Assembly: GCA_021803215.1 (NCBI GenBank)
Contig: JAJZLV010000113.1
Span: 1-36,436 of the forward strand
Length of the DNA stretch: 36,436 nucleotides
From: Actinomycetes bacterium
GTDB taxonomy: Bacteria; Actinomycetota; Acidimicrobiia; Acidimicrobiales; Bog-793
Direction of reading: 5' to 3'
In this document: piece after piece, positions 1 to 36,436 of the stretch
Layout of the letters: the number at the start of each line of letters is the position of its first letter
Numbering within the stretch: the first letter of the stretch is position 1
The notes under the pieces: generated by a model
What the model saw: only the letters and a program-made list of their open reading frames with translations
What the model was told of the DNA's origin: nothing
The model's database searches: none
Made by a program: the position numbers and the translations under genes

Positions 1-21
1 GACCCTGATATTGCAGCCGGG
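1..21 (+). repeat. IS left terminal inverted repeat
   Basis: The sequence starts GACCCTGATATT. It is the reverse complement of the other end at 1703-1723, with mismatches only at positions 13, 16 and 20 of 21. It is the transposase binding and cleavage end downstream of the transposase gene. Confidence 0.85.
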
Positions 22-203
22 TAGCCGAGTGCTGCTTTGAGCGCCCAGAACTTCCGGCACATGTCCGGTTGGCTCTCCGAGGCTCGTTGCAAGTCGTGTC
101 CCGGCCGCCGAACGGAGCTGAGATGGGTGAAATGGGTGGTCGAAAGTGGCCAGGGGCATGGCTCCGCAGCTTCTGGGGCGATTCTGTGCGGAGATCGGTT
201 TCG

Positions 204-1601
204 TCAGGCGAACATCGGGAGCGCCCGCAGGCGCTTCAGTGCGGCGATGAACGCGCTGGCGTGGCGGTAGGCGCGTGGCAGGCGGAGATGGACCCGACGA
301 CCGGTGCGCACGACGCGTGCGGGGACGTTGAAGAAACTGGCCCGGAGGCGTTTGCCCCGACAGGTCGAGAACGCTTCGGGGAGAGCGAGGACCCGCACCC
401 AGCGGGCCACGTTGTAGGCGAGAGCAGACGCCTGCCACCACAGCCAGTTGGCACAGAAGCTCTGCAGCGGTGCGTGGTTCATGCCGAAGTCTTCTTTCAG
501 CTGGCGGATCGCCTCTTCGGGAGCGCCACCTCGGAGACGGTGGTGGTGGTCGATGTCGATGGCCGAAGCGAACATCGGCGGGATGTTGGTGATGACGGTG
601 AAGAACCGCCAACCTCCAAGGTCGTCGAAGCTGAGCTGTTCGCCAGTGGCCTTTCGCTGCCGGCGAACGATGAGACGGAGATCCCGCTTGGCGAAGTGGT
701 AGGTGATCTCGGCCACCTCGGAACCAGCCAGCTCACCGTCGGCCTTCAAGGCCGCAGTCCAGACCGTCTTCGGATTGCTGGCCAGCGCCTCGATCGCCTT
801 GCGTATCGACTTGTTCTGCACGCAGGTGATGGAAAAGGCCGCCGAGTGCCTCGTGGCCGCCTCCATAACCGAACGGGAGAACCCCGCCGAGTCGACCCGC
901 AGCCACAGCTGGTAGTTCGCCCTGGCCTCGGTGGGGATGGCGGCCACACACTCGTCGATGAAACTGGCGAGCTTGCGCCTCGGAGAGGCATTGCCACCCC
1001 GTGCCCGGATCGCGAGTACGTCACCGGTCTCGCCCACCACGCCCACGAGTGGGCTCATCTGCACCTCGCCCTTGTAGGAGAACTTCGAGCCCTCCTTCAG
1101 CTTCCCGAACGTGTCGATGTAGGTCGCGTCGGGATCGACGGTCAAGATCCCTGCTGCCGGCGCTGCCCCCATCGCCCAGGCACGGCGGAGCATGTCGCGG
1201 TTCACCGCTGCCGCCTTGGTCACCCTCCCCAGGTCAGCACCGGCCAAGAAGCGGTAGAGGGTGGTGTGGCTCGGCAACGCGTGGCTGCCCCGCAGGCGCT
1301 TTGTCGCCTCGTCTTGGAGCAGCGACACGTCGGAGATGAAGTCGCCTCCGGCCAACTGCAGCTCCACCACCGGTCGGTAACACTCCCCGCCGCTATAGCC
1401 ACCCGGGCCGATCGGACGCAGCCCCCGGCGGTCGGCGGCATCGACGAGTCCCAGATGATCGAGCAGCTCACCGAACAAGGCGATGCCGGCGACACCAGTC
1501 ACATCGTCTTCGGTCGCCTCGAGGACCACCGGTGCGACACGTTGCCAGGGCCTTGCAACGACAGGGTCCTTGATCTCGAACAGCGTCGCGGTAGTCTTCA
1601 C
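204..1601 (-). CDS. IS1380-family DDE transposase
   Basis: This 465-residue transposase catalyses cut-and-paste movement of the surrounding element. The catalytic signature is visible in order: an aspartate in LTVDPDATYID (about residue 156), RVDSAGF (D237), and the C-terminal acidic motif followed by a helix, EEAIRQLKEDFG (about residues 362-373), then NWLWWQASALAYNVARW. This arrangement is typical of DDE_Tnp_1 group 1 / IS1380 enzymes, and the length is normal. The start is GTG at 1601, preceded by AAGGAGC about 10 nt upstream. No frameshift or internal stop is seen, so the enzyme may be functional. The gene fills nearly the whole element, and its terminal repeats are present at both ends. 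Confidence 0.9.
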   Translation of the reverse strand: MKTTATLFEIKDPVVARPWQRVAPVVLEATEDDVTGVAGIALFGELLDHLGLVDAADRRGLRPIGPGGYSGGECYRPVVELQLAGGDFISDVSLLQDEATKRLRGSHALPSHTTLYRFLAGADLGRVTKAAAVNRDMLRRAWAMGAAPAAGILTVDPDATYIDTFGKLKEGSKFSYKGEVQMSPLVGVVGETGDVLAIRARGGNASPRRKLASFIDECVAAIPTEARANYQLWLRVDSAGFSRSVMEAATRHSAAFSITCVQNKSIRKAIEALASNPKTVWTAALKADGELAGSEVAEITYHFAKRDLRLIVRRQRKATGEQLSFDDLGGWRFFTVITNIPPMFASAIDIDHHHRLRGGAPEEAIRQLKEDFGMNHAPLQSFCANWLWWQASALAYNVARWVRVLALPEAFSTCRGKRLRASFFNVPARVVRTGRRVHLRLPRAYRHASAFIAALKRLRALPMFA

Positions 1602-1702
1602 TTGGTAGGTGCTCCTTCGCTTGGGCGTGAATGTGGTTTCTCAACTCACATCATCCCAGGTAGAGGAGCACTTTCCGCGTCTTTCAGACCCCCGTTGACC
1701 AG

Positions 1703-1723
1703 CGCGGATGAAATATCAGGGTC
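1703..1723 (-). repeat. IS right terminal inverted repeat
   Basis: Ends ATATCAGGGTC at 1723. It pairs with the left end at 1-21 and lies on the transposase 5' side, about 100 bp upstream of the transposase start. Confidence 0.85.
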
Positions 1724-1748
1724 TGAGAAGAGGCGTGGTCTCGCCTCG

Positions 1749-2494
1749 ATGCCGGCGAGCGCCACCGGTCGCATCGCCCCGGGCAGCCGCCTGGCGATCG
1801 TCCGCCCCGGGGAGGCGTTCGTGAGCGCCGAGGAGAGCTTCGGGGGACACGAGAGCTGTCGCGGGCTGACCGCCGCCCGGCGTCACCGGGTGGGAGCGCT
1901 CGCCGCCCGCCTGCAGCAGAGCGGCGAGCTCGCCCGAGCCGTGGCGCTCTACTCGAGCGGGCTGCGCCGGGCAATCGAGACGGCCGAGATCCTGGCGAAG
2001 GCTCTCGGCGGCCTCGAGATCTGGCAGACCTGCTCGCTGTGCGAGCGCCACGTCGGCGGGGCCGACGCCATGACCTGGTCCGACGGCGAGCAGCTCTCCG
2101 GCAGGGCGGTGCCGGGGCGGGACGACCACCGGCAGCGCTCGCGCCCGGCGCCGAGACCTGGGCCGGCTTCCTCGAGAGGGCCGAGGCGGCCCTTTACGAG
2201 GTGATGGCGGCGCAGCACGGCGGTCTCGTCGCCGCGGCCGGCCACGGCGGCCCCGCCGGAGCCTCGGTCGCGCGCTTGCTCGAGCTGCCGGGCGACGGGG
2301 AGGGCTCCCGGGGCTCCGCGGACAACTCCTCTCTCACCGGCTGGGAGTTGACCGGCTGGCGTTGGTGGCTCGTGGGCTGCAACGACGGCGCCCGTCTCGG
2401 GGCCTCGAAGCGGGCGCCGACAGCCGGCCTGCGGCTCCCGCCGCCGGGCTGGATGGGGGAGGGGGCCGGCCCGGCGACCCCTCAGCAGGCGTAG
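1749..2494 (+). pseudogene. Histidine phosphatase (phosphoglycerate mutase-like), decayed
   Basis: The first part, read from ATG 1749, contains LAIVRPGEA and later LYSSGLRRAIETAEILAKAL, the pattern of the histidine phosphatase superfamily. The remainder, ETWAGFLERAEAALYE, then GGLVAAAGHGGPAGASV and TSLTGWELT-like NSSLTGWELTGW, continues only in the next frame to a stop at 2492-2494. A frameshift therefore lies roughly between 2090 and 2150. The RHGE catalytic motif reads RPGE: the phospho-accepting histidine codon CAC has become CCC. The second histidine (GHGG) remains. Frameshift plus loss of the catalytic histidine make this a convincing pseudogene. The IS right end is 25 bp upstream. Its 3' end overlaps the end of the minus-strand gene by 13 bp. 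The original substrate cannot be told. Confidence 0.75.
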
Positions 2495-4980
2495 TCGGGG
2501 TCGAAGGGGTAGTTGTTCGAACCCGGCGTCTCTTGCAGCATGGAGGGGACCCCACCGGCGAAGTCGTAGTAGCCGGCACACCAGTTCGACAGGGCGGCCG
2601 TCGAGGGGTAGCCGGAGCTGCTCGGATAGGGCGGCGAGGTCCAGGGCGCCCCGGCGATCCAGAGCGGCAGCTGGGCGCCGCTCGGGACGAAGTGGTCGGT
2701 GATGATGTTCCACTGCTGGGCCGTCGAGTAGACGCCGACGGTCATGCCCTGGCCCCGCAGGGCGTCTATGGCTCCTTGGATGGTGCGGTCGTTGAGGCTC
2801 GGGGTGCAGGACCAATAGGCGCCCCCGCCGCTCCACTGCTTCGACGAGCAGGAGTCGTTCTCGATGTCGAGCCACCAGACGGGGGCCTTCGCCCCCTGCG
2901 AGGCGGCGTAGGCGAGGGCGCCGACGGCCGAGTTGTAGCCGTAGTTGTAGGCATAGCAGGCCGCCCGCTTCGGGCTGGTGAGCTTCTGACAGCTTCCGGC
3001 CGGGCCGCTCGAGTCCGTCGAGTTCACGCCCGAGGGGGAGTTGAGGAAGATGTAGAGCTGGTACTGGGGAGCCACGCTGCTCCCGGGCAGGCGGGCCTGC
3101 TCGGCCCAGGAGATCTCGGCCTGCAGGCAGTTGTTGTCGGCGCCGAAGGCCCAGCCGTCGACGCCTACGAAGGCGACCGCGAAAGGTGGCCCGGGGAGGC
3201 TGCCGGCCTCGGAGGGGCTCTTCGAGTTGCACTGGGGCCAGCTGACGTCGTAGCCGTAGCTGCCGGGCGGATAGGGGGAGAACTGGGTCGAGGCGAGCGG
3301 CACCGTCGCCGCGATCGCCACCACCGGCGAGGATGAGGCCGAAGCGGGGGGAGCGCCGCCCGAGGGGGCGCCCGCCGCCACGAGCGTGCCCGCCGAGGTG
3401 ACGAGCCAGTAACCGCCGATGCCGCCGGGGGCGGCGGCGATGCCGACCACGGCTGAGGAGAGAGCCGGAGGGGCGAGCGGCGAGCTGGCGTCGCCGAAGG
3501 CGTAGACGTCGCCGGCCGAGTCCACCAGCCAGTAGCCCCTCCCGTCGGGGGTGAGCGCCATCGACACGATCGGATGGGGCAGGGCATGGCCGGCGAGGCT
3601 GCCGTAGCTGCCCGCCTTTCCGAGCGGGTAGACGTCGCCGGCCGAGTTGACGACGAGGGCGCCGGCGCCGCCGGGAAGGACGGCGAAGGCGACGATCGGG
3701 GGTCCGGCATAGCTCGCGGGAAGCGAGGGGATCGAGGGGGCGTCTCCGTAGGCCCGCACGACGCCGCTCGCCGTGCAGAGCCAGTAGCCCTGACCGTCGG
3801 GCGTCGGGACGAGAGCGATGGTGTCCTGGGCCGGCGTCGCCGGGAGAGGCTGTTTTCCGGTCGAGCCGTAGAAGCCTGCGTCTCCGATGTTGTAGACCGA
3901 GCCGTTGGCGGTCACTATCCAGTAGCCCCTCCCGTCGGGGGTGAGCGCCATCCCGACGGCCGGCATGCGCATCGCGATGTTCTCGGTCCCGCCGAAGTTG
4001 CCCGCTCCGCCGAAGCTCGTCACGGTGCCGTTCGCCTGCAGGAGGTCGTAGGCCGTCGGCGGGTCCGGCAGCGGCACGGCGGTGGCGATGCCGACGATGA
4101 GCCTTCCGCCCGAGAGCCCGGAGAGGCCGCCGAGAGAGGGGACCCCGGCGTTCAGCATGGAGCCGCCGGAGGAGACCCCCCAGATCCCCCGGGCGTCCGG
4201 GGCGACGGCCAGGCCGACGGCGGCTCCCACGAGCGATGGCCGGTAGTGCACCTTGCGGGTGCCGCCGAAGGAGAAGACCTGCCCCTTGGCACCGAGCATC
4301 CAGTAGCCGGTCCCGGCCGCGTTGCGGGCGAGAGAGACGATCGGCACCGACAGCCTCCGACGGCCGAGGCCTCCGTAGTTGCGCACATTTCCGAGGCGCC
4401 AGATGACCCCCTTGTCGGTGACGACCCAGGCACCGTGCTGGTTCGGCTCGACGCTGAAGCCGACGATCGGCTGCCTCGCCCGGTTCTGCTTCTTGGTGAG
4501 CGAGGGGATCTTCGGGGCGTCCCCGTAGGCGCGCACCCCGCCGCTGGCGTTGCAGAGCCAGTAGCCGCGGCCGTTCTTGGTGGGGACGAGTGCGATGACG
4601 CGATGCGCCCGGTTGGGAAGAGGTCCCCGCCCGGGCGAGCCGTAGAAGTGGGCGTCGCCCATCCCGTAGACGCTCCCGTTGGCCGTGACGATCCAGTAGC
4701 CGCGCCCGTCTGGGGTGACCGCCATCCCCACCACCGGCATGCGGAGCTTGAGGCTCTCGAGGCCGCCGTAGTAGCCCGCCCCGCCGAAGCTCGAGACGGT
4801 GCCGTCGGCGGAGACGAGATCGTAGGCGAGCCCGCTCGTCGCGCTGGTCCCGGTGGCGGCCCCGGCCCGCGAGGCCGCCGGGAGGGGGAGGACGCCCGCC
4901 AGCAAGAGGAGGGTCGCCGCCGCCGTGGCGGCGAGCGCCGCCGGGAGCCTTCTTGACCGCCAGGCCTGGTGCAACGTCAC
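2482..4980 (-). CDS. Secreted double-propeller protein with GH25-like C-terminal domain
   Basis: The protein is 832 residues from GTG 4980; an upstream GTG at 5061 would add 27 residues but lacks a ribosome site, whereas GAAAG precedes 4980. A signal peptide is clear: basic WRSRRLP, a hydrophobic stretch, then Ala-rich cleavage around residue 42. Residues about 52-305 and 307-560 are two copies of the same module, each with six blades of about 42 residues of the type GYW-V---G-V---GDA---YGS. Such repeats occur in exported proteins of Acidimicrobiia-like actinobacteria. The C-terminal 260 residues start YGYDVSWPQCN and contain WWLDIENDS (about residue 707), resembling the DxE active site of GH25-type TIM barrels and related actinobacterial domains. 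I infer a cell-envelope or peptidoglycan-associated role; the exact substrate is unknown. The gene follows aroG with 206 bp between them. Confidence 0.75.
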   Translation of the reverse strand: MTLHQAWRSRRLPAALAATAAATLLLLAGVLPLPAASRAGAATGTSATSGLAYDLVSADGTVSSFGGAGYYGGLESLKLRMPVVGMAVTPDGRGYWIVTANGSVYGMGDAHFYGSPGRGPLPNRAHRVIALVPTKNGRGYWLCNASGGVRAYGDAPKIPSLTKKQNRARQPIVGFSVEPNQHGAWVVTDKGVIWRLGNVRNYGGLGRRRLSVPIVSLARNAAGTGYWMLGAKGQVFSFGGTRKVHYRPSLVGAAVGLAVAPDARGIWGVSSGGSMLNAGVPSLGGLSGLSGGRLIVGIATAVPLPDPPTAYDLLQANGTVTSFGGAGNFGGTENIAMRMPAVGMALTPDGRGYWIVTANGSVYNIGDAGFYGSTGKQPLPATPAQDTIALVPTPDGQGYWLCTASGVVRAYGDAPSIPSLPASYAGPPIVAFAVLPGGAGALVVNSAGDVYPLGKAGSYGSLAGHALPHPIVSMALTPDGRGYWLVDSAGDVYAFGDASSPLAPPALSSAVVGIAAAPGGIGGYWLVTSAGTLVAAGAPSGGAPPASASSSPVVAIAATVPLASTQFSPYPPGSYGYDVSWPQCNSKSPSEAGSLPGPPFAVAFVGVDGWAFGADNNCLQAEISWAEQARLPGSSVAPQYQLYIFLNSPSGVNSTDSSGPAGSCQKLTSPKRAACYAYNYGYNSAVGALAYAASQGAKAPVWWLDIENDSCSSKQWSGGGAYWSCTPSLNDRTIQGAIDALRGQGMTVGVYSTAQQWNIITDHFVPSGAQLPLWIAGAPWTSPPYPSSSGYPSTAALSNWCAGYYDFAGGVPSMLQETPGSNNYPFDPDYAC

Positions 4981-5147
4981 TGCTCTTTCGTCCTGCTCTC
5001 CGAGCCCCCAGCCGAGCCGGAGTCTTCTGGTGCCTAGGTCACCGCTGACCCTCCGGGCCACGAGAGGGTTTCAACAGAGGAGATGTGAACGTCCGGCTCT
5101 CGACCACCCCCGGCCCGACGAGGCGCCAGTCTAGGCGGGCACCGAGC

Positions 5148-5172
5148 GCGAGGAAAGGGATCTTTTCCTCGC
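5148..5172 (-). terminator. Hairpin downstream of aroG, probable terminator
   Basis: A perfect 9-bp stem, GCGAGGAAA / TTTCCTCGC, with a 7-nt loop, 15 bp past the aroG stop codon. No uridine tract follows, as is common in high-GC actinobacteria. It sits in the 206-bp gap before the secreted repeat protein, so it would separate the two genes into different transcripts. Confidence 0.5.
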
Positions 5173-5186
5173 CGGCTGCGAGCCGC

Positions 5187-6566
5187 TCAGTTCTCCCGCA
5201 GCAGCTCGGCCACCCTGAAGGCCAGCTCGATCGACTGGCGGGCGTTCAGGCGAGGGTCGCAGGCCGTCGTGTACCTGAGCGGCAGCTGCTCGTCGAGGAT
5301 CTCCTCGATGCCGCCCAGACACTCGGTCACGTCGTCGCCCGTGAGCTCGACGTGCACTCCGCCCGGCCAGCTCGAAAGCGCCCGGTGGACGGCGAAGAAG
5401 CCCTTTATCTCGCCGAGGACGTCGTCGAAGTGGCGGGTCTTGCGGCTCGACTCGCTCACGAAGGTGTTGCCGTGCATCGGGTCGCACTGCCAGACGACCG
5501 ACCGCCCGGAGTTGCGCACAGCCTCGACGAGCGGCGGGAGCGTCTCGCGCACCCGCCCGACTCCCATGCGGGAGATGAGCGTGAGCCGGCCCGGCTCGCG
5601 CTCGGGGTCGAGCACCTCGCAAAGGGCCAGGAGCTCCTCGGGGCTGGTCGAGGGGCCGAGCTTCACCCCGACCGGGTTCTTGATGCCGCGGGCGAACTCG
5701 ACGTGGGCACCCTCCAGCTGGCGGGTGCGCTCGCCGACCCAGAGGAAGTGGGCCGAGCAGTCGTAGAAGTCGCCCGTGAGCGAGTCCTGCCGTGTGAGGG
5801 CCTCCTCGTAGCCGAGCAGCAGCGCCTCGTGGCCGGTGTAGAGGTCCACCTGATGGATGGGCGAGTCGCTCGTGAGGTCGACCCCGCAGGCCCTCATGAA
5901 GCGGAGCGCCCGGTCGATCTCCTCGGCGATCGCCTCGTACCGGCGCCCTTCGGCGCTGGCGGCGACGAACTCCTGGTTCCAGGAGTGCACCTGGGAGAGG
6001 TCGGCGAAGCCGCCCTTGGTGAAGGCCCGCAGCAGGTTCAAGGTGGCGGCTGACTGGTGGTAGGCCGTCAGCATCCGATTGGGGTCGGGCACCCGGCCGG
6101 CCGGCACCGGCACGTCGTCGTTGATGATGTGGCCCCGAAAGACCGGGAGCTGCAGGTCACCGACCCGCTCGGTCGGGTGCGAGCGGGGCTTGGCGAACTG
6201 CCCGGCGATCCGACCTATCTTCAAGACGGGTACGCCGGAGCCGTAGGTGAGGACGACGGCCATCTGCAGGATTATCTTCAGCTTGTCCCTTATCGAGTCG
6301 GCCGAGAAGTCGTCGAAGGACTCGGCGCAGTCGCCGGCCTGCAGCACGAAGGCCCGCCCGGCCGCCACCTCGGCGAGGGCTCTTTTGAGCCGCCGCGCCT
6401 CGCCGGCGAACACGAGAGGCGGCAGGGCGCGCAGCCGGCCGTGCACCTGCTCGGCCAGAGAGGGGTCGGGCCACTCGGGCAGCTGGGTGGCTTCTCTCCC
6501 GCGCCAGGAGGTGGGCTCCCACCGCCTTTGTCCAAGGCCTGTGGCGGTCCCGTCCCGTTCGTCCAC
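5187..6566 (-). CDS. aroG: Class II 3-deoxy-D-arabino-heptulosonate 7-phosphate synthase
   Basis: Condenses phosphoenolpyruvate with erythrose 4-phosphate, the first step of the shikimate pathway. The 459-residue protein has the plant/mycobacterial class II pattern throughout: WRGREATQLPEWPD near the N-terminus, LQAGDCAESF with the metal-binding Cys80, KIGRIAGQFAKPRS, GVKLGPS, the WQCDPMHGNT metal histidine, VELTGDDVTEC with the metal glutamate, and TACDPRLN with the metal aspartate. All four expected metal ligands (Cys, His, Glu, Asp) are present. The start is GTG 6566, which has a TACGCT box 7 nt upstream and no Shine-Dalgarno, so a leaderless transcript is likely. It is divergent from the F420-type oxidoreductase gene. 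Known family members are feedback-inhibited, partly through chorismate mutase; no mutase is present here. Confidence 0.95.
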   Translation of the reverse strand: MDERDGTATGLGQRRWEPTSWRGREATQLPEWPDPSLAEQVHGRLRALPPLVFAGEARRLKRALAEVAAGRAFVLQAGDCAESFDDFSADSIRDKLKIILQMAVVLTYGSGVPVLKIGRIAGQFAKPRSHPTERVGDLQLPVFRGHIINDDVPVPAGRVPDPNRMLTAYHQSAATLNLLRAFTKGGFADLSQVHSWNQEFVAASAEGRRYEAIAEEIDRALRFMRACGVDLTSDSPIHQVDLYTGHEALLLGYEEALTRQDSLTGDFYDCSAHFLWVGERTRQLEGAHVEFARGIKNPVGVKLGPSTSPEELLALCEVLDPEREPGRLTLISRMGVGRVRETLPPLVEAVRNSGRSVVWQCDPMHGNTFVSESSRKTRHFDDVLGEIKGFFAVHRALSSWPGGVHVELTGDDVTECLGGIEEILDEQLPLRYTTACDPRLNARQSIELAFRVAELLREN

Positions 6567-6573
6567 GAACAGA

Positions 6574-6579
6574 AGCGTA
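6574..6579 (-). promoter_or_regulatory. Putative -10 box of aroG (leaderless)
   Basis: TACGCT on the minus strand, seven nucleotides before the GTG start. That spacing would place transcription initiation at or next to the start codon. No ribosome-binding site is visible. No convincing -35 box was found. Confidence 0.45.
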
Positions 6580-6639
6580 AACGAACGGGCGGGGCCGCCG
6601 GTCCCGGCGACGGGCAGGCAGGAAAAGGTCGCCTTTGGC

Positions 6640-6645
6640 TAGCCT
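6640..6645 (+). promoter_or_regulatory. Putative -10 box of the oxidoreductase-nadD-rsfS group
   Basis: TAGCCT nine nucleotides before the ATG at 6655, with no Shine-Dalgarno between them. The predicted transcript would be leaderless or have a leader of only a few bases. It fits the window-wide TANNNT pattern. Confidence 0.4.
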
Positions 6646-6654
6646 TCGGCCATC

Positions 6655-7584
6655 ATGCCTCCCTTCCGATTCGGGGTACAGCTCTCGCGCTCGAAGAGCC
6701 TTGCCGGGTGGCGTGAGACCGCCCGCAAGATCGAGGACCTCGGCTTCTCGACCCTTTTCATACCGGACCACTTCGACGACCAGCTCGGCCCCCTCGTCGC
6801 CCTGAGCGTGGCGGCCGAGGCGACGAGGTCGTTGAAGGTGGGCTCGCTCGTCTTCGACAACGACTATCGTCACCCTCTCGTGCTCGCCAAGGAGTGCGCC
6901 ACCTTGGACCTCGCGAGCGAGGGCCGGCTCGAGGTCGGGATAGGGGCGGGCTGGCTGAGGAGCGACTACGAGGAGGCCGGCATCGACTATGACCCGCCCG
7001 CCACCCGGGTCGCCCGCATGGCCGAGGCGGTCAAGGTGATGAAGGCGCTCTGGTCGAGCGAGAAGGTCGACTTCGAGGGCGAGCACTACAGGCTCTCGGG
7101 CGCGCAGGGGCTGCCCCGCCCCTACACGCCGGGCGGTCCGCCGCTCCTCATCGGGGGCGGGAGCAAAAGGGTGCTCGCTCTCGCAGTCGAGCACGCTCAG
7201 ATCGTCGGCATCAACCCCTCCCTTCGCTCGGGCGAGATCGGGGCGGAGACGATCGCCGGCGCCTCCGCCAGCCACTATGAAGAGCGGGTCGGCTGGGTCC
7301 GCCAGGCGGCCGGCGACCGCTTCGGCGAGCTCGAGCTGCAAAGCCTCGTCTTCGTCGCTCAGATCGGGCGTCCGGCCCAGCTGGTCGCAGAGGAGCTCTC
7401 CCAGCTCTTCGGCTTCTCGGCCGAGGAGATCCTCGGGTCGCCGATCGCCCTTGTCGGGACCGAGGAGGAGATCGTCGCCACCCTCGAGGAGCGGCGGCGG
7501 CTCTCCGGCTTCAGCTACTGGGTGCTGCACGAGGCCGAGATCGACTCCTTCGCCCCCGTCGTGGCCCGTCTGGCTGGCCGCTGA
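6655..7584 (+). CDS. F420-type luciferase-like (LLM) oxidoreductase
   Basis: A 309-residue single-domain bacterial luciferase-like flavin/F420 oxidoreductase. It begins RFGVQLSRSKSLAGWRETA, followed by IEDLGFSTLFIPDHFDDQLGP, SLKVGSLVFDNDYRHPLVLAKE, LDLASEGRLEVGIGAGW and PLLIGGGSKRVL. These motifs match the F420-dependent subgroup related to mycobacterial MSMEG_2516-type proteins rather than the FMN luciferases. Cofactor assignment is by family resemblance; the substrate is unknown. The start ATG lies just after a TAGCCT box. nadD follows after 3 bp, so the two genes are surely co-transcribed. No signal peptide or membrane segment is seen. Confidence 0.85.
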   Translation: MPPFRFGVQLSRSKSLAGWRETARKIEDLGFSTLFIPDHFDDQLGPLVALSVAAEATRSLKVGSLVFDNDYRHPLVLAKECATLDLASEGRLEVGIGAGWLRSDYEEAGIDYDPPATRVARMAEAVKVMKALWSSEKVDFEGEHYRLSGAQGLPRPYTPGGPPLLIGGGSKRVLALAVEHAQIVGINPSLRSGEIGAETIAGASASHYEERVGWVRQAAGDRFGELELQSLVFVAQIGRPAQLVAEELSQLFGFSAEEILGSPIALVGTEEEIVATLEERRRLSGFSYWVLHEAEIDSFAPVVARLAGR

Positions 7585-7587
7585 GCC

Positions 7588-8196
7588 TTGGCCGGAGAGC
7601 GCCTGGGGATCCTCGGTGGGACCTTCGACCCGGTCCACGTCGGGCACCTCGCCGCGGCGGTGAACGTCCGCTTCGAGCTCGAGCTCGACCGGGTCCTCCT
7701 GGTCGTCGCCAACCAGCCCTGGCAGAAGATCGGCACGCGGCCCGTCAGCGCGGCGGCCGACCGCCTCGCCCTCGTCGAGGCCGCCGTCGAGGGCTGCGAG
7801 GGTCTCGAGGCCTCCTCGATGGAGATCGACCGGGGCGGCATCTCCTACACGGCCGACACCCTGGCCGAGCTGCAGGCGGCCGACGAGAGCGCCGAGCTCT
7901 TCTTGGTGATCGGGGCGGACGTCGCCCCGGCCCTCTCGACTTGGGTGCGCCTCGACGAGGTGCGACGGGCCGTCACCCTCGTGGTGGTGAACCGGCCCGG
8001 GACCGAGGTGGTGGAGCCGAGCGAGCGGGCCCTGCTCGCCGGATGGCGGACCTGCTTTGTCGAGATACCGGCGCTCGAGATATCGAGCACCGATCTGCGG
8101 GAGCGGGCGGCCGCCGGCCGGCCGCTCGACTTCCTGGTCCCGCCGAGCACCATCCGCGTGATCAAAGAGCGAGAGCTGTATCGTGGCGCCAGATGA
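7588..8196 (+). CDS. nadD: Nicotinate-nucleotide adenylyltransferase
   Basis: Transfers AMP from ATP to nicotinate mononucleotide to make deamido-NAD in NAD biosynthesis. The 202-residue cytosolic protein opens LGILGGTFDPVHVGHLAAAV with the nucleotidyltransferase G-x-F-D-P-x-H-x-G-H motif, and ends with ISSTDLRERAAAGRPLDFLVP, the ISSTxxR ATP-binding motif. The start is TTG at 7588, only 3 bp after the preceding stop, so translation is probably coupled. nadD followed by rsfS is a common bacterial pairing, seen here with a 45-bp gap. Confidence 0.95.
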   Translation: MAGERLGILGGTFDPVHVGHLAAAVNVRFELELDRVLLVVANQPWQKIGTRPVSAAADRLALVEAAVEGCEGLEASSMEIDRGGISYTADTLAELQAADESAELFLVIGADVAPALSTWVRLDEVRRAVTLVVVNRPGTEVVEPSERALLAGWRTCFVEIPALEISSTDLRERAAAGRPLDFLVPPSTIRVIKERELYRGAR

Positions 8197-8241
8197 GCGA
8201 AGCACCAAGGACCAGGTGGCAAGGGACGGCGGAAGGGCTCC

Positions 8242-8601
8242 TTGAGCGCTGAGCTGGTCCTTCTGGCTGTCGAGGCGGCGGCCTCAAAGACCGAGCACGA
8301 CAGCGTCGTCATCGAGGTGGGGGAGCTCATCGGGATCACCGATCACTTCGTGATCTCCTCCGGCTCGAACGAGCGGCAGGTGCGAGCCATCGCCGAGGAG
8401 GTCGAGCGCCGTCTGAAGGCTCCGGCCGAGGGTCGCTCCCCCCGCACGATCGAGGGTCTCGACGACGCCCGCTGGGTGCTGATGGACTACGGCGACTTCG
8501 TCGTCCACGTCTTTTTGGAAGAGGCCCGCTCCTTCTACGACCTCGAGCGCCTCTGGGGCGACGCGCCCCGCCTCGAGCTCCCCGTCCGGGCCGAGGCCTA
8601 G
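8242..8601 (+). CDS. rsfS: Ribosomal silencing factor RsfS
   Basis: Binds ribosomal protein L14 and blocks subunit joining when nutrients are scarce. The 119-residue protein has the full RsfS/Iojap fold pattern: LAVEAAASKTEHDSVVIEV near the start, TDHFVISSGSNERQVRAIAEE, WVLMDYGDFVVHVFLEEARSFYDLERLWGDA near the end. The start is TTG 8242 with GGAAGGG about 5 nt upstream. It lies directly after nadD, as in many bacteria. Its stop overlaps the stop of the convergent lipoprotein gene by 4 bp. No phosphoglycerate mutase gene follows, unlike in some actinobacteria. Confidence 0.93.
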   Translation: MSAELVLLAVEAAASKTEHDSVVIEVGELIGITDHFVISSGSNERQVRAIAEEVERRLKAPAEGRSPRTIEGLDDARWVLMDYGDFVVHVFLEEARSFYDLERLWGDAPRLELPVRAEA

Positions 8602-9215
8602 CGGGGCGGGGAGAGCTTGCTGCCCGGACCGATGAGGCTCGCGTAGTCGGCCTCGGTCACCGGGCGGTTCACGAACAGGCCCGTGTCGATCTCCACCGGG
8701 ACCGGGCTGTTCGACGAGCCGACGAACTGGACCCTTTTCACCCCGAGGTTGGAGCTCGTGATCGACCAGACGATCTGGGCCAGCTCCTCGACCGGCGTCT
8801 CGCCGGACAGCTCGCTGTACTGGTGGTCGAGGCGGACGGTGGCGGTGCCGTTCTTCACCGGGCCGACGGCCACCAGATGGGAGGCCGGGCTGACGGCGCT
8901 CTCGTAGCCGTCGTGGTACTCGGCGGCGAACGGTCCCGCCTCTAGGGCGTAGAGCACCTTTTGCACCGTGGCCGGCCGGCTGACAGAGCGGGCCACCTCG
9001 ACGAGGTTCCCCGAGATGCTCTCCACCAGGTAGATGTAGATCGTCTCGCCCTTCGAGGACGAGGTGGCGTCCGGCGAGGCCGCCTGCTGGGGCTGCAAGA
9101 GGGCAGCCGGCAAGGCGGAGGTCGGCAGGTGCTGGGGGGAGGAGGAGAGGGGCACGCCGCAGGCCCCCAGCAAAAGCGCGGAAGCGGCCAGCACGACGAC
9201 GAGCAGCCTTCTCAC
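8598..9215 (-). CDS. Short LpqB-like lipoprotein (GerMN domain only)
   Basis: A 205-residue exported lipoprotein. The signal ends in the lipobox LLGAC (Cys19), followed by a Ser/Pro/Gln-rich linker and a single GerMN-type domain: ETIYIYLVE, VQKVLYALEAGPF, GTATVRLDHQYSEL, EELAQIVWSITS, VKRVQFVG and a C-terminal PVTEADY. It overlaps mtrB by 4 bp (ATGA). In mycobacteria and relatives, mtrA-mtrB-lpqB is a conserved operon in which LpqB interacts with the MtrB sensor domain. Typical LpqB is far longer, with a C-terminal beta-propeller. Here the reading frame stops after the GerMN part and the gene runs into rsfS, so no propeller can follow. I infer a partner or regulator of MtrB. Confidence 0.8.
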   Translation of the reverse strand: MRRLLVVVLAASALLLGACGVPLSSSPQHLPTSALPAALLQPQQAASPDATSSSKGETIYIYLVESISGNLVEVARSVSRPATVQKVLYALEAGPFAAEYHDGYESAVSPASHLVAVGPVKNGTATVRLDHQYSELSGETPVEELAQIVWSITSSNLGVKRVQFVGSSNSPVPVEIDTGLFVNRPVTEADYASLIGPGSKLSPPR

Positions 9216-10711
9216 TGGGCGGCCTCCTTCAAGAGCGGGATCTCCACCACGAATCGGGCCCCACGGGGCTCGTTCTCCTCAACGTAGACCCGCCCTCCGA
9301 GGATGCGGGCGTGCTCGGTGGCAATGGCGAGGCCGAGCCCCGTGCCCTCGCCGAGGCCGCGGCGCCGGCCGCTCGCGCCCCGCGAGAAGCGGTCGAAGAT
9401 GCGCTGCCGCTCTTCGAGCGGGATGCCCGGCCCCTCGTCCTCGACCGCCACCCTGGCCAGCCGGCCGGCCGTCTCCACCCGTACCCGGGTCGCCCCGCCG
9501 GCGTAGTTGTCGGCGTTCTGCAAGAGGTTCGCCAGGATGCGCTCGAAGCGGCGCTTGTCGACGCTCACGTAGCGCTCGGCGCTCTCGCCGACGAACTCGA
9601 CCGGGACCGACCCGAAGCCTGCCGAGACGCTCCGGCGCACCAGGTCGCCCAGGGGCACCTCTGCCATCGAGACGTCGGAGAGCCCGGCGTCGATGCGGGA
9701 GATCTCGAGCAGCTCGTCGACGAGGCGGCGGAATCGGCGTACCTCTGCTCCGAGCAGCGCCAGGGCCCGCTGGGAGCGCTCTGGGAGCTCTTCGGCCCTT
9801 CCCTCGAGGACGGAGAGGGAGGCCGCCAGGGTGGTGAGAGGCGAGCGGAGCTCGTGGTTGACGTCAGAGGTGAAGCTCACCTCCCGCTCGATCCGGTCCT
9901 GCAGCCGGTCGGCCATCGAGTTGAAGGCCGAGGTGAGCACCGCCAGGTCGGCATAGTCGTCGGTCTCGAGCCGGGTGTCGAGGTGTCCCGAGGCGATGTC
10001 GAGGGCGGCCTCGGCCGCCTCGTGCAGGGGGCGGAGCGCCCGGCTGGCCGCCCAGCTGCCGAGGAGCGCTCCCGCCAGGGTGACCACGACAGCGGCGAGG
10101 AGCAAAGAGGCCAGCAGGACGTGCAGGGTCCCCGCCACCTCGCTCATCGAGAAGAGGGCGAAGTAGGCGGAGTTGGCCGCCGGGATCGGCACCCCGACCA
10201 CATAGGTCGGGTGGGAGCGCACGAGGATCGTCTCGCTGGCGGGCGTCCCCGAGAGCACGGTCGCCCGCAAGGCCCTGGAGAGAGGAGCCGGCGGGGCTGG
10301 GAAGGGGGAGGTGGCGTACCAGTTGTGCTTCCGGAACAGGATCGCCTCGCGGGCTCCGGCCGAGGCGCCTTCCAAGAGGTGGGGCCAGGCTGCCACCGGG
10401 AGCTGCAGCTCGGGGCGGAGCACCTCGGCGCTCGCCACTGCCTCGCGGTAGAGCGAGGTCGTCTGCTGGGTGACGATCGAGCTGCGCACCGAGAAGTACG
10501 TGATGGCCGCGATGGTCCCCGATAGGATGGCGGCGCCGAGGGCGAAGGTGATCGTGATGCGGGCTCGTAGCCCGACATGGCGTCGTTGGTGCAGGCGGGG
10601 CTCGCTCGGCCGGGTAGCGGGACGGGGGCGCTCGAGCCGGGGCGCCCGAGCGGACTGGTCCCTCTCTTTCGGGCGGACGTGGACCCGCCGCAAGAGGCCG
10701 GTGCCGCTCAT
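9212..10711 (-). CDS. mtrB: MtrB-like sensor histidine kinase
   Basis: A 499-residue membrane histidine kinase. After a basic cytosolic N-terminus of about 48 residues come TM1 (about 51-75), a roughly 115-residue extracellular sensor, TM2 (about 195-222), a HAMP linker, the phospho-acceptor segment FTSDVNHELRSPLTTLA (His286), and the HATPase domain with N-box ILANLLQNADNYA, G1 VEDEGPGIP, F-box FDRFSRG and G2 GTGLGLAIA. It lies 31 bp after mtrA and overlaps the LpqB-like lipoprotein gene, matching the mtrA-mtrB-lpqB operon of actinobacteria, which controls cell-wall and division genes. The signal it senses here is not known. All catalytic motifs are intact. Confidence 0.85.
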   Translation of the reverse strand: MSGTGLLRRVHVRPKERDQSARAPRLERPRPATRPSEPRLHQRRHVGLRARITITFALGAAILSGTIAAITYFSVRSSIVTQQTTSLYREAVASAEVLRPELQLPVAAWPHLLEGASAGAREAILFRKHNWYATSPFPAPPAPLSRALRATVLSGTPASETILVRSHPTYVVGVPIPAANSAYFALFSMSEVAGTLHVLLASLLLAAVVVTLAGALLGSWAASRALRPLHEAAEAALDIASGHLDTRLETDDYADLAVLTSAFNSMADRLQDRIEREVSFTSDVNHELRSPLTTLAASLSVLEGRAEELPERSQRALALLGAEVRRFRRLVDELLEISRIDAGLSDVSMAEVPLGDLVRRSVSAGFGSVPVEFVGESAERYVSVDKRRFERILANLLQNADNYAGGATRVRVETAGRLARVAVEDEGPGIPLEERQRIFDRFSRGASGRRRGLGEGTGLGLAIATEHARILGGRVYVEENEPRGARFVVEIPLLKEAAQ

Positions 10712-10742
10712 GCCGATGGCTCTCGGGCTCTCACCGCCGACA

Positions 10743-11435
10743 CTACGGCGCCAGCTTGTACCCGAGCCCGCGGACGGTGATCACATGACGGGGCTCGCTC
10801 GGGTCGAGCTCGATCTTGGTGCGGAGCCGGCGGATGTGGACGTCCACCAGGCGGCCATCGCCGAAGTAGTCGTAGCTCCAGACCCGCTCGAGCAGCTGCT
10901 CTCGCGAGAGGACCTTTCCCGTGTTGGCGGCGAGCTCGCACAAAAGGAGGAACTCGGTCCTCGTCAGGTGGACCTCCTCGCCGTCGCGGCGCACGACGCC
11001 CGCCTCCGGCTGGATCTCGAGGTCCCCGAAGGTGAGGGCGACGGGGCCCTCCTCGCCGGCTCTGGCGCGGCGGAGCAGGGCGCGGATCCGGGCGGCCAGC
11101 TCCTTCGGCTCGAACGGCTTCGTGACGTAGTCGTCGGCTCCCGCCTCGAGACCGGCGACTATGTCGTGGGTGTCGGTGCGGGCGGTCACCATGATGATCG
11201 GCACTGCGCTCGAGCGACGGAGCTCCCTGCAGCAGGCGAAGCCGTCCATCCCGGGCAGCATGATGTCCACCACGAGCAGATCGAACGGCTCGGAGACGAG
11301 CGCCCGGGCATGGGACTCGAGGGCGTCCTCGCCGGTGGCGGCCTCGGCGATCTCGTAGCCCTCGTCCTCGAGCGAGAGCCGCATGGAGGCGCGAATTCGC
11401 TCGTCGTCTTCGACAAGGAGGATGCGGCTCGCCAT
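10743..11435 (-). CDS. mtrA: MtrA-like response regulator (OmpR/PhoB family)
   Basis: A 230-residue two-domain response regulator. The receiver has [11 protein letters not shown], phospho-acceptor Asp57 in [17 protein letters not shown], and Lys106 in [11 protein letters not shown]. The C-terminal winged helix contains [37 protein letters not shown] and [13 protein letters not shown]. The [16 protein letters not shown] stretch is the recognition region closest to MtrA of mycobacteria. It is first in the operon with mtrB and the LpqB-like lipoprotein. The start ATG is preceded by GGGGAAG about 9 nt upstream. Confidence 0.88.
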
Positions 11436-11503
11436 CTGTATATCTTCCCCCAGTCGGTGCCGGCTCCGGTGGTTGAGGCACCGGCCCGGGAAACAGCACC
11501 CGA

Positions 11504-11509
11504 AGCCTA
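11504..11509 (-). promoter_or_regulatory. Candidate -10 box for the mtrAB operon
   Basis: TAGGCT on the minus strand would give a leader of roughly 60 nt that includes a weak ribosome site before mtrA. It is the best TANNNT match in the 166-bp gap between mtrA and xerC. No -35 was recognised. Confidence 0.25.
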
Positions 11510-11589
11510 ACGGGCCTGTTATCTCCCGTCCCTTCCTCGTCGCCGGCCCTGCCCGGATGTTGAATTCAGATCCCGGATCGAGCCTCGGG

Positions 11590-11595
11590 TACCGT
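11590..11595 (+). promoter_or_regulatory. Putative -10 box of xerC (leaderless)
   Basis: TACCGT six nucleotides before the GTG at 11602, without a ribosome-binding site. It supports the GTG start rather than the far-upstream in-frame ATG at 11383, which lies inside mtrA antisense. Confidence 0.4.
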
Positions 11596-11601
11596 TGTGG
11601 G

Positions 11602-12486
11602 GTGGGTTTTGAGCAGGACGGCTTTGCCCGCTCGCTCGTCGGCGAGTCTGCCGCGACCCAGCGGGCCTATCTGGGCGACCTGGGCGCTCTCGTCGGTTGG
11701 CTCGAGCGGGCCGGCTTCGAAGGGCCCGAGGGCGTCGATCGCCTCGTGCTGCGGCGCTATCTCGCCTACCTCACCACCCGGCGCTACGCCAAGCGCACCA
11801 TTGCTCGCAAGGTAGCCAGCATAAGGCGCTACTTCTCGTGGCTCGAGGCGAGCGGACAGATCGCCTCCAACCCGGCCCGCCGCCTCTCTGCCCCGGCGGG
11901 CGACGCCCGCCTGCCCCGGGTGCTCACGAGCGTCGAGCTCACCGAGCTGCTCGATCCGGCCCTGGCCGCCTCGGACGGCGAGGAGGCGGCATGGCGCCTC
12001 AGAGACGACGCCGTCTTGGAGCTCCTCTACGGCTGCGGGCTGCGGGTGAGCGAGCTCTGCGGCCTCGACCTCGACGGGGTCGACCTCAAAGGCGGCTACC
12101 TAACCGTCTGGGGGAAAGGCTCGAAACAGCGCCGCCTCCCGCTCGGCGAGCCGGCGGCGGACGCCCTCGGAGGCTGGATCGAGAGGGGGCGAAGCGCCGT
12201 CGGCGACCTCTCGGCCGTCGGCCCGGCGGTCTTCGTCAACAAGGCACTCCGGCGGCTCTCGGACAGGGACGTCCGGCGCATCCTCGACCGTCGCTCGCCG
12301 GTCCCGACCCACCCGCACGCCCTCCGTCACAGCTACGCCACCCACCTGCTGGACGGCGGGGCGGACCTGAGGGTCGTGCAGGAGCTGCTCGGCCACTCGA
12401 GCCTGCGCACGACGGAGATCTACACCCACGTCTCGACCGACCGGCTCGTGGCCGCCTACGCCGCCTCGCACCCGAGGGCCAGATGA
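11602..12486 (+). CDS. xerC: Tyrosine recombinase XerC/XerD type
   Basis: Resolves chromosome dimers at dif sites together with a second Xer protein. From GTG 11602 it is 294 residues, the usual Xer length. An N-terminal SAM-like core-binding domain ([16 protein letters not shown] to ISNP-like IASNPARRL) is followed by the catalytic domain, with Arg148 in CGLRVSEL, Lys172 in [10 protein letters not shown], His239 and Arg242 in [14 protein letters not shown], His265 in LLGHSS, and the nucleophile Tyr274 in EIYTHVS. All catalytic residues are present. The stop overlaps the whiG start by 4 bp. Whether it is XerC or XerD cannot be decided from one copy, but a xerC-type gene beside whiG and rpsB is usual in actinobacteria. 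Confidence 0.92.
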
Positions 12487-13259
12487 GCGCGGTCGACATC
12501 GAGCGGATCGACCGGGTCGACGAGCTCTGGGACTCCTACTGCGCTCACCCCGAGCGCGAGACCCGCGACCGGCTCATCCTCCACTACTCGCCGCTCGTGA
12601 AGTACGTGGCCGGCAGGGTCCTGTCCCGCCTGCCCGGGGCGGTCGACCAGTCGGATCTGGTCTCTTACGGGATCCTCGGGCTGATCGACGCCATCGAGAA
12701 GTTCGACCGGAGCCGCGGGGTGAAATTCGAGACCTACGCCGTGCCCCGCGTGAGGGGTGCCATCCTCGACGAGCTGCGCTCGATCGACTGGGTGCCCCGC
12801 TCCGTGCGGGCCAAGGCGCGAGCGGCCGACCAGGCCTACTCCAAGCTCGAGCACGACCTGCAGCGCTCACCGACGGACGAGGAGCTGGCCGGAGAGCTCG
12901 GAATCTCCTCGGCCGAGCTCGACGTGCTCCTGCGCCAGACGGCCCGGGCAGGCGTGCTCCAGCTGGACGCGGTCCTCTTCTCCGGCAACCAGGGAGCCCA
13001 GACCCTCGGCGATACCATCCCGGACTCAGGCGATGGGCCGGGCGCCAAGCTCGAGCGGGCCGAGATCCGCGAGATGCTGGCCCACTCCATCCGGCAGCTG
13101 GCCGACCGGGAGCGGACTGTGCTCACCCTCTACTACTACGAGGGGCTCAACCTCTCCGAGATCGGCCAGATCCTAGGCGTGAGCGAGAGCCGCGCCTGCC
13201 AGATCCATACAAAGGCGGTCTCGCGGCTTCGCCACCGGCTCCGTTCCGAGATCGGCTGA
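12483..13259 (+). CDS. whiG: Sigma factor of the WhiG/FliA (sigma-28) group
   Basis: A 258-residue group 3 sigma factor. Region 2: [58 protein letters not shown]. Region 3: [19 protein letters not shown]. Region 4: [45 protein letters not shown]. In Streptomyces this sigma (WhiG) starts sporulation and lies in the same position upstream of rpsB; elsewhere the same family (FliA) drives motility genes. Neither flagellar nor sporulation genes are in this window, so its regulon here is open. It is translationally coupled to xerC (ATGA). Confidence 0.9.
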
Positions 13260-13267
13260 CCAGGCAG

Positions 13268-13273
13268 TAGTAT
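13268..13273 (+). promoter_or_regulatory. Putative -10 box of the rpsB-tsf operon
   Basis: TAGTAT nine bp past the whiG stop. It would start a transcript at about 13280, with a leader of about 100 nt before rpsB. Together with GGGAGG at 13370-13375 upstream of the GTG start, it indicates a conventional, leadered, strongly translated message. Confidence 0.5.
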
Positions 13274-13318
13274 CGGGTCTGGAGCCAGAGGCTCTGCCCA
13301 AGCCAGCCAGTCTCATCC

Positions 13319-13353
13319 GGGCACACCCGCGGTCGCCGGTAGGCGCCGTGCCC
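13319..13353 (+). promoter_or_regulatory. Structured rpsB leader hairpin
   Basis: Within the rpsB leader, GGGCAC (13319-13324) pairs with GTGCCC (13348-13353). It encloses an inner CGCC-GGTA-GGCG hairpin at 13334-13345. Many bacteria autoregulate rpsB by S2 binding to its leader. That this hairpin has such a role is inference; I did not recognise a known Rfam class. Confidence 0.35.
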
Positions 13354-13380
13354 TGATCAGCCGAACCGTCGGGAGGATAC

Positions 13381-14370
13381 GTGGCCGTAGTCACGATGAA
13401 GCAGCTCTTGGAAGCTGGGGTCCATTTCGGGCACCAGACCCGCCGCTGGAACCCGAAGATGAAGCGCTTCATCTTCGGGGAACGAAACGGCATCTACATA
13501 ATCGACCTCAACCAGACGCTCGACCGGGTGGCCACCGCCTACTCCTTCGTGCGGGATCTCGTCGCCGCCGGAGGCACCATTCTCTTCGTCGGCACGAAGA
13601 AGCAGACCCAGGACCCGGTGGCCGAGTTCGCCGGCGCCTGCGGGATGCCCTATGTCAACCAGCGCTGGCTCGGCGGCATGCTCACGAACTTCCAGACCGT
13701 GGCCGGCCGGGTGCGCAAGCTGAGCGAGCTCGAGTCCGCCCGCAAGGCGGGCGACTTCGACGCCATGCCGAAGAAGGAAGCCCTCATGAACACCCGTGAG
13801 CTCGAGAAGCTCGAGCGCAACCTCGGGGGCATCCGCCACCTGCAGGGCCCGCCCGACGCTATCTTCGTGATCGACACCAAGAAGGAGCACATCGCCGTCA
13901 CCGAGGCGCGAAAGCTCGGCCTGCCGGTTGTCGCCGTGGTCGACACCAATTGCGATCCGGACGTGATCGACTACGTCATCCCCGGCAACGACGATGCCAT
14001 CCGCGCCGGCCGTCTCATGTGCCGCATCATCGCCGACGCCGTCTCGGAGGGCCGTTACATCGCCTCGAGGAGAGCCATCGCCGAGCAGGGTGGGCCGCGG
14101 GTGGGCGACTCGCTCCCCGGTCAGCCGGCCGCCCCCGTGGCGCCGTCCGCTCCGGAACCCGAGGCCGCCCCCGTGGCGCCGTCCGCTCCGGCACCCGAGG
14201 CCGCCCCCGTGGCGCCGACCGCTCCGGCGCCAGAGGCCGCCCCCGTGGCTTCGTCCGCTCCGGCGCCAGAGGCCGCCCCCGTGGCTTCGTCCGCTCCGGC
14301 ACCAGAGGCGGCGAGCGCCGGCTCTGAGAACGACAGCATGCAGAGTGAAGGACCTGGCAGCAATGGCTGA
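13381..14370 (+). CDS. rpsB: 30S ribosomal protein S2 with repeat-bearing C-terminal tail
   Basis: Structural protein of the small ribosomal subunit. The core, residues 1 to about 245, is canonical: [100 protein letters not shown]. The remaining 80 residues are an added tail of five 12-residue Ala/Pro/Glu repeats (AAPVA-SAPAPE type) and a short Ser/Glu-rich end, taking the protein to 329 residues. The start is GTG 13381 with GGGAGG 5 nt upstream. Its stop overlaps tsf by 8 bp, so EF-Ts translation is coupled. The order rpsB-tsf-pyrH-frr-cdsA is standard in actinobacteria. Confidence 0.97.
14128..14307 (+). repeat. Five tandem 36-bp in-frame repeats within rpsB
   Basis: Units begin at 14128, 14164, 14200, 14236 and 14272, each encoding AAPVA(P/S)(S/T)AP(E/A)PE. 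Units 4 and 5 encode the same peptide and differ little, if at all, in sequence. The neighbouring units differ by one or two codons, as expected for recent duplication by slippage or recombination. Confidence 0.95.
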
Positions 14371-15157
14371 GTACACAGCAAACGACGTGAAGGCGCTGCG
14401 GCAGAGGACCGGGGCCGGCATCCTCGACTGCCGCCAGGCGCTCGAGGAGAACGGGGGCGATGTCGAGGGGGCGGCCAGGTGGCTCGTCGAGAAGGGCAAG
14501 ATAAGCGCTGGCAAGCGGGCCGGCCGGGAGCGCTCCGAGGGCGCCGTGGCCGTCGTGATCGACGACGCCCGGGGAGCGATCGTCGCGCTCGAGTGCGAGA
14601 CCGACTTCGTAGCCAAGTCGGCTGAGTTCGTCCAGCTCGTAGATGAGCTCGCCGCAGAGCTCGCCAGCGGGGGCGAGCCGGCCCTCGAGGCCCAGAGAGA
14701 GCGGGTCGAGAAGCTCGCCGTCACCTCGAAGGAGAACGTGGCCCTCGGACAGCACGTCAGGTTCGAGGCCGCCGCCGGGGCCGCCCTCGACAGCTACCTC
14801 CACATCCAAAACGGTCGCGGGGTGAACGGTGTCCTCGTCGAGCTGTCGGGCGGCAGCCAGGAGCTGGCCCACGAGGTTGCCGTGCACATCGCCTTCGCCC
14901 GGCCCGAGTACCTGCGGCGCGAGGATGTGCCGGCCGAGGTGGTCGAGGCTGAGCGCCGGACGGCCGAGACGATCGCCCGCAACGAGAACAAGCCGGAGGC
15001 TGCCCTCCCCAAGATCGTCGAGGGCCGGCTGCAGGGTTGGTACAAGGAGCGCTGTCTCCTTGACCAGCCCTATGTGAAAGACGAGAAACGGACCATCGCG
15101 GCGCTCCTCGGCTCGGCCGAGGTGCGCCGCTTCGCCCAGGTAGTGGTCGGGTCCTAG
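14363..15157 (+). CDS. tsf: Elongation factor Ts
   Basis: Guanine-nucleotide exchange factor for EF-Tu. It is 264 residues from ATG 14363. The N-terminal UBA-like part [20 protein letters not shown] and the TDFVAKS motif ([13 protein letters not shown]) that contacts EF-Tu are present, followed by the dimerisation core [13 protein letters not shown] and the C-terminal [20 protein letters not shown]. Full length and intact. The start lies inside the last codons of rpsB (8-bp overlap), with GAAGGA upstream. pyrH follows after 11 bp. Confidence 0.96.
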
Positions 15158-15168
15158 GTCGGCCTCTC

Positions 15169-15933
15169 GTGAGCGGGGAGCTGAGGAGCGAGAGCCTCGA
15201 GCAAGCGCTTGCCGGCCCTCGCTGGAAGAGGGTGGTGCTGAAGCTCTCCGGCGAGGCGCTCGCCAGCTCGGCTTCCGACGAGACGATCGACGCCGCCATC
15301 GTCAGCCGGCTGGCGGGTGAGATCGCCGCTTCCTGCGCCGAGCTCGGCACCGAGATGGCGGTCGTGATCGGCGGCGGCAACATCTGGCGCGGCACGACCG
15401 GGGCGGGCGAGGGGATGGACCGAGCCACCTCCGACACGATGGGGATGCTCGGCACCGTCATCAACGCCCTCGCCCTGCAGGACGCCATCGAACGGGCCGG
15501 CCAGCCGACCAGGGTCCTCTCGGCGGTCCACATGGCAGAGGTCTGCGAGCCCTATATCCGACGCCGCGCCCTGCGGCACCTCGAGAAGGGCCGGGTCGTG
15601 ATACTGGCGGCCGGCATGGGGAGCCCCTACTTCACGACCGACACCCCGGCCGCCCTGCGGGCGGCCGAGATCGATGCCGACGTGATCATGAAGGGGACCC
15701 ATTCCGGAGTCGACGGCGTCTACAGCGCCGATCCCCGCCTCGATCCCTCGGCGGCGCGCTTCGACGAGATCGGTTTCATGGAGGTCGTGGCGCAGGACCT
15801 GCGTGTGATGGATCTGACGGCCATCACCTTCTGCCGGGACAACCAGATCCCCATCCTCGTGTTCGACATCATGCAGCCGGGAAACATCCGGGCCGCTCTC
15901 TCGGGCAAGCAGATAGGTACGCTGATCTCGTGA
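15169..15933 (+). CDS. pyrH: UMP kinase
   Basis: Phosphorylates UMP to UDP in pyrimidine nucleotide synthesis. The 254-residue protein of the amino-acid kinase fold shows RVVLKLSGEALAS (phosphate-binding lysine), VVIGGGNIWRG, DRATSDTMGMLGTVINALAL, and GSPYFTTDTPAALRAAEI, then MKGTHSGVDGVYSADPR. The start is GTG 15169 and a short N-terminal extension of about 18 residues precedes the core. frr overlaps its end by 4 bp. The gene stands in the conserved tsf-pyrH-frr context. Confidence 0.96.
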   Translation: MSGELRSESLEQALAGPRWKRVVLKLSGEALASSASDETIDAAIVSRLAGEIAASCAELGTEMAVVIGGGNIWRGTTGAGEGMDRATSDTMGMLGTVINALALQDAIERAGQPTRVLSAVHMAEVCEPYIRRRALRHLEKGRVVILAAGMGSPYFTTDTPAALRAAEIDADVIMKGTHSGVDGVYSADPRLDPSAARFDEIGFMEVVAQDLRVMDLTAITFCRDNQIPILVFDIMQPGNIRAALSGKQIGTLIS

Positions 15934-16499
15934 GCGACGAGCTGGTCCAGGCGGCCCTCGAGGAGTGCCGGGAGAAGATGCAAAAGGCGGTCGACCACGC
16001 CAAGGCCGATTTCGCCACCGTGCGCACCGGCCGGGCCACCCCGGCGCTGGTCGAGCGGCTGAAGGTCGACTACTACGGGAGCGAGGTGCCGCTCCAGCAG
16101 CTGGCCGGCTTCCAGGTTCCAGAGCCCCGGGTCCTCGTGATCTCCCCCTACGACAAGGGAGCCATCAAGGCGATCGAGAAGGCCATCGGCACCTCTGACC
16201 TCGGGGTCAACCCGTCGAACGACGGCAACGTCATACGCCTCGTCTTCCCCGAGCTCACCCAAGAGCGCCGCCTCGAGTTCGTGAAGGTGGTCAAGCACCG
16301 GGCCGAGGAGGGCCGGGTGGCGGTTCGCAACGCCCGGCGCTCGACCCGCCAGGAGCTGCTGGCCCTCGAGAAGCAGGGCGATCTCTCCTCCGACGAGCTC
16401 GAGAGGGCGGAGAAGGACCTCGAGAAGCTGACACACGAGCTCGTGGCCGAGGTGGACCGGCTGCTGGCTGCCAAAGAGAAGGAACTGCTCGAGCTCTGA
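15930..16499 (+). CDS. frr: Ribosome recycling factor
   Basis: With EF-G, splits the post-termination ribosome. At 189 residues it is a standard length. Motifs visible are FATVRTGRATPALVERLKVDYYG, VPLQQLAGFQVPEPRVLVI, AIEKAIGTSDLGVNPSNDG, IRLVFPELTQERRLEFVKVV and a long helix, ARRSTRQELLALEK. The GTG start overlaps the pyrH stop (GTGA). A 54-bp gap before cdsA holds an ACCGCC-TG-GGCGGT inverted repeat and then GGGAG ahead of the cdsA ATG. Confidence 0.96.
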   Translation: MSDELVQAALEECREKMQKAVDHAKADFATVRTGRATPALVERLKVDYYGSEVPLQQLAGFQVPEPRVLVISPYDKGAIKAIEKAIGTSDLGVNPSNDGNVIRLVFPELTQERRLEFVKVVKHRAEEGRVAVRNARRSTRQELLALEKQGDLSSDELERAEKDLEKLTHELVAEVDRLLAAKEKELLEL

Positions 16500-16553
16500 G
16501 AGAGCTGCGCCGGAGCGGACCGCCTGGGCGGTGCCGACGCTTGAGGGAGAACG

Positions 16554-17957
16554 ATGGAAGACCAGCACCCGATCGAGGGCGAGGGGCGAGGGGAGGAGAC
16601 TCCGCCTGAAGAGGTGGCCGCGGTGGTGCCGCGAGCCGGGCGCCCGCGCATCGAAGGGGTGCAGGCAGGCGTGGCGGCCGGACTGGTGCCGCCCCGCCCG
16701 GAGCCCTCTCCCGCCAACAGGACCGTTCCCCGCCACATGGCCACGGAACGGATCTACGAGCAGCCGGTGCCCGACGAGATCATCGAGGGCGTCGAGCTGC
16801 CGGACTGGACCGATCCTCCCACTCGAGAGGTGCCGAAGATCCTCCTGCAGCCAGACACCCCGGCCGGCCCCGCCATCTCCGAGCCGGTCTGGCGGGAGTC
16901 GCAGAGCGACTTCGACCAGGACCAGGAGGCATTCGCCGAGATCGTGAGCGGCTCCGTGCCGGTGGTGGCCCATGACGAGGCGGTCGACGAGGACGACTTC
17001 TCCTACGAACCGCCGCCCCGGGTGGACCACGAGCACCAGCCGTCTCCGGTGGCTGCGCAAGAGGCTCCGGCGCTCGGGGCCGTGCCAAGCTTCCCGACCA
17101 CCCGGCGGGGGAAGGGCTTCTTGCGCGACCCGGCCGAGAGGAAGGGGCGGAGCGCCCTTGTCGCCACCATCACGGGGGTCGTCATCGGCGGGATCGCCCT
17201 CGCCTGCTTCTGGGCGGGTCCGGCCGCCGCCCTCGCGCTCTGCGCTCTGCTGCTCCTGCTGGCGGCGGCCGAGCTCTACCAGACCCTTCGAAGGGCTCAC
17301 TACCAGCCGGCCACGCTGCTCGGGCTGATCGCGGCGCCCGGCTTCGCGGTCGCCACCTACCTGAAAGGCCCGCAGGCGGTTCCACTCTTGATGGCGGTGG
17401 CCGTCGTCGCCACCATCTGCTGGTACCTGTTCGGCGTCGTGAAGCACCGGGTGGTCGTGAACGCCTCGGTCACGATGCTCGGCATCGGCTGGATCGCCCT
17501 CCTCGGCTCGTTCGTCGGCCTGCTGCTCGATCCGAGCGCCTTTCCTGCCCGCCACGGCGTCGCCTACCTCCTCGGGGCGATCGAAGCGACGGTCGGCTAC
17601 GACGTCGGCGGCTATGCCATCGGGAGCACGCTCGGGCGCCACAAGCTGGTCCCGGCGCTCTCGCCCAACAAGACCTGGGAAGGCCTGATCGGCGGCTCGC
17701 TTTGCGCCGTTGTCGTGGCTCTTGGCATCACCTCCCAGATGTCTCCTTGGACGCTCGACCGGGCGGCGGTGCTCGGCCTCGTGGTGGCGGTCCTCGCTCC
17801 GATCGGCGACCTCGTCGAGTCGATGGTCAAGCGGGACCTTAAGGTGAAGGACATGGGACGCCTCCTGCCGGCCCACGGCGGCGTTCTCGACCGCCTCGAT
17901 GCCATGCTCTTCGTGCTCCCGGCCGCCTACTTCCTCGTCCGGCTCTTCCACGCCTGA
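16554..17957 (+). CDS. cdsA: Phosphatidate cytidylyltransferase with long cytosolic N-terminal extension
   Basis: Makes CDP-diacylglycerol from phosphatidate and CTP for phospholipid synthesis in the membrane. The C-terminal 270 residues carry about eight hydrophobic helices and the family signature: LSPNKTWEGLIGGSL, then GDLVESMVKRDLKVKDMGRLLPAHGGVLDRLDAM. The first 195 residues are unusual: an acidic, Pro/Glu-rich, low-complexity segment (for example DEAVDEDDFSYEPPPR) ending in a basic RRGKGFLRDPAERKGRS just before the first helix. Most CdsA proteins are about 270-300 residues. GGGAG before ATG 16554 supports the start, but a downstream in-frame start cannot be excluded. It is followed by dxr after 1 bp. 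Confidence 0.93.
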   Translation: MEDQHPIEGEGRGEETPPEEVAAVVPRAGRPRIEGVQAGVAAGLVPPRPEPSPANRTVPRHMATERIYEQPVPDEIIEGVELPDWTDPPTREVPKILLQPDTPAGPAISEPVWRESQSDFDQDQEAFAEIVSGSVPVVAHDEAVDEDDFSYEPPPRVDHEHQPSPVAAQEAPALGAVPSFPTTRRGKGFLRDPAERKGRSALVATITGVVIGGIALACFWAGPAAALALCALLLLLAAAELYQTLRRAHYQPATLLGLIAAPGFAVATYLKGPQAVPLLMAVAVVATICWYLFGVVKHRVVVNASVTMLGIGWIALLGSFVGLLLDPSAFPARHGVAYLLGAIEATVGYDVGGYAIGSTLGRHKLVPALSPNKTWEGLIGGSLCAVVVALGITSQMSPWTLDRAAVLGLVVAVLAPIGDLVESMVKRDLKVKDMGRLLPAHGGVLDRLDAMLFVLPAAYFLVRLFHA

Positions 17958-17958
17958 G

Positions 17959-19134
17959 ATGGGCGAGCGACGACGCATAGCCATCGCCGGCTCGACCGGC
18001 TCGATCGGCACCCAGGCGATAGACGTGGTCCAGTCGAGCGACTCCTTCGAGGTGGTGGCGATCGGCGCCTCGAGCTCGACCGAGCGCCTGGCCGAGCAGG
18101 CCGCCGCCCTCCGCCCGAAGGTTGTGGCTCTGGCCGATGGGTCGAAGGCGGCCGAGCTGGCTGACCGGCTGCCGCCCGGGAGCGAGCTGCGGGCGGGGAG
18201 AGGGGCGATCGCCTCTCTTGCCGAGCTGGCCGAGGTCGAGGTGGTGCTGAACGCCGTCGTCGGCTTCGCCGGCCTCGACGTCACGGTGAGCACGCTCGAG
18301 CGCGGGAAGCGCCTCGCCCTCGCCAACAAGGAGTCACTCATCGCCGGGGCGCCCGTGGTGCAGCGAGCCCGCCAGACGCCGGGCGCCGAGATCCTGCCGG
18401 TCGACTCCGAGCACTGCGCCATCCACCAGTGCCTCTCTGCCAGCCGGGCGGCCGGCTCCGAGCTCTCCCGCATCGTGCTCACCGCCAGCGGCGGGCCCTT
18501 CCGGGGCCGGAAGACAGAGGACCTGCGCCAGGTGACCGTGGCCGAGGCTCTCGACCACCCGACCTGGTCGATGGGTCCCAAGATCACCGTCGACTCATCG
18601 ACCCTCATGAACAAAGGCCTCGAGGTGCTCGAGGCGAAGGAGCTCTTCGGCGCCTCGACCGACCAGATCGAGGTGGTGGTGCACCCGCAGTCGATCGTCC
18701 ACTCGATGGTGGAGTTCTGCGACGGCGCCACGATCGCCCAGCTCTCCGAGCCCGACATGCGCCTTCCGATCGGCTACTGCCTCGGCTACCCGGACCGCCT
18801 CCAGCTGCCCTATGGCTCGATCGACTGGAGCCGGCTCTCGTTCTTGCAGTTCGAAACCCCCGACTACGAGACCTTCGCCTGCCTGAAGCTGGCCTTCGAA
18901 GCCGGCCGGCTGGGCGGGGCGGCTCCCGCCTGGCTGAACGCAGCCAACGAGGTGGCCGTGGCAGGCTTTCTCGAAGGGCGCCTCGGCTGGTGCCAGATCG
19001 CAGAGGTGGTGGGAGAGACCATGGCCCGCTTTGAGGCGAGCGAGCTCGGGCGGATCGGGGACGTCCTCGAGGCCGACCTCCTCGCCCGCCAGCGGGCGCG
19101 AGAGGTGATCGCCTCGCTCGGCCAGGCGGCGTGA
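17959..19134 (+). CDS. dxr: 1-deoxy-D-xylulose 5-phosphate reductoisomerase
   Basis: Converts 1-deoxyxylulose 5-phosphate to 2-C-methylerythritol 4-phosphate with NADPH, the committed step of the MEP isoprenoid pathway. It is 391 residues from ATG 17959. Visible motifs are IAGSTGSIGTQAIDVV (NADPH), LALANKESLIAGA, LPVDSEHCAIHQCL (metal and substrate), TASGGPFRG, HPTWSMGPKITVDSSTLMNK, and AWLNAANEVAVAGFL. All active-site motifs are intact. It is separated from cdsA by 1 bp and overlaps rseP by 4 bp. ispG of the same pathway lies two genes downstream. Confidence 0.97.
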   Translation: MGERRRIAIAGSTGSIGTQAIDVVQSSDSFEVVAIGASSSTERLAEQAAALRPKVVALADGSKAAELADRLPPGSELRAGRGAIASLAELAEVEVVLNAVVGFAGLDVTVSTLERGKRLALANKESLIAGAPVVQRARQTPGAEILPVDSEHCAIHQCLSASRAAGSELSRIVLTASGGPFRGRKTEDLRQVTVAEALDHPTWSMGPKITVDSSTLMNKGLEVLEAKELFGASTDQIEVVVHPQSIVHSMVEFCDGATIAQLSEPDMRLPIGYCLGYPDRLQLPYGSIDWSRLSFLQFETPDYETFACLKLAFEAGRLGGAAPAWLNAANEVAVAGFLEGRLGWCQIAEVVGETMARFEASELGRIGDVLEADLLARQRAREVIASLGQAA

Positions 19135-20468
19135 GCTCGGCCGCAGCTCCGCCGCGGTCGGCGGACCGCCCCAGCACGGCCCTCGCCTTCTTGCGCCTCG
19201 GCCTCGTCGTGGGCGCCGGCGTCGCGGCCGCCGTCCTCCTCGGAGCGCTGAACGTCCTGGTGGTCGTCGCGGCCATCGTCGCCATGGTGATGATCCACGA
19301 GCTCGGCCACTTCGTCGCCGCCAAGGCGAGCGGCATGAAGGTGACCGAGTACTACTTCGGCTTCGGGCCGCGGCTCTGGTCGGTGCGAAGGGGCGAGACC
19401 GAGTACGGCGTGAAGGCCCTGCCGGCCGGGGGTTACGTGAAGATCGTCGGGATGACCATGCTCGAGCAGGTCGAGGAGGCAGACGAGGCCCGTAGCTACC
19501 GCCAGGCGAGCTTCCCCCGCCGGATAGCGGTTGCGGTGGCGGGCTCGTTCATGCACATGGTCATGGCGCTCGTGCTGTGCTGGAGCTTCTTCGTCTTCGT
19601 GGGCGCTCCGGTGGCGACCAGCCCTTATGTGGTCGGCCTCATCCATTTCAAGAACGGCAAGAGCCCGGCCGAGCTCGCCGGTCTCAGAAGCGGCGACCGC
19701 TTCGTCTCGCTCGACGGCAAGAAGGTGAGCGACTTCGCCCTTCTCGAACAGGTGATCTCCTCGCACGCCGGCAGGAGCGTCCATGCCGTCGTCGAGCGCC
19801 ACGGGCACCGGTTCTCGCTCGATCTGCGTCCGGTGGCGAGCGACAAGGTCGTCGAGTACATCGACGGTCAGGCGATCCACTCCTCTTCGAAAAGGGGCAT
19901 CATCGGCGTGGAGCTCAACTCCGGCGTCAACCGCCCGACGGGTCTCTTGTCGGGCGTCCCGCACGCCTTCGACGAGTTCGGCTCCCTCGTCTCCGGCACG
20001 GTGAGCGGCCTCGCCCGGGTCTTCTCCCTCCACGGGCTCACCCAGTTCGCCCACTCGGTCGCCTCGGCCGGCAACCAGGTGAAGGGCTCGCGCTCGAGCT
20101 CGCCCTCGCCCTCCAGCGCCTCCTCCCAGTCCTCGAGCGGCAGCTCCGGACAGATCATGTCGATCGTCGGCGTCATCCAGGCCGGCTCGCAGGCCGCCAA
20201 GACGGACCCGGGCCTGCTGTTGTTGCTGCTGGCCGACATCAACCTGTTCGTCGGCCTCGTCAACCTCTTCCCGATGCTGCCGCTCGACGGCGGGCACGTG
20301 GTGATCGCCCTCTACGAGAGGATCAGGTCCCGGCGCGGCCGGCGCTACCACGCGGATGTCCTGAAGCTGCTGCCGGTCGCCTACATCTTCCTCACCTTCG
20401 TGATCATCCTCGGCCTCGGCGCCCTTTATGCGAACATCGTCCAGCCGGTTCACCTGCCAGGCGGCTAG
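19131..20468 (+). CDS. rseP: Site-2 metalloprotease (M50, RseP/Rip1 type)
   Basis: An intramembrane zinc protease that cleaves anti-sigma factors or other membrane substrates. It has 445 residues. An N-terminal helix (about 20-50) leads into the HExxH motif MIHELGHFVAAK (His56, Glu57, His60), and the third ligand lies in NLFPMLPLDGGHV (about residue 380). One PDZ domain sits between (SPAELAGLRSGDRFVSLDGKKV). A Ser-rich, low-complexity stretch (about residues 316-340) is inserted between the PDZ part and the C-terminal catalytic helix. A last helix, YIFLTFVIILGLGALY, ends the protein. The GTG start overlaps the dxr stop. dxr-rseP-ispG is the common actinobacterial order. Confidence 0.93.
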   Translation: MSSAAAPPRSADRPSTALAFLRLGLVVGAGVAAAVLLGALNVLVVVAAIVAMVMIHELGHFVAAKASGMKVTEYYFGFGPRLWSVRRGETEYGVKALPAGGYVKIVGMTMLEQVEEADEARSYRQASFPRRIAVAVAGSFMHMVMALVLCWSFFVFVGAPVATSPYVVGLIHFKNGKSPAELAGLRSGDRFVSLDGKKVSDFALLEQVISSHAGRSVHAVVERHGHRFSLDLRPVASDKVVEYIDGQAIHSSSKRGIIGVELNSGVNRPTGLLSGVPHAFDEFGSLVSGTVSGLARVFSLHGLTQFAHSVASAGNQVKGSRSSSPSPSSASSQSSSGSSGQIMSIVGVIQAGSQAAKTDPGLLLLLLADINLFVGLVNLFPMLPLDGGHVVIALYERIRSRRGRRYHADVLKLLPVAYIFLTFVIILGLGALYANIVQPVHLPGG

Positions 20469-20491
20469 GCCCTGGCAGCGGGCGGCAGGGC
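20469..20491 (+). terminator. Hairpin between rseP and ispG
   Basis: GCCCTG (20469-20474) pairs with CAGGGC (20486-20491) directly after the rseP stop. It may end the upstream transcript, but it lies right against the ispG -10 box, so it could equally be part of the ispG promoter region. Confidence 0.35.
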
Positions 20492-20493
20492 GG

Positions 20494-20499
20494 TAGTCT
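20494..20499 (+). promoter_or_regulatory. Putative -10 box of ispG (leaderless)
   Basis: TAGTCT seven nucleotides before the ATG at 20507, with no Shine-Dalgarno. Same geometry as at aroG, xerC and lat. Confidence 0.45.
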
Positions 20500-20506
20500 C
20501 TAGGTC

Positions 20507-21745
20507 ATGGCCCGTCCTGTGCTCATCACAGCCGAGAGGCGAAAGACCAGGCAGATAAGGGTTGGCGATGTCGCCATCGGCGGCGGCGCCCCCGTCAGCG
20601 TCCAGTCGATGACCACGACCAAGACGGCCGACGTCGACGGCACCCTGAGCCAGATCTACGCCCTGGCGGCCGCCGGGGCCGACATAGTCCGCTGCACCTG
20701 CAACGAGCAGGCGGCGGCCGAGGGGCTGGCTCGGATCATCCCCCGCTCGCCGGTCCCGATCGTGGCCGACATCCACTTCCATCACGAGATGGCGCTGGCA
20801 GCCCTCGAGGCCGGGGTGCACGGGCTGCGCCTCAACCCGGGCAACCTGCGAAAGCCCGAGGAGATAAAGCTGGTCGCATCCGAGGCTCGCGACCGGGGTG
20901 TGCCGATCCGCATCGGGGTCAACGCCGGCTCGCTTCACCCGGATCTCTACAAGCGCTTCGGCGGGGCCACGCCGGAGGCCCTGGTCGAGTCGGCCCGCAT
21001 GGAGCTGGCCTACTTCGAGGAGGTCGGCTTCAACGACGTGAAGATCTCGGTCAAGGCTTCGAACGTCCCTCTCATGATCGAGTCCTACCGGCTCGCCTCC
21101 GAGACCTTCGACCACCCGCTCCATCTCGGTGTGACCGAGGCCGGACCGCCTCCCGCCGGCCTCTTGAAGGCCACGGCCGGGATCGCCACCCTCCTCGCCG
21201 AGGGGATCGGGGACACGATCCGCTACTCGCTCACCGCCGACCCGGTCGAGGAGGCGAGGGCGGGCCGCCAGCTGCTGGAGGCGCTCGGCCTCAGGGAGCG
21301 AAAGGGACTCGACCTCATCGCCTGTCCCTCCTGCGGGCGGGCCGAGATCGATGTCATCGGGGTCGCCAAGCAGGTCCAGGCGGCCCTCGAGGAGAAGCAC
21401 CTGCCCATCCAGGTCGCCGTCATGGGATGCGTCGTGAACGGTCCGGGCGAGGCGCGCGAAGCCGACCTCGGGATCGCGGCCGGCCGGAAGAAGGGCCACC
21501 TGTTCATAAAGGGGAAGATCATCCGGGTAGTGCCCGAGGCCGAGATGGTGGAGGCCCTCGTGGCCGAGGCCGACCGGATCGTCGCCGAGGGGATCGAGGC
21601 CCGCCTGGCGGCGGCCGACTCGAGCGCCGAGGCAGAGGCCGCGGAGGACCGGCGGGCCCTCCTCAGCCAGAAGGGCGAGGACGTCAACAACTCCGAGGCC
21701 CGCGTCGAGCTCATAAGGAAGACCGTCGCCAGCGAGAAGGGCTGA
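20507..21745 (+). CDS. ispG: 4-hydroxy-3-methylbut-2-en-1-yl diphosphate synthase
   Basis: A [4Fe-4S] enzyme of the MEP pathway that converts methylerythritol cyclodiphosphate to HMBPP. The 412-residue protein has the TIM-barrel half (VSVQSMTTTKTADVDGT, VADIHFHHEMALAAL, LRLNPGN, RIGVNAGSLHPDL, LHLGVTEAG) and the cluster half with CPSCGR (two Cys near 275 and 278) and GCVVNGPGEA (third Cys, and the conserved Glu). The C-terminal 45 residues beyond the usual end are Ala/Glu-rich, and their sequence is poorly matched to the family. A TAGTCT box 7 nt before the ATG suggests its own leaderless promoter. Confidence 0.97.
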   Translation: MARPVLITAERRKTRQIRVGDVAIGGGAPVSVQSMTTTKTADVDGTLSQIYALAAAGADIVRCTCNEQAAAEGLARIIPRSPVPIVADIHFHHEMALAALEAGVHGLRLNPGNLRKPEEIKLVASEARDRGVPIRIGVNAGSLHPDLYKRFGGATPEALVESARMELAYFEEVGFNDVKISVKASNVPLMIESYRLASETFDHPLHLGVTEAGPPPAGLLKATAGIATLLAEGIGDTIRYSLTADPVEEARAGRQLLEALGLRERKGLDLIACPSCGRAEIDVIGVAKQVQAALEEKHLPIQVAVMGCVVNGPGEAREADLGIAAGRKKGHLFIKGKIIRVVPEAEMVEALVAEADRIVAEGIEARLAAADSSAEAEAAEDRRALLSQKGEDVNNSEARVELIRKTVASEKG

Positions 21746-21750
21746 GCGCC

Positions 21751-22977
21751 ATAACGAGCGACGAGCTGTCGGCAGTCGATGCCGACTCGCTAGACGATGT
21801 CTTCGACGTCCAAGAGCTCGCCTTCGGCTACCGGGCCGGCAAGGCGCGACGCGAGGCCGACAGGAAGCTGATCGATCCGGCCCGGGTGATCGCCAGCCGG
21901 GACCGAGGCGCCATCGTCGGTGTGGCCGAGTGGATGCCCGCCAGGATGACGCTGCCGGGAAGAGCCGTCGAACCGGTCGCAGCCGTCTCGGGTGTCGCCG
22001 TCCGGCCGACCCACCGGCGCCAGGGACGGCTGCGGGCCATGATGCGCCGGCAGCTCGACGCCCTCAACGCCGGCGCCCAGCACAGCGCGGTCCTGGTGGC
22101 GAGCGAGCCGATGATCTATCAGCGCTTCGGCTACGGGCCTGCCACTCTAGGCTCCCGCTACACCGTCGAGAAGCGAGGGCTGCAGGTCGAGACCAGGTCA
22201 AAGTCCACCGGCAGGATCGAGCTCGTCTCGGCCGACGAGGCCCGGCGGACCTTTCCCGGCCTGCTCGAGCGGGTCCAGGCCGAGCGGGCCGGAGAGGTCT
22301 TCCGCTGGGACTTCCAATGGGACTACCTCCTCGGGCGATACGACGACGGGACCAAGAGCGAGCCCTACTTCGTTCGCTACGTGGACGGCGAGGTGCTCGG
22401 AGGCTACGGGATCTATCGGATCGAGGCCGATCCGACCGGCGGTTTCGACAGGAGCATCCGGCTGGTCGAGCTCTGTGCGCCCACGCCCGCGGCCTATCTC
22501 GGGCTGTGGTCCTATCTCGTCTCGATCGACCTCGTCCCCAAGATCGAGACGGGCTGGCGCCCGGTGGACGAGCCGATCAGGTGGGCCCTTTCCGACTACC
22601 GCGCCATGAGGTGCGAGCGGACCTGCGAGCGCACCTTCGTGCGGCTGATCGACGTGGCAGAGGCGCTCGCCAGGCGCCGCTACCAGCCGAAGGGCTCGCT
22701 CGTCTTGGCGGTGCGGGATCCCTTCTGCCCCTGGAACGAGGGCGGCTACCGGATCGAGGCCGGCGAGGAGGGTGAGGCGGCGATATCGCGAACCGGAGTT
22801 GCTGGCAGCGACCTCGCCCTCGACGTCTCGACCCTCGGCTCTCTCTACCTCGGCGGGCTGAGCGCCTCTGTCCTCGCCCGGGCCGGCCTCGTCGAAGAGC
22901 TCTCGCTTGGTGCTCTCGAGAAGGCAGACCGGCTCTTTGGGGTGAGCGCGCCGCCTTTCTGCTCGGTCAGCTTCTGA
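21751..22977 (+). CDS. Eis-like GNAT N-acetyltransferase
   Basis: Resembles the Eis family of actinobacterial acetyltransferases, which modify amines, including aminoglycosides in some members. An N-terminal GNAT domain (VAAVSGVAVRPTHRRQGRLRAMMRRQL with the acetyl-CoA loop; ASEPMIYQRFGYGPAT) is followed by a second GNAT-like domain and an SCP-type C-terminal end (GSLVLAVRDPF, LGSLYLGGLSASVLARAGLV). The chain ends in a terminal Phe, as in Eis, where the C-terminal carboxylate takes part in catalysis. No ATG, GTG or TTG occurs at the expected N-terminus. ATA at 21751 lies 9 nt after GAGAAGGG, exactly where a start is expected, and CTG at 21742 is the alternative. The next ATG (21934) would delete about 60 residues of the domain. 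Its substrate is unknown. Confidence 0.75.
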   Translation: MTSDELSAVDADSLDDVFDVQELAFGYRAGKARREADRKLIDPARVIASRDRGAIVGVAEWMPARMTLPGRAVEPVAAVSGVAVRPTHRRQGRLRAMMRRQLDALNAGAQHSAVLVASEPMIYQRFGYGPATLGSRYTVEKRGLQVETRSKSTGRIELVSADEARRTFPGLLERVQAERAGEVFRWDFQWDYLLGRYDDGTKSEPYFVRYVDGEVLGGYGIYRIEADPTGGFDRSIRLVELCAPTPAAYLGLWSYLVSIDLVPKIETGWRPVDEPIRWALSDYRAMRCERTCERTFVRLIDVAEALARRRYQPKGSLVLAVRDPFCPWNEGGYRIEAGEEGEAAISRTGVAGSDLALDVSTLGSLYLGGLSASVLARAGLVEELSLGALEKADRLFGVSAPPFCSVSF

Positions 22978-22990
22978 AGGCCGCTTCAGA
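22973..22990. terminator. Bidirectional terminator spanning two stop codons
   Basis: A perfect 7-bp stem TCTGAAG-GCCG-CTTCAGA. It includes the stop codons of both convergent genes (Eis-like on plus, YhaN-like on minus). The symmetrical position suggests shared termination for both directions. Confidence 0.55.
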
Positions 22991-25880
22991 GCCGGGAGAG
23001 CTCGACCACCTTGGCCGAGGCGGAGCTCCGGGCGAGCAGCTCGGCGACCTCGGGATGGCAGGTGAGGAAGATGACCTGGTGCCGCTCGGCCGAGAGTGCC
23101 AGCTGGCCGGCGAGCTTCTGGCGCCGTCCCGGGTCGGAGTTGACGAGGACGTCATCGAGGACGAGGGGAAGCGGCAGGTAGCGATCGGCGAAGGACTCCG
23201 CCAACCCGAGGCGAAGCGAGAGGTAGAGCTGCTCCATCGCACCCCGGCTGAGCGAGCTGGCGTCGAGTGAGGAGCCGTCCCGGCCGAAGAGCCGGATGGC
23301 GGGCTTGGAGCCGTCGGGTGCCGAATCGACCCGCAGGTTCACGTACCGACCCTCGGTCACCTGGGCGAAATGGCGAGAGGCGAGTGCCAGCACCGCCGGC
23401 TGGCGCTCCTTCTCGTAGCGGCCGAGCGTCTCTTGCAAAAGGAGGCGGGCCCCGTTGGTGACCAAGTAGCTCTCGAGCACCTGGCGGAGGCCCTCTTCTA
23501 TCTCGAGGACCCGTTGCTCGAGCCGGGGGACGTCGTTCGATGAGACGAGCTCGTCCAGCCGGCGTGAGAGGCCCTCTTCTGCCCGCAGGGCCGCATCTCG
23601 CTCGGCGAGGAGGGCCGAGAGCTCGGCTCTCGCCCGCGTGGCCTGCTCGGCCCAGTCGAGCACCTGGCCGCTCGCAAGCTCTTCTCGCAACTCCTCGGCG
23701 TGCTCTCCGTTGCCGAGGAGCCTGTCGAGCTCGCCCTCGGCGGCGGCCAGCTCGCCGGCGAGGCGGCTCCGCTCGGCGAGCCGGGCCCTGGCTCGATCCA
23801 ACCTCGCCCCGAGCTCGGCGAGGAAGGCCTCGACCTCCTCGAGGAGGAGGCAACCGTCGTCACCGGCCGCCGGGGGCTCTGCCGAGAGCTCTTCGGCGAA
23901 AGCCACGAGACGGCTCTCGAACTGGCCGATCTTGTAGGCGGCCTCCTTGCTCTCGGACTCGATCCGGGAGAGGGCGGCCTCTCTCTCCTGCAAGGTGGCG
24001 AGCTGCTCGAGACGAGAGCTCAGCTCGCCCAAGCTGGCGCCGGGCGCTCCGAGCCGCCGGGCGAACTCCTCCGCCTTTCGTCTCTCCTCCTCGAGGGAGG
24101 CTCTCGCCAGGGCGAGCTCGGCCTCGGCCGCGGCGAGCCGGGCGGCGGCGGCGGCCCGGCGTCTCCTTTCGTCCTCTGTCACTCGCCGCTCGTCGCGCAG
24201 GCGCTCTGTCTCCGAGAGCGCCTGCTGGAGAACGACCGGAGAGAGAGGAAGGCCGAGACCCTGGGCCTCCGCCAGGCGGGCTACCTCGGCGCTTGCCTGA
24301 TCGAGCCGAGCCCGCAGCTCGGCGGCGCCCTCCTGCCAGGCGCCCCTCTCCGGCCTCGGCGTCCTCGCCCTGCTGGCGAAGGCGGCGGCGGCCGCGAGCA
24401 GGACGCCTGCGAAGAGGACGGCCGAGCCGAAGGCGGGCTGACCTCTCGTCGCCAGGACCACTCCGAGGCCGGCGAGGAGGACCGCCAGGGCGTAAAAGGC
24501 AAAGAGGGCTGCCGGCGGGAGCCGGCCCACTTTCTCGGCCTGGAAGGTCCTCTCCTGCAGCGCCCTTCTCTCGAGCTCGACCGAGACGAGGTCCCGTTCC
24601 GCCTGCCACTCCTTGAGACGGCGGAGCTCTTGCAGGCGAGCGCTCAGCTCGAGGAGGCTCAAAAGCTCGTCACCGGGATCGCCGGGCGGGAGGGCCGCCA
24701 GCTCCTGGCGCTCGGCGAGCACCTTGTCCTCGATGGTCGAGAGGCGGCCGTTCGCCTGGCCGAGCGCCTCTCGCAGCTCTTCGAGCTCGGCGCGCAGCCC
24801 GGCGGCGTTGAAGCCGCCCGAGCGGACGAGACCGAGCGCGGCCTCGCCGAGCTCGCCCGCCCGCTCCCTTATCGTCCGGACGAGGCGCTCCCGCCCCGCC
24901 TGCGCCTTCCGGTGCTCCTCGACCCGCTCGAGATGCCCGGAGAACTGCTCCCGCAGCAAAGAGAAGCGCTCGGCCCGCTCGAGGAGCGCCTCGTCGGGGG
25001 CGCCGGGCGGCTCTGCCTCGCTCAGCTGGCGCTCGAGACCTCTGACCCGGCCCGTCACCTCCCAGGCCTTCTGCAGCAGCTCGAGGTCGCCGATCCGACG
25101 CCTCTTCTCCTCCTGAGCCCCTCCGAGCTCGGCGACCCGGCGGCTGAAGCCCTCCCGCTCGATCCGCAGGGTGGCGAAAGAGGCCGCCTCCGCCCTTGCC
25201 TCCTCGAGCTGGCGCCGGGCCTGGCGGAGCTCCTCGGCGAGCTTGTTGGCGGCGCCGCCCTGACGGGGCCGGACGAGATCGTCGCAGGCCGCTTCCAGCT
25301 CGTCGAGCACCCGGGCGGTCGAGCGGCGCCGTCCGAGGACGCTCGAGGAGAAGAGGACCTCGCGCACCTCGGCGCTCGACATCCCGTCGAGCTGCCCGAG
25401 GTCGTCGAGGTTGACGGCGAAGACCGCCCGGAAGAGCTCTTCGGTGGCGCCGCCCAGCAGCTGGCGCACTTCGCTCTCGTCCGCCTGGCTGCCGTCCGGG
25501 CGCCTGATTACGAAGCTCTTCTTCGGCTGCGTGTAGCGCTCGAGGAGCCAGCTTAGACCGGCCCGGTCGCTGATCGTGAGGCGGCCGCCGTGGCGGCCGC
25601 CGCGAACCGGGGCATGGTAGCGGGGGTCGGCCTTCCGGTTGGGGAAGCCGAACAGGACGCCAGCGACGAAGTCGAAAAGGGTCGACTTCCCGGCCTCGTT
25701 CGGGCCGAGAATGACCGTCAGACCGGGCCCGAGCCGGGGGATCTCCAGGCCGGAGAGGGCTCCGAAGCCGTCGATCGAGATGGAGGAGATGCGGGGTCCC
25801 TCCCGTGGCTCGCCGGTGGCCGAAAGGGGCTGGCGGACCAACTCGTCGGAGGCGGCTCCCGGCTGGGCGGCCTCGCTCAC
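22986..25880 (-). CDS. YhaN-like AAA ATPase (SMC/SbcC-type)
   Basis: A 964-residue ATPase of the YhaN branch of the Rad50/SbcC group. The Walker A motif is GPNEAGKST (about residues 59-67). Long heptad-rich coiled coils follow (for example around ELEELREALGQANGRL), and two hydrophobic helices in the middle (about residues 458-503) are a known trait of YhaN proteins. The C-terminal head has the signature-like SLSRGAMEQLYLSLRLGLA, Walker B LPLVLDDVLVNSD and the switch HPEVAEL. The start is GTG 25880, overlapping the YhaO-like gene by 4 bp. With that nuclease it is likely to form a membrane-linked DNA repair or processing complex (inference from Bacillus YhaO-YhaN). Confidence 0.88.
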   Translation of the reverse strand: MSEAAQPGAASDELVRQPLSATGEPREGPRISSISIDGFGALSGLEIPRLGPGLTVILGPNEAGKSTLFDFVAGVLFGFPNRKADPRYHAPVRGGRHGGRLTISDRAGLSWLLERYTQPKKSFVIRRPDGSQADESEVRQLLGGATEELFRAVFAVNLDDLGQLDGMSSAEVREVLFSSSVLGRRRSTARVLDELEAACDDLVRPRQGGAANKLAEELRQARRQLEEARAEAASFATLRIEREGFSRRVAELGGAQEEKRRRIGDLELLQKAWEVTGRVRGLERQLSEAEPPGAPDEALLERAERFSLLREQFSGHLERVEEHRKAQAGRERLVRTIRERAGELGEAALGLVRSGGFNAAGLRAELEELREALGQANGRLSTIEDKVLAERQELAALPPGDPGDELLSLLELSARLQELRRLKEWQAERDLVSVELERRALQERTFQAEKVGRLPPAALFAFYALAVLLAGLGVVLATRGQPAFGSAVLFAGVLLAAAAAFASRARTPRPERGAWQEGAAELRARLDQASAEVARLAEAQGLGLPLSPVVLQQALSETERLRDERRVTEDERRRRAAAAARLAAAEAELALARASLEEERRKAEEFARRLGAPGASLGELSSRLEQLATLQEREAALSRIESESKEAAYKIGQFESRLVAFAEELSAEPPAAGDDGCLLLEEVEAFLAELGARLDRARARLAERSRLAGELAAAEGELDRLLGNGEHAEELREELASGQVLDWAEQATRARAELSALLAERDAALRAEEGLSRRLDELVSSNDVPRLEQRVLEIEEGLRQVLESYLVTNGARLLLQETLGRYEKERQPAVLALASRHFAQVTEGRYVNLRVDSAPDGSKPAIRLFGRDGSSLDASSLSRGAMEQLYLSLRLGLAESFADRYLPLPLVLDDVLVNSDPGRRQKLAGQLALSAERHQVIFLTCHPEVAELLARSSASAKVVELSRL

Positions 25881-27166
25881 GAGCCCAGCTCCAGCCGGTC
25901 GAGAGCAAGGAGCAGGGAGCGCTCGAAGATCGCCTCGAGGCCGAGCTCGTCCACGAGGCCGGCGGCGCTCTTTCGCAGCTCGGCCGGCATCTTCTGGAAG
26001 AGCTCTGAGGCTGCGATCGACTGGCCCGCCGCCGCCGTGACAGAGAGGAGGTCGGCGGTGAAGTCGTCGCCGGCGGAGAGCGCTTCGAGGTCGAGAGGCG
26101 GCGAGGAGCGATCCTCGATCCGATCCCACCAGCAAAAGCTCCCCGCCGCGACGGGCTCTTCCCGCAGGGCGCTCGTCAGCTGCTCCAAGACCCCTGCTCG
26201 GGCGAGCTCGGCATGCACCTCGCCCCGTCCGGTGATCCGGGCCCGGAGGACGAGGCTGCGCCCGCCGGCCGCCTCGGCCAGGCGGTGGCCCTCCTCGACG
26301 AGGGCCGAGTGCAGCTCGGAGAGGCTCGAGAGGCCGGAGAGGTCGACCTCGGCCAGAGAGAAGCGAACGCGGTCGCAGGCGACGTGCTCGACCGCGGCGA
26401 TCCGGCCCCCCCGAACAGACACGACCATGGCTCCTTTGGCTCCGGCCTCGCTCGCCTTCCGGCTGCGGGCCTGCAAGCTGCCCGGGTAGACGATCCAAGG
26501 CTCGAGGCCGCCGGGCCTGCCCGAGAGGATCCTCGTCTCGTGGATGTGGCCGAGTGCCCAGTAGTCGAGACCGATGGACCTGAGCTCCTCGAGAGTGCAA
26601 GGCGAGTAGGAGGCATAGCCGTCGGCCGTCCCGGCGACGTTGCAGTGCAGCAGGCCGACCTGTAGGCCGCCGCCCGCCCGCGGCGCGAAACCGAGGGCGA
26701 GGTTCTCTGTCGTCTCTCGCTTGGCGAAGCTGATTCCCTGCACGGTGGCTAGGACGGCACCGCCTCGGCGGACCTCGATGGCCTCGACCTGCTCGGAGGA
26801 GAAGAAGTGTGTCCGCTCGGGCCAGGCGGAGACGGCGGACCAGCCCTCTTCCACCGGGTCGTGGTTGCCGTGGACCACGAAGGTCGAGATGCCGGCGGAG
26901 GAGAGACGCTCCAGACCGTCTCGGAAGGCGAGCTGGGCTCGGAGCCCTCTCTCGGCTCCGTCGTAGATGTCGCCGGCGAGGCACAAGAAGGCGGCCCCTC
27001 TCGCCATCGTCAGCTCGACGAGAGAGCCGAAGGCCTCGAGCGAGGCGTCCCTCAGGGCGGCCGCCACCTCGGGGGCGGTCGCCGTCAGTCCCCGGAGCGG
27101 GGCGTCCAGGTGGAGGTCGGCCGCGTGCACGAAGGTGAAGTCGCCGTCGGCCGGTTCTGCTGGCAT
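25877..27166 (-). CDS. YhaO-like metallophosphoesterase (SbcD/Mre11-type exonuclease)
   Basis: A 429-residue calcineurin-like phosphoesterase of the Mre11/SbcD/YhaO group. The metal motifs appear in order: HAADLHLDAPL (Asp17, His19), CLAGDIYDG (Asp66), VVHGNHDP (Asn101, His102), LLHCN and LGHIHE. The C-terminal third is Leu/Glu-rich and probably binds the ATPase partner. The next gene, a YhaN-like ATPase, overlaps its stop. The start ATG 27166 has a TATCTT box 8 nt upstream. It is divergent from the ThDP enzyme over a 106-bp gap. Role: DNA end processing or repair, by family. Confidence 0.88.
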   Translation of the reverse strand: MPAEPADGDFTFVHAADLHLDAPLRGLTATAPEVAAALRDASLEAFGSLVELTMARGAAFLCLAGDIYDGAERGLRAQLAFRDGLERLSSAGISTFVVHGNHDPVEEGWSAVSAWPERTHFFSSEQVEAIEVRRGGAVLATVQGISFAKRETTENLALGFAPRAGGGLQVGLLHCNVAGTADGYASYSPCTLEELRSIGLDYWALGHIHETRILSGRPGGLEPWIVYPGSLQARSRKASEAGAKGAMVVSVRGGRIAAVEHVACDRVRFSLAEVDLSGLSSLSELHSALVEEGHRLAEAAGGRSLVLRARITGRGEVHAELARAGVLEQLTSALREEPVAAGSFCWWDRIEDRSSPPLDLEALSAGDDFTADLLSVTAAAGQSIAASELFQKMPAELRKSAAGLVDELGLEAIFERSLLLALDRLELGS

Positions 27167-27174
27167 CTCTCGGG

Positions 27175-27180
27175 AAGATA
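27175..27180 (-). promoter_or_regulatory. Putative -10 box of the YhaO/YhaN operon
   Basis: TATCTT on the minus strand eight nucleotides before ATG 27166. Only a weak GAGAG lies between them. Consistent with leaderless transcription. Confidence 0.4.
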
Positions 27181-27231
27181 CTCAAGGGGTGTTGGCGGGC
27201 GGCGGATGCTGCGTCCTGGCTGGGCTGTCGC

Positions 27232-27237
27232 TACCGT
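27232..27237 (+). promoter_or_regulatory. Putative -10 box of the ThDP enzyme gene
   Basis: TACCGT followed by a leader of about 30 nt that ends in a strong AAGGAGG (27261-27267) five nucleotides before the GTG at 27273. This is one of the few conventional ribosome sites in the window and it decides the start. Confidence 0.4.
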
Positions 27238-27272
27238 GGGCGGTGCGAGGGGGACCGACCAAGGAGGGCTTC

Positions 27273-28943
27273 GTGGCTGGGAGAGAAGGGAGCTCGCACA
27301 CGGGCGGGGACTCCGTCGTCGAGGCGCTCGAGCGCCTCGGGGTCGAGGTCGTCTTCGGGATACCGAGCGTCCACAACATCCCCATCTACGACGCCCTGGC
27401 GCGGCGAGGCAGCATAAAGGTGGTGACGGTTCGCCACGAGCAGGCCGCCGCTGGGGCAGCCGACGCCTATGCCCGCGTGAGCGGCCGTCTCGGGGCGTTC
27501 ATCACCTCGACCGGCCCGGGGGCCGCCAACGCCATGGGAGGCCTGCTCGAGGCTTTCGTCTCGGGCAGCCCGGTGCTGCATCTGACCGGCCAGATCGACA
27601 GCCGCTTCCTCGGCCAGAAGAGGGGCTTCATCCACGAGGTGCCTGCCCAGGGCGAGATGCTCGGCTCGCTCTCCAAGAGGGTGCTCACGGCCGCGACGGC
27701 CGAGTCCATCTTCGGCCTCGTCCTCGAGGCGGCCGGAGAGGCTCTCACCTCGCCGAGAGGGCCGGTCTCTGTCGAGCTGCCGATCGACCTCCAGTACGCC
27801 GAGACCGGGCCGTCGGAGGGCTCTTTCATCCCACCCGAGCCCTCTGCCGGCTTCGGCCGGGAGGAGCTCGCCCGGGCGGTCGAGCTGCTGTCGGCCGCCC
27901 GGCGGCCCCTCATCTGGGCGGGCGGCGGGGTGGTGAGCGCCGAGGCCGACCGAGAGCTCCGAGAGCTCGCCGAACGCCTCGGCGCCGGCGTGATCACGAC
28001 GCCGAACGCTCGAGGGGTGCTGCCGGAGGACCACCCCCTTTGCATCGGCAACCTCCCCTGGGACGCCGAGGTGCGCCGCCTGGCGATCGCCTCCGACCTG
28101 CTCGTGGCGGTCGGGACCCGCTACCAGGCGACCAACACCGACCTGTGGCGGATGAAGCTTCCCGCCGGCATCCTCCAGATCGACGTCCGCCCCGAGGTGC
28201 CGGCCCGCAACTACCCCCCGGCGCTGGCGCTCGAGGGCGATGCCCGCCTCGTCCTCGCCGAGCTGCTCGAGGACCTTCCCGCTCGCAGCGGCTCAGACGC
28301 GCAGTGGCGCCGGGAGGTGGCCGCGGTCGCCCAGTCGGCCCGGCGAGCGCTGCGGGCCACCCTCGGCCCGCAAGAGGCCCTCCTCGACGAGACGGCGGCC
28401 GCCCTCGACGACGAGAGCGTCGTGGTGAAGGACTCGACGATACCCGCCTACACATGGGGAAACCGCCTGCTTCCGGTGCGGGCCCCCCGCCGCTCGATCA
28501 TGCCGAACGGCTTCGCCATCGGGCTCGGGCTCACCCACGCCCTCGGGGCCGCCGTCGCCAGCCGCCGGCCGGTGCTGCTCATGGCCGGGGACGGGGGGTT
28601 CATGCTGGCAGCCACGGAGCTGGCGACGATCGCCCAGGAAGAGCTGCCGGTGGTGGCGGTGGTCTTCAACGACGGCGGCTACGGGATCTTGCGCAACATC
28701 CAGGAGCGCCAGTACGGACGGCGCATCGGGGTGGATCTCGGCCGCCCGGACTTCGTCGGGCTGGCCGCCTCCCTCGGGGTCAAAGCAGAGCGGGTCGCTT
28801 CGGCCGACTCCTACGGCAAGGCTCTGCGGGGCGCCCTCGAGGCCGGGCGGCCCCATCTGATCGAGCTCGACCTGGCCGCCATCGGGCCGATGGCCGTGAC
28901 CTACACCGGGACCTCGAGGCCGCCGGTCGAGCCTGTGAGGTGA
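27273..28943 (+). CDS. Thiamine-diphosphate-dependent enzyme, acetolactate-synthase-like
   Basis: A 556-residue three-domain ThDP enzyme of the AHAS / 2-oxoacid decarboxylase superfamily. The N-terminal Pyr domain has VFGIPSVHNIPIYDAL, the catalytic Glu56 in VRHEQAAAGAADAYAR and ITSTGPGAANAMGGLLEA. A central domain follows (RRPLIWAGGGV). The PP domain has MAGDGGFMLAATELATI and VVFNDGGYGIL, the GDG...ND metal-diphosphate motif. True acetolactate synthases usually come with a small regulatory subunit and branched-chain genes, neither of which is here. A decarboxylase, lyase or acetolactate-like enzyme of amino-acid catabolism is therefore more likely. The adjacent lysine genes are convergent, so a link with them is only a hypothesis. 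The start is set by AAGGAGG. Confidence 0.82.
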   Translation: MAGREGSSHTGGDSVVEALERLGVEVVFGIPSVHNIPIYDALARRGSIKVVTVRHEQAAAGAADAYARVSGRLGAFITSTGPGAANAMGGLLEAFVSGSPVLHLTGQIDSRFLGQKRGFIHEVPAQGEMLGSLSKRVLTAATAESIFGLVLEAAGEALTSPRGPVSVELPIDLQYAETGPSEGSFIPPEPSAGFGREELARAVELLSAARRPLIWAGGGVVSAEADRELRELAERLGAGVITTPNARGVLPEDHPLCIGNLPWDAEVRRLAIASDLLVAVGTRYQATNTDLWRMKLPAGILQIDVRPEVPARNYPPALALEGDARLVLAELLEDLPARSGSDAQWRREVAAVAQSARRALRATLGPQEALLDETAAALDDESVVVKDSTIPAYTWGNRLLPVRAPRRSIMPNGFAIGLGLTHALGAAVASRRPVLLMAGDGGFMLAATELATIAQEELPVVAVVFNDGGYGILRNIQERQYGRRIGVDLGRPDFVGLAASLGVKAERVASADSYGKALRGALEAGRPHLIELDLAAIGPMAVTYTGTSRPPVEPVR

Positions 28944-28952
28944 CAGCCGGTC

Positions 28953-28971
28953 CGGCGGCCGGGCCCCGCCG
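28953..28971. terminator. Hairpin between convergent genes
   Basis: CGGCGG (28953-28958) pairs with CCGCCG (28966-28971) in the 36-bp gap between the ThDP enzyme and the aldehyde dehydrogenase, which end facing each other. Probable bidirectional terminator. Confidence 0.45.
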
Positions 28972-28979
28972 CTGCTTGC

Positions 28980-30542
28980 TCAGGGAAGGACCCGGAACTC
29001 CCGGTTGGCCACGATCGTGTCGGTGTCCATCTGGGCCTTCTGCAGCCGGCCGGAGTAGTCCCAGTTCATCGACTGCCAACGGGTCATCTGGTCGAGCACC
29101 CACTTGCCGGACTGCCGGGAGCCGTTGCCCGACCGGCCGTTCCCGCCGAAGGGTAGGTGCGCCTCGGCACCCGAGGTCGAGTTGTTGACGCTCACCATGC
29201 CGGCGCTCACCCGGGAGCGGAACCGGAAGGCCCACTCCGCCGAGGTCGTGTAGATGGCAGAGGAGAGGCCGTAGCCCGAGCAGTTCGCCAGCGCCATCGC
29301 CTCGTCGAAGTCCGAGAAGCTGGCCACCCCGACCATCGGTCCGAAGGTCTCGGTGTGGGCCAGCGCGTCCTCGGGCCTGACGCCGTCGACGATGATCGGA
29401 TGGCAGAAGATCCCCTTGTCCGGGTCGCCCACGAAGCCGGGCCGAGGCGAAGAGGAGCTGATGCGCCCCTTGGCCGGGCTGCCGTGGGTTGTGTGATGGG
29501 CAAGGACGAGCTGCTCGAGGTACTCCTCGAAGCGGACGGCGAAGCGCTCTTCGAGCATCGGGCCGAACAGGACCGGCGCGAAGGGGTCGCCGGCGGCGCT
29601 CGCTTGCAGGGCAGAGTCGAAGCGGGCGAGGAACTCGTCGTGCACCGACTCGTGGACGATGGCCGTGCCGAGCGAGGTGCAGCGCTGGCCGGCCGTGCCG
29701 AAGCCCGAGAAGAGGGCGCCCTCGACGGCCAGCTCCAGATCGGCGTCCGGCATGATCACCATCGGGTTCTTGCCCCCGAGCTCGAGGCAGGCGGACTGGA
29801 CGTGGCGGCCACAGAGCTCACCGATCGACGAGCCGACGGCCGACGAGCCGGTGAAGCCGACCTTGTCGACGAGGTGCTCGTCAAGGGCCTGCGAGAGCCC
29901 GGCGAAGGTCTGCGGGCCGTCGGCGAAGACGACGTTGAGCACACCCTCGGGGACCCCACCTGCCGCGAAGCACTCGTAGAAGGCCGTCGCCACGGCGGCC
30001 GAGTACTCGGCCGGCTTCCACACGACGCTGTCCCCACAGAGCAGAGCGGGCACGATGTACCACGACGGCACGGCGACCGGGAAGTTCCCCGCCGTTATCA
30101 CCGCGACGTTGCCCACCGGGACCCGGAAGGTGAAAAGCGCCTTGTCCCTCATCTCCGAGGGCACCGTCTCGCCGTAGAGCCGGCGCCCCTCGCCGAGGAA
30201 GAAGTCGCAGGTGTCGATGATCTCCTGCACCTCGCCGAGCGACTCGGCCAGGGGCTTGCCGACCTCGCGGGTGACGAGGCGGGCAAGGTTCTCCTTGTTG
30301 GCCTCGACGATCCGCCCCACCTCGGCGATGACCCGGCCCCGGATCGGGGCGGGCACCTCGGCCCAGGCGCGCTGGGCGGACTTGGCCGCCCGGGAGGCCT
30401 TGACGAACGTGTCGGCGCTCCCGAGGGCGACCTCGGCGACTACGTCGCTCAGGAGGGCCGGGTTGGTCGACGAGAGGCTGCCCCCCGAGTCGTCGGCGGT
30501 CGGCTTGCCCGAGATGACCGATGAGAGCTGGCGCGGTGTCAT
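28980..30542 (-). CDS. Aldehyde dehydrogenase, probable aminoadipate-semialdehyde dehydrogenase
   Basis: A 520-residue NAD(P)-dependent aldehyde dehydrogenase. The catalytic Cys288 is in GFGTAGQRCTSLG, Glu254 in CLELGGKNPMVI, the cofactor lysine Lys176 in SVVWKPAEY, and FTGSSAVGSSI is the NAD loop. The TAGQRCT form resembles the ALDH7/antiquitin type that oxidises aminoadipate semialdehyde. The ATG start overlaps the lat stop by 4 bp, so the two are co-translated: Lat makes aminoadipate semialdehyde (piperideine-6-carboxylate) and this enzyme would oxidise it to 2-aminoadipate. The substrate is inferred from context, not proved by sequence. Confidence 0.85.
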   Translation of the reverse strand: MTPRQLSSVISGKPTADDSGGSLSSTNPALLSDVVAEVALGSADTFVKASRAAKSAQRAWAEVPAPIRGRVIAEVGRIVEANKENLARLVTREVGKPLAESLGEVQEIIDTCDFFLGEGRRLYGETVPSEMRDKALFTFRVPVGNVAVITAGNFPVAVPSWYIVPALLCGDSVVWKPAEYSAAVATAFYECFAAGGVPEGVLNVVFADGPQTFAGLSQALDEHLVDKVGFTGSSAVGSSIGELCGRHVQSACLELGGKNPMVIMPDADLELAVEGALFSGFGTAGQRCTSLGTAIVHESVHDEFLARFDSALQASAAGDPFAPVLFGPMLEERFAVRFEEYLEQLVLAHHTTHGSPAKGRISSSSPRPGFVGDPDKGIFCHPIIVDGVRPEDALAHTETFGPMVGVASFSDFDEAMALANCSGYGLSSAIYTTSAEWAFRFRSRVSAGMVSVNNSTSGAEAHLPFGGNGRSGNGSRQSGKWVLDQMTRWQSMNWDYSGRLQKAQMDTDTIVANREFRVLP

Positions 30543-31945
30543 GCGGCCTCCAGCTTCGACAGGACCCGGCCGAGGGCCCCGCAACCCTGGTCGATCTCCT
30601 CCTGGCTCACTGACAGCACGGGCCGGAAGCGGACCGAGCGGTCCCCGCAGGCGAGGGCCATCACGTGCTCCTCTTCGCGAAGGGCCCGCAAGATGGTGTC
30701 GCGGCTCGCCGGCGACTCGGCGTCGAAGGCTACGAGCAGGCCGCGGCCGCGGGGGTTGAGAACGAGGGAGGGATGCTCCCGGCCGAGCGACTCGAGGTTG
30801 GCGAGCAGCCGGGCGCCCGCCCGCCCGGCGTTGCCCATGGCCCCGGTCTGCTCGATGATCTCGAGCAGCCGGGTGGAGCGGACCATGTCGGTCAGGTTCC
30901 CGCCCCAGGTGGAGTTGATCCGGCTCGAGACCTTGAAGACGTTGTCCGGCACCTCGTCGACCCGCCGGCCGGCCATCACGCCTCCGAGCTGGATCTTCTT
31001 GCCGAAGGCGACGACGTCCGGCTCGAGGCCGAGCTGCTGGTAGCACCAGGGCGTCCCGGTGACCCCGGCGCCTGTCTGCACCTCGTCGACCACGAAGAGG
31101 GCCTCGAACTCGTGGCAGAGGGCCTGCATCGCCTGCAGGAACTCGGCTCGCAGGTGGCGGTCGCCGCCCTCTGACTGGATCGGCTCGGCGATGAAGCAGC
31201 AGATGTCGTGCCGGTTGGCCGCGAAGGCGGCGCGCGCCTCTCCGAGCGCCCTCTCCTCGGCTGCCGCCAGCTCGGCGAGGTTCTCTTCGACCGGGAAGGT
31301 GACGGCCGGCGAGGAGATGCGGGGCCAGTCGAACTTCGGGAAGCGGTCCACCTTCACGGGGTCGGTGTTGGTGAGCGACATCGTGTAGCCGCTCCGGCCG
31401 TGGAAGGCATAGCGCAGGTGCATCACCTTGGTGCCGAGATCGCGAGAGCGCCCGGCGGCCTCGTTTTGGCGGGACTTCCAGTCGAAGGCGACCTTGAGGG
31501 CGTTCTCGACCGCCAGCGCCCCGCCCTCCACGAAGAACAGGTGGGGGAGCTCCGGGTCGCCCAGCACCCGGGCGAAGGTCTCGACGAAGCGAGCCAGCTC
31601 GACGGTCGGAACGTCGGAGTTGGCCGGCTTGTTGGCGGCCACCCGCCCGAGATCTGAGAGGAACTCGGCGTCGTCGGAGAGCCCGACCGGGTTGCAGCCG
31701 AGGGGCGAGGAGGCGAAGAAGGTGTAGAAGTCGAGGTACTCGGTGCCGTCCCTGGCGTCGACCAGCCAGGAGCCGTGGCTCTTCGCCAGGTCGAGCACAA
31801 GGGGGAAGCCGTCTACGAGAAGGTGCCGGGAGAGGACCGCGGGGACCTCCAACGGAGTGATCACGCCCTTGTCATCGGGGCCGGCTGCGCCGGCCCGCTC
31901 CGCTCCCTTGGCTTCCCGACCACGCTGTCGGAGAGGTGAGGACAT
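30539..31945 (-). CDS. lat: L-lysine 6-aminotransferase
   Basis: Transfers the epsilon-amino group of lysine to 2-oxoglutarate, giving aminoadipate semialdehyde and glutamate. It is 468 residues from ATG 31945. The sequence follows mycobacterial Lat closely: GTEYLDFYTFFASSPLGCNP, HLFFVEGGALAVENALKVAF, HLRYAFHGRSGYTMSLTNTD, CFIAEPIQSEGGDRH, VVDEVQTGAGVTG, PLP-lysine in VAFGKKIQLGGVMAG (Lys316/317), SRINSTWGGNLTDMVR, and VRFRPVLSVS. An upstream in-frame start (32005) adds 20 residues but lies within the divergent gene's promoter; a TAGGCT box 7 nt before 31945 supports the shorter start. Operon with the dehydrogenase; divergent from a second class III aminotransferase. In mycobacteria lat lies beside an Lrp regulator, and one lies 3.5 kb away here. 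Confidence 0.93.
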   Translation of the reverse strand: MSSPLRQRGREAKGAERAGAAGPDDKGVITPLEVPAVLSRHLLVDGFPLVLDLAKSHGSWLVDARDGTEYLDFYTFFASSPLGCNPVGLSDDAEFLSDLGRVAANKPANSDVPTVELARFVETFARVLGDPELPHLFFVEGGALAVENALKVAFDWKSRQNEAAGRSRDLGTKVMHLRYAFHGRSGYTMSLTNTDPVKVDRFPKFDWPRISSPAVTFPVEENLAELAAAEERALGEARAAFAANRHDICCFIAEPIQSEGGDRHLRAEFLQAMQALCHEFEALFVVDEVQTGAGVTGTPWCYQQLGLEPDVVAFGKKIQLGGVMAGRRVDEVPDNVFKVSSRINSTWGGNLTDMVRSTRLLEIIEQTGAMGNAGRAGARLLANLESLGREHPSLVLNPRGRGLLVAFDAESPASRDTILRALREEEHVMALACGDRSVRFRPVLSVSQEEIDQGCGALGRVLSKLEAA

Positions 31946-31952
31946 GGCGAGG

Positions 31953-31958
31953 AGCCTA
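31953..31958 (-). promoter_or_regulatory. Putative -10 box of lat (leaderless)
   Basis: TAGGCT on the minus strand, seven nucleotides before the lat ATG, with no ribosome-binding site. It lies in a 60-bp divergent control region shared with the plus-strand aminotransferase. Confidence 0.45.
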
Positions 31959-31961
31959 CCG

Positions 31962-31992
31962 GCCACCTGGGCCGAACTACTCTTGAGGTGGC
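31962..31992. promoter_or_regulatory. Candidate operator in the lat / aminotransferase divergent promoter
   Basis: A perfect 7-bp inverted repeat, GCCACCT (31962-31968) and AGGTGGC (31986-31992), separated by 17 bp. It covers the TACTCT box of the plus-strand gene and lies just upstream of the lat -10. The position suits a regulator that acts on both genes. The bound protein is unknown; the nearby Lrp-type regulator is one candidate. Confidence 0.4.
31978..31983 (+). promoter_or_regulatory. Putative -10 box of the plus-strand aminotransferase operon
   Basis: TACTCT about 22 nt before the ATG at 32006, leaving room for a short leader with the GGAGGG ribosome site at 31997-32002. It is inside the inverted repeat 31962-31992. 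Confidence 0.4.
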
Positions 31993-32005
31993 TAACGGAG
32001 GGCAT

Positions 32006-33385
32006 ATGGCTTTTGATCTGGCGTCACTGATGGATGCCCGCAGGGGCGAGAACTTCAAGCTTCACCAGCAGTTCTTGAACCCGCAACTGGCTCGGGTCCT
32101 GAAGACGATCGGTATGGACCGCTTCTACGAGAAGGGCGAGGGCTGCTACCTCATCGACCACGAGGGCCAGCGCTACCTCGACTTCCTCTCGGGCTTCGGC
32201 GTCTACGCCCTCGGCCGCTCCCACCCGGTCATAAAAAAGGCGCTCAAAGAGGCCATCGACCTCGATCTGCCGAACATGGTGCAGCTCGACTGCGCCCTGC
32301 TGCCCGGCCTGCTCGCCGAGGCCCTGGTGGCCCGGACCCACGAGAAGCTCGAGCGCTGCTTCTTTTGCAACTCGGGCGCCGAGGCGATCGAGGCGGCCAT
32401 CAAGTTCTCGAAGTACGCCACGGGCCGCTCGCGGATCCTCTACGCCGAGCACGCCTTCCACGGGCTCACGAACGGCGCCCTCTCGCTCAACGGCGGCAAG
32501 GAGTTCAAGAACGGCTTCGGGCCTCTCCTGCCCGGCTGCGACGCCGTCAGGCTCGGGGAGCTTGGCGCTCTCGAACGGGAGCTTCGCCGCGGGGACGTGG
32601 CCGCCTTCGTGGTCGAGCTGATCCAGGGCAAGGGCGTCTACATGGCCTCCGAGGAGTACTGGACCGGAGCCGAGGCGCTCTGTCGCAGGTACGGGACCCT
32701 CTTCGTCGCCGACGAGGTCCAGACCGGGCTCGGGCGCACGGGGCGTCTCTGGGCGCACGAGCACTACGGGCTTCGGCCCGACATCGTCACCGTCTCGAAG
32801 GCTCTCTCGGGCGGGTTCGTGCCGATCGGGGCGACGATCACCTCGAGCGCCCTCTTCGAGAAGGTCTTCTCGAAGATGGAGAGGGCCGTCGTCCACTCGA
32901 CCACCTTCGGCCGCAACCAGCTCGCCATGGTGGCGGGGCTCGCCACCTTGCAGACGATCGACGACGAGGAGATCGTCGACCGGGCCCGGGTGGCCGGGGA
33001 GTCACTCGTCAAGTCCCTCCAGCCGCTGCTGGAGAAGTACGACATGTTCAAAGAGGTGCGGGGCAAGGGGCTGATGATCGGCCTCGAGTTCGGCGAGCCC
33101 TCCTCGCTCAGGCTGAAGAGCCGCTGGAAGATGCTCGAGAGCGCCCACAAGGGGCTCTTCTCCCAGCTCATCGTGGGACCGCTGTTCAACAGGCACCGCA
33201 TCCTCACGCAGGTGGCCGCCGACAACGTCAACATCGTGAAGCTGCTGCCGCCCCTCATCTGCGGTCAGGAGGAGATCGACTACTTCGTCGAGGCACTCGA
33301 CGACGTCTTGAACGACGCTCACAGGAACTCGTCCCTCGTCTTCGAGTTCGGCAAGAACCTCGCCAAAAGCGCCCTTCACCGTTGA
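32006..33385 (+). CDS. Class III (PLP) aminotransferase, HpnO-like context
   Basis: A 459-residue aminotransferase of the acetylornithine/ornithine class. It has LDFLSGFGVYALGRSHPVI, CFFCNSGAEAIEAAIKFSK, YAEHAFHGLTNGALSLNG, FVVELIQGKGVYM, FVADEVQTGLGRTGR with Asp236, and the PLP lysine Lys265 in VTVSKALSGGFVPIGA. Compared with argD/rocD-type enzymes it has a long C-terminal segment (LFNRHRILTQVAADNVNIVKLLPPL, then about 40 residues). It is followed after 4 bp by an HpnA-type epimerase gene. Aminotransferases of this class also occur in hopanoid modification (HpnO), so a lipid or polyamine-type substrate is possible. The start ATG 32006 has GGAGGG 3 nt upstream; GTG 31988 is an alternative. 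Confidence 0.82.
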   Translation: MAFDLASLMDARRGENFKLHQQFLNPQLARVLKTIGMDRFYEKGEGCYLIDHEGQRYLDFLSGFGVYALGRSHPVIKKALKEAIDLDLPNMVQLDCALLPGLLAEALVARTHEKLERCFFCNSGAEAIEAAIKFSKYATGRSRILYAEHAFHGLTNGALSLNGGKEFKNGFGPLLPGCDAVRLGELGALERELRRGDVAAFVVELIQGKGVYMASEEYWTGAEALCRRYGTLFVADEVQTGLGRTGRLWAHEHYGLRPDIVTVSKALSGGFVPIGATITSSALFEKVFSKMERAVVHSTTFGRNQLAMVAGLATLQTIDDEEIVDRARVAGESLVKSLQPLLEKYDMFKEVRGKGLMIGLEFGEPSSLRLKSRWKMLESAHKGLFSQLIVGPLFNRHRILTQVAADNVNIVKLLPPLICGQEEIDYFVEALDDVLNDAHRNSSLVFEFGKNLAKSALHR

Positions 33386-33389
33386 GGTC

Positions 33390-34469
33390 GTGAGCGAGGA
33401 CGTCCTCGGTCCGATCGGCTCGGGCGACCGCGTCCTTTTGACCGGAGCCGGGGGCTTCATCGGTTCGTCCCTCGCTCGGGCGCTCGTCGAACGGGGCGCC
33501 GAGGTGGTGGCCCCGCTTCCCAAGGGAGCCGACTGCGCCAACATCGAGGGGCTGCCGGTCGAGCAGGTCGAGGCCGACGTTCGAGATGCCGGGGCGATGA
33601 TCGAGGCGGCGGAGGGCTGCCGCTTCGTCTTCCACCTGGCGGCCCTCTACCGCTTCTGGGCGCCCGACCCGGAGGAGTTCTACGAGGTGAACGTCGGCGG
33701 CACGATCAACGTGCTCGAGGCGGCCCGCCGGGCCGGCGCCGAGCGGATCGTCTACACGAGCACCGTCGGCACGGTCGGCCTCGAGCGCAGCGCGCCCGGC
33801 AGGCGAGAGGGAGCCCGGCTCGCGAGCGAGGCCGACTGGCCCCGGGTGGAGCACCTCTTCGGGTACTACAAGAGGTCGAAGTACGTCGCCGAGCACGAGG
33901 TGCTGCGGGCCGGCGCCGAGGGACTCCCGGTCGTGCTCGTGCTACCGACCATGCCGCTCGGTCCGAGGGACCGGGCGCCGACGCCCACCGGCCGGACGGT
34001 GCTCGACTTCCTGAACGGGCGGATCCGGGGCTACACGGACACCTCGATGAACGTCGTCGACGTCGACGACGTCGCCGCGGGCCACCTGCTGGCCGCCGAG
34101 CGGGGGAGGCCCGGCCGCAGCTACATTCTCGGCGGCGAGAACATCCCCTTCAAGAAGATGCTGACCCAGCTGGCCGAGCTGACCGGCCTTCCGGCTCCGG
34201 CCCTGCGGGTACCGGCGCCGGCGGCTCTGGCCGCCGCCCGGCTCTCCGAGCTCATCGAGGGTCGCCTCGCCGGGCGTGCCCCGCGGGTGCCTCTCGAAGC
34301 AGCCCGCATGGCGACCACCCAGATGGTCTTCGACGACTCGCGGGCTCGTCGAGAGCTCGGCTACTGCTCTCGGCCGGCCCACCTCGCCCTCGAGCGCGCT
34401 GCCCGCTGGTTCACCGAGCAGGGATACGTGAGCTCCTCGCGCCTCGCCAAGATCAGATGGCGAGGCTGA
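33390..34469 (+). CDS. hpnA: HpnA-type NAD-dependent sugar epimerase/reductase (extended SDR)
   Basis: A 359-residue extended short-chain dehydrogenase. It has the NAD loop VLLTGAGGFIGSSLARAL, NIEGLPVEQVEADVRD, FHLAALYRFWAPDPEEFYEVNVGGT, and the YxxxK-type active site in GYYKRSKYVAEHE. The RFWAPDPEEFY, LPTMPLGPRDRAPTPTGRTV, VDVDDVAAGHLLAAERG and YILGGEN stretches are the hallmarks of the hopanoid-associated epimerase HpnA. The GTG start lies 4 bp after the aminotransferase stop. No squalene-hopene cyclase or other hopanoid gene is in the window, so the hopanoid link is by family only. The last 13 bp overlap the lipoprotein gene. Confidence 0.82.
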   Translation: MSEDVLGPIGSGDRVLLTGAGGFIGSSLARALVERGAEVVAPLPKGADCANIEGLPVEQVEADVRDAGAMIEAAEGCRFVFHLAALYRFWAPDPEEFYEVNVGGTINVLEAARRAGAERIVYTSTVGTVGLERSAPGRREGARLASEADWPRVEHLFGYYKRSKYVAEHEVLRAGAEGLPVVLVLPTMPLGPRDRAPTPTGRTVLDFLNGRIRGYTDTSMNVVDVDDVAAGHLLAAERGRPGRSYILGGENIPFKKMLTQLAELTGLPAPALRVPAPAALAAARLSELIEGRLAGRAPRVPLEAARMATTQMVFDDSRARRELGYCSRPAHLALERAARWFTEQGYVSSSRLAKIRWRG

Positions 34470-35524
34470 GAGCCAGGGGCGGGCTGGCCCTCTTCCTGCT
34501 GGCGCCGGCTGCTGCTCTCGCCGGCGGAGTGGGGCTGGCCGCCTGCTCGGCCAGCCCCCAGCTCTCGGGCTCGAGCACGACCGTCTCCTCACCGAGCGTG
34601 CCGACGACCACCGTTGCCTCCGTCAAGGTTGCGGGCACCGAGGAGACCGGCTCTCTCTCTTTCATGGGGTCGGTCTCGCGTCTGGCGGTGACGGCCGTCC
34701 CCGACGGGCGCGAGTCGGCACCGCCGGCTCTTCCCGGGACGCCCGCCTACAGAAAGACGGTGCAGATCGGCTACCGCCAGCTCGGCTCGGGAAAGCCCCT
34801 CGTTCTCATCCAAGGGGAGGCTGCCACGATGGACTGGTGGTCGCCTGGCCTCTTGAGCGAGCTGGCGGGCCATTACCGGGTGACGCTCTTCGACCTGCCC
34901 GGCACCGGCTACTCGGGGCCCGCCAGCTCGCCCGTGACCGTCGACTCTCTCGCCGACCTCACCGCCGGGCTCATCTCCGAGCTGCGGATCGACTCGCCGG
35001 TCGTGCTCGGCTGGGGACTCGGGGGTCAGGTCGCCCTCGCCCTCGCCGAGCGCCATCCGGGAGTGATGGGCGATCTGGTGCTGGCCGACACAGGGGTGCC
35101 GACCAAGGGGAGCAGGCCGCTCCAAAAGCCGGCGGCCGCCCTCTTGTCGAGCGGACCACCGAGCCCGCTCCGGCTGGCGCCGCTCCTTTTCACGGCGAGC
35201 GAGAGGGCCGCCGAGCAGAGCTGGCTCTCGTCGCTCGAAAGGGAGATCCCCGATCCGATGACGGCGGCCGCCGTGGCGGCCCAGTCGCAGCTGGAGGCCA
35301 ACTTCTGGCACCACACGGACCTGGTGCGGGGCCTCCGGTCGATCGACCAGCCGACCCTCGTGGTCGACGGGACGGCCGACAGGGTCTTTCCGCCGACAGA
35401 CGCCGCCGCGCTGGCCGGTTCCATCAAGGGCGCGCAGCGCTACAGCTGGAACGGTGCCGGCTACGGCGCCCTCTTGGCGGAAGGCCCGCACTTCGCCCAG
35501 CTGCTGGAGGGCTTCACCGGTTGA
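34457..35524 (+). CDS. Lipoprotein with degenerate alpha/beta-hydrolase domain
   Basis: A 355-residue exported lipoprotein. A signal peptide ends in lipobox LAAC (Cys30), a Ser/Thr-rich linker follows to about residue 90, then a complete alpha/beta-hydrolase fold (VQIGYRQLGSGKPLVLIQG, YRVTLFDLPGTGYSGP, VVLGWGLGGQVALALAERHP, PTLVVDGTADRVFPP). The nucleophile elbow reads G-W-G-L-G, with Gly187 where Ser is expected. The triad histidine position reads AGYGALL (Tyr336). The oxyanion HG motif is QG. Only the Asp of LVVDGTADR remains. The enzyme is therefore predicted to be inactive, and a binding or structural role outside the membrane is more likely. It overlaps the HpnA gene by 13 bp, so is probably co-expressed with it. 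Confidence 0.82.
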   Translation: MARLRARGGLALFLLAPAAALAGGVGLAACSASPQLSGSSTTVSSPSVPTTTVASVKVAGTEETGSLSFMGSVSRLAVTAVPDGRESAPPALPGTPAYRKTVQIGYRQLGSGKPLVLIQGEAATMDWWSPGLLSELAGHYRVTLFDLPGTGYSGPASSPVTVDSLADLTAGLISELRIDSPVVLGWGLGGQVALALAERHPGVMGDLVLADTGVPTKGSRPLQKPAAALLSSGPPSPLRLAPLLFTASERAAEQSWLSSLEREIPDPMTAAAVAAQSQLEANFWHHTDLVRGLRSIDQPTLVVDGTADRVFPPTDAAALAGSIKGAQRYSWNGAGYGALLAEGPHFAQLLEGFTG

Positions 35525-35996
35525 GCTCGTCGTGCTCGTCGAGGATGAACACCGTCTGAGTCGAGCGGACCTGGGGCATGGACTGCAGTCGCTCGAGCAC
35601 GACGTCGCGCAGCGTCTCGACATCGGGCACCCTCACCAAGACGACGAAGTCGAAGTCGCCGGCGGTGAGGGCGACGTACTGCGCCCCCGGCAGCTTTTCG
35701 AGCTGGTCTCGCAACTGGCGCCAGGAGCCCTGGTCGGCGTTCACCATCACGAGAGCCGAGACCTCCAGCCCAAGCTTGCGGGGGTCGGTGCGGACGGAGA
35801 ACCCGGTGATCACGCCCTCATGGCGCAGCCTGGCAAGCCGTTGGTAGGCGTTGGCGCGCGAGATGCCGGCCCTCGCGGCGAGCTCGTTCACGGACCGCCG
35901 GCCGTCCTCTGTCAGCAGCTCGACCAGCCGCCGGTCGACCTCGGCGAGGCGCGGAGCGACAAGCCGTCCAGGGCCATGGCTGGCTGTAGATGCCAT
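35514..35996 (-). CDS. Lrp/AsnC-family transcriptional regulator
   Basis: A 160-residue feast/famine regulator. An N-terminal winged helix (LAEVDRRLVELLTEDGRRSV, then ELAARAGISRANAYQRLARLRHEGVITGF) is followed by an RAM ligand-binding domain (VSALVMVNAD, YVALTAGDFDFVVLVRVPD, VRSTQTVFILDEHDELNR). The start at ATG 35996 is supported by a TAGAAT box 8 nt upstream; longer in-frame starts run into the divergent promoter. It is divergent from a gene that begins like an aromatic amino acid hydroxylase, and it is 3.5 kb from lat, so its ligand is probably an amino acid (inference). It overlaps the lipoprotein gene end by 11 bp. Confidence 0.9.
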   Translation of the reverse strand: MASTASHGPGRLVAPRLAEVDRRLVELLTEDGRRSVNELAARAGISRANAYQRLARLRHEGVITGFSVRTDPRKLGLEVSALVMVNADQGSWRQLRDQLEKLPGAQYVALTAGDFDFVVLVRVPDVETLRDVVLERLQSMPQVRSTQTVFILDEHDELNR

Positions 35997-36004
35997 GGCA
36001 GACG

Positions 36005-36010
36005 ATTCTA
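36005..36010 (-). promoter_or_regulatory. Putative -10 box of the Lrp/AsnC gene (leaderless)
   Basis: TAGAAT on the minus strand, eight nucleotides before the regulator's ATG, with no ribosome-binding site. Confidence 0.5.
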
Positions 36011-36018
36011 CTGGATCG

Positions 36019-36035
36019 TGGCCAAAATATTGCCA
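36019..36035. promoter_or_regulatory. Candidate Lrp/AsnC operator
   Basis: TGGC and GCCA arms flank an AT-rich centre (TGGCCAAAATATTGCCA) in otherwise GC-rich DNA, between the regulator's -10 box and the divergent gene. Lrp/AsnC proteins typically bind short palindromes with AT-rich centres next to their own genes. Binding by this regulator is inferred. Confidence 0.45.
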
Positions 36036-36083
36036 AATGTCTCGACCACAGCCAGATGAGGACAGATACGTAGCTTGGCGGGG

Positions 36084-36089
36084 CATAAT
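36084..36089 (+). promoter_or_regulatory. Putative -10 box of the aromatic-hydroxylase-like gene
   Basis: CATAAT about 32 nt before the ATG at 36122, with GAGGAGGC (36109-36116) as ribosome site. It lies 50 bp from the candidate Lrp/AsnC operator. Confidence 0.4.
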
Positions 36090-36121
36090 TCCGGCGGGAC
36101 GTCCTCGACGAGGAGGCAACG

Positions 36122-36290
36122 ATGGCGACCGCTAGCGGCTACTCACCAGTCATCGATTCCGGCGACGGGCTGCGAGTCGAGCTCGATCACGACCATCCCG
36201 GCTTCGCCGACCCCGAGTACCGTCGGCGTCGAGACGCCATCGCCGCCATCTCGGCCTCCCACCGACCCGGCGCGCCGATCCCCGCCGGCT
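36122..36290 (+). pseudogene. 5' fragment resembling aromatic amino acid (phenylalanine) hydroxylase
   Basis: From ATG 36122, after a good ribosome site, the frame reads to about residue 55: VELDHDHPGFADPEYRRRRD, then AIAAISASHRPGAPIP. HPG-xDP-YR-RR--IA with a following RPG-PIP is the start of pterin-dependent aromatic amino acid hydroxylases such as phenylalanine 4-monooxygenase. The next family element, the YTxxE-type segment, does not appear. The frame stays open to the window end, but its sequence no longer resembles the family, and another frame carries a different protein from about 36318. I therefore call it a truncated 5' piece; a misassembly at the contig end is an equal possibility. 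Its divergent Lrp/AsnC neighbour fits amino-acid control. Confidence 0.5.
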
Positions 36291-36317
36291 CCGACGCGGT
36301 GGTCCCGTTCGAGGAGA

Positions 36318-36436
36318 CATCGGTCGAGGACGGTCACGGCAGCCCTCATTCCGGAGGATCTCGACTGGAAGGCATTCAACGGCGAGGTCAAGCGGCGGGG
36401 CGTGGTCCTTGCCGGGGGCCAGGGCAAGCTGGCCGG
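36318..36436 (+). pseudogene. 3' fragment of a class V aminotransferase (alanine-glyoxylate type), cut by window end
   Basis: In the frame of 36330 the sequence reads RSRTVTAALIPEDLDWKAF, then EVKRRGVVLAGGQGKLAG. This is the C-terminal part of class V aminotransferases of the alanine/serine-glyoxylate group, in which TVTA and GVVLAGGQG-L-GK precede the final FRIGH motif. There is no start codon or N-terminal part in this frame; the upstream DNA belongs to the hydroxylase-like gene. The fragment runs off the window, so its true end is not visible. The exact junction cannot be placed better than 36270-36330. Confidence 0.55.

Follow-up and report, generated by a model that had tools for sequence, protein, structure and literature searches.

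The window analysed here is a single stretch of DNA of 36,436 nucleotides from a 2.64-Mb genome (95.5% complete) of an actinobacterial host with Acidimicrobiaceae among its nearest named relatives. The gene immediately following that of a class II DAHP synthase, in the same orientation, encodes a protein of 832 amino acids, in which the following features were recognized:

5187..6566, minus strand: class II DAHP synthase, the conserved neighbour immediately upstream in the same orientation
2482..4980, minus strand: gene of the 832-residue predicted double-propeller, GH25-like protein (GTG start at 4980, stop codon included)
4852..4980, minus strand: signal-peptide-like N-terminus, residues 1-43, read from the sequence
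4066..4830, minus strand: predicted propeller module 1, residues 51-305, six blades (blade HMM, module alignment, and strands of a full-length model at modest confidence)
3295..4056, minus strand: predicted propeller module 2, residues 309-562, six blades (blade HMM, AlphaFold2 model, NHL domain as top aligned chain)
2485..3258, minus strand: C-terminal GH25-like domain, residues 575-832, about 258 residues (41 relatives aligned, GH25 profile comparison)
3247..3249, minus strand: D578, paired in the profile alignment with the first active-site Asp of GH25 (YDVS with IDVS)
2860..2868, minus strand: D705-I-E707 within WWLDIEND, aligned with the DxE pair of GH25 (LDIE), invariant in 91 of 91 relatives
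2500..2502, minus strand: D827, present in all 91 relatives and paired with the conserved Asp near the C-terminus of GH25

An alternative upstream GTG at position 5061 would lengthen the protein from 832 to 859 residues. A sister genome encodes a full-length orthologue (71% identical), and no match of the protein was found to any Pfam, NCBIfam or PDB sequence model, nor any usable match in PHROGs. Residues 1-43, read by eye, comprise an n-region with RSRR, a hydrophobic core and small residues ahead of the cleavage region, and a model of the full-length protein has a helix at residues 13-28; this N-terminus probably acts as a signal peptide, by which the protein would be exported or secreted.

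Elsewhere in the window are a tyrosine recombinase of the phage integrase family (367 residues, positions 11383-12486, plus strand) and a histidine phosphatase (PF00300; positions 1650-2494, plus strand) that is split into two frames (1650-2036 and 2039-2494) and adjoined by an IS1380-family transposase (positions 204-1601, minus strand). The split may represent a frameshift, decay or an assembly error.

Twelve repeats in two modules

The blade HMM located twelve repeats of 40-46 residues, arranged as two modules of six (residues 53-92, 94-137, 139-179, 183-221, 225-262 and 265-301 in module 1; residues 311-350, 352-396, 398-438, 440-480, 482-520 and 523-559 in module 2). Local alignment of one module with the other extends over the whole length with a score of 647, compared to 80 for the best of 200 shuffles. 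The scores of blades 1-3 with their counterparts six positions further on (156, 160 and 128) are far above those with any other partners, and blades 4-6 are likewise most similar to theirs (68, 72 and 62); thus, the modules are in register. With the sequence read on the minus strand, this agrees with a preliminary description of it, which had recognized two tandem modules of six repeats with equivalent blades in the same order, and its further observation that the 34-bp stretches at positions 3529-3562 and 3919-3952 are identical was also correct: both encode the common peptide MALTPDGRGYW. That the protein consists largely of twin six-blade modules can be stated with high confidence.

The ends of the modules have the strand pattern expected of propellers that close upon themselves: the first repeat of each module has no preceding PVVGMA strand and the last repeat ends in a PVVGMA-like strand (LIVGIATA in module 1, VVAIAATV in module 2), so that the first and last pieces together would complete one blade. 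An AlphaFold2 model of module 2 with the C-terminal domain, built with 27 sequences, has mostly three strands per repeat in module 2, with pLDDT mostly between 75 and 95. A structure search with this model listed propellers alone, all of them aligned to the propeller module, the top one being the six-bladed NHL domain of TRIM2 (Z 15.9, 215 residues, rmsd 3.6 A); the alignment spans model residues 6-238, and seven-bladed propellers are close, scoring only 1-1.5 lower. The full-length model contains the strand pattern twice, with a mean pLDDT of 68 and modest confidence in module 1.

These predictions would be best explained by a tandem pair of six-bladed beta-propellers, each closed on itself, of an uncatalogued type here called GYW. 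The twin propellers of the preliminary description are supported by the model of module 2 as a propeller and most strongly by the occurrence of blades in multiples of six among relatives (below). When a profile of the module was compared with PDB sequences, it matched the C-terminal domain of GyrA (3no0, E 4e-5) and the RCC1-like repeats of HERC2 (4l1m, E 5e-5), the sole solved structures with E below 0.001. GYW modules resemble GyrA C-terminal and RCC1-like propellers by sequence, but the matches are weak and partial, and those proteins are cytoplasmic and of unrelated function, unlike the 832-residue protein with its predicted export.

The C-terminal domain

A profile of the C-terminal domain, made from 41 relatives in genome contigs, was compared with profiles of two barrel families only, namely GH25 (built from 26 family members) and the Rv2525c-like family (PF08924, formerly DUF1906), and with a propeller profile as a negative control. 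The match to GH25 lysozymes scored 94% (p 1.7e-8, 192 columns) and that to the Rv2525c-like family 77% (p 2.4e-6), versus 0.1% for the control. The GH25 alignment pairs YDVS with IDVS near the start of the domain, WLDIE (within WWLDIEND, residues 702-709) with LDIE, and a C-terminal Q and D with their GH25 counterparts, whereas the weaker Rv2525c-like alignment pairs the D/E-bearing strand and the C-terminal region. All 91 relatives retain D705, E707 and D827, and 90 retain D578, the remaining row having a gap at this position; we take the counterparts of these four residues to be the active-site acidic residues of GH25. Cysteines 584, 618, 801 and 832 are likewise fully or almost fully conserved in the 91 relatives, and cysteines 664 and 675 are common; disulphide bonds may be formed.

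Neither the protein nor its C-terminal domain reaches the cut-off of the Pfam GH25 model (PF01183), and NCBIfam gave no match; among the 41 relatives, three match PF01183, with a best E value of about 0.01. The 832-residue protein likewise has no match to PF08924 at its cut-off, and a weak match was found in only 3 of the 41 relatives. A PDB sequence search with the C-terminal domain profile also found nothing. The models that include the domain have strands alternating with helices, with pLDDT of 40-50 near residues 770-810 of the protein. Thus, the GH25-like domain with WWLDIEND of the preliminary description is upheld by the profile comparison, which also returned a DUF1906-type relationship at a lower score, but not by any match at the level of Pfam. 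Homology to GH25 is judged highly likely from the profile match and the retained residues, with the domain falling outside PF01183 by cut-off, and the domain would accordingly be a (beta/alpha) barrel related to GH25 lysozymes. It differs from them in its sub-cut-off Pfam score and in additional conserved cysteines and tryptophans, and it forms a family of its own.

That this barrel is an active muramidase is the reading we favour, with some reserve. A weak endolysin-family match on the C-terminal domain of one relative is in line with it. The main alternative is a wall-binding role for the barrel, as a domain of the Rv2525c kind that has altered catalysis or is no enzyme at all, in a protein with a structural or adhesive role in the cell wall. 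This would agree with the profile relationship to Rv2525c-like barrels and with the position of the domain under every Pfam cut-off; even for Rv2525c, the proposal of a peptidoglycan hydrolase function comes solely from its structure (Bellinzoni 2014, cited in PMC6572805 and PMC12419801). However, the retention of four GH25-type acidic positions in 91 divergent relatives would be unusual after a loss of catalysis, and the match to GH25 is the stronger of the two, so that a barrel without catalysis appears unlikely.

Less likely still is a glycosidase acting on another polymer, such as an exopolysaccharide, a teichoic-type polymer or a foreign glycan, with the propellers as lectin modules serving nutrition or biofilm formation rather than acting on peptidoglycan. 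Sugar binding does occur in some propeller families, and among the secreted actinobacterial propellers termed VCBS actinolectins some have a TIM barrel ahead of the propeller (PMC8023676), but relatives of the C-terminal domain are joined to peptidoglycan- and wall-binding domains (PG_binding_1, ChW and CWB2, besides FG-GAP regions), and the comparison with barrel profiles, which covered GH25 and Rv2525c only, favoured GH25. The actinolectins differ further from the 832-residue protein in that their barrel is N-terminal to the propeller while its barrel-type domain is C-terminal, and in that its blades show no evident DxDxDG motif of the kind common across the VCBS supercluster.

Relatives and the multiplication of propellers

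The C-terminal domain was found in 33 of 35 genomes of the host's family among the matches listed; additional matches come from other families of the order, where a single propeller is usual. Blade counts were taken from complete genes of the relatives: 53 genes with both the C-terminal domain and blades were scored, of which 42 have 6 blades, four have 12 and three have 18 (49 of 53). The four exceptions have five blades (L011), four blades (L091), one weak match (L025), or are a broken triple-propeller gene (L168); the last, at positions 838-4169 of that locus (G011:C190), is a triple-propeller paralogue split over two overlapping frames. Because a propeller joined to this barrel is normal in the host's family, the double propeller is a variant rather than a unique fusion. 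The architecture was unrecognized in the preliminary description, and it does escape Pfam and NCBIfam, but its single-propeller form with the same barrel is standard in the family.

In at least 24 loci from three families, the orthologue directly follows a class II DAHP synthase gene and has the same orientation. Within this locus, one propeller is present in L051, L053 and L054, two are present in the gene described here and in L004 and L049, and three are present in L166 and L167. Since relatives at one chromosomal site carry one, two or three rings, evolution appears to add propellers as complete six-blade units. A 9.9-Mb actinobacterial genome (G598) has an Rv2525c-like gene beside class II DAHP synthase (L143:1501-3603) that is not an orthologue, and this linkage may or may not be accidental.

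Duplication of half-modules, which the preliminary description had considered probable, was rejected, as blades three positions apart are not consistently more alike than others: similarity at offsets 3, 1 and 2 is 33, 32 and 43, respectively, in module 1 and 69, 57 and 51 in module 2, and offset 3 has the lowest blade similarity in 44 single-module relatives. The identical 34 bp correspond to an 11-residue consensus peptide. Similarity between the two modules is 68-70% for blades 1-3 but only 35-41% for blades 4-6, a difference also seen, less strongly, in several other multi-propeller proteins (L008, L049 and L165-L167), which suggests either homogenization of blades 1-3 or a common binding face.

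The tree of modules places both modules of the 832-residue protein and those of the sister genome in one clade (97/94) and the modules of the lineage of genomes G025 and G026 in another (97/93), and groups the three modules of genomes G010 and G011 together. Reading this full-module tree as at least three independent module duplications was set aside, being weakened when the modules were divided into halves: blades 1-3 reject one older duplication common to the 832-residue protein and the G025/G026 lineage (AU p 0.002 and 0.006), whereas blades 4-6 do not (AU p 0.20 and 0.08), and the tree of blades 4-6 places module 1 of the 832-residue protein apart from its module 2. The doublings in the two lineages may have been separate, with fast divergence of blades 4-6, or there may have been one older doubling, with blades 1-3 homogenized; the tripling in G010 and G011 is clearly a clade of its own, apart in the module trees.

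Highly repetitive propellers are known to arise by repeat amplification, which yields one or two propellers per chain, with WD40 proteins peaking at 7 and 14 blades; amplification there proceeds from single blades, and blade numbers form a continuum (PMC9218822). In contrast, the genes with GYW blades and the C-terminal domain almost all have 6, 12 or 18 blades, and their copies match one another as whole modules.

Within the source genome, the GYW module is portable, and two other proteins encoded there contain it: one (L171:2032-4242, G000:C131) has an N-terminal PF08924 domain and a TIG domain followed by GYW-type repeats, and the other (L172:2331-4691, G000:C102) is exported-looking, with PQQ-like repeats (recognized by eye) followed by six GYW-type blades. 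An N-terminal PF08924 domain is also fused to GYW-type repeats in L100 of genome G066. The Rv2525c-like barrel is N-terminal to the repeats in both of its fusions, unlike the barrel of the 832-residue protein, and these fusions apparently reflect a separate, second event in which a GH-like barrel was combined with a propeller of this type.

Proposed function and significance

We propose, as the reading that fits somewhat better than its alternatives taken together, that the protein is an exported, muramidase-like wall enzyme with tandem wall-binding propellers. The signal-peptide-like N-terminus would direct its export, the barrel would cut the glycan strand of peptidoglycan in the manner of a muramidase by means of D578, D705, E707 and D827, and the propellers would hold the enzyme on the cell wall or another surface polymer, with the second propeller raising avidity or reach. 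As to the propellers in particular, the chances that the wall is what they bind are about even. The bivalent surface binding combined with wall cleavage that was suggested from the outset is plausible.

The distribution of the family suggests that the enzyme probably serves housekeeping remodelling of the producer's own wall, rather than being a phage or weapon protein, because the C-terminal domain is present in nearly all genomes of the family (among the matches listed) and the linkage to DAHP synthase is conserved. A search for phage or plasmid matches to the protein found none, and a phage or plasmid origin of the gene was rejected. Muramidases are common weapons and propeller number differs between relatives, but an antagonistic lysin secreted against competing bacteria, with propellers that recognize the target surface, is very improbable for a protein that is nearly universal in its family, chromosomal, syntenic with a housekeeping gene and free of phage or plasmid relatives, with no immunity gene noticed near its own gene.

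A more tentative suggestion, which we would hold to be possible rather than likely, is that propeller number (one, two or three at one syntenic locus) provides a tunable valency for a wall-cutting enzyme, with blades 1-3 kept alike as a common binding face or by gene conversion and blades 4-6 diverging.

Tandem propellers in one chain, and secreted actinobacterial propellers with a TIM barrel, are already known (PMC9218822, PMC8023676). Our literature search found no paper that joins GH25 with propellers in the present arrangement, and as far as the libraries and papers searched are concerned, the barrel family, the blade family and the nearly strict series of 6, 12 and 18 blades at one syntenic locus are new. 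Pfam and NCBIfam contain no model for either the barrel family or the blade repeat, yet the barrel family is present in almost every genome of the host's family and also well beyond it, and models for the two families would annotate many exported proteins that are at present unnamed. The series of 6, 12 and 18 blades at one locus is a clean natural case in which propellers have multiplied by entire domains instead of single blades, and the existence of proteins with one, two and three propellers permits a direct test of whether the number of propellers sets the binding strength of a cell-wall enzyme.
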